NCBI GenBank assembly: GCA_903902745.1
Contig: CAIUWA010000022.1
Location: forward strand, 1 to 64,000
Direction: 5' to 3'
Source of the DNA: an uncultured Opitutia bacterium
Lineage (GTDB): Bacteria; Verrucomicrobiota; Verrucomicrobiia; Opitutales; Opitutaceae
DNA length: 64,000 nt
In this document: positions 1 through 64,000 of the stretch, piece after piece
Layout: each line of letters begins with the position of its first letter
How positions within the stretch are numbered: position 1 is the first letter of the stretch
Position numbers and translations under genes: made by a program
The notes under the pieces: model-generated
What the model saw: only the letters and a program-made list of their open reading frames with translations
Database searches by the model: none
Told to the model about the DNA's origin: nothing

Positions 1-1
1 A

Positions 2-78
2 TGGTGGACCTTACTGGACTCGAACCAGTGACCTTTTCGATGTCAACGAAACGCTCTAACCAACTGAGCTAAAGGTCC
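2..78 (-). tRNA. tRNA-Val (anticodon GAC)
   Basis: The minus strand folds into a full cloverleaf. The 7-bp acceptor stem is GGACCTT/AAGGTCC, the D stem GCTC/GAGC, the anticodon stem TTTCG/CGAAA with 7-nt loop TTGACAT, and the T arm ACTGG/CCAGT around TTCGAGT. A CCA end is encoded at 2-4. The anticodon GAC reads valine GUC/GUU codons. The gene lies at the window edge, so neighbours further left are not visible. Confidence 0.96.
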
Positions 79-284
79 GAAATATCGGGTCGGTTACGAA
101 ACACGACGGCAGGGGATTCCCGCAAGGAAATTATCAATGGCTTTGTGCTCCCTGACGAGGGTCGAGCCGGTCGCAATGCCCGGTGACAGTGTGCGAGTAA
201 AAACGCGGCCTTAAAGCGATCTGACAGGGTTTCCCGCACTCTTGCATTTCCCTTACCCGCAGATGAAAAACGTCCGCACACTTT

Positions 285-1043
285 ATGATCAACCTGAAGG
301 GACAGCGCATCTTAATTGCCGGTGGCAGCCGTGGGCTGGGCCGGGCGGCCGCGTTGATGGCGGCGGAGGCGGGGGCGGACGTCGCCGTGACCTATGTCAG
401 CGATGCCAAGGCGGCGCGGGAGGTCGTGCTGCAGATCGAGGCGATGGGCCGACGGGCGCTGGCGATTCGCGCCGACGTGGTGAACGAGGCGGAGGTCAAC
501 GCCAGTGTCGACCAGGCAGTAAAAACGCTGGGTGGGCTCGACGGGCTGGTGGTTTCGGCGGGAATTTTTGAAGGCGCGGCCATCGAGACCATGACTCTCG
601 AGTTTTGGAACCGAACGATGAACATCAACCTGACGGGCACTTTCCTCGCGGTGAAAGCCGCCGTGCCGCATTTGCGGAAGCAGGGCAGGGGAGGCAGCAT
701 CGTGATCTACACCTCGACCGCCGGCCAGCGGGGCAGCGAGATCTACTCGGCCTACGCCACGAGCAAGGGCGGGCAGATCATGTTCATGCGCTCGATGGCG
801 AAGGAACTCGCGAAGGATAACATCCGGGTGAACTGCGTGGCGCCGGCTTGGACGGAATCGGACATGTCCCGGGGCCCGGTCGATAAAATCGGGCGCGAGA
901 AGGTCATTGCGGGATTCCCGCTGGGCCGGATCGGTCTGCCGGAAGACGTGGCGGGAGCCACGGTCTATCTCCTGTCGCCCTTGGGAAAATTTGTGACCGG
1001 CATGACTCTGACCGTCGATGGCGGCAAGGACATGCGTGGGTGA
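285..1043 (+). CDS. SDR family NAD(P)-dependent oxidoreductase (FabG-like)
   Basis: This is a 252-residue classical short-chain dehydrogenase/reductase, a cytosolic NAD(P)H-dependent reductase of ketone or alcohol groups. The glycine-rich cofactor loop GGSRGLG is at residues 13-19. The catalytic set is Asn115 (NINLTG), Ser144 (YTSTAG), Tyr157 and Lys161 (YATSK). The C-terminus GMTLTVDGGKDMRG is the usual end of FabG-like enzymes. The substrate cannot be told. FabG itself usually sits with other fatty-acid genes, and none is adjacent. A clear Shine-Dalgarno is lacking before the ATG. A palindromic repeat follows the stop codon. Confidence 0.9.
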   Translation: MINLKGQRILIAGGSRGLGRAAALMAAEAGADVAVTYVSDAKAAREVVLQIEAMGRRALAIRADVVNEAEVNASVDQAVKTLGGLDGLVVSAGIFEGAAIETMTLEFWNRTMNINLTGTFLAVKAAVPHLRKQGRGGSIVIYTSTAGQRGSEIYSAYATSKGGQIMFMRSMAKELAKDNIRVNCVAPAWTESDMSRGPVDKIGREKVIAGFPLGRIGLPEDVAGATVYLLSPLGKFVTGMTLTVDGGKDMRG

Positions 1044-1062
1044 GGGTGTAGGCCCGTATTAG

Positions 1063-1171
1063 GTAGGGCGAGGCGTCCCTGCCGACTTGTCCGCCGTAGC
1101 TTTGGCGAAGGCGGAGCCGCTGTCTCGGACCCTGAGCTTATCGAACGGCTCACCGGGACGGTTCGCCCTAC
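1063..1171. repeat. GTAG...CTAC palindromic repeat, family B copy 1
   Basis: The ends are GTAGGGCGAGGCGTCCC and GGGACGGTTCGCCCTAC, an imperfect inverted repeat of about 17 nt. The same ends occur at 26131-26209 and 34796-34874. This copy carries extra internal sequence (about 1088-1120) containing its own CCGCC...GGCGG palindrome, so it is longer than the other two copies. It lies between convergent genes, SDR and emrA-like. Confidence 0.85.
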
Positions 1172-1190
1172 CTCAAGGCATTTTATAAAT

Positions 1191-2336
1191 TCAGCGCACG
1201 CGGACGTTGACGACGGCGGATAGGCCGAGGCGGAGGCGGTCGCCGGCCAGGCGCAGGCTTTCGGCGTCGAGCGAGATTTTGACCGGCACGCGCTGCACGA
1301 CCTTGTTGAAATTGCCGGTGGCGTTGTCCGGCGGCAGCAGGGCGAATTGGGCGCCGCTGGCGGGTGAAACGCTCTCGATCTTGCCGTGCAACTGCTGGCC
1401 CGGCACTGCATCGATGGTGATCTCGACGTCCTGCCCCGGGTTCAGCCGGGCTAGCTGGGTCTCCTTGAAGTTAGCGACGATCCAGACGTCGGTGCCGGCG
1501 ATGGAAAAGAGAATCTGGCCGGGCAGCACATAATTGCCCACCTCGACGGCCTTGTTGCCCACGCGGCCGGCCGACGGGGCGGTGATAATCGTGTAGCTGA
1601 GCTTCCGTTCGGCATCGTGCACCTCGGATTCAGCGACGGCGACGCTCGCGCTGGCGGCGGCAATCTGGGCGTGCGCCGATTTCTGTGCGGCCTCGGCGGA
1701 ACCGAGGCTGGATTCGGCGGCGGTGACGTTCGCTTCGTTGGCCGCGCGCGCGGCCTCGGCCGCGGCGAAGGTATTGCGGGCGGTGTCCAGGTCCGATTGT
1801 GCGATCACGCCGCCCTTGGTGAAGAGCTGCTCGTTGCGGTTGAGGGTAAGCCGGGTGAGTTCGAGCTGGGCGACAGTTTGCGTCAATTGCGCCTTGGCCT
1901 GCAGCACCCGGGCCTTCGCCTCGGCGATCTGGGTGTCGGCTTGGACGGCGGCGGCGCGCGTCTGGGTTTCCTGCGCGCGGGCCTGCTCCAGTCCGGCGTG
2001 GCTTTTCTGCACGGCGAGCTGGGCCTCAAGCGGGTTGAGCCGCACCAACACGTCGCCGGCCTTGACGGCCTGGTTTTCCGCCACGAGCACCTCCTTTACC
2101 TGGTTCTGGAGCTGCGGGCTGATCTGGTGCAGATGTCCGACGATGTAGGCGTCGTCGGTTTCGACGAAATGGTAGTTGTGGATCATCAGCCGGCCCAGCC
2201 AGACAGCGAGGGCGAGCACGACGATGATGAGTAAGGCGGGCTTCCCGTAGGCCTGCAGGGCGCTCCGGGCAGGCGGTTGCTCTACGGCCACGCCGGTATT
2301 GGACGTGGAGGGACTTTCGGCGGACGAGGCGTTCAT
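1191..2336 (-). CDS. HlyD/EmrA-type membrane fusion protein
   Basis: This 381-residue periplasmic adaptor belongs to a drug exporter. It has a short cytoplasmic N-terminus, one membrane anchor at about residues 33-51, and then the TDDAYIVGHL segment that begins the biotinyl-lipoyl-like domain in EmrA proteins. A long Ala/Gln-rich coiled-coil hairpin spans about residues 95-230, followed by the second lipoyl half and a beta-barrel (APSAGRVGNKAVEVGNYV). It starts 12 nt after the EmrB-type transporter stop, as third gene of a tetR-emrB-emrA operon. It should connect that inner-membrane pump to an outer-membrane channel of the TolC type. No channel gene is in this operon; the TolC-like gene at 21.6 kb belongs to another pump. 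Confidence 0.92.
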   Translation of the reverse strand: MNASSAESPSTSNTGVAVEQPPARSALQAYGKPALLIIVVLALAVWLGRLMIHNYHFVETDDAYIVGHLHQISPQLQNQVKEVLVAENQAVKAGDVLVRLNPLEAQLAVQKSHAGLEQARAQETQTRAAAVQADTQIAEAKARVLQAKAQLTQTVAQLELTRLTLNRNEQLFTKGGVIAQSDLDTARNTFAAAEAARAANEANVTAAESSLGSAEAAQKSAHAQIAAASASVAVAESEVHDAERKLSYTIITAPSAGRVGNKAVEVGNYVLPGQILFSIAGTDVWIVANFKETQLARLNPGQDVEITIDAVPGQQLHGKIESVSPASGAQFALLPPDNATGNFNKVVQRVPVKISLDAESLRLAGDRLRLGLSAVVNVRVR

Positions 2337-2348
2337 GGTATTTTAATT

Positions 2349-3995
2349 TTAATGGGCGGCGGCCGCGGCCTCGCGGTTGCCGCCCTTGCCGAGCAGGAAG
2401 AGCAGGGGCAGGGTGATCACAAAGGCGATGGCGACATAGCCGAACACGTCGGCAAACGAGAGCAGCGTGGCCTGGGCATTGATCGTGTTGTCGACCATCT
2501 TCAGGGCCTGGTGCTGCGCCCGGACCGGGTCGCCCGAGTGCAGGATGAAGCTGAAGTCAAAAAGTTGCAGGCGACTCGCGAGGGCCGGGCCGAACGTCTG
2601 CATCTGGGTGGACGGGCCGCCACCCATGGGGGAGACCTTTTCCACCAGGATCGCACGGTGCACCGCCTCGCGGTGGGCGAGCATCGTCGTGATCAGCGCG
2701 ATGCCGATGCTGCTGCCCATCTGGCGCATGAGATTGTAGAAGCCCGAGCCGGCGGAGATGTCGCTTTTCGGCAGCGAGCCGAGCGTGGCGATGCTGAGCG
2801 GCACGAACATGGTCACGCTGCCCAGGCCGCGCAGGATGAGCGGCCAGAACAGCGAGCTGGTACTGGTGGAGGGATTGATGTCGGCCAGCAGGAAGGCGGT
2901 GCCCGCGGTCATCAGCGCGCCCATCCCAATCAGCAGGCGGGCGTCGATCCGCCCTCCGATCCGGCCCATCGCGAGCATGGTCGCGGCCGAGGCGAAGGCA
3001 CCGGGCATGAGGAGCAGGCCGCTCTGTGTGGCGGTGAAATGCAGGTAGTCCTGCACGAAGACGGGCACGGCAAACATGACACCGTAAAGCCCCATGCCGA
3101 GCACGAGGGAATAGACGCTGCCGGCGGCCAGCGAACGATGACGCAGCACGCGCAGGTCGACCGCCGGATGCTCCGTGGTAAGCTCGCGCCAGATGAACAG
3201 GGCGGTGCCGATCACCGCCACGGCCGCCATGCCGATGATGAAGCGCGAGCTGAACCAGTCTTCCCCCTGGCCCTCCTCCAGCATAGTCTGGAAACAGGCG
3301 AGCCCGAGCGTTAGCAGCCCGATGCCGGCCCAATCGACGCTCGAGTGCTCCAGCTGGGACTCCTCATCCCGCGGCAGAAAAATGATCGCGGCGATCACGG
3401 CGAGGATGCCCACCGGCAGGTTGATGAAAAAAATCCAGCGCCAGCCGAGCGAGTCGGTGAGATAGCCGCCGAGCACAGGGCCGAGGGCGGGGCCGGCGAT
3501 CACGCCGATGCCGAAGAGCGCCTGGGCGGCGGGCTGCTCCTTCTTGGGAAAGGTTTCGAACAGCAGCGACTGCGCCTTGGCCAGCAGGCCGCCGCCGCAG
3601 AGGCCCTGCAGGATGCGGGCGGCGATCAAAAATCCCAAATTGGGCGCCAGCCCGCAGAGTACCGAGGAGGCGGTGAAACCGATGAGCGAAAAAAGCAGGT
3701 ACGTCTTGCGACCGAAACGGTCACTCAGCCAAGCGGTCAGCGGGATCATCACGACGTTTGCACAGGCGTAACCGGTGGAGATCCAGCCGACCTCCGAAAG
3801 TGTGGAGCCCAGGTTGCCCTGGATGTCGGGCATCGCGACGTTGACGATGCTGGTGTCGATCACCTCGAGGATGGCTCCCAACGCGGCGGTGATGGCAATC
3901 ACCCATTTCAAGGTGCCGCGGCGCGCCAGCCGCGCCGCGAGCGGCGAAAGTAACCTGGGATCGGACCCATAGAGTCCGCTGAGGGGAGCACTCAT
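2349..3995 (-). CDS. DHA2 family MFS multidrug transporter (EmrB/QacA type)
   Basis: This 548-residue inner-membrane protein has the 14-helix pattern of DHA2 drug/proton antiporters. The N-terminal DTSIVNVAMPDI is the characteristic helix-1 motif, SDRFGRKTYLL is MFS motif A, and GPALGPVLGGYLTDSLGWRW is the antiporter motif C region. An insert with MGGGPSTQM near residue 460 corresponds to the large loop before helix 14. It sits between the TetR regulator (5 nt upstream) and the membrane fusion protein (12 nt downstream). This makes an EmrAB-like tripartite exporter under TetR control. The drug or metabolite exported cannot be inferred. Confidence 0.94.
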   Translation of the reverse strand: MSAPLSGLYGSDPRLLSPLAARLARRGTLKWVIAITAALGAILEVIDTSIVNVAMPDIQGNLGSTLSEVGWISTGYACANVVMIPLTAWLSDRFGRKTYLLFSLIGFTASSVLCGLAPNLGFLIAARILQGLCGGGLLAKAQSLLFETFPKKEQPAAQALFGIGVIAGPALGPVLGGYLTDSLGWRWIFFINLPVGILAVIAAIIFLPRDEESQLEHSSVDWAGIGLLTLGLACFQTMLEEGQGEDWFSSRFIIGMAAVAVIGTALFIWRELTTEHPAVDLRVLRHRSLAAGSVYSLVLGMGLYGVMFAVPVFVQDYLHFTATQSGLLLMPGAFASAATMLAMGRIGGRIDARLLIGMGALMTAGTAFLLADINPSTSTSSLFWPLILRGLGSVTMFVPLSIATLGSLPKSDISAGSGFYNLMRQMGSSIGIALITTMLAHREAVHRAILVEKVSPMGGGPSTQMQTFGPALASRLQLFDFSFILHSGDPVRAQHQALKMVDNTINAQATLLSFADVFGYVAIAFVITLPLLFLLGKGGNREAAAAAH

Positions 3996-4000
3996 CGTCG

Positions 4001-4609
4001 TCAGGCGGCGCCGGCGGAACCGCGCAGAAGGAGATCGACTGCGGCCGCGCGATAGGCGGCGGCCGGGTACTCGCGTTGGACGTGGGCGGAGGCCCGCCGC
4101 AGGACGCCGGTGAAGATCATGCCGTTGAAGAGGTCGGCGAGGATGATGGGATTGACGTCCCGTGGCAGCGCCCGGGCTGTCACCGCCGAATCCAACCGGG
4201 CGATCAGCGCCTCGCGGAGCGGACGGAAGATGGCCTTGAACACCTGGCGTTCATGGTCGCCGTGATGGTGGATTTCTCCGATCATGGCGCGGATCAAGGG
4301 CAGGTTGGCTTGGAGGAGCTTGTCGTAACTGCGGGCATGGGCGGCCAAGTCGGTGCGGAGATCGCCAGTCGGGCGCGGGAGGAAGGAGCGGGCCTGGGCC
4401 GCCGGCAGCCCGAAATTCTGGCCGACCACGGCGTCGAGCAGGCGCTCCTTGCTCTGGAAAAGACGGAAGAGCGTGACCTCGTTCACGCCGGCCTCCCGGG
4501 CGATGGCGCGGGTCGTGGCACCGGTGAGCCCGTCCCGGGCAAACACGCGCGCGGCGGCGTCGAGCAGGCGCTGGCGGGCGGGGGGACGGGCTTTGGCCGG
4601 GCGGGTCAT
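4001..4609 (-). CDS. TetR/AcrR family transcriptional regulator
   Basis: This 202-residue protein has an N-terminal TetR DNA-binding domain. The helix-turn-helix covers about residues 30-52 (TTRAIAREAGVNEVTLFRLF followed by QSKERLL). The variable C-terminal ligand domain is helical. It is the first gene of the operon with the EmrB-like pump, starting 5 nt before it. A perfect inverted repeat lies two bases upstream of its ATG and overlaps the predicted promoter, so it probably represses its own operon until it binds a substrate of the pump. The leader is very short and has no Shine-Dalgarno; the ATG is nevertheless the best start because it places the HTH at the usual distance. Confidence 0.93.
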   Translation of the reverse strand: MTRPAKARPPARQRLLDAAARVFARDGLTGATTRAIAREAGVNEVTLFRLFQSKERLLDAVVGQNFGLPAAQARSFLPRPTGDLRTDLAAHARSYDKLLQANLPLIRAMIGEIHHHGDHERQVFKAIFRPLREALIARLDSAVTARALPRDVNPIILADLFNGMIFTGVLRRASAHVQREYPAAAYRAAAVDLLLRGSAGAA

Positions 4610-4610
4610 G

Positions 4611-4632
4611 AATGCAAGTGGTTGCTTGCATT
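4611..4632 (-). promoter_or_regulatory. Probable TetR operator (perfect inverted repeat)
   Basis: AATGCAAG (4611-4618) and CTTGCATT (4625-4632) form a perfect 8-bp inverted repeat with a 6-nt centre, immediately upstream of the tetR-type ATG. It covers the end of the -10 box and the likely start of transcription, the usual place for an autorepressor site. Confidence 0.7.
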
Positions 4633-4657
4633 AGAACCAGCCGGGTGGAAAAAACAA
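4630..4657 (-). promoter_or_regulatory. Predicted sigma70 promoter of the efflux operon
   Basis: Read on the minus strand, TTGTTT (4652-4657) and TCTAAT (4630-4635) are separated by 16 nt. Transcription would start inside the inverted repeat at 4611-4632, leaving a leader of roughly 15-20 nt. This is a match to consensus only. Confidence 0.45.
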
Positions 4658-4677
4658 GCCGCTTTGATAAAATCCGC

Positions 4678-4754
4678 TGAACCGCGAAGGACACGAAGTG
4701 GCGCGCAGGAAGAAGCATTTCAGGGCCCGGAACTTCGCGGGCCTTCGCGGTTCA
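4678..4754. repeat. Intergenic palindrome, family F (CGCGAAG type) copy 1
   Basis: TGAACCGCGAAGG (4678-4690) is repeated perfectly inverted at 4742-4754, with further CGAAG/CTTCG pairing inside. It lies between the divergent tetR-type operon and recN. Related palindromes occur at 10578-10691, 12931-13047, 40470-40553 and 44140-44230. Confidence 0.75.
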
Positions 4755-4808
4755 TCGATCCGAATCTGCCGCTTGTAAGCCGGCGGGTTTTCATGCCCTT
4801 ATGGCGGC

Positions 4809-6467
4809 ATGCTCCAGTCGCTCCGCATCCGGAACCTCGCCCTGCTCGAGGAGGTGGCCCTCGATTTCGAGGCCGGCTTCACCGCGGTCACGGGCGAGAC
4901 CGGGGCGGGCAAGAGCATCCTCCTCGGGGCGCTGAGCCTGCTGGCCGGCGAGCGGGCGGACAAAACCATCATTCGTCAGGGCGCACCCGCGACTGAGGTG
5001 GAGGCATCGCTGTATTTTGAGGACTCGAAGAAAGTCGACGCGTTGCTGGCCGAGCTCGACCTGCCGCCGTGCGAGGAAGGCATCCTGATTTTGAAGCGCA
5101 GCTTGCCGCGCGACAAGGCGCCCAAGCTCACGGTCAACGGCAGCCTCGCCACGCTCGCGGCCCTCCAACGGCTCGGCGAGCACTGGATCGATTTCCACGG
5201 CCCGGGTGAGCCGCGCCGCCTGCTCAAGGAAAACTGCCAGCTCGAGCTCCTCGACCTCTTTGGCCGCGCGGGCGACACGCTCGCGGGCTACCAAACGAGC
5301 TACCGGGCCTGGCGCGACCTTATCGCCGAGCAGGACCGCATCGCGCAGGAGACGAAGCTCGCGCCCGACCAGGTCGAGTTTCTCCAGAACCAGCTCGCGA
5401 AGATGGACGCATTGGAGCTGACCGACGAGGCGGTGGAAGCGCTCGAGCGCGATTTCCAGCGCATGAACCGCGCGCAGGAATTGATCGAGCTTTCCTCGGC
5501 GCTCGCCGCCGGGCTGACCGGTGAGGAGGGCGTGCAGGGCCGCATCGCCGCGCTGCTGCGCGAATCGCGCCAGCTGGAAGGCATCGACTCCGCCAGCAAG
5601 CCGCTGGGCGACCGTCTGTCCTCGGTGGCGGTGGAATTGAATGACCTGGGAGCGGAGTTTGCGGCGCTCAGTCAGCAGTTGCAATTTGACCCCGAGCAGG
5701 CCGAGCAGCTCACGACGCGGATGAACACGTGGCTCGAAATGAAGCGCAAACACGGCGGTGACCTGCCGGCCGTGCTCGCCGCGCGCGACGAGCTGCGCCG
5801 TCGCTTGGAAGTGCAGGGCGATTTGGCCGGGACGATGGCGCGAATGGAGAAGCAAATTGTCGAGGCCGGCCGGGCGGTGAAGAAGGAGGCCCAGGCGCTG
5901 CGCGCCGTGCGTGAAAAGGCGGCGAAGGAGCTCGCGAAGGTCGCGGCGAAGGGCATTGCGCAGCTCGGCTTCAAGAAGGCGGACTTCCAGATCAGGATCG
6001 TGCCGCTGCCGGAGCCGGGGCCGACAGGTGACTGCGGCTGCGAGTTTTTGTTTTCCCCCAACGTCGGTGAGGCGCCGCTGCCGCTCAACCGCATTGCCTC
6101 CAGCGGCGAACTCGCCCGCGTGATGCTGGCGCTCAAGACCGTGCTGGCCGACATCGACGGTGTGCCGCTGCTGGTGTTCGACGAGGTTGACGCCAACGTC
6201 GGTGGCGAGATCGGCCGCGTGGTCGGAGAAAAGATGGCGGCGATTGCGCAGAACCACCAGGTGCTGTGTGTCACGCACCTGCCGCAGGTGGCGGCGCAGG
6301 CGACGTGTCATCTCGTTGTCACAAAGGATCAATCGAAGGACCGCACCGTTGTGGCAATCGCGCCGATTCAGGCCAACCGCAAGGCCCGCGTGAGCGAACT
6401 CGCCCGCATGCTCGGCGACCGGAATGCGAAGTCGGCGATCGCCCATGCCGAAGAACTACTGAGGTAG
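4809..6467 (+). CDS. recN: DNA repair protein RecN
   Basis: This 552-residue SMC-like ATPase takes part in recombinational double-strand break repair; E. coli RecN has 553 residues. The Walker A motif GETGAGKS is at residues 29-36. A coiled-coil middle section of about residues 155-380 follows. The C-terminal head holds the ABC signature region (IASSGELARVMLALK) and Walker B with LLVFDEVDANVGGEIG, then a switch histidine (VTHLPQVA). It is a single gene with no partner alongside. The stop codon TAG lies within GTAGGGCGG, the edge of a palindromic repeat. The ATG at 4809 is chosen because MLQSLRIRNLAL is the conserved start. Confidence 0.97.
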   Translation: MLQSLRIRNLALLEEVALDFEAGFTAVTGETGAGKSILLGALSLLAGERADKTIIRQGAPATEVEASLYFEDSKKVDALLAELDLPPCEEGILILKRSLPRDKAPKLTVNGSLATLAALQRLGEHWIDFHGPGEPRRLLKENCQLELLDLFGRAGDTLAGYQTSYRAWRDLIAEQDRIAQETKLAPDQVEFLQNQLAKMDALELTDEAVEALERDFQRMNRAQELIELSSALAAGLTGEEGVQGRIAALLRESRQLEGIDSASKPLGDRLSSVAVELNDLGAEFAALSQQLQFDPEQAEQLTTRMNTWLEMKRKHGGDLPAVLAARDELRRRLEVQGDLAGTMARMEKQIVEAGRAVKKEAQALRAVREKAAKELAKVAAKGIAQLGFKKADFQIRIVPLPEPGPTGDCGCEFLFSPNVGEAPLPLNRIASSGELARVMLALKTVLADIDGVPLLVFDEVDANVGGEIGRVVGEKMAAIAQNHQVLCVTHLPQVAAQATCHLVVTKDQSKDRTVVAIAPIQANRKARVSELARMLGDRNAKSAIAHAEELLR

Positions 6468-6487
6468 GGCGGGTCGCTGACCCGGTT
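6464..6487. repeat. REP-like element (GTAG + palindrome) overlapping recN stop
   Basis: GTAG is followed by the imperfect hairpin GGCGGGTC-GCT-GACCCG. The TAG of GTAG is the recN stop codon. The layout matches REP elements, which are a GTAG-type tetranucleotide next to a palindrome. A close relative is at 52319-52343. Confidence 0.6.
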
Positions 6488-6526
6488 TGGGCGGCTCAAC
6501 GCCGGCTATCCCCCACCGTCGCATGG

Positions 6527-8428
6527 TCACTGGATGTCGTAGATCTCGATCAGGGCGTTGCCCGTGGTCTGGTTCGCGCCGGCGACTTGGACGGTATAGG
6601 CCCCGGCCGGCAAAGTGATGAGCAGAGCGGCATCCTTGCTGCCGGCATTGAGAGCAAAGGGCCCTGGGATAGCCGCCGCGGCCGCCGCGTTGGGCTCGTC
6701 CCCCCAGTCATCGTTTTTCGCCACCACTACATCCTGGCCGTTGATTGTCGTGTGAATCTCCATCACGGGATCGGCGAGGGTACCACCGACGTTGAACGGG
6801 GCACTGCCAAGGGTGGGGCCGACCCCGCGGATCAACAGGGTCTTCGGCGTATTGCCGCTGATGATGAACCCCGCGATAAGCACGCTGTCGCCCGTCCCGG
6901 AAAAATTAAGGGTGGAAACGTTGACCAGCCGGGGCGAATTGCCCGGACCGACATCGTAAACCTCCACCAGGGTTACGCCGACCACACTGTTCACGTCGTT
7001 TACCAAGGCAGTGCGATCGCTGTCCACATTGAGCAGGAGCGCGGCGTCCTTGCTGCCGGCAAGGAAGGGAAAGGGACCGGGGATGGCGGCGATGGCCGCG
7101 GCGTTGGGATCCAAGCCCCAGTTGTCATTGCTCGCCACCACCACATCCTGGCCGTTGATCTTCTGGTGCACCTGCAAAATCGGGTCGGGCAGCGTGCCGG
7201 GCACGCCCAAGGCGCCCAGCGTCGGACCCGAGGCGCGGATAAGCAGAGATTTGCCGCCCCCGCTGACGATAAAGCCGACTGTCAGCGACTGGCCGCCGAC
7301 ACCGGCAGGAGCCCGCACTGAGAGGTTTGCGATTCTCCCGGGGTTGGGCGTGTCCACCACCAGCTGCGCATAACGGCTCGTCACGGGACTGCCCGATGTG
7401 GTCACCACGACCGTGTAGTAGGCGGCGTCGCCGGGCTGCAGATTGGACAGCGTCAGGGTGCTCGCCGTGGCTCCGGCTATCGCCGTACCGTTCTTCTGCC
7501 ACTGATAGGTGAGATTGGACCCGGTTGCCGTGACCCCAAACGTTACCGCGCCGCCCGGAGCCACAGTCTGGCTCAGCGGCTGGATCGTGATGACGGGTGC
7601 CGCAGGAAGGGGCGGATTGACGGTGAGCAGCGCGTTGCTGCTCGTGGCGGATCCGAGGCTGTTGGTCACGACGACCGCATAGATCCCCGCGTCGCCAAGC
7701 TTGACCGGTGAAAAGGTGAGCGAGGAACCCGTGGCTCCGGCGATCGGCACGCCGTCTTTTTTCCACTGAAAAGTTGGGGCCGGAGAGCCGGATACTGTCA
7801 CACTCAGCGTGACGATCGTACCGGCATCCACGGTCTTGATGGCCGGCTGTGAAACAATCGCGGGGGCGGTGCCCGAGTTGCCGATCACGATGATGGACGT
7901 TGAACCGGGAGTGACGCTTCCGGTCCGGTTGGTATTTTGCCAGGCGTCGACGGTGAAATTATAAGTGCCCGCCTTGGTAGGGACGCCGGAGATCGTTAAT
8001 ACGCCCTGCGTCGGGATCGCATTGTTGATGACCAGGAGGTTTCCGCTCAGGGTGGCACCCTGGGCGGTTATGCCGGGAGGAAGCGTGTTCGTAATATCCC
8101 ACGATTGGGCAAAGGTTACGCTTGGCCCGGTCACGGTCACATTCATTTTAAACGGCTGGCCGGCCGTCGCTGTCGCGGGAGTGTTAATATCAGCCACCAG
8201 ATAAGCCGTGGAGGCGGAGGCCCCGGCCAGGGAGTCGACCGCACCCAGGACAGCAGCCGTAGCCGCGGCGGAGCGCAGGAATACATTGAGCGGCGATTCG
8301 AGCACATAGTCGGCGGCAGCCACGGCGACGCGAATCGCCGGTGTTCTTTGGCAGACCATCGCAAGTACTGCGGCCGGCAGACGAAACCGCTCGAGGCGTG
8401 AAAGAAGCAACGATTTGAGATTTAGCAC
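6527..8428 (-). CDS. Exported Ig-repeat protein of the Opitutaceae surface-protein type
   Basis: This is a 633-residue protein with a GTG start. Residues 1-75 form an unusual export region (MLNLKSLLLSRLERFRLP, then a hydrophobic stretch ending near LGAVDSLAGAS), a form I associate with Opitutaceae secreted proteins. It continues with a putative beta-sandwich (about 80-185), two Ig-like domains (about 188-272 and 275-358, each with W-K/Q-K-x-G and DAG/GDAAxYxVVVT motifs), and two tandem modules of about 130 residues beginning RIANLSVRAP and RLVNVSTLNF. Both modules contain LLIRxxGPTLG, INGQDVVVA and AAIPGPF, and end in EVYD/EIYD. The likely role is adhesion or carbohydrate contact at the surface. 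No enzyme domain is visible. Confidence 0.8.
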   Translation of the reverse strand: MLNLKSLLLSRLERFRLPAAVLAMVCQRTPAIRVAVAAADYVLESPLNVFLRSAAATAAVLGAVDSLAGASASTAYLVADINTPATATAGQPFKMNVTVTGPSVTFAQSWDITNTLPPGITAQGATLSGNLLVINNAIPTQGVLTISGVPTKAGTYNFTVDAWQNTNRTGSVTPGSTSIIVIGNSGTAPAIVSQPAIKTVDAGTIVTLSVTVSGSPAPTFQWKKDGVPIAGATGSSLTFSPVKLGDAGIYAVVVTNSLGSATSSNALLTVNPPLPAAPVITIQPLSQTVAPGGAVTFGVTATGSNLTYQWQKNGTAIAGATASTLTLSNLQPGDAAYYTVVVTTSGSPVTSRYAQLVVDTPNPGRIANLSVRAPAGVGGQSLTVGFIVSGGGKSLLIRASGPTLGALGVPGTLPDPILQVHQKINGQDVVVASNDNWGLDPNAAAIAAIPGPFPFLAGSKDAALLLNVDSDRTALVNDVNSVVGVTLVEVYDVGPGNSPRLVNVSTLNFSGTGDSVLIAGFIISGNTPKTLLIRGVGPTLGSAPFNVGGTLADPVMEIHTTINGQDVVVAKNDDWGDEPNAAAAAAIPGPFALNAGSKDAALLITLPAGAYTVQVAGANQTTGNALIEIYDIQ

Positions 8429-8703
8429 GGAAGATTGATTCTCTGCTCACCCGCAGCCCGCGTCCCAGAACCCGTGGCCCCTTGGGCGGCTTCAAGCGAG
8501 AAGCCCACGTGTCTCACCATCCCTGTCGCGAGGGGATCAGGGTTGGGATCCATGGTCGAGTCAGCCAGCATCTTTGTTGCCCAGGAGTTTATATGAGTGG
8601 GGAAGCCGCCGGCACAGGTGCCGGCAGCGATCGCCAAAAGCAGCCGGCGCGCAATGCAGATGGCTGTAGATTTATTCGCACTTTGGATGCGTTTCGTGAC
8701 CAA
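8422..8703 (-). CDS. Small hypothetical protein (doubtful)
   Basis: This is a 93-codon open frame whose stop overlaps the GTG start of the Ig-repeat gene by 7 nt. The N-terminal third (IARRLLLAIAAGTCAGG) resembles a signal or membrane segment. The rest has no recognisable motif and the codon use is not clearly coding. It is listed because the surrounding 550 bp hold no other candidate gene and the overlap could allow coupled translation. Confidence 0.2.
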   Translation of the reverse strand: MVTKRIQSANKSTAICIARRLLLAIAAGTCAGGFPTHINSWATKMLADSTMDPNPDPLATGMVRHVGFSLEAAQGATGSGTRAAGEQRINLPC

Positions 8704-8976
8704 AAGACTGGCTTGGTGTTCCGGAAAGTTCCGGGATCGCCAGAAGTATCAGCGTTGAACACCGTCTCTCCTGTCGGAGCGCAAGATCTGCGCAGGTGGA
8801 TTCCAGCCATTGGACCTGCGTGTCGGGCTCCCCCCCGGAACCGCTTCCATCAACATCCGACCGGGACCCGCGAGTCGTTGACATCGGCCGCCTAAATCGA
8901 GGGTTTGACTTCGCGGGCTCTTTTCCAGGAACCCTCCGGCCTTGCCTCGGACGCGAGGGCAGGTGACAACCTGCGC
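8704..8976. other. Intergenic stretch without recognised gene
   Basis: This is the remainder of the roughly 550-bp gap between the Ig-repeat gene and pxpB. Base composition is less GC-rich than the neighbours. I see no conserved protein, strong hairpin or repeat in it, apart from the pxpB ribosome binding site AGGTGA at 8961-8966. Confidence 0.5.
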
Positions 8977-9651
8977 ATGACGCTCTCCCCGTTGGGCGAC
9001 ACGGCCGTGGTGCTGGCTTTGGGCCATGAGATGGATGAAGCGACAATCATGCGTGTCCGCGCGCTGACAGCGGCGCTGGAGCATAACCTGCCGGCGGGGG
9101 TGACCGATATCGTGCCGGCGTTCACGAGCGTCACGGTGTTCTATGATTTGGCGCAGGTGGGCAGCTACGAGCAGCTTTGCGCCGAGCTGAGGACTTGGGC
9201 CGGCCGCGCGGCCAGCCGGCCGCCGTTCGAGATGGGCCGGCTCGTCGAGATTCCGGTCTGCTACGGCGACGAGTTTGGCCCGGATCTCGGTGAGGTCGCG
9301 GCGCACGCCAATCTTTCCGCGGCTGAGATTGTCGCTTTGCACAGCGGCGCGGAATACCGCGTGCATGCGATTGGTTTTGTCCCGGGCTTTCCTTATCTCG
9401 GCGGGCTTCCGGCCAAGCTCCACACGCCGCGCCGCGCCACTCCGCGGACGCAGGTGCCGGCGGGAGCGGTGGGAATCGGCGGGGCGCAGACCGGGGTTTA
9501 TCCGCTCGCGACGCCCGGTGGCTGGAATCTCATTGGCCGTACGCCACTGGCCTTGTTCCGGGCGCAGGAAACACCGCCGACGTTGCTCCGGATGGGTGAC
9601 CGCGTGAAATTCCAGCCGATCACCGCTAAGGAATTTGTCGCATGGAAATGA
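8977..9651 (+). CDS. pxpB: 5-oxoprolinase subunit PxpB (KipI family)
   Basis: This 224-residue subunit belongs to the ATP-dependent 5-oxoprolinase PxpABC, which opens 5-oxoproline (pyroglutamate) to glutamate. It has the allophanate hydrolase subunit 1/KipI fold. Diagnostic stretches are the N-terminal PLGDTAVVLALG, PVCYGDEFGPDL in the middle, and the C-terminal GFVPGFPYLGGLP, TPRTQVPAGAVGIGG and GGWNLIGRTP. The ATG at 8977 is chosen over an in-frame TTG at 8905 because AGGTGA lies 10 nt upstream and the protein then has family length (E. coli 218). It overlaps pxpC by 10 nt. Confidence 0.95.
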   Translation: MTLSPLGDTAVVLALGHEMDEATIMRVRALTAALEHNLPAGVTDIVPAFTSVTVFYDLAQVGSYEQLCAELRTWAGRAASRPPFEMGRLVEIPVCYGDEFGPDLGEVAAHANLSAAEIVALHSGAEYRVHAIGFVPGFPYLGGLPAKLHTPRRATPRTQVPAGAVGIGGAQTGVYPLATPGGWNLIGRTPLALFRAQETPPTLLRMGDRVKFQPITAKEFVAWK

Positions 9652-10568
9652 CTGTAATCCGCGCGGGCGTGCTCACGACCGTCCAGGATGCCGGCCGGCC
9701 GGGGCACCGCGCCATGGGGCTGCCGCCGGGCGGAGCGGCCGATGCGTTTGCGCTGCGCGTGGCGAACCTGCTGGTGGGCAATCCGGAGGATGCGGCGGCG
9801 CTGGAATGTACGCTTGTTGGCCCGGAGCTGGTTTTTTCCGCCGACACAACCATCGCGGTGGGCGGAGCCTCATTCGAGTCATTCCCCTCATGGCAGCCGG
9901 TGCGCGTGCGCGCGGGCGAACCGGTGGGTCTTGGGCCATGCCGTACTGGATGTCGCGGATACATCGCCGTGGCGGGCGGGATCGACGTGGCGCCGGTGCT
10001 GGGGAGTCGGAGCACTTATTTGCCGGCCAAGCTGGGAGGGCTTGAAGGTGGGGCTTTGCGCGATGGCGACCGGCTGCCGCTTGGAACCGCGATCCGTTCT
10101 GGATCGATTGGACACTGGCACATCAATCCGAGCCTGTTGCCGGCTTATTCGGCCTCACCCGTGCTGCGCGTGATCCGCGGGGCACAAGCGGAGGAGTTCG
10201 ATTCTGTGTGGCTGAAGGCGGAGTTCAAAGTGACGTCCAAGTTTGATCGGATGGGCCTCCGTCTCAATGGGCCGAAGCTGGCGCGCACCAAGGACTGGGA
10301 ACTGCCTTCTGCGGCGGTGGCGCCCGGCACGGTGCAGGTGCCGCCGGACGGCCAGCCGATCATCCTGCTCGCGGACGCACAGACCATCGGCGGTTACCCA
10401 AAGCTGGCGCATGCGATCGGGGTGGACCAGCCGCTGGTGGCACAGCTACAGACTGGCGGCACCGTGCGATTTCAGGAGGTGGCACTCGCCGAGGCGCAAC
10501 GGCTCTGGCTGGCGCGCGAGCGCGATCTTGGCATCCTGCGCGAGGGTTTGGCGCAGAAATTCAAATAG
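9642..10568 (+). CDS. pxpC: 5-oxoprolinase subunit PxpC (KipA family)
   Basis: This 308-residue partner of PxpB has the allophanate hydrolase subunit 2/KipA fold; E. coli PxpC has 310 residues. The start MEMTVIRAGVLTTVQDAGRPGHR is split here by the family signature TTVQDAGRPG. Later signatures are GLPPGGAADAFALRVANLL, GYIAVAGGID and the C-terminal ADAQTIGGYPKLAHAI. The ATG overlaps the last codons of pxpB, so the two are translationally coupled and probably form the B/C complex. A palindromic repeat separates it from pxpA. Confidence 0.95.
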   Translation: MEMTVIRAGVLTTVQDAGRPGHRAMGLPPGGAADAFALRVANLLVGNPEDAAALECTLVGPELVFSADTTIAVGGASFESFPSWQPVRVRAGEPVGLGPCRTGCRGYIAVAGGIDVAPVLGSRSTYLPAKLGGLEGGALRDGDRLPLGTAIRSGSIGHWHINPSLLPAYSASPVLRVIRGAQAEEFDSVWLKAEFKVTSKFDRMGLRLNGPKLARTKDWELPSAAVAPGTVQVPPDGQPIILLADAQTIGGYPKLAHAIGVDQPLVAQLQTGGTVRFQEVALAEAQRLWLARERDLGILREGLAQKFK

Positions 10569-10577
10569 AAGCATGGC

Positions 10578-10691
10578 TTCGCGCAGAGGCACAAAGGCGC
10601 AGCGCAAGGCAGGGAGATTTGGCAATCCGTACAGTTGATTTTTAACCTTTATCAGCCGGGATTGCTCTGCGTCTTTGTGCCTCTGCGCGAA
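10578..10691. repeat. Intergenic palindrome, family F copy 2
   Basis: TTCGCGCAGAGGCACAAAG (10578-10596) is perfectly inverted at 10673-10691, with further partial pairing inward. It sits within the pxpBCA gene group, between pxpC and pxpA. It leaves only about 38 nt before the pxpA start. Confidence 0.8.
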
Positions 10692-10729
10692 TCTGGTTTG
10701 GATTGATCGTTAAGCTCAGCGATTTTTAA

Positions 10730-11461
10730 TTGAACTCCATCGATCTCAACTGCGACCTCGGCGAGGGCGCCGGGCATGATGCCGAACTGATGCCGCTGAT
10801 CACCTCGGCGAACATCGCCTGCGGGGCGCACGCCGGGGACGAGGCGACGATGCGGGCGACGGTGGCGCTGGCGCAAAAACACGGCGTCGCCATCGGCGCG
10901 CACCCGGGTTTTGCTGACCGGGAAAATTTTGGCCGGCGGGAACTGGCGCTGTCACCTGCGGTGGTGCGGACCCTCGTGACCGAGCAGATCGCCGCGCTGC
11001 GCGGGCTCGCGCCTTTGCGGCACGTGAAGCCGCACGGGGCGCTGTACAATCTGGCGGCGCGCGATGCCACGGTGGCGGAAGCCATTGCCGAGGCGGTGCA
11101 CGCGGTAGACCCTGGGCTGATTCTCTTTGGGCTGGCCGGCAGCGAGCTCTTGCGCGCCGGACGGTCGCGAGGGTTGCACGTGGCGGGCGAAGTTTTCGCC
11201 GACCGCACCTATCAGCGCGACGGCTCGCTCACGCCTCGCTCCCGGCCCGACGCGCTCATCAGCGATGAGGCCGCCGCGGTTGACCAGGTGCTGCGCATGG
11301 TGCGCGAGGGAGTGGTGCGTGCGACCGATGGCACAGAGGTGTCGATCGCGGCCGACACGGTTTGTGTCCACGGCGACGGCCCGCAGGCCGTGGCTTTTGT
11401 CCGGCGGTTGAAGCGGGAACTCCGGGATGCCGGCCTGGAGATCAGGGCGATCAGTTGTTGA
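10730..11461 (+). CDS. pxpA: 5-oxoprolinase subunit PxpA (LamB/YcsF family)
   Basis: This 243-residue subunit supplies the catalytic part of 5-oxoprolinase together with PxpB/C. The N-terminal signature IDLNCDLGEG is followed by SANIACGAHAGD, VAIGAHPGFAD and KPHGALYN, and later VAGEVFADRTY. The start is a TTG: a TAA immediately precedes it in frame, and the next ATG would remove the conserved DLGEG motif. No clear Shine-Dalgarno is seen. The 3' end overlaps the convergent ychF by 11 nt. Confidence 0.95.
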   Translation: MNSIDLNCDLGEGAGHDAELMPLITSANIACGAHAGDEATMRATVALAQKHGVAIGAHPGFADRENFGRRELALSPAVVRTLVTEQIAALRGLAPLRHVKPHGALYNLAARDATVAEAIAEAVHAVDPGLILFGLAGSELLRAGRSRGLHVAGEVFADRTYQRDGSLTPRSRPDALISDEAAAVDQVLRMVREGVVRATDGTEVSIAADTVCVHGDGPQAVAFVRRLKRELRDAGLEIRAISC

Positions 11462-12554
11462 AGCGGAAGAGCGCGACGTCGCCGTCCTGGAAGACGTATT
11501 CCTTGCCTTCGAGCCGGTATTTGCCGGCGTCGCGCGCGGCGGCGACGCTGCCGAGGCGCGTGAGGTCGTCGTAGGAAACGATCTCGGCCTTGATGAAGCC
11601 CTTTTCGAAATCGGTATGGATGACGCCGGCGGCTTGCGGGGCCTTCCAACCCTTCTTGATCGTCCACGCCCGGACCTCCTTTTCACCGGCGGTGAAGTAA
11701 GTCATCAGGCCGAGCAGGGCGTAGGTGCCCTTGATCAGCGCGGAGACGCCGGAGTCGTCGACGCCGAGATCCTTGAGGAACGCCTTCGCCTCCTCGGGCG
11801 GGAGGTCGATGAGCTCGGATTCGATCTTTGCGCTGATCGGCACGTAGGCCGCATCGTGGTGGGTGCGGACATAGCCGGCGACCTTCTGGACGAAAGGATT
11901 CTGCTCGGCGGTGGCGAGATCGCTCTCGGCGACATTGCAGGCAAAGAGCACGGGCTTGGCGGTGAGGAGCTGGAACAGCTTCATCATCGCAACTTCCTCG
12001 GGCGTGGCGGGGAGGGTGTTGGCGGTCTTGCCAGAATTGAGGTGGGGCGAAAGTTTTTCCAACAATGCCATCTCGAGGATCGCCTCCTTGTCGCCGGACT
12101 TGGCCTTCTTCTGGGTCTTCTCGATGCGCTTGGCCACGGCCTCAAGGTCGGACAGCACGAGCTCGGTCGTGATCACCTCGATGTCGCGCACGGGATCGAC
12201 GCCGCCCATGGTGTGGATGATGTCGGAGTCCTCGAAGCAGCGGACGACCTGCACGATGGCATCGACCTCGCGGATGGTGCCGAGGAACTGGTTGCCGAGG
12301 CCCTCGCCCTTGCTGGCGCCGGCGACGAGGCCGGCGATGTCCACGAACTCGATGGCGGCCGGGATGACGACAGTGGTCTTCGCGATTTTCTGCAGCACCT
12401 GGGCCCGTTCATCGGGCACGACCACGACGCCGACGTTCGGATCGATGGTGCAGAACGGATAATTGGCGGCCTCGGCCTTGCGGGAACGGGTGAGCGCGTT
12501 GAAAAGGGTGGACTTGCCCACATTGGGCAGACCGACGATGCCAGCTTTGAGCAT
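11451..12554 (-). CDS. ychF: Redox-responsive ribosome-binding ATPase YchF
   Basis: This 367-residue Obg-related NTPase prefers ATP and binds ribosomes; E. coli YchF has 363 residues. G1 is GLPNVGKST (residues 7-15), switch I region NYPFCTIDPNVGVV, and G3 DIAGLVAGASKGEGLGNQFL. The G4 position carries NVAE instead of NKxD, the hallmark of the ATP-preferring YchF branch. The C-terminus is a TGS domain (LGLMTYFTAGEKEVRAWTIK, ending FQDGDVALFRFNN). It is divergent from rpsP and convergent with pxpA. Confidence 0.97.
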   Translation of the reverse strand: MLKAGIVGLPNVGKSTLFNALTRSRKAEAANYPFCTIDPNVGVVVVPDERAQVLQKIAKTTVVIPAAIEFVDIAGLVAGASKGEGLGNQFLGTIREVDAIVQVVRCFEDSDIIHTMGGVDPVRDIEVITTELVLSDLEAVAKRIEKTQKKAKSGDKEAILEMALLEKLSPHLNSGKTANTLPATPEEVAMMKLFQLLTAKPVLFACNVAESDLATAEQNPFVQKVAGYVRTHHDAAYVPISAKIESELIDLPPEEAKAFLKDLGVDDSGVSALIKGTYALLGLMTYFTAGEKEVRAWTIKKGWKAPQAAGVIHTDFEKGFIKAEIVSYDDLTRLGSVAAARDAGKYRLEGKEYVFQDGDVALFRFNN

Positions 12555-12586
12555 AAGAGGTCAGAGACAGCGGCGGGAGTAGGGGC

Positions 12587-12592
12587 TTGACA
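12587..12592 (+). promoter_or_regulatory. Possible -35 box upstream of rpsP
   Basis: A consensus TTGACA lies 67 nt before the rpsP ATG in the ychF/rpsP divergent region. No good -10 hexamer is found at 16-18 nt spacing, so the call rests on the -35 alone. Confidence 0.3.
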
Positions 12593-12659
12593 AGCTGATT
12601 GTGGAACGGTCATGTCCTCGGTTTTTCCAAGCAAGAATAGCTCCGCAAAATTCCCTGTT

Positions 12660-12923
12660 ATGGCTCTCAAAATCCGTCTTACCCGCATCGGCACCACGCA
12701 CCAGCCGCACTACCGTGTGGTCGTGGCCGAGGCCCGTTCGCGCCGCGATGGCGATCCCGTTGAAGTGATCGGCACTTACGATCCCCGTACCAAGGGCCAG
12801 CAGGTCAAGCTCGACCTCGGCCGCGTGGACTACTGGCTGAGCAAGGGCGCAAAGCCGTCCGACACCCTGCACGCGATCATCAAGCGCTACCGTCGCGCTC
12901 CCGCCGCCGTGCCGGCCGCCTGA
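12660..12923 (+). CDS. rpsP: 30S ribosomal protein S16
   Basis: This 87-residue small-subunit protein is needed for 30S assembly. The start MALKIRLTRIGTTHQPHYR is the conserved bS16 N-terminus, which fixes the ATG at 12660 rather than an in-frame ATG 48 nt earlier. Further family motifs are VVAEARSRRDG, IGTYDP and RVDYWLSKGAKPSDT. It heads the rpsP-trmD-rplS group. rimM, which normally follows rpsP, is missing; a terminator hairpin and a palindrome lie in that place. Confidence 0.97.
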   Translation: MALKIRLTRIGTTHQPHYRVVVAEARSRRDGDPVEVIGTYDPRTKGQQVKLDLGRVDYWLSKGAKPSDTLHAIIKRYRRAPAAVPAA

Positions 12924-12930
12924 GTTTTTT

Positions 12931-13047
12931 AACACAGAGAGCGCAGAGGCCGCGGAGAGCTCAATCTTTCCGGCAAGAATCCAAACCCCGGAACTTATCT
13001 CCGGGGTTTTTTACTTTCTCCCGGTATTCTCTGCGATCTCTGAGTTT
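12931..13047. repeat. Intergenic palindrome, family F copy 3, around a terminator
   Basis: The imperfect arms CAGAGAGCGCAGAG and CTCTGCGATCTCTG flank the terminator hairpin at 12983-13012. The element occupies nearly the whole rpsP-trmD gap. The arms resemble the GCGCAGAGGC arms of the copy at 10578-10691. Confidence 0.55.
12983..13012 (+). terminator. Rho-independent terminator after rpsP
   Basis: A perfect 10-bp stem AAACCCCGGA/TCCGGGGTTT with a 7-nt loop (ACTTATC) runs directly into a stretch of six T. It separates rpsP from trmD, so trmD may have its own promoter or depend on read-through. Confidence 0.85.
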
Positions 13048-13063
13048 AAAATTCCATCCCCCC

Positions 13064-13738
13064 ATGCCGCTGCAGATCGACATCCTCACGCTGTTCCCGC
13101 GGATGCTCGATGGCTTCCTGAGCGAGAGCATCCTCGGCAAGGGCCTCGAGCGCGGCCTGCTGGGGGTGAAGGTGCACGACCTGCGCAACTGGACGACCGA
13201 CAAGCACCGCACCGCCGACGACCGGCCGTTCGGCGGGGGCGCGGGCATGGTCCTGAAGCCCGAGCCGGTCTTTGCCGCCATTGAGCAACTCCAGACGCCG
13301 GGCTGCCGCCGGATCTACCTCACGCCCGACGGCGTGCCGCTTTCGCCCGCGCTCGCCGAGGAGCTTTCCAGGCAGCAGCACCTGGTGCTGCTCAGCGGCC
13401 ATTATGAGGGCATTGACCAGCGCATCCGTGACCAAGTCATCGACTTGGAGATCAGCATCGGCGACTATGTCCTGACCAACGGCACCCTGGCGGCGGCGGT
13501 TTTGATCGACGCGCTGAGCCGTTTTATCCCCGGGGTTTTGGGTGAGGAAAAGTCATTGACGCACGAATCCTTCACCAGCAAGTTGCTCGACTTTCCTCAA
13601 TACACGCGTCCCGCCGAATTTCGCGGCATGTCCATTCCGGAGGTCCTTCTCTCCGGCAACCATGCTGAAATCGAGAAGTGGCGGCAGGCGCGACAGAGGG
13701 AAAAAACCCGTCAGGTCCGACCCGATTTACTCAAATAA
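13064..13738 (+). CDS. trmD: tRNA (guanine-N1-)-methyltransferase TrmD
   Basis: This 224-residue SPOUT-class enzyme makes m1G37 in tRNAs reading CNN/GNN codons, which prevents frameshifting. Conserved stretches are DILTLFPRMLDGFL, HDLRNWTTDKHRTADDRPFGG, GGAGMVLKPEP, the trefoil-knot SAM site LLSGHYEGIDQRI and SIGDYVLTNGTLAAAVLIDA, and HESFTSKLLDFPQYTRPAEF near the C-terminus. It lies 12 nt before rplS, in the usual bacterial order. Confidence 0.98.
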   Translation: MPLQIDILTLFPRMLDGFLSESILGKGLERGLLGVKVHDLRNWTTDKHRTADDRPFGGGAGMVLKPEPVFAAIEQLQTPGCRRIYLTPDGVPLSPALAEELSRQQHLVLLSGHYEGIDQRIRDQVIDLEISIGDYVLTNGTLAAAVLIDALSRFIPGVLGEEKSLTHESFTSKLLDFPQYTRPAEFRGMSIPEVLLSGNHAEIEKWRQARQREKTRQVRPDLLK

Positions 13739-13750
13739 CCCGCCGCCGCC

Positions 13751-14134
13751 ATGAACCAGATCATCAACGACATCACCGCCTCCCAGGTCAAAAAAGACCT
13801 CACGCCGTTCAAAGTCGGCGACGGGGTGCGCGTGCACACGAAAGTTCGCGAGGGCGACAAGGAACGCGTCCAGATTTACGCCGGCATCGTCATCGCCCGC
13901 AAGGGCCACGGCATCCAGGAGTCCTTCACGGTGCGCCGCATCAGCTACGGCGAGGGCGTGGAGCGCGTGTTTCCGGTCAATTCGCCCAACATCGAGAAGA
14001 TCGAGGTCGAGCGCGAATCCGAGAACATGAAGGCCCGCCTCTACTACCTGCGCGACCGCACCGGCAAGGCCGCCGTCGCCGTCAAGGAGCGCGAGAACCG
14101 CACGCACGAGACCGCCGCCGCGCCCGCCCGCTGA
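13751..14134 (+). CDS. rplS: 50S ribosomal protein L19
   Basis: This 127-residue protein sits at the 30S/50S interface. The family core is present: FKVGDGVRVHTKVREGDKER, followed by YAGIVIARKGHGIQESFTVRR (shown here in two parts: YAGIVIARKGHG, IQESFTVRR), GVERVFPVNSPNIEKIEVER and KARLYYLRDRTGKAA. The C-terminal tail KERENRTHETAAAPAR is slightly longer than in most L19. It ends the rpsP-trmD-rplS group and is followed by a strong terminator. Confidence 0.97.
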   Translation: MNQIINDITASQVKKDLTPFKVGDGVRVHTKVREGDKERVQIYAGIVIARKGHGIQESFTVRRISYGEGVERVFPVNSPNIEKIEVERESENMKARLYYLRDRTGKAAVAVKERENRTHETAAAPAR

Positions 14135-14168
14135 GGCGTCCTGCGCCGCGATGGGACGTCCTCCAACC

Positions 14169-14197
14169 AAGCGAGCCTTGCCCGGCTCGCTTTTTTT
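14169..14197 (+). terminator. Rho-independent terminator after rplS
   Basis: The perfect 9-bp stem AAGCGAGCC/GGCTCGCTT with loop TTGCCC is followed by a run of T up to 14197. Confidence 0.9.
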
Positions 14198-14229
14198 GCG
14201 CCCAAAAAATCTGCTTCTGCACCGTTGTG

Positions 14230-14256
14230 CCCGCCGTTCCGCGGGGTTTTTATTTT
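14230..14256 (+). terminator. Possible weak terminator/attenuator before tkt
   Basis: CCCGC-CGTTCC-GCGGG (14230-14245) followed by a T-rich tract lies just upstream of the transketolase ATG. The 5-bp stem is short. It may be a second rplS terminator or leave the tkt start in a structured leader. Confidence 0.35.
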
Positions 14257-14263
14257 TCCGCCC

Positions 14264-16258
14264 ATGAAACTGCAAACCGACATTCTTGCCCAGGCCGCCA
14301 ATCAGGCCCGCGGCCTTGCGATTGACGCCGTGCACAAGGCCGGCATCGGCCATCTCGGCCTGCCCCTCGGCTGCGCCGAGATCGGCGCCGTGCTCTACGG
14401 CCACGCGCTGGTACACAACCCCGACGAGCCGCGCTGGCTCAACCGCGACCGCTTCGTCCTTTCCGCCGGTCACGGCTCGATGTTCCTCTATGCCTGGCTG
14501 CACCTGACGGGCTACGCTCTCTCGATCGAGGACCTCAAGGGCTTCCGCCAGCTTCATTCAAAGACTCCCGGCCATCCGGAGTTTCACGAGACGCCCGGCG
14601 TCGAGGCCACCACCGGCCCGCTCGGCCAGGGTGTCGGCAATGCTGTGGGCATGGCCATTTCCGGCAAGATGGCCGCGGCGCGTTTCAACACGCCCGAGCA
14701 TGCCATCTTCGACCAGCACATCGTCTGCCTCGCGGGCGACGGCTGCATGCAGGAGGGCGTCGGGATGGAGGCGGTGGCGTTCGCCGGCCACCAGGGACTC
14801 GACAACCTCATCCTGATTTACGACTCGAACTACGTCACACTCGACGCGATGGCGGACAAGACGCAGAGCGAGAATGCGGCGAAGCGCTTCAAGGCCATCG
14901 AGTGGGACGTGCAGGTGGTGGAGGACGGCCACGACCTGGCCGCGTTCCTGAAGGCCTTCAACAAGGCGAAGAAGGCGACGAGCGGAAAGCCGCAGCTCAT
15001 CATCGTGCATACCATCATCGCCCGGGGCATCCCCGAGGTACAGGGCACCGCGAAGGGCCACGGCGAGGGTGGGGCGAAGTTCGGCGACGCCGCCCGCATC
15101 GGTCTGGGGCTGCCCGGGGACAAACATTTCTACGTGAGCGATGAGGTTTATGCCTACTTCGCCGCGCACAAGAAGCGGCTCGCGCGCGCCTACGGCAAGT
15201 GGAAGAAGACCTACGCAGCCTGGCGCACGGCGAATCCTGACAAGGCCGCCTTGCTCGACTCCGCCCCAGTCCGCCCGAGTGCAGCTGCGTTGATGGAGAA
15301 GATCCCGGTATTCCCCGCCGACGCCAAGCACCCCGGCACCCGCGGCTCCGGCCGCGAAGTGCTGCAGTCCGTGGCGGCGGCGCTGCCGTTGCTGATGAGC
15401 GGCTCGGCCGACCTGCACGGCTCGACCTACAACTACATCAACGCGGACAAGGATTTCGACAAAACCAACCGCGCGGGCCGCAACATCCGCTTCGGCATCC
15501 GCGAGCACGCGATGGCCGCCATGTGCAACGGCCTCGCCTACGACGTGATTTTCCGTCCGTCGTGCGCGACCTTCCTCGTGTTTGCGGACTACTCGCGCCC
15601 GTCCATGCGCATCGCGGCGCTGGCGAAGCTGCCGGTGATCTATATCTACACGCATGACTCGGTGGGCGTCGGCGAGGACGGCCCCACGCATCAGCCGGTC
15701 GAGACCATTTCGTCGCTGCGCCTCATTCCGGGCTTTGAAGTCATCCGCCCGGCCGATCTCGAGGAGACGGCCGGCGCCTTTGCCGCGGCGCTTGAGCGCA
15801 CCGACGGCCCGACGCTGCTCGCGCTCACGCGCCAGGCCGTGCCGAATCTGAATGACATCCCTCCGCACATCCGCCGGGCCGGTGTGCTCAAGGGCGGCTA
15901 TGTCGCCGTGCAGGAGACCGCTCCGCTCACCCTTGTCATCATCGCGACCGGCAGTGAAGTGCAGCACGCTGTGGCCGCTGCCAAGACCCTCGGCGCCGGT
16001 GTTCGTGTCATTTCGATGCCTTCGATGGAAATTTTCGACCGCCAGCCGAAGGAATACCGCGACAGCATCCTCCCACCGGCGTGCCGGAAGCGCGTGGCGA
16101 TCGAGGCGGGCGTGACCGGCCTCTGGCACAAATATGTCGGTCCCGAGGGCCGGATCATCGGCATCGACCGTTTCGGCCTCAGCGCGCCGTTTCAGCAGGC
16201 GATGACGGAGCTGGGGATAACGGTCGAAGCTGTCATCGCGGCGGCGCGGGCGCTGTAG
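14264..16258 (+). CDS. tkt: Transketolase
   Basis: This 664-residue thiamine-diphosphate enzyme of the non-oxidative pentose phosphate pathway transfers two-carbon units between ketoses and aldoses. The N-terminal domain has [29 protein letters not shown] and ETTPGPLGQG-like [16 protein letters not shown]. The diphosphate-binding motif is [16 protein letters not shown]. The central domain has the catalytic-glutamate stretch [17 protein letters not shown] and [16 protein letters not shown]. The ATG at 14264 ([10 protein letters not shown]) gives the family length. Its stop TAG lies within the GTAG edge of a repeat. Confidence 0.97.
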
Positions 16259-16321
16259 GCATTGCTGCTGAACTCTGGGCCAGGTCGCTGACCTGGCAGC
16301 CACTTCCGCGAGGTGGCCTAC
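16255..16321. repeat. REPIN-like repeat, family A copy 1 (decayed)
   Basis: This copy contains the hairpin GCCAGGTC-GCT-GACCTGGC (16279-16297) followed by an inverted GAGGTGGCCTAC half, as in the intact copies at 26275-26321 and 38866-38912. The left edge GTAG (16255-16258) supplies the transketolase stop codon, but about 18 nt of unrelated sequence separates it from the hairpin. Confidence 0.65.
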
Positions 16322-16369
16322 AGCGCGGCGGGCTGAAAGCGGCAGGTCGGAGACCCTCCCTACGCGGCC

Positions 16370-16510
16370 TCAGTTCGCCAATTTCACGATGCCGGCCGAC
16401 CACCGGGGCAGGGTGAAGCTGGCCTCGTTGCCGCTTCGCTCCCCATTCCCCTCGACGGAGAGCTGCAGGTCCATCGCCTGGTCGGTGGTGGATGCCTGGC
16501 TGAATAAGTT
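16370..16510 (-). pseudogene. C-terminal remnant of an exported/carbohydrate-active protein
   Basis: The minus strand reads about 46 codons that look truly coding, including QASTTDQAMDLQLSVEGNG and then ASFTLPRWSAGIVKLAN before a TGA at 16370-16372. The pattern of a beta-sandwich ending in a hydrophobic strand with PRWSAGIVKL resembles the C-terminal domain of glycoside hydrolases. There is no start codon, and the frame stays open only to about 16576 before a stop. The rest of the gene is absent, so this is a deletion remnant stranded between tkt and the marR-type gene. Confidence 0.5.
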
Positions 16511-16564
16511 CGAGTGACGGCCGGATAAGAAATGAAACAAATCGGAAGAAAATTCACCAAGGAC

Positions 16565-16595
16565 TTGCGCTTTTAGTTAGGCTCCTAACTATAAG
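16565..16595 (+). promoter_or_regulatory. Promoter of the marR-RND operon with palindromic operator
   Basis: TAGTTAGG-CT-CCTAACTA (16574-16591) is a perfect 8-bp inverted repeat, the size and type of a MarR-family operator. It lies between TTGCGC (16565-16570) and TATAAG (16590-16595), a possible -35/-10 pair with 19-nt spacing. This would let the downstream MarR protein repress its own operon. Confidence 0.65.
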
Positions 16596-16625
16596 CCCTC
16601 CGACAATTTTCAGTGGAATCAAATC

Positions 16626-17189
16626 ATGCCGCTCCTGCTGCTCAAAGATCTTCCCCGTTACGAATGCCTGCTCGAGGCCGCCAAGTCATTTCCCGATCTT
16701 GATCCCTCAGCCAGCGAGGTGTTTCTGAACCTGCTGCGCACCGGTGACGAAGTCTTCCGCGTGGCGGACCACCATCTCGCCCGGCACAATATTTCGCAGG
16801 GGCGGTTCACGGTGCTGATGCTGCTGCTCGACAAGATCGAGAACTGCCCGCAACCGCGCACGCCGGCGGAACTCGCCGACATGGCCGGGGTCGCCCGCGC
16901 CACCATGACCGGCTTGATCGATACGCTGGAGCGCGACGGTCTCGTCAAGCGCGAGCCCGATCCCGTGGACCGCCGCATGATGTCCGTGGCCCTCACGCCA
17001 AAGGGCGAGGCCTTGATGCGCACGATCCTGCCTGGCCATTTCAAGATCATGGCCGCGCTCATGACCGAGCTGAGTGAGGCCGAGCGCAAGACCCTCGTGC
17101 GCCTGCTGAACAAGATCGTCCGGCAGGCCACCACCTTGTCCTCAACCTCCGCGGCCCCGTCCGATCTTTTGGCGGCCACCCCGGCCTGA
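16626..17189 (+). CDS. MarR family transcriptional regulator
   Basis: This 187-residue protein has a central winged helix. The recognition-helix region is ELADMAGVARATMTGLIDTL and the wing is KREPDPVDRRMMSVALTPKG, with the conserved D-x-R-R. It has about 35 extra residues at the N-terminus (LLLLKDLPRYECLLEAAKSF). It lies 63 nt upstream of the RND adaptor gene on the same strand, and a palindromic operator precedes it. It is therefore probably a local repressor of the efflux pump, released by a pump substrate. Confidence 0.93.
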   Translation: MPLLLLKDLPRYECLLEAAKSFPDLDPSASEVFLNLLRTGDEVFRVADHHLARHNISQGRFTVLMLLLDKIENCPQPRTPAELADMAGVARATMTGLIDTLERDGLVKREPDPVDRRMMSVALTPKGEALMRTILPGHFKIMAALMTELSEAERKTLVRLLNKIVRQATTLSSTSAAPSDLLAATPA

Positions 17190-17252
17190 TCCGCCGGCCA
17201 CCAGACCGGCATTTCCCTTTCCGTTTCACCTTCAACTTAACACCCAGCTCGC

Positions 17253-18383
17253 ATGGCCAAGAAAATCATCCTCACCCTCATCGGTATTGTCGCGGTCGCC
17301 GGTTTCATCGTCGGCACCAAGGTGTTTCAGATCAAAACCATGATCGCCGCCGCTGAGAACACCCCTGTCCCCGTCGAGGTCGTCACGTCCGCCCTCGTGA
17401 AGGAAGACAGCTGGGAAAACGTCATCAGCGTCACCGGTTCATTCGCCGCCGTGCAGGGTGTGACGGTTTCCGCCGAGGTCCCGGGCAAGGTGACCAAGAT
17501 TATTTTTGAGGCCGGCGCCATGGTGAAGGCGGGCGACCTCCTTGTGCAGCAGGACATTTCGAGCGAGGAGGCCCAGCTCCGGGCTGCGGAATCCAGCGCC
17601 CAGCTCGCCAAGCTCAACCTCGATCGCTCCAAGGAACTCATCGCCAAGAACACCATCTCCCGGGCGGAAGGCGACGCCACCGACGCGCAGTATCAGCAGG
17701 CCGTGGCCCAAGCCGACGGCATTCGGACGGTCATCGCCAAGAAGAGCATCCGCGCGCCCTTCGCCGGACGCCTCGGCCTGCGACTCATCAACCTCGGCCA
17801 GAACCTTAAGGAGGGCGATGCCATCATCTCGCTCCAGACCCTCGACCCGATCTTCGTCAATTTCTCCATTCCCCAGCAGCGGCTGTCCGTGCTCAAACCC
17901 GGTACCGCCGTCCGCGTCGCCAGCGATGCTGCACCCACCGAGACCTTTGAGGGCAAGATCAATGCCGTTAACCCCGACATCGACCCGTCGACCCGCAATG
18001 TCCGCGCTCAGGCCACGCTGGCCAATGTGGGTGAGAAATTGCATCCCGGGATGTTCGCCAGTGTCACCGTCGTTCTGCCCGAGCAGGACAAGGTGCTTGC
18101 GATCCCGGCGTCATCCGTCCTCTACGCGCCCTACGGCGACTCGGTTTTTGTCATCGAGGACAAGAAGAACGAGAAATCCGGCAAGGTGGAGAAGGTGCTC
18201 CGGCAGCAGTTCGTGCGGCTGGGCACGGCGCGCGGCGATTTCGTCGCGGTCGCCTCCGGCCTGAAAGCGGGCGACACCGTGGTCACCAGCGGGGTGTTCA
18301 AGCTGCGTGGCGGCATACCGGTCACGATCGATAACACGCTCGCGCCGGATGCGCAGCTCGCGCCCAAGCCCAAGAACGCCTGA
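17253..18383 (+). CDS. RND efflux membrane fusion protein (periplasmic adaptor)
   Basis: This 376-residue AcrA/MexE-class adaptor has an N-terminal membrane segment at about residues 5-24 and then a lipoyl-like half (GSFAAVQGVTVSAEVPGKVT). A short alpha-hairpin (about residues 95-155) contains AQLAKLNLDRSKELIAKNTI. The second lipoyl half is IRAPFAGRLGLRLINLGQNL. A beta-barrel and membrane-proximal domain follow, ending with RGGIPVTIDNTLAPD. It forms a tripartite pump with the following permease and outer-membrane channel genes, all on the same strand. Confidence 0.95.
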   Translation: MAKKIILTLIGIVAVAGFIVGTKVFQIKTMIAAAENTPVPVEVVTSALVKEDSWENVISVTGSFAAVQGVTVSAEVPGKVTKIIFEAGAMVKAGDLLVQQDISSEEAQLRAAESSAQLAKLNLDRSKELIAKNTISRAEGDATDAQYQQAVAQADGIRTVIAKKSIRAPFAGRLGLRLINLGQNLKEGDAIISLQTLDPIFVNFSIPQQRLSVLKPGTAVRVASDAAPTETFEGKINAVNPDIDPSTRNVRAQATLANVGEKLHPGMFASVTVVLPEQDKVLAIPASSVLYAPYGDSVFVIEDKKNEKSGKVEKVLRQQFVRLGTARGDFVAVASGLKAGDTVVTSGVFKLRGGIPVTIDNTLAPDAQLAPKPKNA

Positions 18384-18436
18384 GTGCCGCCGCCGTGATC
18401 GCGCCGCCCGCCGGCGCCTTGCGGGATCCCACCACC

Positions 18437-21400
18437 ATGAAATCCTTTACTGACATCTTCATCCGTCGCCCGGTGCTCGCCATCGTGGTGAACCTCGTGA
18501 TCATCATCGCCGGCGTGTCCGCGTACCGCTCGCTGAACGTCCGCCAGTACCCGCGCAGCGACAACGCCACTGTCAACATCACCACCGTCTATGTCGGCGC
18601 CAGCGCCGAGCTGGTGCGCGGCTTCGTCACCACTCCGCTCGAGCAGGCCATCGCCGCCGCCGACGGCATCGACTACATCGAGTCGAAGAGCCTCCAGGGC
18701 TTCTCGATGATTACCGCCCGCCTGAAGCTCAATTACGAGCCGACCAAGGCGCTGGCCGAAATCAGCGCCAAGGTTAACCAGGTCCGCAACGACCTCCCGC
18801 CCGAGGCCGAGGTGCCGGCCATAAGTGTCCAGTCCGCCGACAGCCAGTTCGCCTCAGCCTACCTGAGCTTCGCCTCGGACATCCTTTCGCAGAGCGAGAT
18901 CACGGACTATCTTGTGCGCGTGGTGCAGCCGCGCCTTTCCGCGGTGACCGGCGTGCAGCGCGCTGAAATCCTCGGCGCCCGCATCTTCGCCATGCGCATC
19001 TGGCTCAAGCCCGAGCGCATGGCCGCGCTCAACGTCAGCCCGTCCCAGGTCCGCGCCGCGCTCGCCGCCAACAACTACCTTGCCGCCGTCGGCGCCACCA
19101 AGGGCTCCCTGGTCCAGGTCAACCTCACCGCCAACACCGACCTGCACTCCGTCGACGAGTTCAAGCGCCTTGTGATCCGCGAGCAGAACGACACCATCGT
19201 GCGGCTCGAGGATATCGCCGAGGTCGCGCTGGGCTCGGAGGACTACGACACCGAGGTGCATCTCTCCGGCCAGACCGCCGTCTTCATGGGCATCTACCCG
19301 CTGCCCAACGCCAACACCATCGACGTGGTGAAGCGCGTCCGCCTCGAGCTGGACGCCATCAAGAAGGACCTGCCTTCCGGCCTGGAGGCCAAGATCGGCT
19401 ACGATGCGTCCGAATACATCGCCAACGCCATCGAGGAGGTCACCCACACGCTCCTCGACACGCTGCTGATCGTCGTCGTGGTCATCTTCCTTTTCCTTGG
19501 CTCCTTCCGCTCTGTCCTCGTGCCGGTCCTTGCCATCCCCGTGTCGCTGATCGGCGGCATCTTCCTGATGCAGGTCTTCGGGTTTACCATCAATCTGCTG
19601 ACTCTCCTCGCGATCGTGTTGTCCGTCGGCTTGGTGGTCGACGACGCCATCGTCGTCGTCGAAAACGTGGAGCGCCACCTGCGCGAAGGCCACACCCCGC
19701 TGGACGCCGCGCTGCTCGGCGCGCGTGAACTGGTCGGGCCGGTCATTGCCATGACGGTCACGCTCGCCGCCGTTTACGCGCCGATCGGCCTGCAAGGCGG
19801 CCTCACCGGGGCGCTGTTCCGCGAGTTCGCCCTCACGCTCGCCGGCGCCGTCACGATTTCCGGCATCGTCGCGCTGACGCTCTCGCCGATGATGTCGGCC
19901 AAGCTCCTGCGTAGCGCCGCCGAGGAGGAAAAGGGTTTCTCCGGTTGGGTGAATCACCGCTTCGACCGGATCCGCGAGTCCTATGGCCGCGTCCTGGGCG
20001 GCACGCTCAAGGCCCGCCCGGCCGTGTACATGGTCTGGGGCGTGGTCAGCCTGCTCGCGATCCCGATGTTCATGTTTTCGCCCACGGAACTCGCCCCCGC
20101 CGAGGACCAGGGTGTCATCTTCGGCATCATCAGCGCGCCGTCGAACGGCTCCGCCGACCAGAAGAGCATCTTCGGCAAGGCCGCTGAGCAGGCCTTCCTG
20201 ACCACCCCCGAGGTCGACCTTACCTTCCAGATCCTCCTGCCTCCCGCCGGCGGTGCCGCCCTCGGCGCGGACGGCTTCAGCGGCATGGTCGTGAAGCCCT
20301 GGAACCAGCGCAAACGTACCGTCGCCCAGATCCTGCCGGAGGTGCAGGCCAAGCTTTCCAAGATCCCGGGCCTCCAGGTGTTCGCCACCACGCCCTCCGC
20401 GCTGCCCGGCGGCAGCAATTTCCCGATCGAATTCGTCATCGCCTCGACGGCCGATGCCGACCAGCTCCTCGAGTTCGCGCAAAAGGTCCAGGACAAGGCC
20501 ATGAAGAGCGGCGCGATCTGGTTCTCCCAGCTCGACCTCAAGATCGACCAGCCGCAGTCCGAGATCATCCTCGACCGCGAGAAGGTCGCGTCGCTGGGCC
20601 TGAACCTCTCGCAGGTGGGCGCCGACCTCGCGTCCGCGATGGGCGGCAATTTCGTCAACCGCTTCAATATCTCGGGCCGCAGCTACAAGGTCATCCCGCA
20701 GCTGATGCGCACCGACCGGCTCAATGCCGACCAGCTCAGGGACGTCTATATCTCCGGGCCCAACGGCCAGCTCCTGCCGCTCAGCACGATCGCGACCATC
20801 AAGACCAAGACGATCCCGCGCTCGCTCAACCGCTTCCAGCAGCTCAATTCCGTGAAGATCTCCGGCGGTACCAACCAGCTCGACGCCGGCCTCAAGGCCC
20901 TCGAGGCCGCCGCCCGCGAAATCCTGCCCCCGGGCTACACGGTGAACTACACCGGCGAGTCGCGCCAGCTCCGCACCGAGGGCAACAAGTTTCTCCCGGC
21001 CTTCTCGCTCGCGGTCATCCTCATCTTCCTCGCGCTCGCCGTGCAGTTCAACTCGTTCCGCGACCCGCTCGTCATCCTCCTCGGCTCCGTGCCGCTCGCG
21101 ATGTTCGGCGCGCTGCTCTTCACCGCGCTGAAGATGCCCAACTCCCAGATCCCGTATTGGACGGACGGCTGGACGACCACGATGAACATCTACGCCCAAG
21201 TGGGCCTCGTGACGCTCGTCGGCCTCGTGGCCAAGAACGGCATCCTCATCGTCGAGTTCGCCAACAAGCTCCAGGAGCAGGGCAAGTCCAAGCTCGAGGC
21301 CGTCCATGAGGCGGCCATGACGCGGCTTCGGCCCGTGCTCATGACCAGCGTGGCCACGATCGCCGGGCACTTCCCGCTGACCCTGGTCACCGGCGCCGGC

Positions 21401-21580
21401 GCGGCCGCCCGTAACTCCATCGGCCTCGTCCTCGTCGGCGGCATGACCATCGGCACGGTCTTCACGCTCTTTGTCCTGCCGTCGATTTATGTGCTGCTGG
21501 CCAAGGATCACGCCCACGATCGCGTGCCCAAGCCGGCCGCGTCTCCTCTCATTGAACCCCAGACGGGGTTCGCGAAATAA
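18437..21580 (+). CDS. RND multidrug efflux permease (AcrB/MexF-like)
   Basis: This 1047-residue inner-membrane proton antiporter has the length and plan of HAE-1 family pumps. The first helix (FIRRPVLAIVVNLVIIIAG) and a large periplasmic loop precede helices 2-6 (from LLIVVVVIFLFLGSFRS). The helix-4 proton-relay region is VLSVGLVVDDAIVVVENVER with two adjacent Asp. A second periplasmic loop and the C-terminal helix bundle with GLVAKNGILIVEFANKL follow. The ATG at 18437 (MKSFTDIFIRRP) matches the family start better than an in-frame codon 42 nt upstream. Substrate not predictable. Confidence 0.97.
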   Translation: MKSFTDIFIRRPVLAIVVNLVIIIAGVSAYRSLNVRQYPRSDNATVNITTVYVGASAELVRGFVTTPLEQAIAAADGIDYIESKSLQGFSMITARLKLNYEPTKALAEISAKVNQVRNDLPPEAEVPAISVQSADSQFASAYLSFASDILSQSEITDYLVRVVQPRLSAVTGVQRAEILGARIFAMRIWLKPERMAALNVSPSQVRAALAANNYLAAVGATKGSLVQVNLTANTDLHSVDEFKRLVIREQNDTIVRLEDIAEVALGSEDYDTEVHLSGQTAVFMGIYPLPNANTIDVVKRVRLELDAIKKDLPSGLEAKIGYDASEYIANAIEEVTHTLLDTLLIVVVVIFLFLGSFRSVLVPVLAIPVSLIGGIFLMQVFGFTINLLTLLAIVLSVGLVVDDAIVVVENVERHLREGHTPLDAALLGARELVGPVIAMTVTLAAVYAPIGLQGGLTGALFREFALTLAGAVTISGIVALTLSPMMSAKLLRSAAEEEKGFSGWVNHRFDRIRESYGRVLGGTLKARPAVYMVWGVVSLLAIPMFMFSPTELAPAEDQGVIFGIISAPSNGSADQKSIFGKAAEQAFLTTPEVDLTFQILLPPAGGAALGADGFSGMVVKPWNQRKRTVAQILPEVQAKLSKIPGLQVFATTPSALPGGSNFPIEFVIASTADADQLLEFAQKVQDKAMKSGAIWFSQLDLKIDQPQSEIILDREKVASLGLNLSQVGADLASAMGGNFVNRFNISGRSYKVIPQLMRTDRLNADQLRDVYISGPNGQLLPLSTIATIKTKTIPRSLNRFQQLNSVKISGGTNQLDAGLKALEAAAREILPPGYTVNYTGESRQLRTEGNKFLPAFSLAVILIFLALAVQFNSFRDPLVILLGSVPLAMFGALLFTALKMPNSQIPYWTDGWTTTMNIYAQVGLVTLVGLVAKNGILIVEFANKLQEQGKSKLEAVHEAAMTRLRPVLMTSVATIAGHFPLTLVTGAGAAARNSIGLVLVGGMTIGTVFTLFVLPSIYVLLAKDHAHDRVPKPAASPLIEPQTGFAK

Positions 21581-21587
21581 TTCCCTT

Positions 21588-22934
21588 ATGAAATCCGTTT
21601 CCCTCCCTTCCGTGTCGCTCGCGCTGCTGGCGGTTCTTCTCGCCGGCCCCGTGTCCGGCGCCGCCCCTGCCGCGGCCCCGGTGCCCGTGCCGGACCAGCT
21701 CGACCTGAAGACGGCCATCGGGTTCGCGCTCGAGAACAACTTTGCCATCCGCCAGGCGCGCGAGCGCATCCGCCAGCAGGAGGGCGTGGTGGTCGAGGTC
21801 AGCTCGCGGCAGATCCCCAACGTCGGCGCCAGCGCCGCCTACCAGCTCAACGACAAGGCGCTCTCGACGTCCTTTCCCGCCAGTGACCAGACCTGGCAGC
21901 TCACGGTCTCCGCCTCGCAGGTGCTCTACGCCGGCGGCGGCGTGCGCTCGGGCGTGAAGAGCTCCCAACTGGTCCGCGAAGCCGCCGTGCTCGACCTGAA
22001 GGCGGCGATCAACGACGCCCTGCTCGGGGTGCGCACCACGTTCTTCGATGTGCTGCTGGCCCGGGAAAAAATCAAGGTGCAGGAGCAGAACCTCGACCTG
22101 CTGCGCCAGCAGCTCAAGACCACCACCGACCGCTATGATGCCGGCACCGTTTCCGCCTTCGAAAAACTGCGCGCCGAGGTCGCCGTCGCCAACGCCCAGG
22201 TGCCGCTGATCACCGCGCGCAACGATTACCGCCTCGCCATCGAGCGGCTGCGCCAGGCGCTCGGCTTCACGACCAACACGCCGGAGAATCTCCGCAAGAT
22301 TCCCGATTTTGTCGGTTCGCTCGACTATGCCCCCGCGAGTTTCGACCTGCAGTCCGCTTTCGAGGCCGCCCACGCCAACCGGCCGGACCTGCAGCGACTC
22401 ACCCAGCTCGCGGCCGCCCGCGAGGAATCGGTCACCACGGCCCGCGCCAATTATTATCCGAATCTCTCCCTCGTCGGCGGCTGGGAGCTGCGCAAGGGTC
22501 CGACCGGCAGCTTTGGCGACTCGAACGACGGCCTCTTCGTCGGCCTCCAGTCGCAATGGAATATCTTCGACGGCCGGGCCACCGGCGGCCGGGTGATCCA
22601 GGCCCGCTCGGCGCTCGACCAGGCGCGACTGTCCGTCACCGAGGCGCAGCTGGCGGTGGAAGTCGAGGTACGGAGCGCCTTTTCGTCGTTCCAGGAGGCC
22701 ACCGAACTGGCCGACGCCTCGCAGAAGGTCGTCGCTCAGGCCGAGGAGGCCGTCCGGCTCGCCACGGCGCGTTATAATGCCGGTACCGCGACCCAGCTCG
22801 ACGTCCTGCAGGCGCAGGTCGACCTGACCACCGCGCGCACCAACCAAGTCCAAGCCTACTATACTTACAACGTTGCCGTCGCCAGTCTCCGCAAGGCCAT
22901 GGGTCTGTCCGACGAGTTCGTGACGGCCAAGTGA
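21588..22934 (+). CDS. TolC-family outer-membrane efflux channel
   Basis: This 448-residue protein has a signal peptide (SLALLAVLLAGPVSGA, cut near residue 25) and two repeated outer-membrane-efflux-protein halves of mostly alpha-helix. These are DLKTAIGFALENNFAIRQA in the first and DLQSAFEAAHANRPDLQRLT in the second. The C-terminal helix has RYNAGTATQLDVLQAQVDL, typical of TolC/OprM. It is the third component of the pump, starting 7 nt after the permease stop. The ATG at 21588 is preferred because it begins the signal peptide. It could also serve the EmrAB-like pump at 2-4 kb. Confidence 0.95.
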   Translation: MKSVSLPSVSLALLAVLLAGPVSGAAPAAAPVPVPDQLDLKTAIGFALENNFAIRQARERIRQQEGVVVEVSSRQIPNVGASAAYQLNDKALSTSFPASDQTWQLTVSASQVLYAGGGVRSGVKSSQLVREAAVLDLKAAINDALLGVRTTFFDVLLAREKIKVQEQNLDLLRQQLKTTTDRYDAGTVSAFEKLRAEVAVANAQVPLITARNDYRLAIERLRQALGFTTNTPENLRKIPDFVGSLDYAPASFDLQSAFEAAHANRPDLQRLTQLAAAREESVTTARANYYPNLSLVGGWELRKGPTGSFGDSNDGLFVGLQSQWNIFDGRATGGRVIQARSALDQARLSVTEAQLAVEVEVRSAFSSFQEATELADASQKVVAQAEEAVRLATARYNAGTATQLDVLQAQVDLTTARTNQVQAYYTYNVAVASLRKAMGLSDEFVTAK

Positions 22935-22938
22935 TATT

Positions 22939-22960
22939 TCCGTCCGGTTGTCCGGACGGA
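22939..22960 (+). terminator. Hairpin after the efflux operon
   Basis: TCCGTCCGG-TTGT-CCGGACGGA is a perfect 9-bp stem starting 4 nt after the TolC-like stop. There is no T-run after it, so it may be an mRNA 3'-end stabiliser rather than an intrinsic terminator. Confidence 0.5.
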
Positions 22961-22962
22961 TT

Positions 22963-23029
22963 GTAGCAGCCGGTGTAACGAGGGTGAGCGGGGCCCTGCC
23001 AAACCCAGCCTCGTTGCCCCTGTTGCTAC
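22963..23029. repeat. GTAG...CTAC palindromic repeat, family D copy 1
   Basis: The left arm GTAGCAGCCGGTGTAACGAGG pairs imperfectly with a right arm beginning CCTCGTTGCCCC and ending TGTTGCTAC. The left arm also matches the elements starting at 56290 and about 61929 (GCAGC...AACGAGG). Confidence 0.7.
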
Positions 23030-23123
23030 TATGACCGCCTGACGCCGCTCCTGTAATTTTCTTAAGTCATTTTACCGCAGGCTCGCAACCCTGCGCGGCA
23101 CTCGCTGTCTTCTCGTAACCCAC

Positions 23124-26120
23124 ATGAAAGTAGTTCGCGTCCTCCTTTTCATCGCAGCGGCGGTTCTCGTGTTGCTGGCGTTGGCCGTGGGCGTGGCCTT
23201 TACTTCCGGATTCCAGACTTGGGCCGTGCGCCGGACACTCGCGTCGCATCCCGGTCTCACGGCCAGCGTGGGTCGCGTGAACGCCAGTCTGGGCCGCGTC
23301 CAGGTCGAACAATTCCGCGTCACCCAGGCCGGGGCCACCCTCACGCTGCCGTCAGTGGACGTCGAGTTGCCCGTGCTTTCCGCCGCTGGCGGGAAAGTGC
23401 AGATTAAGAAACTGGTGGCGAAGGGCTGGACGGTTGATCTCACCGCTCCCGCCGTGGCCGGTGCCGCGCCGCTCCCGACTCCCATGCTCCCGGTCGCGGC
23501 TCCTGCCCAAGCGGCCACGGCTGTGTTTCAGGGCGTTTTCAACCAGCTGAAGCTCCCCGTGGACCTGGCCGTCGATGCGGTCGAGCTGGAGGGTGAAGTC
23601 ATTCTTCCGGTGGCCGCCGGCCAGCCGCCGGCCCGCGTCCATGTCACGCTCACCGGCGGACAGCTCGGGGCCGGCCACGAGGGCAAGTTTGCCTTTTCGG
23701 CGACCACGGTGCTGGCGCCCACCGCGCCGGTGAACGCACTGAACGCGACCGGCACACTCGCTGCCGCGATGGATACGCCGCGCACGTTTTCGCGCCTGTC
23801 GGCCCGTATCGAGGCCGAGGCCCGCGGCCCGCAGTTTCCGCAGGGGACGAAGCTCTCGGCCGCGCTCACCGCCGGCCAGGCCAACGCCGGGGAGAGTTAC
23901 ACGATCGTGGTCGAGACCGCCGGCAAGAAGCTGCTCGCCGTGCAGGCCGACTATCCCGCGGCGAACCGGACGGCCGGCGGAAAACCCCTGCAAGGCGCCT
24001 GGATGCTCGACTTGACCGACGATGACCTCACGCCCTTTGCCTTGGGGCGCCCGTTGCCGGATTTTGTCGCGAAGGGGGAGGGGAAGTTTGAGGCCGGGAC
24101 GGCGCTGGCGGCCTTTTCCGCCAGCGGGCGCTTCGTCCTCAGTGCGGACAAGCTCGGCGTGGTCCGGCCTGAACTCGAATCGTTCGGCACCATCAAGGCC
24201 GCCTTGGATTTCGATCTCATGCAGGAGGGTGAAACATTGCACGTGGCGAGCCTCGCCCTCGACCTGTCCGGCCAGCGGCCGGTGCTGGCGGTGAAGTCGC
24301 TGCAGCCGTTTGCCTTCAACGTCCGGACGCATCTGCCCGCCGCCGATGATCCCGCGAAGGATCTGCTCAGTGTTGATCTCCTAGGCGTGCCGCTCGCCTG
24401 GGCGCAGCCATTTGTGCCGGGCTTGGTGCTCGCCGGGGGCGACCTGCACGGCTCCTTCGCCGTCGGCGTGCGCAATGCCAACACCGCCGCCCTTCGTCCG
24501 ACGCTGCCGCTGATCGTGGAGAATCTTAGCGTGACACAGGCGGGCAAACCTCTCATCCGGGCGGTCGATCTTTCACTCAAGCTTTCGGCGGACTACACCG
24601 CCCAGGGCTGGCAGGCCGAACTGGCCGGATTCACGGCGCGCAGCGCGGGAGCCACGCTGCTGACGCTGGAAGCCAAGGCCGGCCAGCTCGTGGGCGCGGA
24701 TCAACCGATCAAGGCCACCGGGCAATGGACGGGCAGCCTGCCAGCGGTGCTGGCGCAACCCGCGACCAGCGGTCTGCTCGCTTTGACCGGCGGTCGTGCC
24801 GCCGGTGATTTTGCGGTGAGTCTTGGCAGCAAAAAGGAAGTTCAGGCGAAGCTCGCGCTTACGGTCACGGGCTTGGTCGTGGACCCAAAAATTTCGACCG
24901 TCGCGCTGCCGGCCATCACCGCCGGAGTGCGGGCCGACATCGGCCAGGATGGCAAAATTGTCCTGAATGTCCCGTTGGTCCTCGAGCGCGAGGGCCGCAA
25001 ATCCGACCTCACGCTGGATGGAACGCTCACGCGCGCGTCCGGCGGCCTGACGATGACCGGCCGCGTCTCCAGTTCGTTCCTCGCCGCGGAGGACGCGCAG
25101 GTCCTGGCGGTTCCGCTCGTGACGAAGCCCGCGCCGCCCGCCCAGTCGCTCGCCACCGGCCAGCCGGCGGTGGTCCGCGACACGCTCCCTTTCTGGAACG
25201 GCGTCAGCGGGGAGGTCTCGCTCGCGCTCAAGAAGGTTTCCTATCAGCAGTCGTTCGAGGTCACGGATGTCGGCGGCACGCTCCGACTCGACGCGGGGGC
25301 GATCAAGCTCGAGGGCGCCCGGGCCGGGCTGGGCGAGGGGAGCGATCTCAAGCTCAACGGCGGCCTGACCTTCGACGCCAAGGCGAAGGAGCCCTACGCG
25401 CTTAAGGCCGACCTCGCCGTGAACAACTTCAACTCGGCTCCGGTCTTCAAGGCGCTCAATCCCGGCAAGGCGCCCACCATCGAGGGACGGTTCAATGTCA
25501 CCAGCCAGCTCGCCGCCGTCGCGCCCAACTCCAGCCTGCTGGTGGAGCGCGCCCGCGGTGACTTCCAGCTATCGAGCAAGGGCGGCACCTGCCGCCTGCT
25601 GCAGGCCGACCTGTCCGACAAGATTCAGCGGACCCAGTCAACGGTGGCGACCCTCGGTGGCCTGCTGGCCGCGGCCACGGGCCGCGATAAGATCGCCGAC
25701 TACGCCAACCGCACGCAGATCGTCACGGAGGTGGCCGACGACTGGAAGGAGATACCCTTCGACCAGTTGAATGTCGTGGTCCGGCGGGACAACGACCTGA
25801 ACATCATGCTGCAGGATTTCACGCTGATCTCCCCGACGAAGCGGCTCGTGGGCACGGGCCAGATCCGCCACGCCGAGGGCATTCCGCTGCTGGCGCAGGC
25901 GCTCGATCTCCGGCTGCAACTCTCCGCCCAGGGCAAGACCGCCGACCTGATGAATCGCGCCAGCCTGCTCAACGGCCAGAAGGACAATCTCGGCTATATC
26001 GCTTTCCTGACCCCCATCCGCATCACCGGCACCTTGGGAAATCCCGACACGAGTGAATTCCGGACCGCGCTCCTCAAGGCCGCCGGCAGCTCGCTGCTCA
26101 ACAACCTGCTGGGGCGGTGA
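23124..26120 (+). CDS. AsmA-like/TamB-like large envelope protein
   Basis: This 998-residue protein has one N-terminal membrane helix (residues 3-27, VVRVLLFIAAAVLVLLALAV). A long repetitive beta-rich region follows, with recurring short motifs such as LSLKL, GxLxL and Lx(A/G)GxL. The C-terminal part (LNIMLQDFTLISPTKRLVGT and later GYIAFLTPIRITGTLGNPDT) looks like the AsmA C-terminal region. Members of this superfamily bridge inner and outer membranes or move phospholipid. Assignment rests on architecture, not on a catalytic motif. It stands alone on the plus strand and is followed by two palindromic repeats. Confidence 0.7.
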   Translation: MKVVRVLLFIAAAVLVLLALAVGVAFTSGFQTWAVRRTLASHPGLTASVGRVNASLGRVQVEQFRVTQAGATLTLPSVDVELPVLSAAGGKVQIKKLVAKGWTVDLTAPAVAGAAPLPTPMLPVAAPAQAATAVFQGVFNQLKLPVDLAVDAVELEGEVILPVAAGQPPARVHVTLTGGQLGAGHEGKFAFSATTVLAPTAPVNALNATGTLAAAMDTPRTFSRLSARIEAEARGPQFPQGTKLSAALTAGQANAGESYTIVVETAGKKLLAVQADYPAANRTAGGKPLQGAWMLDLTDDDLTPFALGRPLPDFVAKGEGKFEAGTALAAFSASGRFVLSADKLGVVRPELESFGTIKAALDFDLMQEGETLHVASLALDLSGQRPVLAVKSLQPFAFNVRTHLPAADDPAKDLLSVDLLGVPLAWAQPFVPGLVLAGGDLHGSFAVGVRNANTAALRPTLPLIVENLSVTQAGKPLIRAVDLSLKLSADYTAQGWQAELAGFTARSAGATLLTLEAKAGQLVGADQPIKATGQWTGSLPAVLAQPATSGLLALTGGRAAGDFAVSLGSKKEVQAKLALTVTGLVVDPKISTVALPAITAGVRADIGQDGKIVLNVPLVLEREGRKSDLTLDGTLTRASGGLTMTGRVSSSFLAAEDAQVLAVPLVTKPAPPAQSLATGQPAVVRDTLPFWNGVSGEVSLALKKVSYQQSFEVTDVGGTLRLDAGAIKLEGARAGLGEGSDLKLNGGLTFDAKAKEPYALKADLAVNNFNSAPVFKALNPGKAPTIEGRFNVTSQLAAVAPNSSLLVERARGDFQLSSKGGTCRLLQADLSDKIQRTQSTVATLGGLLAAATGRDKIADYANRTQIVTEVADDWKEIPFDQLNVVVRRDNDLNIMLQDFTLISPTKRLVGTGQIRHAEGIPLLAQALDLRLQLSAQGKTADLMNRASLLNGQKDNLGYIAFLTPIRITGTLGNPDTSEFRTALLKAAGSSLLNNLLGR

Positions 26121-26130
26121 TGGGATTTGG

Positions 26131-26209
26131 GTAGGGCGAACCCTCTGGGTGAGCCGTTCGACAAGCTCACGGCCCGCGGCCGCGGCTCGGCAGGGACGCC
26201 TCGCCCTAC
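26131..26209. repeat. GTAG...CTAC palindromic repeat, family B copy 2
   Basis: The ends GTAGGGCGAACC and GGCAGGGACGCCTCGCCCTAC match the copies at 1063-1171 and 34796-34874. The centre includes GTGAGCCGTTCGACAAGCTCAC, an inner palindrome also seen in the other copies. This copy is in the opposite orientation to the other two. Confidence 0.85.
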
Positions 26210-26274
26210 CATTTAAACCAGGCGATTATAGTTTGGAGGTGGCAGGGCCGGCAGCCGTCCGTGCGCGAAATGTT

Positions 26275-26321
26275 GTAGGCCACCTCGCTGAGGTGGCTGC
26301 CAGCCCAATGGGCTGGCCTAC
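26275..26321. repeat. REPIN-like repeat, family A copy 2 (intact)
   Basis: GTAG + GCCACCTC-GCT-GAGGTGGC, one base, then GCCAGCCC-AAT-GGGCTGGC + CTAC. These are two perfect hairpins in opposite orientation, bounded by GTAG and CTAC, exactly the layout of a REPIN (two inverted REPs). It ends 4 nt before the phytase-like gene stop. Confidence 0.85.
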
Positions 26322-26324
26322 AGG

Positions 26325-27794
26325 TCAACGCCCCGGCAACGTCAGCCGGTAGACGAGCACCATCGTGTCATTATCCACGCCCGCGTTGTAAGTCTCGCCC
26401 GCCTGAAAGCCCTGCGTCGTCAGAAAGTCATTGTCGTTCCCGATGAACAGAAACCAGTCGTTGGGCGCGGCCGCATCCAGCGCGGGCACGAGGGCCATGC
26501 CCTCCCATTTTTCGGAAAGGTTGTTGGCGTTGTCCGGCGGGCCGTTGTGCAGCCCGAAGCGCGCGAGCTGGGCGGCGTTGTTAAGGTCCACCAGCTCCGT
26601 CCGCGTGGCCGGCTTGACGGAGGCGTCGAGCACGCCGCCGGGCGCGACCGGCGTGCCGGGCTGGTCGAAGGCCGTGCCCGCGATGTTGGTGGCGCCGCCG
26701 AGATCGTAGACGAGGACGTGGCGGTAAACCGACGCCAGCTCCGTCCCATGGCCGACACCGCTGTCGCGCGCGAGCACGAGCATCTGCGTGTTGCTCAGCA
26801 CCAGCAGGTCGCTCTGGGCGGCGACCCGGACGGTGTTTTTTTGCGGATGGGTGGGTAGTGGCAGGATGTACTCTCCCTTGAGCACGGGCACCGCGCCGCT
26901 GAGATCATAGGCGAGCAGGCGGGTATTGCCGCGCGGGCTGGAGCTGCCTTCGCCACCGTCCTGCCGCGTCGCGGACTGCAGCAGCGCGAACAAGGTGTGC
27001 CCGTCGGGGGAAAGGCCGAGCCCCTCGATCCCCTGGTTGTTTTGGCGGCCGGTGGCCGGATCGATCGGTGACGGCGCCGGCTGGCCCTTGCCGGGGCTGT
27101 TGGCGGCGAATGAATCCGCGCCATTGCGCTTGGGAATGATGGCCTCGGGCGGGCGGATGGCGGCGAGCATCTTTCCCTCGGCGGAAAACTTGTAGAGGTA
27201 GGGCCCGTATTCGTCGCTGACCCAGAGCGTGCCGTCGGCGTTGACCGCAATCCCCTCGGCATCGAGGGAGATCCGTCCATTGAAAGCCTGCGGCAGGGCG
27301 GGAAAACCCGCGCGCACGGCGCTGCCGGAGGCCGTGGGGTCAAGCGACGTGAGCGGCGTGCCGGTGGAGTCGGTGTATTTGATGGTGTCCGTGAGCGTCA
27401 GCGACACCTGGTTCTGGGCGGTGTCATCGGCGGTCGCCGGCTGGAAGCGCACGGCGAGCTTGTTCAGGCGCGGCGTGTAGTTGGTGGTGTACGAAGCGTT
27501 GTAGCCGCGGTCCGGCTGGCCGAGCAGCGTGCCGGTGTAGGAACCGTCGGCCTCGCGGTGCCAGGAGCCGGGAGCGAAGGCGAGGGCGGAGAACGAGCCG
27601 AAGGTCTCCCCGAACTTGTCCTTGAAGTTGTGGGGCACCCGGCCGACTCCGACCAGTCCGTGATTCACAAATGTGCGGGCGTCGAGGCCGGCGCCGGAGG
27701 CGACTTGGGCTCCGGCGAAACCGGCCAGCACGGCGAAGGCGGCAAACAAGACAACGTGGCGGGAGCGAGTAAGGGTACGCATGTAGGAAGTCAT
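26325..27794 (-). CDS. Exported phytase-like/esterase-like protein
   Basis: This 489-residue protein has a signal peptide (VVLFAAFAVLAGFAGAQVASG). It fits the phytase-like beta-propeller family of extracellular proteins (esterase-like activity of phytase). Supporting stretches are GSFSALAFAPGS, GQPDRGYNAS, SLDAEGIAVNADGTLWVSDEYGPYLYKF, here recognised by DAEGIA and WVSDEYGPYLY, GLGLSPDGHTLFALLQSA, and the C-terminal WEGMALVPALD with FIGNDNDF. The likely role is a periplasmic or secreted phosphoester or other hydrolase. The activity is not proven for most members. An alternative start 12 nt downstream (MRTLTRSRH) is equally good. Confidence 0.8.
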   Translation of the reverse strand: MTSYMRTLTRSRHVVLFAAFAVLAGFAGAQVASGAGLDARTFVNHGLVGVGRVPHNFKDKFGETFGSFSALAFAPGSWHREADGSYTGTLLGQPDRGYNASYTTNYTPRLNKLAVRFQPATADDTAQNQVSLTLTDTIKYTDSTGTPLTSLDPTASGSAVRAGFPALPQAFNGRISLDAEGIAVNADGTLWVSDEYGPYLYKFSAEGKMLAAIRPPEAIIPKRNGADSFAANSPGKGQPAPSPIDPATGRQNNQGIEGLGLSPDGHTLFALLQSATRQDGGEGSSSPRGNTRLLAYDLSGAVPVLKGEYILPLPTHPQKNTVRVAAQSDLLVLSNTQMLVLARDSGVGHGTELASVYRHVLVYDLGGATNIAGTAFDQPGTPVAPGGVLDASVKPATRTELVDLNNAAQLARFGLHNGPPDNANNLSEKWEGMALVPALDAAAPNDWFLFIGNDNDFLTTQGFQAGETYNAGVDNDTMVLVYRLTLPGR

Positions 27795-27894
27795 TCCAGA
27801 CTGGAGCCGGCCTGTGCCGGTTGTGTGCCAGCGGCCTTACGATTGTGTGACAGTTGCCGCCCTGTCGACGCCTTGGTCGAGGTCTGAAATGAAG

Positions 27895-27914
27895 GGCGCG
27901 ACTTCGGTCGCGCC
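27895..27914. other. Perfect UUCG tetraloop hairpin in divergent region
   Basis: GGCGCGAC-TTCG-GTCGCGCC is an 8-bp perfect stem with a TTCG loop, between the divergent phytase-like and acyltransferase genes. There is no T-run. It could be a repeat fragment or an mRNA leader structure. Confidence 0.5.
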
Positions 27915-28009
27915 GAATCGGTCGGACCATCCCAGCGGTCCGTCCCTGCCTCTGCGAGCGCCGAAAAGCTTTGAAAAAACCGCTTACCCCCCGCGGCATA
28001 TCCTCGCCC

Positions 28010-30247
28010 ATGGCAAATCCCCGGCCCTCGCTCTCCGGACGCTCGCACGTCCCCGTTTTGCTCGAGCTCGCCGTGGTGGTCATTGCCCGGCTGATGTATC
28101 GCGTACGTTCGCGCGGGAGAGAAAATTTCCCCGCCACCGGGGGCGTGGTGCTCGTGGCCAATCATCTTTCCTACGTCGACGTCGTGGTGCTCCAGCTGGC
28201 CTGTCCGCGGCCGATCCGCTACGTCGGCCACCAGGGCCTGCAGGCGCATTCGGTCTTCGACTTCGTGTTCCGGCTCAGCGGCGTCATTCCCATCTCGGCG
28301 GCGCGCCCGACCGACGGGATGCGCACCGCGATCAAGGCGCTGCAGAACGGCGAGGTCGTGTGCATTTTTGCCGAGGGCTCCATCTCGCGCACGGGCCAGC
28401 TGATGGCCATCCGCAAGGGTTTCGAGGTCATGGCGCGTCGCGCCAATGTGCCCGTGGTGCCGGCGTTCATCGACGGGCTGTGGGGCTCGGTCTTTTCCTT
28501 TGCAGGCAACAAGTACCTCTGGAAATCACCGCGGCTCATGCCGACGCCGGTGTTTGTCGCCTTCGGCCGGCCGATCGCGCCCGACCAGGCCGACGGCCCC
28601 ACGGCCCGGCGCGCGCTGCTCGACCTCGGGGCGGAAGCTTTCGATGAGCGGCCCGTGCTGCGCCGTCATCTGGCGCGTGAGGCGGTGCGCGAACTCGCCA
28701 AGCGGCCGGGCCATGTCGAGATCATCGACTGCGGCGGCCACCGCCGGGAGCTGACTTCCGCGCAGCTCCTCGCGGCGGCAGCGGCGCTCTCGCGCCGGCT
28801 GCGAGCCACGTTGGAGGAAAAGCGCGTGGGCATTGTCCTGCCGCCCGGGATCGGCGCGGCCATTGCCAACCTGGCCGTGGCCTGCGCTGGCAAGGTGCCG
28901 GTCAATCTGAACTTCACCGCTGGCCGCGCGGCGATCGAGGCGAGTTTGCGCGTGGCGGGGATCAGCACCGTCCTGACCGCCGATGCGGTTCGCGCCAAGG
29001 TGCCGGATTTTCCCTGGCCGGCCGACACCCGCGACCTCGCCGCGGAAATCGGAGCCGCCGGCGGCAAGCGCGCGATCCTGCGCTGGTTCGTCGCCGCCTG
29101 GGTGCTGCCCAACCAGTGGATCCCGGCGCTGCTGGGCCTGCCGCGGACCGGCGACCGCACGGAGGCGGCGCTGCTGTTCACCAGCGGCAGCTCGGGCGAG
29201 CCCAAGGGCGTCGTCCTCACCCATCGCAACCTGCTCGCGAACTGCGCGCAGATTTCCTCGCTCTCCATCCTGCCCGCCAACGCCCGGCTGCTCGGCTGCC
29301 TGCCGGTCTTCCACAGCTTTGGGTTCACCGTGACGCTGTGGTATCCCATTCTGCGCGGCTGCACCGTGGTGACGCTGCCCAGCCCGCTCGAGACGCGCAA
29401 AATCGCCGGGGCTATCCGCGACGAGGAGGTGACGGTCCTGATCGGCGCGCCGACTTTTGTCCGGCCGTTCCTGAAGAAGGCCGTCCCGGCCGACCTGCGC
29501 TCGCTCGATCTCGTCGTCACCGGCGCGGAGAAGCTGCCGGACGACCTTTTCGAGGGATTCAGGAAACAATTCCACCTCGAGATCATGCAGGGCTACGGCC
29601 TCACCGAGACCGCGCCGGTCAGCAATATCAACCAGCCCGATCCAATGATTGTGACCGACACCGCCGAGCACCAGGCCGGCAAGCGGGCCGGCGCGGTGGG
29701 CCGCCTCCTGCCGGGCATGACGGCCCGCATCGTCGATCCCGACACCGGCGCGGACAAGCCGCTGACGGAAACCGGCCTGCTCTGGCTGCGCGGGGCGAAC
29801 ATCTTCACCGGCTATCTCGACGATCACGCCAAAACCGCCTCGGCCCTGCGCGACGGCTGGTTCGTGACGGGAGATCTCGGGCGATTCGACGATGACGGCT
29901 TCCTCTTCATCGAGGGCCGCCTGTCACGCTTCTCGAAGATCGGCGGCGAAATGGTGCCGCACGGCACAGTGGAGCAGAAAATCCTCGAGGTCTTCGACTG
30001 GGACCAGTCGGACGGCCTGTTGATCACCGTGGTGGGAATCCCCGACCCGGCGAAAGGCGAGGCGCTCGTGCTCCTCACCATTCGCGAAGTCAGCGCCGAG
30101 ACCCTTCGCGAGAAACTAATCGCCGCGGGCCTGCCCAACCTCTGGATCCCGAAGCTGGTGCATCCTGTGGAGCAAATTCCGCTCCTCGGCTCCGGCAAAA
30201 CCGACCTCAAAAGTTGCCGAGAACTGGCTCTCAAAGTGGCAAAGTAG
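28010..30247 (+). CDS. aas: Acyltransferase/acyl-ACP synthetase fusion (Aas-like)
   Basis: This 745-residue two-domain protein has an N-terminal PlsC-type acyltransferase (about residues 20-205) with catalytic NHLSYVD (HX4D), FAEGSISRTGQ and VPVVPAFIDG. An AMP-dependent acyl-activating domain (about 235-745) has the P-loop TSGSSGEPKGVVLTHRN, the adenine region QGYGLTETAPV and TGDLGRFDDDGFLFIEGR. This is the architecture of Aas, which activates fatty acids onto ACP and re-acylates lysophosphatidylethanolamine (E. coli 719 residues). Helices around ILRWFVAAWVLPNQWIPALL suggest membrane contact. The ATG at 28010 is preferred over a TTG 39 nt earlier. Confidence 0.88.
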   Translation: MANPRPSLSGRSHVPVLLELAVVVIARLMYRVRSRGRENFPATGGVVLVANHLSYVDVVVLQLACPRPIRYVGHQGLQAHSVFDFVFRLSGVIPISAARPTDGMRTAIKALQNGEVVCIFAEGSISRTGQLMAIRKGFEVMARRANVPVVPAFIDGLWGSVFSFAGNKYLWKSPRLMPTPVFVAFGRPIAPDQADGPTARRALLDLGAEAFDERPVLRRHLAREAVRELAKRPGHVEIIDCGGHRRELTSAQLLAAAAALSRRLRATLEEKRVGIVLPPGIGAAIANLAVACAGKVPVNLNFTAGRAAIEASLRVAGISTVLTADAVRAKVPDFPWPADTRDLAAEIGAAGGKRAILRWFVAAWVLPNQWIPALLGLPRTGDRTEAALLFTSGSSGEPKGVVLTHRNLLANCAQISSLSILPANARLLGCLPVFHSFGFTVTLWYPILRGCTVVTLPSPLETRKIAGAIRDEEVTVLIGAPTFVRPFLKKAVPADLRSLDLVVTGAEKLPDDLFEGFRKQFHLEIMQGYGLTETAPVSNINQPDPMIVTDTAEHQAGKRAGAVGRLLPGMTARIVDPDTGADKPLTETGLLWLRGANIFTGYLDDHAKTASALRDGWFVTGDLGRFDDDGFLFIEGRLSRFSKIGGEMVPHGTVEQKILEVFDWDQSDGLLITVVGIPDPAKGEALVLLTIREVSAETLREKLIAAGLPNLWIPKLVHPVEQIPLLGSGKTDLKSCRELALKVAK

Positions 30248-30315
30248 GCCAACCGGGTTTTCCTTGAAGGCTCCCTCTTCGATATTAAACAATTTATCCT
30301 CCTGTCGCGTTTCAC

Positions 30316-31749
30316 ATGAAATATCCCGTCGCCACCCGCCTGCTCCAACGCCGCTTGGGCGACCGCGTCGTGCGCACCGCCGCAGCGGTGCGCGCGGCCG
30401 CCTCGTTTGACAGCAGCAAGCTGCCGTTCCTGCCGGAGGCAGTGGTGTTTCCTCGCAACCATGACGAATTGACGGCCGTGCTGGAGCTGGCGAACAAACA
30501 CCGGGTACCGGTGACAGTGCGCGGGCGGGGCACGTCGCTGACGGGCTCGGCCGCGCCGCGGCGGGGCGGGTGGGTGGTCGACATGCTCGGCTGGAACCGC
30601 ATCCACATCGATGCCGAGGCCGGAATGGCGCAGGTGCAGGCCGGAGCGAAGGTCGCCGACATCCAGCGCGCGGCTGAGGCGAAGGGCTGGTTTTATCCGC
30701 CGGATCCCTCCTCCAAGGAATACTGCACTATCGGCGGCAACATCGCCTGCAATGCCGGCGGCATGCACGGCGGAAAATATGGCGTCACCCGCGACTTCGT
30801 CCTCGCGCTAAAAGGCCACCTGCCGACGGGTGAACTGGTGCAGTGGGGCACGCCCACGAAAAAATTCTCCGCGGGCTTCAACTTGCGCGACCTGTGGATC
30901 GGGAGCGAGGGCATGCTCGGGATTGTGACCGACGCCACGCTGAAGCTGATCCCGCTGCCGGCGGCGCGCTGGACGCTGCTGGCGGCGTTCCAGACGGAGT
31001 CCGCCGCGTTCCGCGCCGTGCGGGCCCTCTTCGCGCTGCGGCTGCAGCCGGCGATCTGCGAATTTCTCGATCGGTATTCCGTACTCTGCGCCGAGCGCGC
31101 GACCGGCACCACGGTGTTTCCGGGCCAGTCCGGCTGTCCCGTCGTGCTGCTCGAACTGGCCGGCACGGCGAGCGAGGTGGGCGAACAAAAGCGCATCATC
31201 CAAAAATGGGCGCGGACCCATGCGCTCGCCCATCGGGCCGCCCGCACCCGGAGCGAGGCTGAGGCGCTTTGGGCCGTGCGCCGGAAGTGTTCAGGTGCGA
31301 TGTTCGAACTCGGCGATTCCAAGCTCAACGAGGACATCGTGATTCCCCTGCGGAACTATGAAAAATTCGCCCGCTTCCTCGACCGGCTCCGGCGCGAGTC
31401 GAAGCTGTCGATCCCGACCTTCGGCCACCTCGGCGACGGCAACCTGCACGTGAACATCATGTACCACCGCGCGATCCCGGCCGAGTGCCGCGCGGCGGAG
31501 CGGGCCGTGAAAAGCCTGATGGAGACGGTCGTCGCGCTGGGCGGGGCGATTTCAGGCGAGCACGGCATCGGCCTTGCCAAGACCCCATTCCTCCGGCTGC
31601 AGCATTCGCCGGCCCAGGTGCGCGCCATGCAGGCGGTGAAACGGGCGCTCGATCCGCGGGGCGTCCTGAACCCCGGGAAAATGTTCGAGATTTTCGAGGT
31701 CTGGAAACACCGGCGGCTCGAGGTGAAGCTGCCGTGGGACCATAAGTGA
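30316..31749 (+). CDS. FAD-binding oxidoreductase (GlcD/D-lactate dehydrogenase family)
   Basis: This 477-residue flavoenzyme has an N-terminal FAD-binding type-4 domain with VRGRGTSLTGSA, YPPDPSSKEYCTIGGNIACN (trimmed here to PPDPSSKEYCTIGG) and GGKYGVTRDFVLAL. Its C-terminal FAD-oxidase domain has PTFGHLGDGNLHVNI and GEHGIGLAKTPFL. Relatives oxidise glycolate or D-2-hydroxy acids. GlcE/GlcF or an iron-sulphur partner is not adjacent, so a stand-alone D-lactate or 2-hydroxyacid dehydrogenase is more likely. Substrate is not determined. The ATG begins 68 nt after aas. Confidence 0.9.
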   Translation: MKYPVATRLLQRRLGDRVVRTAAAVRAAASFDSSKLPFLPEAVVFPRNHDELTAVLELANKHRVPVTVRGRGTSLTGSAAPRRGGWVVDMLGWNRIHIDAEAGMAQVQAGAKVADIQRAAEAKGWFYPPDPSSKEYCTIGGNIACNAGGMHGGKYGVTRDFVLALKGHLPTGELVQWGTPTKKFSAGFNLRDLWIGSEGMLGIVTDATLKLIPLPAARWTLLAAFQTESAAFRAVRALFALRLQPAICEFLDRYSVLCAERATGTTVFPGQSGCPVVLLELAGTASEVGEQKRIIQKWARTHALAHRAARTRSEAEALWAVRRKCSGAMFELGDSKLNEDIVIPLRNYEKFARFLDRLRRESKLSIPTFGHLGDGNLHVNIMYHRAIPAECRAAERAVKSLMETVVALGGAISGEHGIGLAKTPFLRLQHSPAQVRAMQAVKRALDPRGVLNPGKMFEIFEVWKHRRLEVKLPWDHK

Positions 31750-31989
31750 CGGAGGACGGAAGATCCGCCGTCGCCAAGGTTTACCCGCCTTTGGCGGCGC
31801 CGGAGGCGACCAGGGCTATGGCGGACAGGCAGGAGACAGGTATTTTCGGATTGGTGGCCGCGAAAAGGCGCAAAATATCCGTGCCTCCGACTCAAGTCAC
31901 CCGCGCGCCTATAGGCGCAATGGAGACACGGTCGTAACCCTTCGCCCTTGCGCCTTTTTGCGGCCAAACTGGATCGAAAAAATCCGTAT
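31750..31989. other. Intergenic repeat cluster
   Basis: This holds three things: the 16-mer GACGGAGGACGGAAGA (31748-31763) that also occurs inside smc; a fragment with CGCCAAGG...GGCGG and GCTATGGCGGAC, related to the internal part of the repeat at 1063-1171; and the family E palindrome at 31856-31965. No gene is seen. Confidence 0.6.
31856..31965. repeat. Intergenic palindrome, family E copy 1
   Basis: The arms are GGCCGCGAAAAGGCGCAA and TTGCGCCTTTTTGCGGCC. The centre contains the perfect palindrome GCGCCTATAGGCGC (31905-31918) followed by AATGGAGAC. Copies are at 33533-33650 and, inverted, 47126-47244. Confidence 0.85.
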
Positions 31990-33456
31990 TCAGGCGACCG
32001 CGGCGGCGGGCTTGGGCGTGAGGCGGCGGTTGCTCACGTTGTCGCCGTCGTGCGCGTGCAGGCCCCAGAAGGTGAGCGAGGAGACGACCGTGGTGATGCC
32101 CAGCGCGAGGAAGGCTTTGTGCAGCGCGGGGATCGTCTGGATTGGATCGTTCTGGTTCACGTGACCCAGGAACCACGCGGTGATGAGCGAGCCGAAGGCG
32201 ACGCCGAAGCTGAGCGATAGCTGCTGGCCCGTGCTGGAGATGCTGCTGGCCTTGCTCGCGTCGCGGTCGGTCACATCGGCATAGACGAGGGAGTTCATCG
32301 CGGTAAACTGCAGCGACGCGAAAAAGCCCTGGGCGAGGCTGAGCCCGAGGATGACCCAGATCGGCGCCCCGCGATTGATCTGGGTGAAAACCATCATGGT
32401 GCAGCCGAGCAGCACGGTGTTGCCGATTAGGATGCTGCGGTGGCCGAAGCGCGCCATGACCGGGCCGCTGATCAGCTTCATGCCGATCGCGGCGAGCGCC
32501 TGGGGCATGGTCAGCAGGCCGGCCTGCCACGCCGGATAGCCGAGGCCGATCTGGTAGAGCAGCGGCAGGAGAAAGGGCATGCCGCCGAAACCGAGGCGGG
32601 TGACGAAGCCGCCCACGACCGCGAGGCGGAACGTGCGGATGCGAAACAACGCCAGCTCGAGCACCGGCGCGGCGGTGTGATGTTCATGCCAGCCATACGC
32701 ACCGAGCAGCGCGAGCGCGATGACGAGCAGGACGATAATCGGGCCGGCCCCGAGCGTATGCTCCCCGAAGACTTCCAGCACGTAGGAGAGCAGGGCGATC
32801 CCGCTGCCGAAGAGCGCGAAGCCAACGCGGTCCAGGCGCGGGGCATTTTCGTCGCGGAAGTCCGGCATGTGGCGGCGGATCAGCCAGAGTCCAAGGAGCG
32901 CGAGAGGCAGGTTGAGGAAAAAAATCACCCGCCAGGGCAGGAAGTGCACGATGAGTCCGCCGGTAAACGGCCCGAGCAGCGGACCGATCATGGCGGGAAT
33001 GATGACGTAGTTCATCATGCGCAGCATCTCCGAGCGCGGGAAAGCCCGCACCATGGCCAGCCGGCCGACGGGGGTCATCATGGCGCCGCCCATGCCCTGC
33101 AGGATGCGCGCGGCGACGAGGAGATGAATGTTGGGTGCGAGCCCGCAGAACAGCGAACCGAACATGAACAGCGTCACGGCGAGCTTGAAGACAAGGCGGG
33201 TGCCATAGCGGTCGGCCATCCAGCCGCTGATCGGGATGAATACCGCGAGGCTGAGCGTGTAGCTTGTGAGGACGGCCTTCAGGCTCAACGGCGCCACCCC
33301 GAGGCTTGCGGAGATCGTGGGCACCGCGGTGTTCACGATGGTCGCATCGAGGTTCTCCATGAACAGCGCGACAGCGACGAGCCAGGGCAGGTAGCGCCGG
33401 GTTTCCGGAGAGACGACATCGACCGGGGTCGTGGCGGTGATGGGCGCAGTCGACAT
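31990..33456 (-). CDS. DHA2 family MFS transporter (MdtD-like)
   Basis: This 488-residue inner-membrane transporter has the 14-helix pattern. The helix-1 motif is ENLDATIVNTAVPTI, motif A is GWMADRYGTRLVF and motif C is IGPLLGPFTGGLIVHFLPWR. It is shorter than the EmrB-like pump at 2.3-4 kb and lacks the long C-terminal loop. It stands alone, without a fusion protein or regulator. The likely function is proton-driven export of a small molecule, substrate unknown. It is flanked on both sides by family E palindromes. Confidence 0.92.
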   Translation of the reverse strand: MSTAPITATTPVDVVSPETRRYLPWLVAVALFMENLDATIVNTAVPTISASLGVAPLSLKAVLTSYTLSLAVFIPISGWMADRYGTRLVFKLAVTLFMFGSLFCGLAPNIHLLVAARILQGMGGAMMTPVGRLAMVRAFPRSEMLRMMNYVIIPAMIGPLLGPFTGGLIVHFLPWRVIFFLNLPLALLGLWLIRRHMPDFRDENAPRLDRVGFALFGSGIALLSYVLEVFGEHTLGAGPIIVLLVIALALLGAYGWHEHHTAAPVLELALFRIRTFRLAVVGGFVTRLGFGGMPFLLPLLYQIGLGYPAWQAGLLTMPQALAAIGMKLISGPVMARFGHRSILIGNTVLLGCTMMVFTQINRGAPIWVILGLSLAQGFFASLQFTAMNSLVYADVTDRDASKASSISSTGQQLSLSFGVAFGSLITAWFLGHVNQNDPIQTIPALHKAFLALGITTVVSSLTFWGLHAHDGDNVSNRRLTPKPAAAVA

Positions 33457-33516
33457 GCGTGCCGAACAGCTAGCGGTGAATCCACGCAGCGCAAATGGAA
33501 CGTGCGGGTTTGCGGG

Positions 33517-33650
33517 GTAGGGACGGGCAGAGTTTTAGCCGCAAAAGGCGCAAAAATTCCCAAGGCTCCGACTCAAATTATCCGCGCGCCTATAGGCGCA
33601 ATGGAGACTCTGCCGCAGCTCCTGACCCTTTGCGTCTTTTAGCGGCTAAG
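33517..33650. repeat. Family E palindrome copy 2 with adjacent GTAG fragment
   Basis: The arms AGTTTTAGCCGCAAAAGGCG (from 33531) and TTTGCGTCTTTTAGCGGCT pair imperfectly around GCGCCTATAGGCGC (33586-33599). Immediately before it, GTAGGGACGGGC (33517-33528) is a fragment of the element whose full copy spans 34725-34908. Confidence 0.8.
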
Positions 33651-33711
33651 CCGGATTGGAATTTCGCAGTTCGAGTTTGAACATCCGCGCAGTCCCGCTA
33701 GCCGTGCATCC

Positions 33712-34728
33712 ATGACTCACGTACCCCGGTTTTTCCTCCTCGCCCTGATTTCTGTGTTCGCGCCCGCGGCGTTCGCGGCCGAGGTGGGCATCCGGCTCGA
33801 AGGCTATACGTACCCCTTTCCGGAAAAGGTTTATCGCTTCGAAAGCCAGCAGCAGCCGCTGGAAATGGTTTACATGGATGTCACGCCCGCCGGCACGGCC
33901 CGGGGCACGGTGCTGCTCCTCCATGGGAAGAATTTTTCCGGCTCGTACTTTGGACAGACGGCGGCGGCCCTGCGCGACGCCGGTTACCGGGTGATCATTC
34001 CCGACCAGGTCGGGTTCGGCAAATCGAGCAAGCCCGCCCACTATCAGTTCTCCATCCAGCAGCTGGCGCGCAACACGCGCGACCTGGTCACCTCGCTCGG
34101 GATCAGCCAGGTGCATGTGCTCGGGCATTCCATGGGCGGCATGATCGCGGCCCGCTTTGCGCTGCTGTTTCCCGCGACCACGGCCTCGCTCACGCTGCTC
34201 AATCCGCTCGGCCTGGAGGACTGGAAGGCCCTCGGCGTGCCGTACACCACGATCGACGAGAGTTACCGCGCGGAGCTGGCCAAGACGCCGGCGTCGATCC
34301 GCGCCTACGAGCTGGAGTCATACTATGATGGCAAGTGGCGGGATGCCTACGATCCGTGGGTGGAGCAGCTCGCCTCATTCAGCCTGAGCCCGGACTATCC
34401 GCGCATGGCCTGGGACCAGGCCCTGACCTTCGACATGATCTACACTCAGCCGGTGGTGCATGAGTTTGGCTCGATCCGGGTGCCGGCGTTGTTGATCATC
34501 GGCCAGCGCGACCGCACCGCGATCGGCAAGGCCCTCCTGCCGGTGGAGCAACGCGACCGCGTCGGAAACTATCCCGCCCTCGGCCGCGCCGCCCACGCCG
34601 CGATCCCGCATTCGGAACTCGTCGAGCTCGACGGGCTCGGCCACCTGCCGCACATCGAGGCGTTCGACCGGTTTTTCCCGCCGTATCGCGCGTTTCTGGA
34701 CCGGCAGACGGCAGGTTCAGCGAGGTAG
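33712..34728 (+). CDS. Exported alpha/beta hydrolase
   Basis: This 338-residue protein has a signal peptide (FFLLALISVFAPAAFA, cut near residue 23). Its alpha/beta-hydrolase fold has oxyanion-hole region LLLHGKNFSG (residues 68-77), nucleophile elbow GHSMGG with Ser140, acid in the IGQRDRTAIG region and His near the C-terminus (DGLGHLPHIEAF). It resembles epoxide-hydrolase or haloalkane-dehalogenase-type esterases that act in the periplasm. Substrate unknown. Its stop codon TAG is the TAG of a GTAG repeat edge. Confidence 0.9.
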   Translation: MTHVPRFFLLALISVFAPAAFAAEVGIRLEGYTYPFPEKVYRFESQQQPLEMVYMDVTPAGTARGTVLLLHGKNFSGSYFGQTAAALRDAGYRVIIPDQVGFGKSSKPAHYQFSIQQLARNTRDLVTSLGISQVHVLGHSMGGMIAARFALLFPATTASLTLLNPLGLEDWKALGVPYTTIDESYRAELAKTPASIRAYELESYYDGKWRDAYDPWVEQLASFSLSPDYPRMAWDQALTFDMIYTQPVVHEFGSIRVPALLIIGQRDRTAIGKALLPVEQRDRVGNYPALGRAAHAAIPHSELVELDGLGHLPHIEAFDRFFPPYRAFLDRQTAGSAR

Positions 34729-34908
34729 GGACGGGCGGCTCGCCCGTCCGTGAGGCCAGTCCGAGTTGCGGCTTGGTTGGTGGTGTCCGAATTGGGTAGG
34801 GCGAGGCGTCCCTGCCGAGCCGCGGTCTTGAACTGTGAGCTCGTCGAGCGGCTCACCGGGACGGTTCGCCCTACCCGCAAGCCCGGACGGGTGGGCCCCC
34901 GTCCCTAC
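34725..34908. repeat. Outer GTAGGGACGGG...CCCGTCCCTAC repeat interrupted by family B copy 3
   Basis: The left half has GTAG + GGACGGGCGGCTCGCCCGTCC, and the right half GGACGGGTGGGCCCCCGTCCCTAC. Between them sits a complete family B element (34796-34874). It looks like one palindromic element inserted into another. It fills most of the 300 bp between the hydrolase gene and smc; the rest shows nothing. Confidence 0.75.
34796..34874. repeat. GTAG...CTAC palindromic repeat, family B copy 3 (nested)
   Basis: The ends GTAGGGCGAGGCGTCCC and GGGACGGTTCGCCCTAC are nearly identical to those at 1063-1171. The internal palindromes are GAGCCG/CGGCTC and GTGAGC/GCTCAC. Confidence 0.85.
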
Positions 34909-35030
34909 CTGCGGCGTCCCGGAGCAAGGCCGACGGCAAAGTGCAAGAACGGTTTTGGTCCGGCGGAAAATATCCGGAAAATTTTTCCGTTTGCTCGCGC
35001 TCGCGCGGCGCACTCACACTTCACGCCTGC

Positions 35031-38000
35031 ATGTATCTTAAGGCGCTCAAGCTTCACGGTTTTAAAAGTTTCGCTGATTCGACGACCCTCCGCTTTGAAC
35101 CGGGCGTCACCGCGGTGGTGGGGCCCAACGGTTGCGGCAAGTCCAACATCGCCGACGCCATCCGCTGGGTGCTCGGCGAGCAGAGCGCCAAGGCCCTGCG
35201 CGGCGGCAAGATGCAGGATGTCATCTTCGAGGGTGTCGACACGCGCCGCGCCGCCCAGTTGTGCGAGGTTTCCCTCCTGCTCACCGAGTGCGAGAAGCAG
35301 CTCGGCAGCGACTTCCACGAGATCGAGATCATGCGCCGCGTCTCGCGCGACGGGCAGAGCGAGTATTTTTTCAACGGCCAGGCCTGCCGCCTGAAGGACA
35401 TCCACCGGCTCTTCATGGACACCGGCATCGGCCGCACGTCCTACTCGATCATGGCGCAGGGCCAGATTGACCAGGTGCTCTCGTCCAAGCCCGAGGAGCG
35501 CCGCGCCGTGTTCGAGGAGGCCGCGGGCATCACGAAGTACAAGAGCCAGCGCCGCGAGGCGATGAACAAGCTCGCCCTGACTGACCAGAATTTGGCGCGC
35601 GTGTCCGACGTGATCGGCGAAGTGGCGCGCCAGATCGGCAGCCTCCGCCGGCAGGCCGCGAAAGCCATGCGCTACAAGCGCCTCAGCCACCGTCTCCGGC
35701 ATCTCAGCCTCGCGGCGAGCGGCTTCCAACACGGGCAGCTCGCGCGCATGCTCGGCGAGCTCGAGGGCCGGGTCGCCGCGCTGCGGGCCCAGGCGGATGC
35801 GCGCCGGGCCAGCCTTGAGGCGCAGCAGGGCACGCTCGACGAAAGGAAAGCCCACCGCAGCCGCCTGCACCAGCGCGTGCAGGACGCGCAGCAGGCGGTC
35901 TTCGACCTGCGCTCGCAAAAGGAAGCAGCCGAGAACGCCGCCAGCCTCGCGCAGATCAAGCGTACTGGCCTGGAGGACCGTCTGACTTCCTCGCGCGACA
36001 ACCTCGGCGAACTGGAGATGCAGCTCCGCGAGGTCACCGCTCAGGTCGACACCGGCGCGCAGGACAAGCAGCTCCAGCTCGGCCTGCTGGGCAGTTCGGA
36101 CGCCGTTTTCCAGCAGCGCAACCGCGATCTCGCGATCGCCGAGGGTGAACTCAGCAAGCTGGAGCAGGAGCTCCATCAGGCGAAGTTCCAGCTGCTGCAG
36201 TTTGAGAGCACCGTCGCGCGGCTGCGCACGGACTGCTCGGGCTACGAGGTCGACCAGAAGACCAGCGCCCACCGCCACGACCTCGTGGCGCAGGAGCTGG
36301 AGGGCGTGCGCGCCCAGCAGGTAACGGCCGCGCAGGTGGCCACGGAACTCAATGCGCGCAGCGAGGCCGCCGTGGGCGAGAAAACCCGGATCAACCAGGA
36401 GGCCGCTGCCGCCCAGCAGGCGATCACGGACCTCACGCGGGAATTCCGCGAGGCGCAGCGCAAGCTTTCGGAAACCGACCGCCAACTCGCGCAACGCAGT
36501 GCCCGGCTCAAGCTGCTCCAGCAGTTGCAGGAACGTTGGGAGGGCTTTGGTGAAGGCGCGAAGGCGGTGCTGCAGGGCCGGCTCGATTCCGCGCTGGCGG
36601 GCAGCAAGGCCGTGCCGGTGATGCACGGGCTCGACGTGAAGCCCGAATTAGGCCGCGCGGTCGAGGCGCTGCTCGGCTCGGCGGCCGAGGCGATCAGCGT
36701 GAGCGATGTCGCCACCGCGAAGCGCATCCTGGCGCAGCTCGAGGGCGAGCAGCTGGGATCGGCGGTGCTGCGGGTGGGGGACTGCGGACTGCCGGCTGGC
36801 CAAGTGGCGAATTTGCCGGCGGGGCTCGTGCCGGCGGCGAGCGCGCTCGGCGCGGTCGACGAAAAACATCCCGCGACCGGTCTGCTGGCGGAATGCTACA
36901 TCGCCGACGACCTCGGTGCGTTCCTGGAATTCTGGCAGGCGAACCCCGGCTTCGGGTTTCTCGCCGTGGCTACGGCCAAGGGCGAGGTGGTTGACCGTCG
37001 CGGGCTGGTCTCCGGCGGATATCAGAGCGCCAAAAAGCAGGCCCACAGCATCGTGCAGCGCGAGATCGACCTGCGCGAGACGGCGAAGGCGCTCGTCGAC
37101 GAGCAGAGGGCGCACGACGAGCAGAAGGCGCAGATCGACGCGATCAGCGTCCGGCTGGCGACGGCGGAGCAGACTTTGGAACAGCGCCGGGCCGACGTGC
37201 TCGCGGCCACGCAGACGTTGGCGTCCGTGCAGGCTGAGCAGCGCAACGCCCAGCGAGCCCTCGAGGAGGTCGTGACCCGGCTCCGCCGCATGGAAGGCGA
37301 ACTCGTCGCCGTGGAACAGGCCCGCAATGAGGCGCATGCGCGCTGGGAAAAGGCCCAGGCCGGGCTGACCGCCGCCGAGACGGCCGCCACCGCGCAACGG
37401 GAGAAAATTTCCAAGCTGGAGACCCGGCTGGAGCAGATCCGCACCGACCGCGACGTGAAGCGCGAGTCGCTCGCGCAGGCCCGCCTCGAGCTGGCCGAGC
37501 GCCGCCAAAAGGTCGAGGTGCTCGACCGCGGCCTGGGCGAGATGGAGAAGCGGCGCCAGCAGCTCATGGAGCTGTTGACGCAACGCCAGCACGAGATTGA
37601 GGTCTGGACCGAGCAAACCGGCGAGCTGGAGCAGGAGTCGTCCGCCCAGCGGGCGCAGGCCGGCCAGATTGCCGGGACGCTGGTTGTCGCCCAGGAGCAG
37701 GTGGAAAAAATCCGCGTCGAGCTGGCGGGGATCGAAAAGGAAATTTCCGGCCTAGAAGCCGCGCAGACCGGGGTGCGCGCGGAGTCCGACGCCGCGCACG
37801 ACGAACTCAGCACGCAGGAAGTCAAACTGGCGGAAAGCCGCCAGCGCACGCAATTCCTCGCCGAGGAGGCCACGCGCGAGTTCCAGACCGATCTGGGGAC
37901 TGTCGATTGGAAGAACCTGCTTTGGCAGGCCGACAGCGAGCCGGAGGGGCTGAAGGCGCTGGATCTGGATGAGGATGAAGGGGAGGACGGGGCGAAGCCA

Positions 38001-38843
38001 GAGGACGGAGGACGGAAGACGGAGGACGGGGGGGCTGAGCCCAAGCGCAGGCGGAAGGCGAAGGGGCCGAAGGGGGAGGCGACGGAGGCCGACCTGGCGG
38101 CGCTGGATGCGACCAAGTGGGATGAGGTGAAGGTGGAGGTCGATGCGCTGCGGCTGCGCCTGAATGGCATGGGCGCCGTGAACCTCGTGGCCATCGAGGA
38201 ATACTCCGATCTCAAGCAGCGGCACGATTTCCTTCAGACCCAGTGCGGCGACCTCACGAGTGCCAAGGCCGACCTGCTCAAGATGATCGATGAGATCAAC
38301 CAGACCTCGCAGAAGCAGTTCGAGGTAACGTTCGAGCAAATCAAAAAGAACTTCGTCTACACCTTCCAGACCCTCTTTGGCGGCGGCCGCGCCGGACTGG
38401 AGCTGGTCCAGGCCGAGGACATCCTGGAAAGCGGCATCGAGATCGTGGCCCAGCCGCCGGGCACCAAGCTGAAGGGCATCTCGCTGCTCTCCGGCGGCCA
38501 GAAGACGCTCACCGCCGTGGCGCTGCTCTTTGCGCTCTACATGGTGAAGCCGTCGCCGTTCTGTCTGCTCGACGAGCTCGACGCGCCGCTGGACGAATCA
38601 AACATCGGCCGCTTCACGGACCTCCTGAAGAAATTTGTGAGCGAGTCGCAGTTCATCATCATCACGCACAACAAGCGGACGGTGGCGGCGGCGGACGCGA
38701 TCTACGGCGTCACGATGGAGGAGCGTGGCGTGTCGAAGACCGTTTCGATGCGCTTCGACCACGAGCGCGGCGAGGCGGAGGTGCAGGCGCCGACGATCGC
38801 CGAGTCTGTTTCCGGCGCGAAGCCGGTCGGCGCGGGGGCGTGA
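35031..38843 (+). CDS. smc: Chromosome segregation protein SMC
   Basis: This 1270-residue condensin ATPase works with ScpA (encoded about 0.8 kb downstream on the other strand) and ScpB (not in the window). The N-terminal head has YLKALKLHGFKSF and Walker A GPNGCGKS (residues 31-38). Two coiled-coil arms flank the hinge (about residues 510-680). The C-terminal head has LLSGGQKTLTAVALLFA (about 1153) and Walker B FCLLDELDAPLDESN (about 1177). It is longer than usual (near 1190) because an acidic then lysine-rich stretch, about residues 980-1026, is inserted before the C-terminal head. The ATG at 35031 matches the conserved start. Confidence 0.97.
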   Translation: MYLKALKLHGFKSFADSTTLRFEPGVTAVVGPNGCGKSNIADAIRWVLGEQSAKALRGGKMQDVIFEGVDTRRAAQLCEVSLLLTECEKQLGSDFHEIEIMRRVSRDGQSEYFFNGQACRLKDIHRLFMDTGIGRTSYSIMAQGQIDQVLSSKPEERRAVFEEAAGITKYKSQRREAMNKLALTDQNLARVSDVIGEVARQIGSLRRQAAKAMRYKRLSHRLRHLSLAASGFQHGQLARMLGELEGRVAALRAQADARRASLEAQQGTLDERKAHRSRLHQRVQDAQQAVFDLRSQKEAAENAASLAQIKRTGLEDRLTSSRDNLGELEMQLREVTAQVDTGAQDKQLQLGLLGSSDAVFQQRNRDLAIAEGELSKLEQELHQAKFQLLQFESTVARLRTDCSGYEVDQKTSAHRHDLVAQELEGVRAQQVTAAQVATELNARSEAAVGEKTRINQEAAAAQQAITDLTREFREAQRKLSETDRQLAQRSARLKLLQQLQERWEGFGEGAKAVLQGRLDSALAGSKAVPVMHGLDVKPELGRAVEALLGSAAEAISVSDVATAKRILAQLEGEQLGSAVLRVGDCGLPAGQVANLPAGLVPAASALGAVDEKHPATGLLAECYIADDLGAFLEFWQANPGFGFLAVATAKGEVVDRRGLVSGGYQSAKKQAHSIVQREIDLRETAKALVDEQRAHDEQKAQIDAISVRLATAEQTLEQRRADVLAATQTLASVQAEQRNAQRALEEVVTRLRRMEGELVAVEQARNEAHARWEKAQAGLTAAETAATAQREKISKLETRLEQIRTDRDVKRESLAQARLELAERRQKVEVLDRGLGEMEKRRQQLMELLTQRQHEIEVWTEQTGELEQESSAQRAQAGQIAGTLVVAQEQVEKIRVELAGIEKEISGLEAAQTGVRAESDAAHDELSTQEVKLAESRQRTQFLAEEATREFQTDLGTVDWKNLLWQADSEPEGLKALDLDEDEGEDGAKPEDGGRKTEDGGAEPKRRRKAKGPKGEATEADLAALDATKWDEVKVEVDALRLRLNGMGAVNLVAIEEYSDLKQRHDFLQTQCGDLTSAKADLLKMIDEINQTSQKQFEVTFEQIKKNFVYTFQTLFGGGRAGLELVQAEDILESGIEIVAQPPGTKLKGISLLSGGQKTLTAVALLFALYMVKPSPFCLLDELDAPLDESNIGRFTDLLKKFVSESQFIIITHNKRTVAAADAIYGVTMEERGVSKTVSMRFDHERGEAEVQAPTIAESVSGAKPVGAGA
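38004..38030 (+). repeat. GGACGGA-type tandem repeat inside smc
   Basis: Iterations of GGACGGAGGACGGAAGAC encode EDGGRKTEDGG in the smc insertion. The 16-mer GACGGAGGACGGAAGA is also present at 31748-31763, outside any gene. A degenerate relative is in glgB at 49409-49432. Confidence 0.6.
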
Positions 38844-38865
38844 GGGTGGGGTGGGTGACTGCGCT

Positions 38866-38912
38866 GTAGGCCACCTCGTTGAGGTGGCAGCCAGGTCAGC
38901 GACTTGGCCTAC
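38866..38912. repeat. REPIN-like repeat, family A copy 3 (intact)
   Basis: GTAG + GCCACCTC-GTT-GAGGTGGC, then AGCCAGGTCAGCGACTTGG + CCTAC. The left hairpin differs from the copy at 26275-26321 at one loop base. It lies between the convergent smc and trxA genes. Confidence 0.85.
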
Positions 38913-38932
38913 AACGGATTCTGTCCGGACAC

Positions 38933-38960
38933 AAAAAAGGCGCGTTACGATTAACGCGCC
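38933..38960 (-). terminator. Rho-independent terminator of trxA
   Basis: On the minus strand GGCGCGTTA-ATCG-TAACGCGCC is a perfect 9-bp stem followed by six T. It lies 20 nt after the trxA stop. Confidence 0.88.
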
Positions 38961-38980
38961 TCTGGATTGATTGGATGTGC

Positions 38981-39307
38981 TCAGACTTTGGCCAGCAGCT
39001 TGTCCTTGAGCGCGGCCTTGGGCATCATGCCGACGATCTGGTCGACCAGCTGGCCGCCCTTGAAGAGCAGCATCGTGGGAATGGCGCGGACCCCGTATTC
39101 GGCGGAGACGGCGTCGTTTTCGTCCACGTTGAGCTTCGCAATGGTCACCTTGCCGTCGAGCTCGACCGCGAGTTCCTCGAGGATAGGGGCGATGGCCTTG
39201 CAGGGCCCGCACCAGGGCGCCCAGAAATCAACGAGCAACGGCGTGGCCGAGCTCGCAATGGCGCTTTTGAACGTGTCTGTGGTCAGGTTGGCAATTTTGG
39301 CGGACAT
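38981..39307 (-). CDS. trxA: Thioredoxin
   Basis: This 108-residue cytosolic disulfide reductase has the redox motif WCGPC (Cys33, Cys36) in the context VDFWAPWCGPCKAIAPIL. The cis-proline loop is VRAIPTMLLFKGG, and the C-terminal helix follows VDQIVGMMPKA. Length and motifs are those of Trx1. It is the last gene of scpA-ORF-trxA on the minus strand, 49 nt after the preceding gene, and has its own terminator. Confidence 0.97.
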   Translation of the reverse strand: MSAKIANLTTDTFKSAIASSATPLLVDFWAPWCGPCKAIAPILEELAVELDGKVTIAKLNVDENDAVSAEYGVRAIPTMLLFKGGQLVDQIVGMMPKAALKDKLLAKV

Positions 39308-39356
39308 AGGTTTGTGCGAATAGGAAAATCAGGCGGGGAGAAAACGCAAACGGCGT

Positions 39357-39626
39357 TCAGTGTGGCGTCGATTTCTGGAGGATCTCCTCCAACTCGCGCG
39401 GGTCGACGGTTTCGAGTCGCTTGTCGCGGCGCTTCAATTCCTCGAAGGTCTTGAGCACGGTCTCGGTCATGTGCTCGTGCCGTTCCTGCGAGCCGCCGAC
39501 GAGCAGGAACTGGTCCCCCGAGGTGACGCGCTTGTGGCCGTCGTCGTGGTCGAAGGCGAGGCCCAGCAGGCCGGCCTTGCCCTTGGGCTGGCGCTTGCGG
39601 TTGGGCTTGGTGGGTTTGCTGCTCAC
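39357..39626 (-). CDS. Small hypothetical protein coupled to scpA
   Basis: This 89-residue protein of unknown function has a very basic N-terminus (SSKPTKPNRKRQPKGKAG). A short beta-like stretch GDQFLLVGGSQERHEHMTET and a C-terminal helix rich in Glu/Lys/Arg (TFEELKRRDKRLETVDPREL) follow. The GTG start overlaps the scpA TGA (GTGA), so it is very likely translated with scpA. No family recognised. The charged composition would fit a nucleic-acid or protein-binding accessory factor, which is only a guess. Confidence 0.75.
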   Translation of the reverse strand: MSSKPTKPNRKRQPKGKAGLLGLAFDHDDGHKRVTSGDQFLLVGGSQERHEHMTETVLKTFEELKRRDKRLETVDPRELEEILQKSTPH

Positions 39627-40402
39627 ACCGACAACGTGTCCGGGTTGTCCGCCGTTTCAAGTGGGATTTCGTCCACCACGGTGCAGACGATGTCCGCGAA
39701 GTTGTCGTCCTGCCGCAGCTGCAGGCGCCGCAGGCGGGTGAGCTCGAGCACCGCGAGGAAGGTGGCCACCAGCTTGCGCAGGGTGACCCGCTCCGTGAAC
39801 AGCTGGGAGAAGACAAAGGACTTTTCCGTCTGCGCGCGCGCCAGCAGCCATTCCATCTGGTCGGCGACGGTCACCTGCTCGTCGTGGATCTCGCCGACGA
39901 TGAGCTTCTCGGCGAGGCGGCGCAGCACGAGGTTGAAGGTGTGCCAGAGCTCGATGCGGTCGACGCTCTTCAGCGGCCGCTCGAGCGGGTCGACGGACAG
40001 CGACGAGACGTAGCGCTCCATCAGGTCCTGCCGCAGCGTGATGAGGTCGCGCAGGCCGGCGGAGGCCTCCTTGAATTTCTTGTACTGCAGGAGCTGGTGG
40101 ACGAGTTCCCAGCGCGGATCCATTTCCTCGTCGTCGGCGTTGAGATCGATGGCGGCGAGGCCCTTGGGGAGGAGCATGCGGCTTTTGATCTCCATCAACG
40201 TGGCCGCCATCACGAAAAACTCGCCGGCGAGGTCGAGGTCGAGCTGCTGCATCGCATGCAGGGCGTCGATGTATTGCCGCGTGACCGACTCGATCGGGAT
40301 GTCGTAGATATCCAGCTCGTTCTTGCGGATGAGGAAGAGCAGGAGGTCGAGCGGGCCTTCAAAGACCTGGAGCTTGATGCGATAGTCGGAGTCGGGAACC
40401 AC
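39623..40402 (-). CDS. scpA: Segregation and condensation protein ScpA
   Basis: This 259-residue kleisin closes the SMC ring. The family start is YRIKLQVFEGPLDLLLFLIR, followed by ELDIYDIPIESVTRQYIDAL and AGEFFVMAATLMEIKSRMLL. The C-terminal winged helix covers VTLRKLVATFLAVLELTRL, which contacts the SMC head. A GTG start is used. scpB, which commonly follows scpA, is not here; a small unknown gene occupies that place. smc lies nearby in convergent orientation. Confidence 0.95.
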   Translation of the reverse strand: MVPDSDYRIKLQVFEGPLDLLLFLIRKNELDIYDIPIESVTRQYIDALHAMQQLDLDLAGEFFVMAATLMEIKSRMLLPKGLAAIDLNADDEEMDPRWELVHQLLQYKKFKEASAGLRDLITLRQDLMERYVSSLSVDPLERPLKSVDRIELWHTFNLVLRRLAEKLIVGEIHDEQVTVADQMEWLLARAQTEKSFVFSQLFTERVTLRKLVATFLAVLELTRLRRLQLRQDDNFADIVCTVVDEIPLETADNPDTLSV

Positions 40403-40469
40403 GATGCCGGAATGCTTGGGCGCCGTTTAAACGCGGCAATGGAAAAATGAAACCGGTCCGGCGGAAGGT

Positions 40470-40553
40470 CTCACGCGAAGGCGCGAAGCCGGCAAATTAT
40501 CAAGGGCCGGCGGAATTTCTGCCAGTCTTCGCGAGCTTCGCACCCTCGCGTGG
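40470..40553. repeat. Intergenic palindrome, family F copy 4
   Basis: The arms TCACGCGAAGGCGCGAAGC and GCGAGCTTCGCACCCTCGCG pair imperfectly. The sequence resembles the perfect element at 44140-44230. It lies between scpA and the rRNA methyltransferase gene. Confidence 0.65.
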
Positions 40554-40587
40554 AATATTCCGGGGACTGGGGTGACGAAGCCGGAAT

Positions 40588-41799
40588 CTACCTTCGGCGA
40601 AGCGAGGCCACGAAGAACCCGTCCGTGTTGTGCCGGGCGGGGAGGATGGCGAATCCGCCGGCGTGCGGGGCAAAGCCAAACGTCCGGGCGAAGGGCTCCG
40701 GGCTGAATCCGGGGTGCTGCGTGAGAAAGGCCGTGACGACATCTTCGTTTTCCATGCGGCTGAGCGAGCAGGTGGCATAGATGAGCCGGCCGCCGGGGCG
40801 AACGAGTGCGGCGGATTGCGCCAGCAGTCCGAGCTGGACTCCGGCCGCGTGGGTGATCTGGCCGGGAGTCGTGGTCCACTTGAGATGCGGCGAGCGCCGC
40901 CAGGTGCCGGAGCCCGTGCAGGGGGCGTCCACCAGCACGCCATCGTAGAGCTCCGTGGCCGGCCCGGCCAGGACGGCAATGTTGGCCAGGCCGGCCCGGG
41001 TGGCGCGGATTTCCAGTTCACGCAGGGCTGCCGGCCGGATGTCGGTGGCAGCAACGTGACCGCGGGGCCCGAGCAGGCCGGCGAGTTGGAGCGTCTTTCC
41101 GCCGGCGCCGGCGCAGGCATCCAGCCACCGGTCTCCGGGCGCGATGCCAACCGACTCCAGGATGAGCTGGGAGCCGAGATCCTGGACCTCGATCAGACCC
41201 TGAAGCCAGGACTTGGTCCGGGTCACATCGGCCTCGGTGAGAAGTTCGACCGCGCTAGGAAGCAGCTCTGAGCGCCGGAAGGCCCAGCCGGCGGCGGTGA
41301 ACTCGGCGAGCACCGAGGCGATGGCCGCGGCATCGGTGGCTTGCAGGCGCAGCCAGAGCGAGGCGCGGGAATGCAGGGCGTCGAGCTCAGCAGGCTGGGC
41401 TGCCTCGGGACAGTGACGCACGACCCACTCGGGCAAAAGGGCGGGGAGGTTCGCCTGCAGGTGGGCGGCCTTGGCAGCGACGGACGCCGGGCAGGGGGGC
41501 CAGTCCCGGACGAGTTCGGCGCGGTAAGCGCGAGTCGCGGGCAGGTCGGCCGCCAGCCAGGCGACCGATTGAGCGGCCCGGTCGGGATCGCTGTCGAGCA
41601 AGGGATCGACCCACGGCAGATAGCGGAGGGTCGTATAGAGCAGTTCGCGGTAGAGGCGGCGATCCCGCGAACCGAAGGCCCGGTTGGCGGCGAACAACTC
41701 CTGAATGCGCCCGGGCAGGTTCTGGTCGCGGCGCCAATGCGGGCGCAGAGCGGCCACGAGGCGGAGGAAGATTTTCTGCTGGCTGCTGGCGAGGCTCAT
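40588..41799 (-). CDS. RsmB/NOP family RNA (cytosine-C5) methyltransferase
   Basis: This 403-residue SAM-dependent enzyme probably makes m5C in 16S rRNA (RsmB-like). An N-terminal NusB-like helical region (about residues 1-150, with RRLYRELLYTTLRYLPWVDP) precedes the catalytic domain. The SAM motif I is WLDACAGAGGKTLQLAGLLG. Motif IV has the release cysteine in VDAPCTGSGTWRR, and motif VI the nucleophilic cysteine in YATCSLSRMENEDVV. The order and both cysteines are intact. It stands alone, 113 nt downstream of the LptD-like gene end, same strand. Confidence 0.92.
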   Translation of the reverse strand: MSLASSQQKIFLRLVAALRPHWRRDQNLPGRIQELFAANRAFGSRDRRLYRELLYTTLRYLPWVDPLLDSDPDRAAQSVAWLAADLPATRAYRAELVRDWPPCPASVAAKAAHLQANLPALLPEWVVRHCPEAAQPAELDALHSRASLWLRLQATDAAAIASVLAEFTAAGWAFRRSELLPSAVELLTEADVTRTKSWLQGLIEVQDLGSQLILESVGIAPGDRWLDACAGAGGKTLQLAGLLGPRGHVAATDIRPAALRELEIRATRAGLANIAVLAGPATELYDGVLVDAPCTGSGTWRRSPHLKWTTTPGQITHAAGVQLGLLAQSAALVRPGGRLIYATCSLSRMENEDVVTAFLTQHPGFSPEPFARTFGFAPHAGGFAILPARHNTDGFFVASLRRR

Positions 41800-41912
41800 G
41801 CAACGAAGTGCAGGGGAGGAATGGCGGGTGCGATGATAAAACCGGAGGCGGGGGCGGCACTTGAACTCAGCCCGGTTGGCCCTGCTGCCGAAATTGCGCG
41901 CATGCGGGCGCC

Positions 41913-43991
41913 TCAGAACCCGATCGCCTCGATCTGCACGTTGAAGCCGAAGTGGCCTTCGCGGCGCGGGCCGTCGTAGAGGCTGACGGTATAGCTGAGG
42001 CGCCAGGTGTTGCCGAGGTTCTGGCGCAGCCCGAAGGCCTGCTCGACGAAGCGCCGGCGGCGCGCGTCGTAGTGCAGGCGGCCGACCGCCTCATAGACCT
42101 CGTTGAGCCGCGCCGTGGCGTCGAGGGCGTATTCCTCGGTGTCGGCGCGGAGGTAGTGGCTGGCAAAGCGCACCGACCACGCGTCGCCGTCGTGGAGCGT
42201 GAGGCTGGAATTGAACTGGCGCAGCGCCGGGGTCTGGGGCACGAAGCTTTCATAGACGCCCAGCCGCAGCCACGACGCGGGCATGAGGGCCAGCTCGGTG
42301 TGAATCTCCGAGACATCGCGCTCGCCCGGCTCCTGATGGAAGCGCAGGTCGGCGGCGGCGTTGAAGACGAGGAGATCGCGCGAGCCGTAGACGGGGTCGC
42401 GCGTCTGCAGGATGTTGTCGAGGCCGAGGCGCAGGGTGTTGAGCTCGTGCAGGTCGTCGATGTTGCGGGTCACGCCAAGGCCCAGCGGGGGCAGGGTGGT
42501 GGCGAACACGTCGCGGTCGATGAGCGGGATGTGGCGGCGGCCCTGGCCGCCCTCGGGAATATAACGGTAGCCCAGGATGGGAGTGAAGAGGTGGCGCAGG
42601 CCGTCGATCTTCCACTGCTCGTTCTTGTAATCGAAAGTCCCGCTGGAGCGCAGCTCGGCGTCGAAGCCGAGCTCGCCGAGGGCGCGCGTGTAGTTGCCGT
42701 TGATGGGCGCACCGGCGGTGTTCGCGTAGTGGGTGATCCGCCCACCGGCGACGGGGGTGAAGCTCAGCCACTCGGCCGGGGCGAACGGCCGCGTGAGGGC
42801 GTAGTAGGCGTCGAGCCGGTCGCTGCGCAGCGTCGGCCCGCCCGCCGGCGGATCATCGCGGAGGAGGGCGGCGCCACCATGGAACTGTTCATAAAAGCCG
42901 CCGCCGACGGCGAGCGGCAGCAGGTCAAAATTCAGCTCGGGCAGGCGCTGTTGCACGAGTTGGAAGCTGTTTGGCTGGAGCCGGGTGAAAAACGACAGCA
43001 CGTAGTTTTTCCCCGTGTAGGTGGCTTCCGCGAAGGTGTCGGGCTGCTGGACATTGAAGAACGCGCCCGGGCGGAAATCGCGGAGAATTTCGGAATCCTT
43101 CCAATAGTTGAGCTGGGCGGCGAGGGTCAGATGCTCGTCGAGTTGCTGGCGGTGGGCCAATTCCACGTAGCCGCGGTTCTCCGGGACAGGCCGTCCGAGC
43201 ACGTCGGTCAGCTTGTTGCCGTGGTCGTTGATGAAGCCGGAGTGGAAGGTGCCGTTGAGCCGGTCGGGATCGTCGGGCGAGGAGTAGTCGCCCGAGGGGC
43301 CGAACATCACGCCGCGCGAGGAGTAGAGCCCGAGGTCGCCGCCGAGTTTCCAGCCGGGTGCCACGGGCACATGCACACCCGTCCGGATGTAGGCGCCGAG
43401 CGACGAGCGGTAGCCGGCGAGGAGCGAGACATAGGAAAGGAATGGCTCGTGGAGGCCCTGCTCGAAATGCGGCAGCTTGATGCCCAGGGCGGAGCCGATG
43501 CCGATGCTGGCCTGCTCGGCGCGGAGCTTTTTGCCGGGTGCGTAGATGATCCGGGCGGCGCTGAGGGTGGGTTGCCACGGGCCGGGCTCGCCATACGTGG
43601 CGGTGGCATGTTCCACGACGACCTCGCTGGCCGTGCCGGCGGCCGAAGCGCCCTCGACATAAATGGGGTAGGAGCCGACGCGGATGCGTTCGGCCGTGAA
43701 CGTGCCGTCGAGCTGGTGATAAACCAGCTTGGCCGCCAGCAGGCGGTCGGTGCCCCGCGTTAAAACCACGTGCCCGGAGACGGTCGCGACACCCGTGGCC
43801 TGATTGTAGAGGCCCTGGTCCGCGGTGATCAGAAAGGTGCCGTCGCCCAGGCGAAGGTGGCCCGTCAGGGTCATTTCATTGGTCCGGCCATCGATCACCT
43901 GCCTGTCGGCCTCAAAGGTGGTCAGGGGCGCCCGGCTGGCCGCCAGGCAAAAGGTGCAGGTGGAAAGAAAGAGGAGAAGTCGGCGAACCAC
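41913..43991 (-). CDS. lptD: LPS-assembly protein LptD-like outer-membrane protein
   Basis: This protein of about 692 residues has a signal peptide (RRLLLFLSTCTFCLAASRAP). An N-terminal OstA-type beta-jellyroll (about residues 30-140) has FEADRQVIDGRTNEMTLTGH and YNQATGVATVSGHVVLTRG. A long C-terminal beta-barrel ends in GFNVQIEAIGF, with a terminal aromatic. This is the LptD plan, inserting lipopolysaccharide at the surface, although the usual LptD cysteine pairs are not obvious. The frame stays open upstream to 44081 (a 722-residue form). I favour a GTG at 43991 because it begins the signal peptide and avoids repeat-derived sequence. No Shine-Dalgarno helps the choice. Confidence 0.75.
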   Translation of the reverse strand: MVRRLLLFLSTCTFCLAASRAPLTTFEADRQVIDGRTNEMTLTGHLRLGDGTFLITADQGLYNQATGVATVSGHVVLTRGTDRLLAAKLVYHQLDGTFTAERIRVGSYPIYVEGASAAGTASEVVVEHATATYGEPGPWQPTLSAARIIYAPGKKLRAEQASIGIGSALGIKLPHFEQGLHEPFLSYVSLLAGYRSSLGAYIRTGVHVPVAPGWKLGGDLGLYSSRGVMFGPSGDYSSPDDPDRLNGTFHSGFINDHGNKLTDVLGRPVPENRGYVELAHRQQLDEHLTLAAQLNYWKDSEILRDFRPGAFFNVQQPDTFAEATYTGKNYVLSFFTRLQPNSFQLVQQRLPELNFDLLPLAVGGGFYEQFHGGAALLRDDPPAGGPTLRSDRLDAYYALTRPFAPAEWLSFTPVAGGRITHYANTAGAPINGNYTRALGELGFDAELRSSGTFDYKNEQWKIDGLRHLFTPILGYRYIPEGGQGRRHIPLIDRDVFATTLPPLGLGVTRNIDDLHELNTLRLGLDNILQTRDPVYGSRDLLVFNAAADLRFHQEPGERDVSEIHTELALMPASWLRLGVYESFVPQTPALRQFNSSLTLHDGDAWSVRFASHYLRADTEEYALDATARLNEVYEAVGRLHYDARRRRFVEQAFGLRQNLGNTWRLSYTVSLYDGPRREGHFGFNVQIEAIGF

Positions 43992-44042
43992 GTTGCGCAG
44001 CAAAGGCGCCGCGTTGCGCCTGCGCAAGCTCCCAACGAAGCG

Positions 44043-44102
44043 GTTGCCACCACTCACAGATTTTTTGCCACAAAAGGGCACGAAATGACACGAAAACGAT
44101 CC
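44043..44102. repeat. Half-element with CACAAAAGGGCACGAAA
   Basis: GCCACAAAAGGGCACGAAAT and GACACGAAAA follow the same ACxCGAA/GCxCAAA style as the arms of the palindromic families, but without a matching second arm. It lies just upstream of the preferred LptD start. Confidence 0.35.
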
Positions 44103-44139
44103 CGACGCCCTCCCGGGTAGAGTGAACTATTTCAATCTT

Positions 44140-44230
44140 GTTTCACGCGAAGCCGCGAAGCTCGCGAAGTCAGTCGGGCTTGGCTTCGATCCCAATAAAA
44201 CTTCGCGAGCTTCGCGGCTTCGCGTGAAAC
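44140..44230. repeat. Perfect 30-bp inverted repeat, family F copy 5
   Basis: Positions 44140-44169 and 44201-44230 are exact reverse complements over 30 bp, separated by 31 nt. The arms begin GTTTCACGCGAAG and end CTTCGCGTGAAAC. It sits in the divergent control region between lptD and ppc. Confidence 0.95.
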
Positions 44231-44335
44231 CTGCCTTGGATCAGCGGCGCGGGAGGAAAACTCCAAGACGGTGGCAAACTGGCCCACTTTTCGCTTTCCG
44301 TGGTGGAAACCGCCACCCATCGTTCGCCCGCCACC

Positions 44336-47116
44336 ATGGCCAAAACCTCCCGTACCTCCTCCGCACTCAAGGCCATGCCCAAGCTGGGCGCTGAGATCCG
44401 GGAGCTGGGCCGGACGCTGGGCCGGATCATCACCCAGCTGGAAGGGCAGGTGGCATTCGAGACCGTGGAGCAGCTCCGCAAGCTGGCCAAGGCGAGCCGC
44501 GCCGGCGAGGCAGGGGCGGCCGTCCAGTTGAGCAAGGTCGTGGCGGCGCTCACCCCGCGCGAGGCCTTCGACCAGGCGATGGCCTTCACCCTATACTTCG
44601 AGCTGGTCAACCTCGCGGAGGAGAATTTCCGCATCCTGCTGCTCCGCCAGCGGCGGGCGGCATTGCTCGGCGGGGATGAAAAGGCCCGCGCGATGCGCGA
44701 GAGCATCGAGGCGGCCGTGATCGAACTGAAGCAGCGCGGCGTCGACGCCGCGGCCATGCAGGCCCTCGTTGACCGGCTGGCCATTGAGCTCGTTTTCACC
44801 GCGCACCCGACCGAGTCGAAGCGCCGCACGCTGCTGACCAAGCTCAAGCGCCTCGGCGAGATTCTGCGGCACCGGACCGTGCCGGGGTTGGCCGACCCGA
44901 TGCTCGCCGATCCGGCCTGCATCGAGCGCGAGATCATTTCGCTCTGGCTCACCGACCGCAACCGCGTCGAGCGCCCCGAGGTGACCGACGAGGCGCGCAC
45001 CGGGTTGTGGTACTTCGACACGGCGATCTACGACACCCTGCCACGCTTGCAGGAGGACATGAAGCGGGCGCTCGCCCGGCATTATCCCGAAGTGAAGGCG
45101 CCGCGCCGCTGGCTGACCTTCGGCTCCTGGATCGGCGGCGACCGCGACGGCAATCCCAACGTCACCGCCGCGATCACGGCCGAGGTGCTTTTGCTGCACC
45201 GCCGCCTCGCCATCGAGAAAGTCCGGCTCGGGGCGCGGGACCTGGCCCGTTCGCTGACGGTGAGCGACCGCCGCGACACCGTGTCGCCCGCCGTGGAAAA
45301 ATTTCTCCGCGAAAACCTGCACTTCTCGAAGCATGTCGAGCAGCTCGGCCAGCGTTATCCGCACGAGCCCTACCGCCGGGTCCTCGGCGTGCTCCGCGAA
45401 CGGCTGGCGCAGGCCGTGGCCGAGGTGAAGGATGGTGCGACGCTGTCGGCGCCGACCATCGGCAATGAAACCTGCCTGAACCGGGGCACCGTGCGCGAGA
45501 CCCTGCAGGTGATCGGAGACAGCCTGCGGGCCGGCCGCGGTGCGGCGCTGGCCGGTGGCGAGCTGGAGGCGGTGGGTTTGCAGCTGGAGGTCTTTGGCCT
45601 GCACACCGCGCGGCTCGACCTGCGGCAGCATTCGGCCCAGCACGAGCTGGCCGTTGCCGAGGTGCTGGGCCGCGAGGATTACCCGCGCCTGCCCGAGACG
45701 GAGAAAATCTCGCTGCTCGGCGCCGCTCTCAAGGAGGCGCGCCCGCTTGGTTTGGACGGCGCCGCGAAATTTTCCGCCGCCACCCGGCATGTCCTCGAAC
45801 CGCTCCTGCTGGTCGGCAATGTCGTGGCCAAGTGCGGGCCGGAGGCGCTCGGCATCTACATCATCAGCATGACCGACGGCGTGTCGGACGTCCTCGAGGT
45901 GCAGTTGCTGATGAAGCTCACGCGCGCGCGGCTGCCCATCGCGCCGCTGTTCGAGACCCTCGACGACCTCGAGCGTGCGCCGGAAATTCTCGCGGCCCTG
46001 TTCGTCCATCCGGATTACGGGCCGCAGCTGGACCGCCACGACCGCTGGCAGCACGTGATGCTGGGTTACTCGGACAGCAACAAGGACTGCGGCTATCTCA
46101 CGGCCAACTGGGCGCTCTACAAGGCGCAGGAGGCGATCGCCCTCGTCTGCCGCGGGCACCAGGTGAAGGTCTCGCTCTTCCACGGCCGCGGCGGCAGCAT
46201 CGCGCGCGGTGGCGGCCCGGCGGCCAAGGCCATCCTGGCCCAGCCGGTCGGGCTGCGCGACGGCGCCATCCGCGTGACCGAGCAGGGCGAGGTGCTCTCG
46301 ACCCGCTACCATGACACCGACCTCGCGCACCGCATCCTCGAGCAGATGGCCTACGGCGTGATGCTCGGCACGCACGCCGCGCAGCAGCCGGCGAATGTTC
46401 CCACCGACTGGATCGCGGCGATGGAAGCGATGAGCGCGGCGGGGTTTGCCGCCTACAAGGCGCTGGTCCACGACGACCCGGAATTCCTCGTGTTCTGGAA
46501 GCAGGCGACCCCGATCGACGAGATCAGCAACCTGAAGTTCGGCTCGCGTCCGACCTACCGCCGCGCCGCGCAGACCGTCGAGGACCTGCGCGCCATCCCA
46601 TGGGTGTTCTCGTGGATGCAAGGCCGCTTTGTCTTTCCCGGCTGGTTCGGGCTGGGCAGCGCGCTTGATGCCGTCCTGAAACAGGGTCCGAAGGGCCGGA
46701 AGCTGCTGCGCGCGATGCATGCCGGCTGGCCGTTTTTCCAGACCCTGATCGACAACGCCCAGCTCACGATGCGCAAGGCCGACATGACCATCGCCGCGCT
46801 TTACGCGGACCTGGTGGAGGACGAGAAGATCCGCCGGCGGATCTTCGGGCTGCTGCAGGCGGAGTTCGCGCGCACAGAGGCGGCGATCCTCGCGGTGACG
46901 GGGCAGCGGCAATTGCTGGGGCGCGAGCCGGTGCTGTTGAAATCCGTCCAGCTCCGCAACCCCTACATCGACCCGCTCAACTACCTCCAGGTGGAGATGA
47001 TCCGGCGGCTGCGCGCCGGGGAGAAAAAGATGAGTGCCGAGGAGGCCGAGGCGACGCGGCGGGTGATCGAGCTGACGATCAACGGCATCTCCGGTGGATT
47101 GAAGAACACGGGGTGA
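44336..47116 (+). CDS. ppc: Phosphoenolpyruvate carboxylase
   Basis: This enzyme of about 926 residues fixes bicarbonate onto phosphoenolpyruvate to make oxaloacetate, refilling the TCA cycle. The catalytic His157 is in [15 protein letters not shown]. The second signature is [16 protein letters not shown] (about residue 577), and the mobile loop [14 protein letters not shown] is near 616. The C-terminus ends KNTG, the conserved end of the active site. E. coli Ppc has 883 residues; the extra length is partly an N-terminal extension. The ATG at 44336 is preferred over a GTG 36 nt upstream. Confidence 0.97.
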
Positions 47117-47125
47117 GGCGGATTT

Positions 47126-47244
47126 TTTAGCCGCAAAAAGGCGCAAAAATTCGTGGGCTGCGACGGGAGTCTCCATCGCGCTTATAAGCGCACGGGACAT
47201 TCGAGATGGAGCCCCGGACTCTTTTGCGCCTTTTTGCGGCCAAA
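47126..47244. repeat. Intergenic palindrome, family E copy 3 (inverted)
   Basis: The arms TTTAGCCGCAAAAAGGCGC and GCGCCTTTTTGCGGCCAAA surround GCGCTTATAAGCGC (47178-47191). It is oriented opposite to the copies at 31856 and 33531 (GTCTCCAT precedes the central palindrome instead of ATGGAGAC following). It lies between ppc and glgB. Confidence 0.88.
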
Positions 47245-47275
47245 TCTCCGGATAGGATCGAAATCGCGCTAGACT

Positions 47276-49519
47276 GTGCCCGATCCGGCGGACACCTTCT
47301 CTTCTGTGATTCTTGCCAAGGCCGAACTGACTTCGTTTCTCGCCGCGAAGCACGCCACCCCCCACGACCACCTCGGCATGCACCCGCACGTGCGCCTGAA
47401 GAGCAAGGGCGTGGTCGTCCGCGCCCTCGTGCACGACGCGGTGAAATGCGCCGTGGTGAACCTGGCGAACGGCGAGTCGTATGTCATGACGCGCCTCGCC
47501 CCGGAGGGATTCTTCGAGGTGTTCATCGCGCGGCAGCCGGCGGTTTTCCGCTACCAGCTCCGTGCGACGCTCGGCAACGGTGAGATCCGGCAGTTTTTTG
47601 ATCCCTACGCCTTCCTCCCGACGCTCGGGGCGCAGGACCTCTATCTTTTCAATGAGGGCACGGAGCACCGCATCTACGAGAAGCTCGGCGCGCACCTGCG
47701 CACGGTCGACGGCGTGCCGGGCGTGGCCTTCGCCGTCTGGGCGCCGGGCGCGGCGCGCGTGTCGGTGGTCGGCAACTTCAACCGCTGGGACGGCCGCTAT
47801 CACCTGATGCGTTCGCTCGGCGCCTCGGGCGTGTGGGAATTGTTTGTGCCGGGGCTGAAGGAGGGCGAAGTGTACAAGTTCGAACTGCGCGACCAGCGCG
47901 GCAACATCCATCTCAAGACCGATCCCTACGGCACTTATTTTGAGGCGCCGCCCAACAACGCCTCGATCGTATTCAATCCGCGCCGCTACCAGTGGAAGGA
48001 TGATGCCTGGATGAAGCAGCGCACGGCCGCCGCGGGCCAGCTCGACCGGCCGGTGTCGGTTTATGAAATCCATCTCGGTTCCTGGCGGCGAAAGCTGGAG
48101 GACGCCAACCGCCCGCTCAACTACCGCGAACTCGCGCCGGTGCTGGCCGACTATGTCGTGGAAATGGGCTTCACGCACGTCGAGGTGATGCCGCTGGCCG
48201 AGCATCCGTTCGACGGCTCGTGGGGTTACCAGGTCACGGGTTTCTACGCGCCGACGCACCGCTTCGGCACGCCGGACGACTTTGCGTTCCTCGTGGACCA
48301 CCTGCACCAGCGCGGCATCGGGATCATCCTCGACTGGGTGCCGGCGCATTTCCCGCGCGACAGCTTTGCGCTGGCGGAGTTCGACGGCACGCACCTCTAC
48401 GAGCACGCCGACCCGCGGCAGGGCGCGCACATGGACTGGGGCACGCTGATCTTCAACTACGGCCGCAACGAGGTCCGCTGCTTCCTCATCGCGAACGCGC
48501 TCGCCTGGTGCGACCGCTACCACCTCGACGGCCTGCGCGTCGACGCCGTGGCCTCGATGCTCTACCTCGACTACTCGCGCAAGGAAGGGCAGTGGGTGGC
48601 GAACAAGCACGGCGGCCGGGAGAACCTCGGGGCCATCGCATTCCTGCGCGAGACGAACGACCTGGTGCACCAGTATTATCCGGGCGTGCTGATGATCGCG
48701 GAGGAGAGCACGTCGTTTGCGGGCGTGAGCCGGCCGGTGAAGGACGGCGGGCTCGGCTTCGACTACAAGTGGAACATGGGCTGGATGCACGACACGCTGC
48801 GCTATTTCCAGAAGGAGCCGATTCACCGCAAGTGGCACCAGAACGACCTTACGTTCGGCATGCTGTACCAGTACGCGGAGAATTTCGTCACCGTCTTCTC
48901 GCATGACGAGGTGGTGCACGGGAAGGCGTCGCTGCTCTACAAGATGGGCGCGTGGCACATCCCGGAAAAATCGGCGAACCTGCGCGCGCTCTACGGGCAC
49001 ATGTGGGGCTGGCCGGGCAAGAAGCTGCTCTTCATGGGCGGCGAGTTCGCGCAGTCCGCCGAGTGGAACTACACCACCAGCCTCGACTGGCACCTCTGCC
49101 AGTACCTCGACCACGAAGGCGTGCGGCTGCTCGTGCGCGACCTGAACAAACTCTACACGAGCGAGCCGGTGCTCAGCCGGAACGATTTCAACCCGCAGGG
49201 CTTCCGGTGGCTCTCGTGCCAGGACGCCGACGCGAGCGTGCTCGCCTACCTGCGCATGGACCCCTTTGAGCAGACCCTTTTCGCGGTGGTCGGCCATTTC
49301 ACGCCGGTCCTCCGCGAGGGCTACCGTCTGGGCGTGCCGCGTCGCGGCCTTTGGCGGGAAGTCATGAACACCAATAGCCAGTTCTACGGCGGCACGGGCG
49401 CGGGCAACGACGGTGGCCGGCAGACCGAGGACGTCCCCGCCGACGGCTTCAGCCAGAGCATCGTCCTCAACCTCCCCGCGCTGAGCACAACGATCTTCAA
49501 GTGGACGGCGGATAGTTAA
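47276..49519 (+). CDS. glgB: 1,4-alpha-glucan branching enzyme GlgB
   Basis: This 747-residue GH13 enzyme makes alpha-1,6 branches in glycogen. An N-terminal carbohydrate-binding region includes HPHVRLKSKGVVVRALVHDA and the CBM48-like VPGVAFAVWAPGAARVSVVG. The catalytic barrel has the nucleophile Asp423 (DGLRVDAVASM), acid/base Glu476 (MIAEESTSFAG) and the third site in FSHDEVVHGK. The C-terminal beta domain ends NLPALSTTIFKW. Start is GTG. A short insert near the C-terminus (AGNDGGRQTEDVPADG) resembles the peptide inserted in smc. Neighbour ppc points to shared central-carbon context only. Confidence 0.97.
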   Translation: MPDPADTFSSVILAKAELTSFLAAKHATPHDHLGMHPHVRLKSKGVVVRALVHDAVKCAVVNLANGESYVMTRLAPEGFFEVFIARQPAVFRYQLRATLGNGEIRQFFDPYAFLPTLGAQDLYLFNEGTEHRIYEKLGAHLRTVDGVPGVAFAVWAPGAARVSVVGNFNRWDGRYHLMRSLGASGVWELFVPGLKEGEVYKFELRDQRGNIHLKTDPYGTYFEAPPNNASIVFNPRRYQWKDDAWMKQRTAAAGQLDRPVSVYEIHLGSWRRKLEDANRPLNYRELAPVLADYVVEMGFTHVEVMPLAEHPFDGSWGYQVTGFYAPTHRFGTPDDFAFLVDHLHQRGIGIILDWVPAHFPRDSFALAEFDGTHLYEHADPRQGAHMDWGTLIFNYGRNEVRCFLIANALAWCDRYHLDGLRVDAVASMLYLDYSRKEGQWVANKHGGRENLGAIAFLRETNDLVHQYYPGVLMIAEESTSFAGVSRPVKDGGLGFDYKWNMGWMHDTLRYFQKEPIHRKWHQNDLTFGMLYQYAENFVTVFSHDEVVHGKASLLYKMGAWHIPEKSANLRALYGHMWGWPGKKLLFMGGEFAQSAEWNYTTSLDWHLCQYLDHEGVRLLVRDLNKLYTSEPVLSRNDFNPQGFRWLSCQDADASVLAYLRMDPFEQTLFAVVGHFTPVLREGYRLGVPRRGLWREVMNTNSQFYGGTGAGNDGGRQTEDVPADGFSQSIVLNLPALSTTIFKWTADS

Positions 49520-49532
49520 TTTTTAGCCGCGA

Positions 49533-49946
49533 ATGAGCCCTGTGGTTCAGCACGACCGCACCGGTTGCGGCGTCGCCAGTGTCGCTGCGCTCTCGGGGAA
49601 AAGCTATGCGACCGTGCGGCGGGCTGCGGCCAAGCTGGGTATCGCGGTCACCGACGCGCGTCTGTGGAGCGGCACCCGGCATATCCGCCGGCTTCTGGAA
49701 CTGTTTCACCTGCCGGCCGGGAAGCAGGCGACTTTCAAGTCTTGGGAGCGATTGCCGGACTGTGCCTTGCTCGCGATCAAGTGGCATTGCGAGAGGAAGG
49801 GTCCGGCCTGGCATTGGGTCGTGTTTGTCCGCGACGCGTCCGGCGCTTATGTCCTCGATCCCAAGATGGCGCTGCGCACGAACCGGCGGACGGATTTCGG
49901 CCGGATGAAGCCCAGGTGGTTTATCCGCGTGCGGAAGATGAGCTGA
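49533..49946 (+). CDS. Small C39-like cysteine peptidase-fold protein
   Basis: This 137-residue protein starts 13 nt after glgB. The pattern of a papain-like C39 domain is visible: Cys12 in DRTGCGVASVAALSGKSYAT, His94 in PAWHWVVFVRD and Asp109 in AYVLDPKMAL, spaced as a catalytic triad. There is no signal peptide and no transporter domain, so it is not a bacteriocin exporter peptidase by itself. It may be an intracellular peptidase or an inactive relative. It is the only candidate protease in the area, and no substrate gene is evident next to it. Confidence 0.75.
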   Translation: MSPVVQHDRTGCGVASVAALSGKSYATVRRAAAKLGIAVTDARLWSGTRHIRRLLELFHLPAGKQATFKSWERLPDCALLAIKWHCERKGPAWHWVVFVRDASGAYVLDPKMALRTNRRTDFGRMKPRWFIRVRKMS

Positions 49947-49973
49947 CCGGCCGACAGCGCACGGGAAATTAGT

Positions 49974-50834
49974 TCATCCGACCTGTTGCCGGGAGATTCT
50001 GCGGCGCCACGCGGCGAACAACAGCATGCATGATCCGACGATTCCATAGGTGCTCGCCTCGGGAACCGGGGAGATCACAACCGAACCGGGAGCGCAAAAG
50101 CCGCCGTCGGCGTCGCTGGCATCAATCCGGTTATTGTCGAGGGTGACAGCACCATTGAGGGCGAGGGCCCGGCCGTGGTCGATCGAGGCGCCGGTGGCCA
50201 GGGTGATGCTCGTGAGGGCGAGGAGATTGCCGGCGAACGCGGTGTTGGTCCCGATGGTCGCCGAGCTGCCGACCTGCCAGAAAATGCCGTTGTCCGGGCC
50301 GCAGTCCGGGCTGGTACTAAGGTTGATGAGGTTGACCAGCGAGCTGCTCGCCGTTGTGAGCGTGCTGCCGATTTGAAAGACAAAGCGCGCATTGCTGTCG
50401 CCTTGGGCGTCAAGGGTGAGCGTGCCCGTCAACTGGGCCGCCGAGCTGAAGAAATAAACCCCTGGGGTGAGGGTCAGGCCGCCGAGGTCGAGGCCGGTGA
50501 GCTGGGAGGTAAAACTCAAGGCCGCGAGGGACACGAAGGCCGAAGTGGCATTGGCGCGGGCCAGGGCCGAGGCGGCGTTTGCCTGATTGAGTGCCCCGGT
50601 GAACGATCCCGGGCCGCCATCGATCACGGAAAAGCCCGTGATGGCCGAGCCAGGGGAGACACCCAGATCGCCCGTGATGACGGTGCCGCCCGTGTTGGTC
50701 ACGGTCGAGGCGCCCAAGACCCCGTAGCTCCCCGCCGTGCCGAGAATCTGGGCCGAACCCGACGGGGCGAAAAATAAAATCACTGCCGAAGCCGCGAGGG
50801 TGCAGAGCCGAAGCATAGATGGGCATTTTCTCAT
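49974..50834 (-). CDS. PEP-CTERM-anchored protein with ice-binding-like (DUF3494) domain
   Basis: This 286-residue exported protein has a signal peptide (CTLAASAVILFFAPSGSA). The body is the DUF3494/ice-binding-like beta-solenoid: LGTAGSYGVLGASTVTNTGG, GDLGVSPGSAITGF, LTPGVYFFSSAAQLTGTLTL, and GSSATIGTNTAFAGNLLAL. The C-terminal sorting signal is VPEASTYGIVG, a hydrophobic helix and the basic tail AAWRRRISR, which is the PEP-CTERM form cleaved by exosortase. It is probably attached to or released at the surface. Ice binding is not assured for the family; adhesion is the alternative. ATG at 50834 chosen; a TTG 18 nt upstream is possible. Confidence 0.88.
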   Translation of the reverse strand: MRKCPSMLRLCTLAASAVILFFAPSGSAQILGTAGSYGVLGASTVTNTGGTVITGDLGVSPGSAITGFSVIDGGPGSFTGALNQANAASALARANATSAFVSLAALSFTSQLTGLDLGGLTLTPGVYFFSSAAQLTGTLTLDAQGDSNARFVFQIGSTLTTASSSLVNLINLSTSPDCGPDNGIFWQVGSSATIGTNTAFAGNLLALTSITLATGASIDHGRALALNGAVTLDNNRIDASDADGGFCAPGSVVISPVPEASTYGIVGSCMLLFAAWRRRISRQQVG

Positions 50835-51128
50835 CTGGCCTCGTTTTCCCAAAAAGTGAAAACGAGCTGAAGGCTACCAGCCGCTCGCGGACTGCGGGGC
50901 TTGGTAAATCGGTCTGCTTTCACGCAGGTACGATACCACATGGACTTGGGGCAGGCTATTGGGCGTTTGCTTTGCCTTTCGTCAGGGAATGCCGGATGTC
51001 CGGCCATTCGGTAGGTCAACGGTGTCAGCCCACCGGGGGGCAACGCTGCTCGCCCCAGCGGAACTCCGGGGGCTTTCCTGTTGATTCAGGGGGGAAGGCA
51101 CTGACACGGTTGTGTCTTTCCTACCCCT
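50835..51128. other. Divergent control region with hairpins
   Basis: This lies between the PEP-CTERM gene (minus) and the esterase gene (plus). It contains a strong hairpin at 50987-51009 (GAATGCCGGA-TG-TCCGGCCATTC with one bulged base) and a small GACAC-GGTT-GTGTC hairpin at 51103-51116. I see no repeat of the GTAG type and no convincing promoter or known riboswitch. Confidence 0.4.
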
Positions 51129-52307
51129 ATGAAAAAGACGACCCCGCTTGGCCTGGCCCTGATCATTGGCTGCATCACCCCGTTTACTTTAGCCCCCGGC
51201 GCAATCGGCGCAGAAGCGCAGCCGGCGTCCCAGCCGCCGGCGCCGGCACGGCCGACACCGCCGACCCGCGCGTTCGATGCGCCCGGCTCACCGAGGTTCA
51301 CGCGTCTCGATGGCAAGCCCGGCGCGAATCCGCCGCCGACCGTTGATGGGGATTTCCTCGTCGGCCCGGATTATGTGCAGGCCCCCGAGTTCAAGGTCGT
51401 CGAGGGCGTCCCGCAGGGGAAGGTGGAGCAGTTCAGCATGGATTCGAAGGACGGCAAATTCTACAACCCGGGCATCGCCCGCGACGTCCCCTTCGGCACG
51501 GTCGACCCGAGCAATCCCAAGACGGTCATCGTGGAAACCCACCCGATCGACTTTAAGCGGACCGTCACGGTCTACGTCCCCGCGCAATACGTGCCCGGCA
51601 CCGCGGCGCCCTTCATCGTGCTGCACGACGGCCCGGCCTTGGGTCGGCCGGACCTGAGCTTCGGCCACGTCCTCGACAACCTGATCGCCCAGCATCGGGT
51701 CCCGGCGATGATCGCCATCATGGTGGCGCACGGCGGTGGCGATGCGCAGGGACACGAGCGCGGCCGCGAATACGACACGATGTCCGGCAAGTACGCGGAG
51801 TTCATCGAGGCCGAGGTGCTCCCGCTCGTGGAGAAAAACTACGGCGTGAAGCTGACGAAGGATCCCGAGGGCCGCGCGACGATGGGCACGAGCTCCGGCG
51901 GCTCGGCCGCGCTCATCATGGCGTGGTATCACCCGGAGCTCTATCACCGCGTGCTGACCTTTTCCGGCACGTATGTGAACCAGCAGTGGCCATTTGATCC
52001 CGCGACGCCCGACGGGGCGTGGGATTTCCATGAGAAGCTGATTCCCCAGAGCCCGAGGAAACCCATCCGCCTGTGGATGGCGGTCGGCGACAAGGATTTG
52101 CTCAACCCGAATGTCATGCGCGACGGCATGCACGACTGGGTCGAAGCCAACAACCGCATGGCGGCCGTGCTGAAGGCGAAAGGCTATCACTACCAATATC
52201 TCTTCTGCCTCAATGCCGGCCACGGCGTGAGCAACGCCCGCGCACAGATCCTGCCGGAGGCGCTGGAATGGCTGTGGAAGGATTATCCGGTCCAGAAGGC
52301 GCCGTGA
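51129..52307 (+). CDS. Secreted esterase, enterochelin-esterase/esterase D-like
   Basis: This 392-residue protein has a signal peptide (LGLALIIGCITPFTLAPGAIGA) and then a proline-rich linker (PASQPPAPARPTPPTR). The alpha/beta-hydrolase domain of the putative esterase (Fes/esterase D) family has TVTVYVPAQYVPG, FIVLHDGPALG, the nucleophile Ser255 in ATMGTSSGGSAALIMA, acid in MAVGDKDLLNP and His in NAGHGVSNAR. Such proteins cleave feruloyl, acetyl or other sugar esters, or siderophore esters. Siderophore genes are not nearby, so a carbohydrate esterase is more plausible. Confidence 0.88.
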   Translation: MKKTTPLGLALIIGCITPFTLAPGAIGAEAQPASQPPAPARPTPPTRAFDAPGSPRFTRLDGKPGANPPPTVDGDFLVGPDYVQAPEFKVVEGVPQGKVEQFSMDSKDGKFYNPGIARDVPFGTVDPSNPKTVIVETHPIDFKRTVTVYVPAQYVPGTAAPFIVLHDGPALGRPDLSFGHVLDNLIAQHRVPAMIAIMVAHGGGDAQGHERGREYDTMSGKYAEFIEAEVLPLVEKNYGVKLTKDPEGRATMGTSSGGSAALIMAWYHPELYHRVLTFSGTYVNQQWPFDPATPDGAWDFHEKLIPQSPRKPIRLWMAVGDKDLLNPNVMRDGMHDWVEANNRMAAVLKAKGYHYQYLFCLNAGHGVSNARAQILPEALEWLWKDYPVQKAP

Positions 52308-52318
52308 GGACGGATGGG

Positions 52319-52343
52319 GTAGGGCGGATCTTTGACCCGCCCT
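52319..52343. repeat. REP-like element (GTAG + palindrome)
   Basis: GTAG overlaps the hairpin AGGGCGG-ATCTTTGAC-CCGCCCT, between the convergent esterase and H1-like genes. It is followed by CTTTTG, so it may also act as a terminator. It is related to 6464-6487. Confidence 0.6.
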
Positions 52344-52362
52344 GCTTTTGCCTCGTTCCGGC

Positions 52363-52878
52363 TTACGCCACCGGCGGTTCCGGCGGCGGGAAAGACAAGG
52401 ACGGCGCGGCGCCGGGATCCTGATCGAAGGGTGCGGAGGCCGGAGTTTCCGTGGGCGCCACCGGCTCGGTCCACAGGGCCGCCTCGCGGGGCATCGACTC
52501 AAGTGTGGGCGTGACCGTGGCCTTTGAGGGACGAATCTTGCGCGGGGATTTTGCCTTTGGCTTCACCGCGGATTTCCGGGCGGCCGGCTTCCGGCTTCCG
52601 GACTTCCTGGCGGCACCGGCCGCCGGCTTGGGCGCCGGATAATGGGCCGGCATGAGCGCGCCTTTTAGCGCCTTGAGTTTCTTGCGCGCCACCTTGGCCA
52701 GCTTCCTCGCCTTTTTGAAAGCCTTGCGCGCGCGCTTCAAATTGGCCTTGGCCGTCTGGGCCCGGGACCGCGCGGCCTTGGCCTGGCGCTGCGCGCCAGC
52801 GACCTGACGACTCAGCTTCCCGTTTCCGACTTTCCGACGGGCAACACCTTTCGCACCTGATTTACGACGGCTTTTCAT
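52363..52878 (-). CDS. Histone H1-like basic protein
   Basis: This 171-residue protein has a strongly basic first half of Lys/Arg/Ala helix (KANLKRARKAFKKARKLAKV), a Lys/Ala/Pro region (SGSRKPAARKSAVKPKAKSP) like eukaryotic H1 tails and bacterial Hc1/AlgP-type proteins, and a neutral Pro-rich C-terminus. It probably binds DNA or RNA non-specifically. It is the last gene of the minus-strand signalling cluster, 10 nt after the HisKA-only gene, which is an unusual place for such a protein. Low-complexity composition makes family assignment uncertain. Confidence 0.7.
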   Translation of the reverse strand: MKSRRKSGAKGVARRKVGNGKLSRQVAGAQRQAKAARSRAQTAKANLKRARKAFKKARKLAKVARKKLKALKGALMPAHYPAPKPAAGAARKSGSRKPAARKSAVKPKAKSPRKIRPSKATVTPTLESMPREAALWTEPVAPTETPASAPFDQDPGAAPSLSFPPPEPPVA

Positions 52879-52888
52879 GATGGGGAAT

Positions 52889-53242
52889 TCAGAGGTTGCT
52901 GCCGGCCTGCACCGGAAAACCCGGCGTACCGGGAGGAAATATTATTACAATGCCCGCCTCGACCTTCCATTGCGCGAGGCCCTCGTTCAGCAGGGTGAGG
53001 ATCTGGCTGCCGGAGGCATGAAGGTGCTGTAAATCCTCGGCGAGCGTGGTCGAACTGCCCGCAGCCGCGGTCTCGATGAGCATCTCGGTGTAGCCGATGA
53101 TCTGGTTGAGCGGAGTGCGCAGATCGTGGCGCAGGCGCTTGAGCGCCTCCTCATCGATGCCCGCTGGCAGCGGCCAGAGAGGTCGGGTATGCTCCGGGGC
53201 GCTGGCCTCGGGGGCGGCTGACTTGGACAATTCTCCACTCAT
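52889..53242 (-). CDS. HisKA-only (dimerisation/phosphoacceptor) protein
   Basis: This 117-residue protein contains a clear histidine-kinase H-box (LKRLRHDLRTPLNQIIGYTEML, His39) and the second helix of the DHp hairpin (LAEDLQHLHASGSQILTLLN). No ATP-binding domain follows; the frame ends after FPPGTPGFPVQAGSNL. Its start overlaps the stop of the preceding receiver gene (ATGA). It could act as a histidine phosphotransfer protein between the hybrid kinase upstream and the free receiver, or be a truncated kinase that is still translated. Confidence 0.75.
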   Translation of the reverse strand: MSGELSKSAAPEASAPEHTRPLWPLPAGIDEEALKRLRHDLRTPLNQIIGYTEMLIETAAAGSSTTLAEDLQHLHASGSQILTLLNEGLAQWKVEAGIVIIFPPGTPGFPVQAGSNL

Positions 53243-53616
53243 GCGCCGGGTTTCTTGGGCAGCAGAAGCTCGATCTTGGCGAGCAGACTGGTCAATTCCA
53301 CGGGCTTGGTCTCATATTCATTGCAGCCCGCGGCGAGGGCCTTCTCGCGGTCTTCCGCCATCGCATGCGCGGTCAGGGCGATGATGGGAATGGCGGCGGT
53401 CGCGGGATCGGCCTTCAACTGGCGGCTGGCTTCCCAGCCGTCGATGCCCGGCAGGCTCATGTCCATGAGGATCAGGTCGGGGCTCCCGCTGCGGGCCAGG
53501 GCGAGGCCGGTCGGGCCGTCCGCCGCGATGGCGACCTGGTAGCCGCGCTTTTCCAGGCGGCGGCCGAGCATGTCACGGTTCATTTCGTTATCTTCAACGA
53601 GCAATATTTTAGCCAT
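53239..53616 (-). CDS. Single-domain response regulator (CheY/DivK-like)
   Basis: This 125-residue receiver domain alone has the acidic pair in ILLVEDNEMNRD, phosphoacceptor Asp in LILMDMSLPGIDGWEA, Thr in IALTAHAM and Lys in YETKPVEL. No output domain. The ATG at 53616 is chosen because MAKILLVEDNE is the conserved start; the open frame extends further but only as antisense of the kinase gene. It is 11 nt after the hybrid kinase and overlaps the HisKA-only gene, so the three are probably co-translated. Confidence 0.92.
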   Translation of the reverse strand: MAKILLVEDNEMNRDMLGRRLEKRGYQVAIAADGPTGLALARSGSPDLILMDMSLPGIDGWEASRQLKADPATAAIPIIALTAHAMAEDREKALAAGCNEYETKPVELTSLLAKIELLLPKKPGA

Positions 53617-53627
53617 GGGAGAGGGAA

Positions 53628-55439
53628 TCAGGAGAGAATGGAGGCGGGAGCCGTGGGCCGGGAGTGGAACGGCGGGTTGCTGCGCCCCGTGCGACGCATG
53701 AATTCCTCGACGGAGTCCCGCACCTCCCGGAGCAGTTCGTCGCGCGAGTAACTGCCCTTTTGCAGCACGCGCTCGGCCTGCTGCTCGAGGAAGCCCCGCA
53801 CTTCCGCCGTGAGATCCAGGGAGGTGAGGACGACCACGGGGATGTCCCGCCACACGGCGTGGGCGCGCATGGCGCGGAGCACGGCAAAGCCATCGAGCTC
53901 GGGCATGAGAAGATCGAGCAAAATGACGGAGGGCGTGTGCTGTTCGAGGAGGGCGAGGGCGACTTTGCCGTTGTCGGCCTGCAGGGCGGGCCAGCCCTCG
54001 CGTTCCAGGAGGCGCACGATCATGTTCCGGGTCGGGGCGTCATCCTCCACGACCATGATGGAATTTTCGCTGCGGGCCGCGCTGTATTTCGCGAGGATGG
54101 CGAGCAGCCGGGGGCCATCGATGGGCTTGGTCACGCAATCCGCGGCGCCGAAGGCCAGGCCGCCCTTGGCGTTGTCGCTCAGCGTCAGCATGACGAAGGG
54201 CACATTCGCGAGGAGGGGATGGGTCTTGAGCTGGGTGAGCAGGTTCCCGCCGTCGGCGCCGGGCAGCTGGATGTCGAGGATCACGACATGCGGGCTGATT
54301 TCGCGGGCGCGGGCGACGGCCTCCTCGCTGTTCCGGGCGACGGTGGCGAGGTAACCTTCGCGCCCGAGCAGATCCTGCAGCATGGTGGTGACCACTTCAT
54401 CCTGCTCCACAATCAACACGCGGCCGCGGCGCGGCGGGGACGCCGGGGTGGGGACCGGTGCGGCCGCGACGGCCGCAGGCGTGGAGGTCTCCTTGGCGGG
54501 AGCAGCTGTCTCCCCATCGGGAGTGGCCTTGACCGGGGCGACTTCCGAGGGGATGCGGATGGTGAAGGCGGAACCTTCCCCCATCTTGCTCGTCACGGTG
54601 ATGTCACCGCCCATCAGGCGGGCAAACTGGCGGGAGATGGCGAGACCGAGGCCGGTGCCGCCGAACTTGGCCGAGGTGGACTTGTCGGCCTGGCTGAAGA
54701 CTTGGAACAGCCGGCCCATTTGCTCCGGGGTCATGCCGATGCCGCTGTCGCTCACCCGCATGACGATCATCTCGCGCGGGCCGGTTTGGTCGCGCGTGAC
54801 CTCGAGGGAAACCACGCCCTCCTCGGTGAACTTGGACGCATTGCTCAGCAAGTTGAGGAGGATCTGGCGCAGCTTGGTGGCATCGGCCCGCATGGTGCCG
54901 AAGTTCTCGGGGCAATCCACCTTCAGCTGGTTCTTGTTGCGGTCGATGAGCGGCTGCGCCGTCGGGATGACATCGTGTACGAGCGTGCAGACGTCGAACG
55001 ACTCGATGTAGAGGTCCATCTTGCCCGCCTCGATCTTGGACAAGTCGAGAACGTCGTTGATGAGGCCGAGCAGGTGGCGGGCGGCGCTGAGGATCTTGCG
55101 CAGGTCGGCGATGGCGCCGGCGTCCGCGCGGTCGGTGGCATCCTCGATGAGCATCTCGGCGTAGCCGATGATGGCGTTCATCGGCGTGCGGAGCTCGTGG
55201 CTCATCTTGGCGAGGAAGGAGCTCTTGGCCTGATTGGCGTCGCGGGCGGCGGTCATCGCCTTGTGCAGCTCGACGGTGCGCTCGGCGACCTTGGCCTCAA
55301 GGGTGCGGTTGGCCTCCTCGAGCATGGCGTTGATTTCCGCCAGCCGCTCGCGGGCCTTTTCCGCGTTGTTCTTGGCCACCACCAGCTCGGCATCGCGCTG
55401 CTGGATCGTCGTGAGCATCGAGTTGAACGCCTCGACCAA
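53628..55439 (-). CDS. Hybrid histidine kinase with two receivers, sensor part missing
   Basis: This protein has about 603 residues. It opens with [18 protein letters not shown], which looks like the end of a HAMP domain, then a coiled coil. The HisKA has His81 ([19 protein letters not shown]). The ATPase domain has N-box Asn200, G1 DSGIGM (231-236), F-box LFQVFSQAD and G2 [11 protein letters not shown]. Receivers follow at about 338-455 (Asp389) and 460-575 (Asp509). No transmembrane or sensory region is present. The frame runs back in phase to the stop codon of the preceding gene without an ATG, so TTG at 55439 or an upstream CTG must serve. Confidence 0.88.
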
Positions 55440-55496
55440 GTGTCGAGCTTTCGCCTGTAACAGCTCTGTCAGATCTGCCCCGGTTGATGCCGCCGT

Positions 55497-56183
55497 TCAT
55501 TTTTTGAACGCCGAGCGGTGATCTGAGTAGGTCACGGTCATGTCCTGATCGAGCGATTTGAACCAGAAAGCCCGGCCGCGCACCTCCAGCGACACATGGA
55601 GCAGCAGGCTGGGGTGATCGGTGGTGGGCAGGCTGTATTCCATCCGGGTTTTGGTTCCGGCGATCTTCACGCCGAGGACCGGGGAGAACGAGCCGGTGCT
55701 GGCGATTTCCACCAGTTCAATGGTGCGCGAGGGCTGGTGGAAGGTCACGGTCACCGTCATGAAGCGAGCCGTCCGGTCATCAAAGCCGCCGGGGGCCATC
55801 TGAAACCGCCAGACCGATCGTTCCTGCTCCGTGCGGACAAGCGTGGCGGAAGCGAGGTCAAGTTGATCCTGCAGTCGCGGGGCCGTGGTGCCGGAGGAGC
55901 GCCGGGTTTTGCCCTCATGGTAAGTCTGAAGTTCGCCGGCGGTCGGCGCCCGCCCGTCCTTGCGCAGGAGAGTCCAGCGGTCGAAATCGGGCTCGGTGGG
56001 ATCGAAATGCTCAACGAGGCTCTCGGTGCCGGCCTCGGTGGTCTGGGTAAAGCTCCAGCCCTTGGGGCCGTCGGCGCGAAAATCCTGCAGCACCGTCGCG
56101 AGTTCGGGCGGCAGGGCCGCAGCGTGCAGTCCGGCGGCAAGGAGCAGGGACAAAATGAGAAATCGCGCCCATCCCTTCTTCAT
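55497..56183 (-). CDS. Hypothetical exported protein (LolA-like size)
   Basis: This is a 228-residue protein from the ATG at 56183, or 237 from the ATG at 56210. It has a signal peptide (WARFLILSLLLAAGLHAAA). The mature part is predicted mostly beta: WSFTQTTEAGTESLVEHFDP, DRWTLLRKDGRAPTAGELQT, and RTIELVEIASTGSFSPVLGV. This resembles the half-barrel style of lipoprotein carriers, but no diagnostic motif is present. Its TGA is followed in the same reading frame by the kinase frame. It is probably periplasmic. Function unknown. Confidence 0.7.
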   Translation of the reverse strand: MKKGWARFLILSLLLAAGLHAAALPPELATVLQDFRADGPKGWSFTQTTEAGTESLVEHFDPTEPDFDRWTLLRKDGRAPTAGELQTYHEGKTRRSSGTTAPRLQDQLDLASATLVRTEQERSVWRFQMAPGGFDDRTARFMTVTVTFHQPSRTIELVEIASTGSFSPVLGVKIAGTKTRMEYSLPTTDHPSLLLHVSLEVRGRAFWFKSLDQDMTVTYSDHRSAFKK

Positions 56184-56289
56184 GCGGGGCGCTGGGTTTA
56201 TGACGGTCATCGCCTGAATCTAGGTGGGTGACGATAGCGGACAACCCCCAAACAAGGGCGGAATCCACCAGCATCATCGCCGCCGAACT

Positions 56290-56408
56290 GTAGCAGCTGA
56301 GGTAACGAGGCTGCGCTTGCGGTAGCGGCGCTCCATGAGCGCCGACATTCAAGCCCGGCGGTCATCCGCCGTCGCTGGAGCCAGGGCGGACAAGTAGACC
56401 GCCGCTAC
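56290..56408. repeat. GTAG...CTAC composite repeat, family D copy 2
   Basis: It begins GTAGCAGCTGAGGTAACGAGG like the copies at 22963 and about 61929. It contains an inner REP (GTAG + CGGCGCTC-CAT-GAGCGCCG, 56322-56344), a GGCGGTCATCCGCC hairpin, and ends GACCGCCGCTAC. It therefore looks like at least two elements joined. Confidence 0.75.
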
Positions 56409-56413
56409 AGCGA

Positions 56414-56893
56414 TCACTGCACGAGGGTGATGCGTAGCTTGGCGGGTGCGCCGCGGCCGGGCACGCTGACCGAGTCCCCCTCGCGCCGGCCGAGGAGTTC
56501 GCGGCCCAGCGGGGATTGCGGTGTGAGCACAAGCACGGCGTGGCCATCCACGGAAATTTCCAGTCCACCGGCACGTGGCCCGAGGAAATACCAGGTGCTG
56601 TGTCCATTGGCCTGCACCTCGACCAGGGCGCCAATGGCGATCGGATCCCCCGGTTGAAACGCGGCCGGCACCAGCGTGTGGTAAAATTCTATACTGCCCT
56701 GGATTTCCGCCGCGAGGCGGGCCTGGCCTTCGGCGAGATAGCCGGCCTCCAGGCTGTGTGTGTCGTATTGGTTCTCGGGCTTGCTTTCCTCGCTGATGGC
56801 CTCGTCCCGCGCGAGATGGGCGGCCGCGGTCTGCGTGGCGAGTTCCGCGCGGAGCCGGAGAAGGATTTGGTCGCGAAGGGCGAGTTTGTTCAC
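56414..56893 (-). CDS. GreA/GreB-family protein
   Basis: This 159-residue protein starts at a GTG that overlaps the stop of the receiver gene upstream (GTGA). The N-terminal helical part (LRDQILLRLRAELATQTAAA) is followed by a beta-rich C-terminal domain ending SPLGRELLGRREGDSVSVPG, the conserved end of GreA/GreB transcript-cleavage factors. Similar stand-alone proteins bind RNA polymerase's secondary channel or are regulators. Acidic residues at the coiled-coil tip (DEAISEESKPENQYDT) are present, so cleavage stimulation is possible but unproven. Confidence 0.8.
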   Translation of the reverse strand: MNKLALRDQILLRLRAELATQTAAAHLARDEAISEESKPENQYDTHSLEAGYLAEGQARLAAEIQGSIEFYHTLVPAAFQPGDPIAIGALVEVQANGHSTWYFLGPRAGGLEISVDGHAVLVLTPQSPLGRELLGRREGDSVSVPGRGAPAKLRITLVQ

Positions 56894-57294
56894 CCGCCAA
56901 TGGTAGGGGCCAGCGGCCGCAGGTCGAGCAGGCGCCGCACCCGGGACACGAGTTCCCTTGGACTGAAGGGTTTGGTCAGGTAGTCGAGCGCGCCGAGTTC
57001 GAGGCCCAGGCTCTGGGCGTCCGTGGTGGCCCAAGCCGTCAGGATGACGATGGGAATCGTGGCCGTCGCGGCCTGGCGCCGCAGGATTTCGCAAACCGCA
57101 AAACCGTCGACATCGGGCAGCATCAGGTCGAGCAGGATGAGGTCGGGGGGTACCAGCCGGATGGTTTCGAGCGCCTCGCGGCCGCAGGAAGCGGTCATCA
57201 CGCGATAGCCGGCCTTGGTGAGGTGAAAGTGCACCAAGTCGGTGACATCGCGTTCGTCATCCACGCTGAGAATGGTTGGAGGCATTGGCTCCAC
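56890..57294 (-). CDS. Single-domain response regulator
   Basis: This 134-residue receiver domain alone has the acidic pair in ILSVDDERDVTD, phosphoacceptor Asp in LILLDLMLPDVDGFAV, Thr in IVILTAWAT and Lys in YLTKPFSPREL. It has the PhoB-type receiver sequence but no DNA-binding domain. It starts the minus-strand signalling cluster and overlaps the GreA/B-like gene. A start 9 nt downstream (MPPTILSVDDE) is also possible. Confidence 0.92.
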   Translation of the reverse strand: MEPMPPTILSVDDERDVTDLVHFHLTKAGYRVMTASCGREALETIRLVPPDLILLDLMLPDVDGFAVCEILRRQAATATIPIVILTAWATTDAQSLGLELGALDYLTKPFSPRELVSRVRRLLDLRPLAPTIGG

Positions 57295-57417
57295 AGGTTC
57301 AGCCCGCCGGATGACAGGCTGATGACAGAACGGTTACATCCCGGTGAACTCTGTCCTTGGGTCACGGTAGGCGCTCGCCCGGTGGATTTTGCGCGGGAAT
57401 GAAAAAAATCATGAAAG

Positions 57418-57457
57418 CCCCGGCCGCTTTTTTTTGGCTCGCGCGTCGGGGCCGGGG
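57418..57457 (+). other. GC-rich hairpin upstream of parA
   Basis: CCCCGGCC (57418-57425) pairs with GGCCGGGG (57450-57457) around a 24-nt loop containing eight T. It lies in the divergent region between the response regulator and parA genes. It could shape the parA leader; nothing else recognised here. Confidence 0.35.
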
Positions 57458-57505
57458 TGCCATCTTCAAACAGCTCAGGCAACGCTTCTTAACGTTTTTC
57501 ACTGG

Positions 57506-58401
57506 ATGGCACGCAAGATCGCTTTCATCAACTATAAGGGTGGCGTCGGCAAGACCTCGCTCATCGTCAACACGGCCGCTTGTCTCGCCAAGCAGGGCAA
57601 GCGTGTCCTGCTCTGCGATTTTGACACGCAGTCCAACGCCAGCATCTGGCTGCTCCGGCTCGACCGCTGGAACAAGATCAATGCGACCGGCGACGGCGCG
57701 ATCTACTCGATCTTCGATCCCGGCAAGGTGCAGCTGAAGGACATTATCATCAAGGACGTCGTCGAGGGCAAAGCCGGCGAGAAGCTCCTGCCCGGCCTCG
57801 ATCTCGCGCCGACGACGTTCAACCTTGTCGACCTGGAAAACGAATACACCGGCGACCCAAGCGGCCGGCCTATGTCATCTTTGCCGAGCAGCTCGCCGCG
57901 GTCGACGCGAGCTACGACTTCATCCTCTTTGACTGCCCGCCGAATATTTTGCGCGCCTCGCAGTGCGGCGTCTTTTCGGCCAACGAAATCTATGTGCCGT
58001 CGAACCCCGACGCGCTGAGCCTGATCGGCTTCACCCTGCTGGTGGAGAAGCTCGGCAACTTCCACCAGCTGTCCGCCAGTTTCCGCAAGTCGTCGATGGG
58101 CGTGCCCGCGCAGGTGCAGGGCTTGATCTTCAACTCGATCAAGACCGGCGTCGACATCGAGGTGCCCAAGATGCGCATGCAGCTCCGCCTGAATCAATTT
58201 CGCTCGGCCAAGCGCGTCGGCCAGAACGCCAAGATCTTCGACACGCAGATCCGCGACGCCATGGTCGTGCGCCGCGCGGTCACGCTCGGCCTGCCCGTCA
58301 TCCTCGTGGGTGACGCCACCGAGGAGTCGGCGCAGGACAGCGTGGTCAGCGACTATCGCAAGCTCGCCACCGAGATCATCCGTCAGGGCGCCCAGCTTTG
58401 A
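57506..58401 (+). pseudogene. ParA-family ATPase, frameshifted
   Basis: This gene encodes a ParA/MinD-type ATPase of about 298 residues. It has deviant Walker A KGGVGKT (residues 11-17) in INYKGGVGKTSLIVNTAACL, then LLCDFDTQSNAS. After ENEYTGD the reading frame is lost at about 57856; a one-base loss in a C-run (CCC where CCCC is expected) explains it. In the restored frame PKRPAYVIFAEQLAAVDASY and FILFDCPPNILRAS (Walker B-type) follow, through to RKLATEIIRQGAQL. No ParB or parS is adjacent. Either a real mutation or a sequencing error; the downstream genes are intact. Confidence 0.85.
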
Positions 58402-58471
58402 TCGGCATCGGGGCGCCGTTTTTTCCGCCGTTTCCCTTCACCGCCAAACCAACGTCCTCACCACCGCCGCC

Positions 58472-59311
58472 ATGCCCGTCAAATACACTGCCAAGGAATG
58501 GGACGAAGTGCGCACCGCCTTCGCCTCCTCCATCATGGTCAACACCGCGCTCAGCAGCCTGGCGCAAAATCTCGACGGCCCCGACTGGCCGGTGAAAGGG
58601 AAGGAGGAGACGCCGGCGAAGTACATCGACCTGCCGTATGATGAAATGCTGGCGCTGCTCATCCTCAAGGGCCAGCCGGCGGCGAAAGCCGACCAGCTGA
58701 TCGGCATGCTCAAGGACACGCTGGCGTTCGACAATCCGTTCGGCGACATGGTCGCGCAGGCCGAGGCGGCGGAGAAGAAGGACAACCAGCTGCTCAAGAA
58801 CATGGCGCGGCTGGAGATTTCCGAGGCGTTTCCCATCGCGCTCACGGCGCTCGGGCCGGACACGCGCGAATTCTGCAAGCTGGAAAAGCTCACCACGCTG
58901 GGCGAATTCGCGGTCTTCGCGCAGGACATGTCGCAGAACGTGATTGTCGGCGGCGATTTCCGCCGGCTGCTCAATTCCCTGTCGCACATCGACGAGCACA
59001 CGCTGGCCGAATGCCTGCCGTTTCGTCCCGGGGCGAAGGGCCTGCATTTGTTCGAGGCGCTGGCGCAGGCCGCGTCCGCTCCCGTGCCGGCCGAGCGCGC
59101 GGCGGCCGCGGGGGAGTGGTTCAAGGCGGAGCTGGAGGCGCTGAAACTGGACCTGGCCACCGGCGGTTCGCTCACCCGGCATCTCGTCGTGCTCGGCAAC
59201 CCTGCCCGCGAGGCCAAGGTCACGGAACTGCTGAAGCCCCTCCTCGGCACGGTACGCGGCGCGACGGGCGAGAAGAAATCCGGCTTCTTTTCCAAGCTCT
59301 TCAAGAAATAA
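58472..59311 (+). CDS. Uncharacterised helical protein of the ParA group
   Basis: This 279-residue protein of unknown function is predicted mostly alpha-helical. Its parts include MPVKYTAKEWDEVRTAFASS, YDEMLALLILKGQPAAKADQ, and a C-terminus of GEKKSGFFSKLFKK that resembles an amphipathic basic tail. No cysteine or histidine cluster, and no signal peptide. It starts 70 nt after the ParA-family gene and is 6 nt before the coiled-coil gene, so the three form one unit. It may be the cargo-side partner or an adaptor. Confidence 0.85.
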   Translation: MPVKYTAKEWDEVRTAFASSIMVNTALSSLAQNLDGPDWPVKGKEETPAKYIDLPYDEMLALLILKGQPAAKADQLIGMLKDTLAFDNPFGDMVAQAEAAEKKDNQLLKNMARLEISEAFPIALTALGPDTREFCKLEKLTTLGEFAVFAQDMSQNVIVGGDFRRLLNSLSHIDEHTLAECLPFRPGAKGLHLFEALAQAASAPVPAERAAAAGEWFKAELEALKLDLATGGSLTRHLVVLGNPAREAKVTELLKPLLGTVRGATGEKKSGFFSKLFKK

Positions 59312-59317
59312 TCCGTC

Positions 59318-60025
59318 ATGCCGGACGCGCCAGGTCCCCCGAGCCCGATCAAGTTTCCCGTCCGGCCCACTCACACCGGTCCCGCGCTGGCCTTGCCCCG
59401 CCGGCGTCCGACCTCCGCCCTGGAACTTTCGGCGGCCTCGGCCGAGGCGCGCAAGCAGATCGCCCAGATCGTCTCCGTCACGCGTACGCCCTGGGGCGGA
59501 GAAAGCAAACTGCTGAACGCGGAGCAGGTCGAGGGGCTCGAACGCTCCCTGCGCGCCCTCGAGATGCGGCTGGTGGAGCGGGAGCGGGCGGTTGAGGAAA
59601 TGGAGATGAAGCAAATTGAGCGCGACCGCGACCTGGCGGAGATGGAGGCCCTGCTCATTGCCCGCGAGCAGCTGATGGCGGCCACGAAGAAGAAGGCCCC
59701 CGCGGCAAAGGCGGTCGTTTCCAAGGAGGAGCAGGCCGCCCTGGAACAGCTCAAGGCCGCGCTCGACCAGCAGGAGGCGTCGCTCAAGGAGCAGAAAGCG
59801 GCGATCACCGAGCGCGAGCGTTTCATGGAGGAGAACGAGTCCAAGCTTTTCGAGAAGATGATGCAGCAGCAGGAGAAGGAAACCGAGCTGGAGCAGCGCG
59901 CGGACGACATCGCCAAGCGCGACAAGAAGCTGCGCGAGCGCGAGGGCGCGCTCGACCCGCAAGTGGCGGCGGCGCAGAAGGCCCAGGACGAGGCCGCGAA
60001 GAAATTCGACGAGTTCAACGAATAA
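59318..60025 (+). CDS. Uncharacterised coiled-coil protein of the ParA group
   Basis: This 235-residue protein has a disordered Pro/Arg-rich N-terminus (FPVRPTHTGPALALPRRRP) and a short conserved-looking segment (IVSVTRTPWGGESKLLNAEQ). A continuous coiled coil then runs from about residue 66 to 230 (for example ERERAVEEMEMKQIERDRDL). A basic disordered N-terminus in front of a coiled coil is typical of proteins that stimulate ParA/MinD ATPases (ParB, McdB, MinE-like). That role is an inference from layout. No DNA-binding domain. Confidence 0.85.
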   Translation: MPDAPGPPSPIKFPVRPTHTGPALALPRRRPTSALELSAASAEARKQIAQIVSVTRTPWGGESKLLNAEQVEGLERSLRALEMRLVERERAVEEMEMKQIERDRDLAEMEALLIAREQLMAATKKKAPAAKAVVSKEEQAALEQLKAALDQQEASLKEQKAAITERERFMEENESKLFEKMMQQQEKETELEQRADDIAKRDKKLREREGALDPQVAAAQKAQDEAAKKFDEFNE

Positions 60026-60111
60026 GTCGGCTGGATGGGCACCGGCGGCGGCCGGAGGGGTCTGCACTTGACCCGACGCGGGCGAATCAACTGCCTCGCG
60101 CGTTTCCCTTG

Positions 60112-60600
60112 ATGACATCCCTTGCGCGCCGGCTGCTGCCCGGTCTCCTGCTGGTCTCCTTCCCGGTGATGCTTTCCGCCCAGGAGACGGCGCACATCAG
60201 CCTCGGAACGGGAATGCTCGGGGTCCTGGATAAAGACCGGACCCTCAATTTCTCCGCCGACTACCGCTTTGCCGCCAAGGGCCCGGTGCAGCCCCGGCTG
60301 TTGGCGAGCTGGGCGACCGACGGGTCGCGATTGCTGGGTGCCGGCCTGCTTCTCAACCTCGATCTGGCGGCCCGTTGCCGCCTGACCCTGGGCTTTGGCC
60401 CGGGGTATTATGAGCGCAACCGCGGCCGTGACCTCGGCTCCACGGTCGAGTTTGTCAGCACGGCGGAGTTTTCCATCGCGGCCGGCCGCCAGCGGCGGAT
60501 CGGCCTGGCCGCGGGGCACATCTCCAATGGCGGCCTGAACGGCAAAAATCCCGGCACGGAGACCCTGACCGTGTTCTGGTCCTTGCCGGTGGGGCGCTGA
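60112..60600 (+). CDS. PagL-like lipid A 3-O-deacylase
   Basis: This 162-residue protein has a signal peptide (GLLLVSFPVMLSAQ, cut near residue 24) and a small outer-membrane beta-barrel. The PagL catalytic triad pattern is present: His136 and Ser138 in AGHISNGG and Glu150 in KNPGTETL, with the same 12-residue Ser-Glu spacing as PagL (His126, Ser128, Glu140). Such enzymes remove the 3-O acyl chain of lipid A in the outer membrane. The ATG at 60112 is preferred over TTG at 60109. Confidence 0.85.
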   Translation: MTSLARRLLPGLLLVSFPVMLSAQETAHISLGTGMLGVLDKDRTLNFSADYRFAAKGPVQPRLLASWATDGSRLLGAGLLLNLDLAARCRLTLGFGPGYYERNRGRDLGSTVEFVSTAEFSIAAGRQRRIGLAAGHISNGGLNGKNPGTETLTVFWSLPVGR

Positions 60601-60680
60601 CTAGAGCTTGCCCCCGCCCCTGATTCCCAAGACTTTTCTTGAACCTTGCGGCTCTTCCCGCTGTCTTTGCCCGACCCTAC

Positions 60681-61916
60681 ATGATGAATAAACGTTTCCT
60701 TGTGCTGTGCCTGCTCACTGCCACCGCTGTCTATGCCGAGGAGGACTCAGCCCCGGAGCCGCCTTCGAACCTGTTCTTCGACACGGATGTATATATTTAC
60801 GAGCCGAAGTTCACCCTTTCCTATGGCATGCGCTCGCTGAGCGGAGCGAAGTCTTCCTTCAGCGGCACCGCGATGATCACGGATCCATCCCAGCATCTCG
60901 CCGGGGTGACTGGGACGGGTGAGAACCGCATCTATCATGATGGCGCTGTCCGGGTCGATCCCCGCGGAGTCTCGGTGGATGACGGCAACGGTGGCAGCGT
61001 GAACGTGCCCATCACGCCCGACGGCAAGACGAACAGCTGGGGCTTTGGCGAGGCGAAGCAAATCCTGCCCGATGGCACCATTGCGATGCACAGCTACACC
61101 GCCAACGTCATCGATGCCGGACAGCGCGAGAAAAACCCGGCCTCCACCTATGGGGCCGAGGTCACCCTCACCCGGGACTTGGGCAGAATTGCCGCCCGCT
61201 TTGACTGGAGCCTGGCGACCGGACTCAGCCTGAACGACATTCACTCCTCGATGACGAACAAAGAGCGGGCCACCATCACCACGGTGACCGATGCCTATTC
61301 GCTCGGCGGCGCCCCGGCCCCTGTCCCGCCATATAACTCTCCCTCGACCGCCTCGGTGCCGCTGATCGATGCCTCTGGCAACCCGGTCCTCAACGCCGAT
61401 GGCAGCGGACAAACCGTCAGTGTCGATAACTCCACGCTTCTGGGCAGCGAGCCGGATACCCGTACCACCACGACCACGGTCGATACGACCAGCGTGACGA
61501 ACCGTTACCATCTCAAGGGAGCCTACTTTACCTTTCGCGCAGGCCCGTCGATTGTCATCCCGGTGACAGCCAGCCTGCGTGCCTCCTTCAGTGCCGGGGC
61601 GGCGCTGGTTTATGCGGGGACGACTTATTCGGTGGTGCAGGATTTCGTGCCGGACACGGGCTCGGAGATCGTCTCGACGGTCTCGGACACGGAAAACCGG
61701 CTGCTGCCGGGCTTCTACGCCAATGCCAGCATGGAATACTGGCTGTCGGCGCGGACGGGATTCTATCTGGGTGCGGTCTATCAAAGCAGCGGCAGTTTCA
61801 CACAGACGATCGTCTCGAATGGTTCACCCGGCCTGCCCAACACCGCCAACTACGCGACGAAGGTCGACCTGAGCAGCCTGCAGGGCTTTCGCTTCGGGGT
61901 GAACTACCGGTTCTGA
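60681..61916 (+). CDS. Outer-membrane beta-barrel protein
   Basis: This 411-residue protein has a signal peptide (KRFLVLCLLTATAVYAEE). It is beta-rich with alternating strands (FTLSYGMRSLSG, IAARFDWSLATGLSLND, YFTFRAGPSIVIPVTASLRA) and a C-terminal strand FRFGVNYRF ending in Phe, the BAM recognition feature. A long, Thr/Ser/Asp-rich stretch (residues about 205-285) probably forms an exposed loop. No substrate motif is seen. It starts 80 nt after the PagL-like gene on the same strand. Function unknown; could be a porin-like or structural protein. Confidence 0.8.
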   Translation: MMNKRFLVLCLLTATAVYAEEDSAPEPPSNLFFDTDVYIYEPKFTLSYGMRSLSGAKSSFSGTAMITDPSQHLAGVTGTGENRIYHDGAVRVDPRGVSVDDGNGGSVNVPITPDGKTNSWGFGEAKQILPDGTIAMHSYTANVIDAGQREKNPASTYGAEVTLTRDLGRIAARFDWSLATGLSLNDIHSSMTNKERATITTVTDAYSLGGAPAPVPPYNSPSTASVPLIDASGNPVLNADGSGQTVSVDNSTLLGSEPDTRTTTTTVDTTSVTNRYHLKGAYFTFRAGPSIVIPVTASLRASFSAGAALVYAGTTYSVVQDFVPDTGSEIVSTVSDTENRLLPGFYANASMEYWLSARTGFYLGAVYQSSGSFTQTIVSNGSPGLPNTANYATKVDLSSLQGFRFGVNYRF

Positions 61917-61928
61917 GCGAGGGCAGGG

Positions 61929-62062
61929 CGTGTCGCAGCCGAGGGAACGAGGCTGTTACCGCGGTTTCAATAATTCCATAGCCGCGGCCGATCGGGCGCG
62001 CACAAGGTGCGCCCCTACAAGGAACGGGGCAGGGGCGTGGCTCCTCCCACGCCCAATTGGCT
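61929..62062. repeat. Composite palindromic repeat, family D copy 3 (decayed)
   Basis: GTCGCAGCCGAGGGAACGAG matches the family D left arm with three changes, including loss of GTAG. It is followed by CCGCGG palindromes, a REP half GGGCGCGCACAAGGTGCGCC ending in CTAC at 62015-62018, and a GGGGCGTGG...CCCACGCC hairpin. Confidence 0.55.
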
Positions 62063-62124
62063 TTAGCCGCTCTCCGCGGCCAAGCTTGGCGAGTGCATGG
62101 ACCGGCCTGCGGACCAGCGGGCCA

Positions 62125-63933
62125 TCAGGCCGCGGCCAGATCGCGCAATACGGCGTCGACGCTGCGCAACCGTCCGGCGGGGAAGAACCCGTTGATCCGC
62201 GTGATCACCTGCTGGATGATGCCATCGGGGCAGGACGCGCCGCCCGTGATGAGCACCCGTTTGGGCCCGGGTAGGCCCTCCGCCTTGCCCGCCACAGCTT
62301 GAGCGACGGCGGACGAATCGGCGCCGGCGGGCCAGAGCGGGCGTGACTCGGTGTAGCCCTGGCCGCCGCCGGAGTAAACATAGTGCTCCACGGTGTCGCA
62401 GGAGAGGATGCTGTGTTCGGACTGGATGAAGAACGCCTTGGGCCCGAGGCGCTGTTCGCACAGCCGGAAAAGCTGGTAGGTGTTCGAGGAGTTCCGGCCG
62501 CCGATCACAAACGCCGCGTCCAGCGGCTCGGCCAGCGCCCGGCTGAGCGCATCCTGGTTGACCTGGGTGGCGTAGCACAGGGTGTCGCGGCGGCTGCTGC
62601 CGCCCAGATGCGTGTCGTCGCTGAACTTGGCGCGATACACGGCGCGCAGGTGCTCGATGATGGCCAGAGTCTCATTCATCAGCAGCGTCGTCTGGTTGAC
62701 GACGGCCACCCGCTCAAGATGCCGGTTTACGTCGAAACCCGGGGTGTGCCGCCCGGCAAAGAGTTCGTAAAAGCGCGCGCGGACCGCCGGGTCCGGGCTG
62801 GCGATGATGGCGCCGAGTTGATGCGTCTCCTCCAGGTTGCGGACGATGACGGCCTGCGCGTGGCGGCGGGTGTTGGAGAACGTCGCCTTCGTTTCCTCAT
62901 GCTCATGCTTGCCGTGGATGATGACGGTGTAGCCTTCGCGGCCGTAGGTCCGCGCCGCCTTCCAGACTTTTTCCACGAGCATGCAGGTGGCGTCATACTG
63001 GCAGACGGGAATGCCCTTGCGCACCAGCCGGGCCTTGTCCTCGTCCGTGGCGCCGAAGGCCGGGGTGATGACAATGTCGTCGGGATTCAGAGTGTCCCAG
63101 AGAAGCGGGCTCTGGTTCGCCGGGGCCGCGGGAGCGGTTGAAGTCACCGTGGAGGCCGGGGCCCCGATGCGCCCGTCGGTGGCGTAAGGCGTGCCACGGT
63201 CGGTCTGGAGATAGCGCAGGCCGCGACGCAACAGATCCTCGTTCACAAACGGATTGTGGATGAGTTCCGAGAGCATGAACACGCGTCGGCCGGGATTCTC
63301 CGCGAGCGTCTCGTAGGCGCGCTCGATGGCGTTTTTGACGCCGAGGCAGAAGCCGAAGTGGCTCGGGATCACGTGGTGCACGGCACCGAAGTCGAGCGTG
63401 ACGGGCGCCGCGGCCGAGCGCTCCTGCTGGCGGGCGAGCGCCTTGATCGCGGCGCAGAGCTGCGACTGGTAGAGCGCGCTGGCCGTGGGGTCCTGCGCGT
63501 AAATCGAGGTGTTGCGCTCCTTTTCCGGGCGGAACTTGTAGATGAAATCGTTTTCCCCAAGATGGAGATAGGGTATCTCAATGAGATAGGGTTCCAGCTC
63601 TCCCAGAATTCCGGCGAGGGCGGGAGCTGTCACGTCGGCCCGGGCCGCGAGGTCATCCAGGGCGTGAAAGGCAATCTCGGGCTCCACCGCCGGCCCGGCA
63701 ACCTGGACGAAAAGCACGCGATAGGACCGACCATCGGCGGCGGCAGAGAAATATTCCACCGGCGTGGTATGCCGGGGAAACGCCGATTCCAGCCGGGCGG
63801 TCGCCATCGCCAGGTCGGCCCCGGTGAAGGCGAGCCCGGCCTGGCCACCGACGAGGCGCACGGCGAGCTGATTACCCGGATTGAACGCGAGAATGCAGCA
63901 GAGGGCGGGACTTTCGGCGGCGGCCGGAGACAT
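62125..63933 (-). CDS. ispH: IspH (HMBPP reductase) with long N-terminal extension
   Basis: This 602-residue protein carries IspH, the [4Fe-4S] enzyme of the last MEP-pathway step (HMBPP to IPP/DMAPP), at about residues 180-600. The three cluster cysteines are present: Cys196 (FGFCLGVK), Cys317 (YDATCMLV) and Cys453 (DTLCYATQ). The catalytic region GKHEHEET and VVNQTTLLMNE resemble the plant/cyanobacterial type. The GGRNSSNT and ITGGASCPDG motifs hold the substrate; the latter has an extra Cys568. Residues 1-180 are an additional domain (for example VEYFSAAADGRSYRVLFVQV) of unknown fold. Typical bacterial IspH has about 310 residues. Confidence 0.93.
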   Translation of the reverse strand: MSPAAAESPALCCILAFNPGNQLAVRLVGGQAGLAFTGADLAMATARLESAFPRHTTPVEYFSAAADGRSYRVLFVQVAGPAVEPEIAFHALDDLAARADVTAPALAGILGELEPYLIEIPYLHLGENDFIYKFRPEKERNTSIYAQDPTASALYQSQLCAAIKALARQQERSAAAPVTLDFGAVHHVIPSHFGFCLGVKNAIERAYETLAENPGRRVFMLSELIHNPFVNEDLLRRGLRYLQTDRGTPYATDGRIGAPASTVTSTAPAAPANQSPLLWDTLNPDDIVITPAFGATDEDKARLVRKGIPVCQYDATCMLVEKVWKAARTYGREGYTVIIHGKHEHEETKATFSNTRRHAQAVIVRNLEETHQLGAIIASPDPAVRARFYELFAGRHTPGFDVNRHLERVAVVNQTTLLMNETLAIIEHLRAVYRAKFSDDTHLGGSSRRDTLCYATQVNQDALSRALAEPLDAAFVIGGRNSSNTYQLFRLCEQRLGPKAFFIQSEHSILSCDTVEHYVYSGGGQGYTESRPLWPAGADSSAVAQAVAGKAEGLPGPKRVLITGGASCPDGIIQQVITRINGFFPAGRLRSVDAVLRDLAAA

Positions 63934-64000
63934 GGGGCGAAAGGCAACATGGCCCCTGCACGGGGGTCAAGTTAGGCAGAGGTTGGAGCCGGCTGGACTG

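Follow-up and report, generated by a model that had tools for sequence, protein, structure and literature searches.

A family B GTAG-type REPIN probably lodged in the spacer of a family A REPIN in an uncultured Opitutaceae genome

In the stretch of 64,000 nucleotides analyzed here (the window, from an uncultured Opitutia bacterium), positions 34725–34908 are best explained as a nest of two GTAG-type REPINs from different repeat families, one of family B having settled in the spacer of one of family A, with a probability of roughly three in four. Read directly from the sequence, the B element stands complete within the spacer of the A element, and its span is 34796–34874, as an earlier reading from the sequence alone (the sequence-only reading) had it. 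A and B are separate repeat families, in each of which two REP hairpins tagged with GTAG face each other in inverted orientation, and they occur apart in the same genome. In a congener, the A pairs are either short or long, and inside the long ones lie repeats from further families, which are found outside A as well. The features of the region are the following.

33517–33528, plus strand: fragment of 12 nt resembling the start of an A REP, GTAGGGACGGGC, without hairpin
33712–34728, plus strand: alpha/beta hydrolase gene, ending in a TAG stop codon that it shares with the outer GTAG
34725–34749, plus strand: left REP of outer element A, GTAGGGACGGGCGGCTCGCCCGTCC, with GTAG, a 9-bp stem and a 3-nt loop (a perfect 9-bp hairpin)
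34750–34795, no strand: left part of the outer spacer of A, 46 nt
34796–34821, plus strand: left REP of inner element B, with GTAG, 3 bp, tandem G.A mismatches, a GC-rich stem and a TCC-type loop
34822–34849, no strand: center of B, 28 nt here; in the congener, 17 of the 19 B copies listed are 53 nt long and have a center of 2 nt
34850–34874, minus strand: right REP of inner element B, read from the sequence
34875–34884, no strand: right part of the outer spacer of A, 10 nt
34885–34908, minus strand: right REP of outer element A, GTAGGGACGGGGGCCCACCCGTCC, a 9-bp stem with one mismatch
35031–38843, plus strand: downstream gene for an SMC-like chromosome segregation ATPase, named from the sequence and not from a family search

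All four arms (left and right, in A and in B) consist of GTAG beside a short imperfect hairpin, as REPs do, a point overlooked in the sequence-only reading. Each "palindrome" is thus a pair of REPs, since each arm is itself GTAG with a hairpin. In both arms of B, the imperfect hairpin contains two tandem G.A mismatches. The REPs of A, like those of B, form a head-to-head doublet able to fold into one hairpin, which makes both of them REPINs. There is one pair per family only, and not the alternating array of several REPs of the same family that characterizes a BIME. The outer junctions (...GAATTGG/GTAG...CTAC/CCGCAAG...) do not contain the direct repeat that the sequence-only reading had suggested looking for; a MITE with target-site duplication is therefore not what is seen. 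The fragment of the outer element assigned by that reading to 33517–33528 does occur there, without the half that would form the hairpin.

The 184 nt fold well above shuffled versions (z-score of −5.57, with none of 200 shuffles equally stable). They lie between the hydrolase gene and the SMC-like gene, about 120 nt upstream of the start of the latter, and include the stop codon of the former. Among the copies of A and B, this intergenic placement is seen for the copy in the window only. The good fold, the short distance to the next gene and the stop codon inside could be those of a conserved RNA or DNA signal, such as a terminator or an mRNA-stabilizing hairpin, instead of a mobile nest. Such a signal is very unlikely. 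There is no Rfam family for the nest (the best hit, to a miRNA, is far under the gathering score) and no terminator or promoter pattern was found inside it; its parts recur elsewhere in other combinations, and neither congener has it at this gene border.

In one congener (G002), a hydrolase with 89% identity and the SMC gene occur in the same order; they are separated by about 1.8 kb, which include another gene, and the part of that interval that was read shows no GTAG repeat pair. In the window, the stop codon of the hydrolase (34726–34728) is supplied by the REP, and the protein end differs from that of the G002 orthologue. In the other congener (G001), there is no match to the hydrolase, and a transporter gene directly precedes the SMC gene. 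Because the gene order differs in both congeners, neither provides an empty site at this locus, and the relative with an empty outer element proposed as a check by the sequence-only reading was not found there. In the search of contigs with the hydrolase, CAIKHO010000042.1, which is the G002 record (an uncultured Opitutae bacterium), matched at 89%; the others among the 80 loci retained are relatives with at most 68% identity. The start of the SMC gene is matched in 51 of the 57 genomes searched. Upstream of it, at the 25 loci with a recognized start (of 30 returned), the nest was seen by eye in the window only. At the G002 counterparts of two B sites on contig C16, B is absent, but the sequence between the genes has diverged too far to define an empty site to the base.

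The genome of the window (3.29 Mb in 52 contigs, 98% complete) contains many copies of each family. The A motif GTAGGGACGSGC has 18 exact matches, vs. one for the reversed-letter control, and GTAGGGACGGG occurs 17 times, again vs. one for its control; B has 57 BLAST matches. The 18 A matches resolve into seven pairs without insert, the nested pair (with one exact arm) and eight singles. Six of the insert-free pairs measure 64, 98, 84, 90, 82 and 82 nt, and the seventh is 51 nt from its match positions. Under a strict pattern (30 loci), 17 B copies are full length, each preceded by G and followed by C; their flanks are otherwise mostly unlike, with A and C recurring somewhat on the right, and their lengths are 75–79, 108–109 or 127 nt. 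The possibility raised by the sequence-only reading, a single longer element whose copies all have the same outer and inner parts, is rejected, with seven A pairs without insert and B alone at many sites in the same genome. The nest at 34725–34908 is the only clear one seen in this genome.

At G000:C22:88298, in the genome of the window, the alignment with G002 places a REP between orthologous genes at the same position in both. The stem letters have changed and the hairpin pairing is largely kept, so this REP is old, and its pairing may perhaps be maintained. After the SMC gene in the window, 38865–38913 is a REPIN of a third family (GTAGGCCACCTCG...), whose place is conserved in G002 and to which the copies at 16274–16322 and 26274–26322 are related. 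Repeats of other families and inverted repeats occur at 31857–31968, 33538–33650 and 47130–47244, at 10578–10691, and at 44140–44230.

The A spacers are not conserved in the genome of the window, and the outer spacer pieces at the nest resemble no conserved spacer there. Two independent single A REPs that inserted around a B REPIN already in place, and so mimic a split pair, are therefore compatible with the sequence alone. Singles make up eight of the 18 exact A matches, and the nest spacer after removal of B is 56 nt, above the other A spacers measured in this genome (13–47 nt). We nevertheless consider this arrangement improbable. At the density observed, two inverted single A REPs around one B would be a rare coincidence (our own estimate, and not a computed value), and the A pairs of the congener G001 recur with unrelated repeats between the arms and with split-spacer pieces near the length of an empty spacer.

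The congener G001, a genome of the same genus, is 72% complete in 740 contigs, so that assembly errors are possible. It has 135 A matches, vs. none in G002. The A counts that follow rest on the 100 of these 135 matches that were listed, reduced to 83 non-redundant cases by dropping rows in which the same dimer was reported from both arms. These are 47 head-to-head pairs, 33 singles and three cases at contig edges. Among the 47 pairs, 16 are 76–95 nt long, two are 96–150 nt and the other 29 are longer than 150 nt. A motif of D (GAGGTGGARCGCGTTG...), E (ACAGGAGGAATACCGAG...), F (CACCACAAAGGCAC...), B or C/H is present in 26 of these 29 long pairs. This sister species has many such nests. Motifs of other families have a density of 5.5 per kb inside the A pairs vs. 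1.2 in the 200-bp outer flanks, with D, E and F picked after they had been sighted inside A. The C/H repeats alone show no such excess (four inside A pairs vs. 12 in the longer outer flanks). A fairer test is the count of D from its own genome search (contigs up to C542, 100 of 130 G001 matches). Among the 79 D elements so listed, 16 lie on the inner side of an A REP (within 220 bp) and two on the outer side, for a one-sided sign probability of 6.6e-4. D occurs 17 times in the genome of the window and 13 times in G002; the corresponding counts for E are one and three. Since D and E are present in G002, where A has no match, these inner families do not depend on A. In G001, AAG precedes 75 of 100 A and 28 of 46 B elements; in the genome of the window, it is rare (one of 18 A and four of 42 B). 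The statement in the sequence-only reading that the palindromes move as units is supported in part. The nesting of independent families is well backed by this congener; an empty outer element was not found at this locus in either congener, and the junctions have no target duplication.

The split spacers bear on the direction of insertion. Nine cases of D inside A were found in G001, of which the compound L274 and L294 and the unmeasured L308 are excluded from the sums of the pieces. In the six simple cases, the left piece ranges from 0 to 29 nt, and adding both pieces gives 27, 14, 36, 19, 19 and 15 nt, vs. 26–28 nt in 12 of 16 empty spacers. These values fit an entry of D into A at several points, sometimes with loss of spacer. 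E and F are in most cases flanked by two inverted halves of the A spacer, so that for both insertion and joint amplification look alike. Among the 19 B copies listed in G001, 17 are uninterrupted 53-mers; at L250, a B copy is interrupted at its center by a REPIN of the third type.

A layout like that of the nest recurs in G001 at L347. There, a left A arm is followed by 47 nt ending in AATTG, by B in the same orientation, by 9 nt and by a broken A arm, of which the first bases only are present. The counterpart in the window has 46 nt ending in AATTGG, then B, then 10 nt. This recurrence of order and distances at another locus argues further against two single A REPs having met around one B. 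It is also what one expects if A[B] were a composite that arrived as one unit of 184 nt, with B having entered A once, elsewhere. Compared with the left spacer in the window, the L347 spacer scores best of 98 A spacers among the G001 matches listed (6.0, with the next at 2.5), and the BLAST match is continuous through A, spacer and B (77% over 106 nt). No similarity to the contig of the window (C22) was found in the genes neighboring L347, as would be the case for a unit that moved. On the other side, there are just two known copies, and L347 has a broken right A arm; the spacers resemble each other weakly, with 62 of 5000 shuffles reaching the same score (about p = 0.01), and the REPs themselves give much of the BLAST score. 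L347 weakly suggests, from sequence comparison, that A[B] may have moved as a unit. The arrival of the whole as a composite is rather doubtful as the account of this locus; it is a sub-version of the reading in which a B REPIN lodged in an A REPIN, and the two overlap.

A candidate mover exists in the genome of the window. A RAYT gene, for which the sequence-only reading advised a search, was found as the one Y1 transposase of this genome, on contig C11 (L001, 1363–1878). The protein passes the NCBIfam model NF047646 for REP-associated tyrosine transposases (87.4 bits, for a cut-off of 80) and matches Pfam Y1_Tnp as well as 4ER8, the TnpA-REP protein of E. coli (E of 2.4e-7). The gene is flanked by inverted GTAG REPs (GTAGGGCGCGGACTCCG...), as RAYT genes are, and itself occupies the spacer of this inverted pair. 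These flanking REPs are neither A nor B, and B has only GTAGGGCG in common with them. Because they represent a third stem type, the RAYT is not tied to A or to B. Matches to Y1_Tnp occur in 43 of the 57 genomes searched, and none was found in the congener G002 (97% complete). In the stretches of G002 that were read, GTAG hairpin pairs are present, though no Y1 transposase was found.

GTAG-type REPs, their dimers and RAYTs have been described, with Opitutus terrae named as highly enriched in GTAG repeats (Di Nocera et al. 2013, PMC3733652). As in A and B, the REPs described there have a GTAG end, a short stem, a loop mostly of 2–4 nt, head-to-head dimers and variable spacers. The same paper notes interleaved repeats in Neisseria and, for a few species, REP dimers that have inserted into longer palindromes. 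Its authors did not find the surrounding palindrome without the dimer in A. variabilis or H. neapolitanus (PMC3733652), whereas in the present case each layer is itself a REP dimer and each also occurs free. In the REPINs of Pseudomonas fluorescens, likewise, the inverted REP doublet is the mobile unit and the RAYT the proposed mover, and, according to its authors' suggestion, DNA that inserts into REPINs may give rise to singlets (Bertels and Rainey 2011, PMC3116915); the sections of that article drawn on here do not describe a REPIN nested in a REPIN. REPs also serve as landing sites for other mobile DNA, namely IS elements that target them. Those inserts carry transposase genes (Tobes and Pareja 2006, PMC1525189), whereas the ones here are palindromes without genes. 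Among the open-licence papers searched, none describing nested REPINs as such was found. The kind of REP is already known, and the layering is a modest extension, unusually clear here.

For a B REPIN lodged in an A REPIN, the mechanism would be as follows. A single-strand transposase of the RAYT type would act on the GTAG hairpin ends of REPINs and so move them. Between the two REPs, the unpaired spacer would tolerate, or attract, further insertions, and layers would build up. At this locus, A would have come first and B later. For the genus, one may tentatively propose that the center of a REPIN is a preferred landing site for unrelated palindromes, and that nests such as A[B] are moved whole by their outer REP ends; this possible but not favored extension would give RAYT-type ends with changing cargo and layered elements. 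Nests of this type record the order of insertion and show REP doublets acting as units, a point for which the case otherwise relies mainly on copy statistics. A genus with A pairs both empty and filled by several families would offer a direct test of REP spacers as targets, and of RAYT ends as carriers of foreign DNA.
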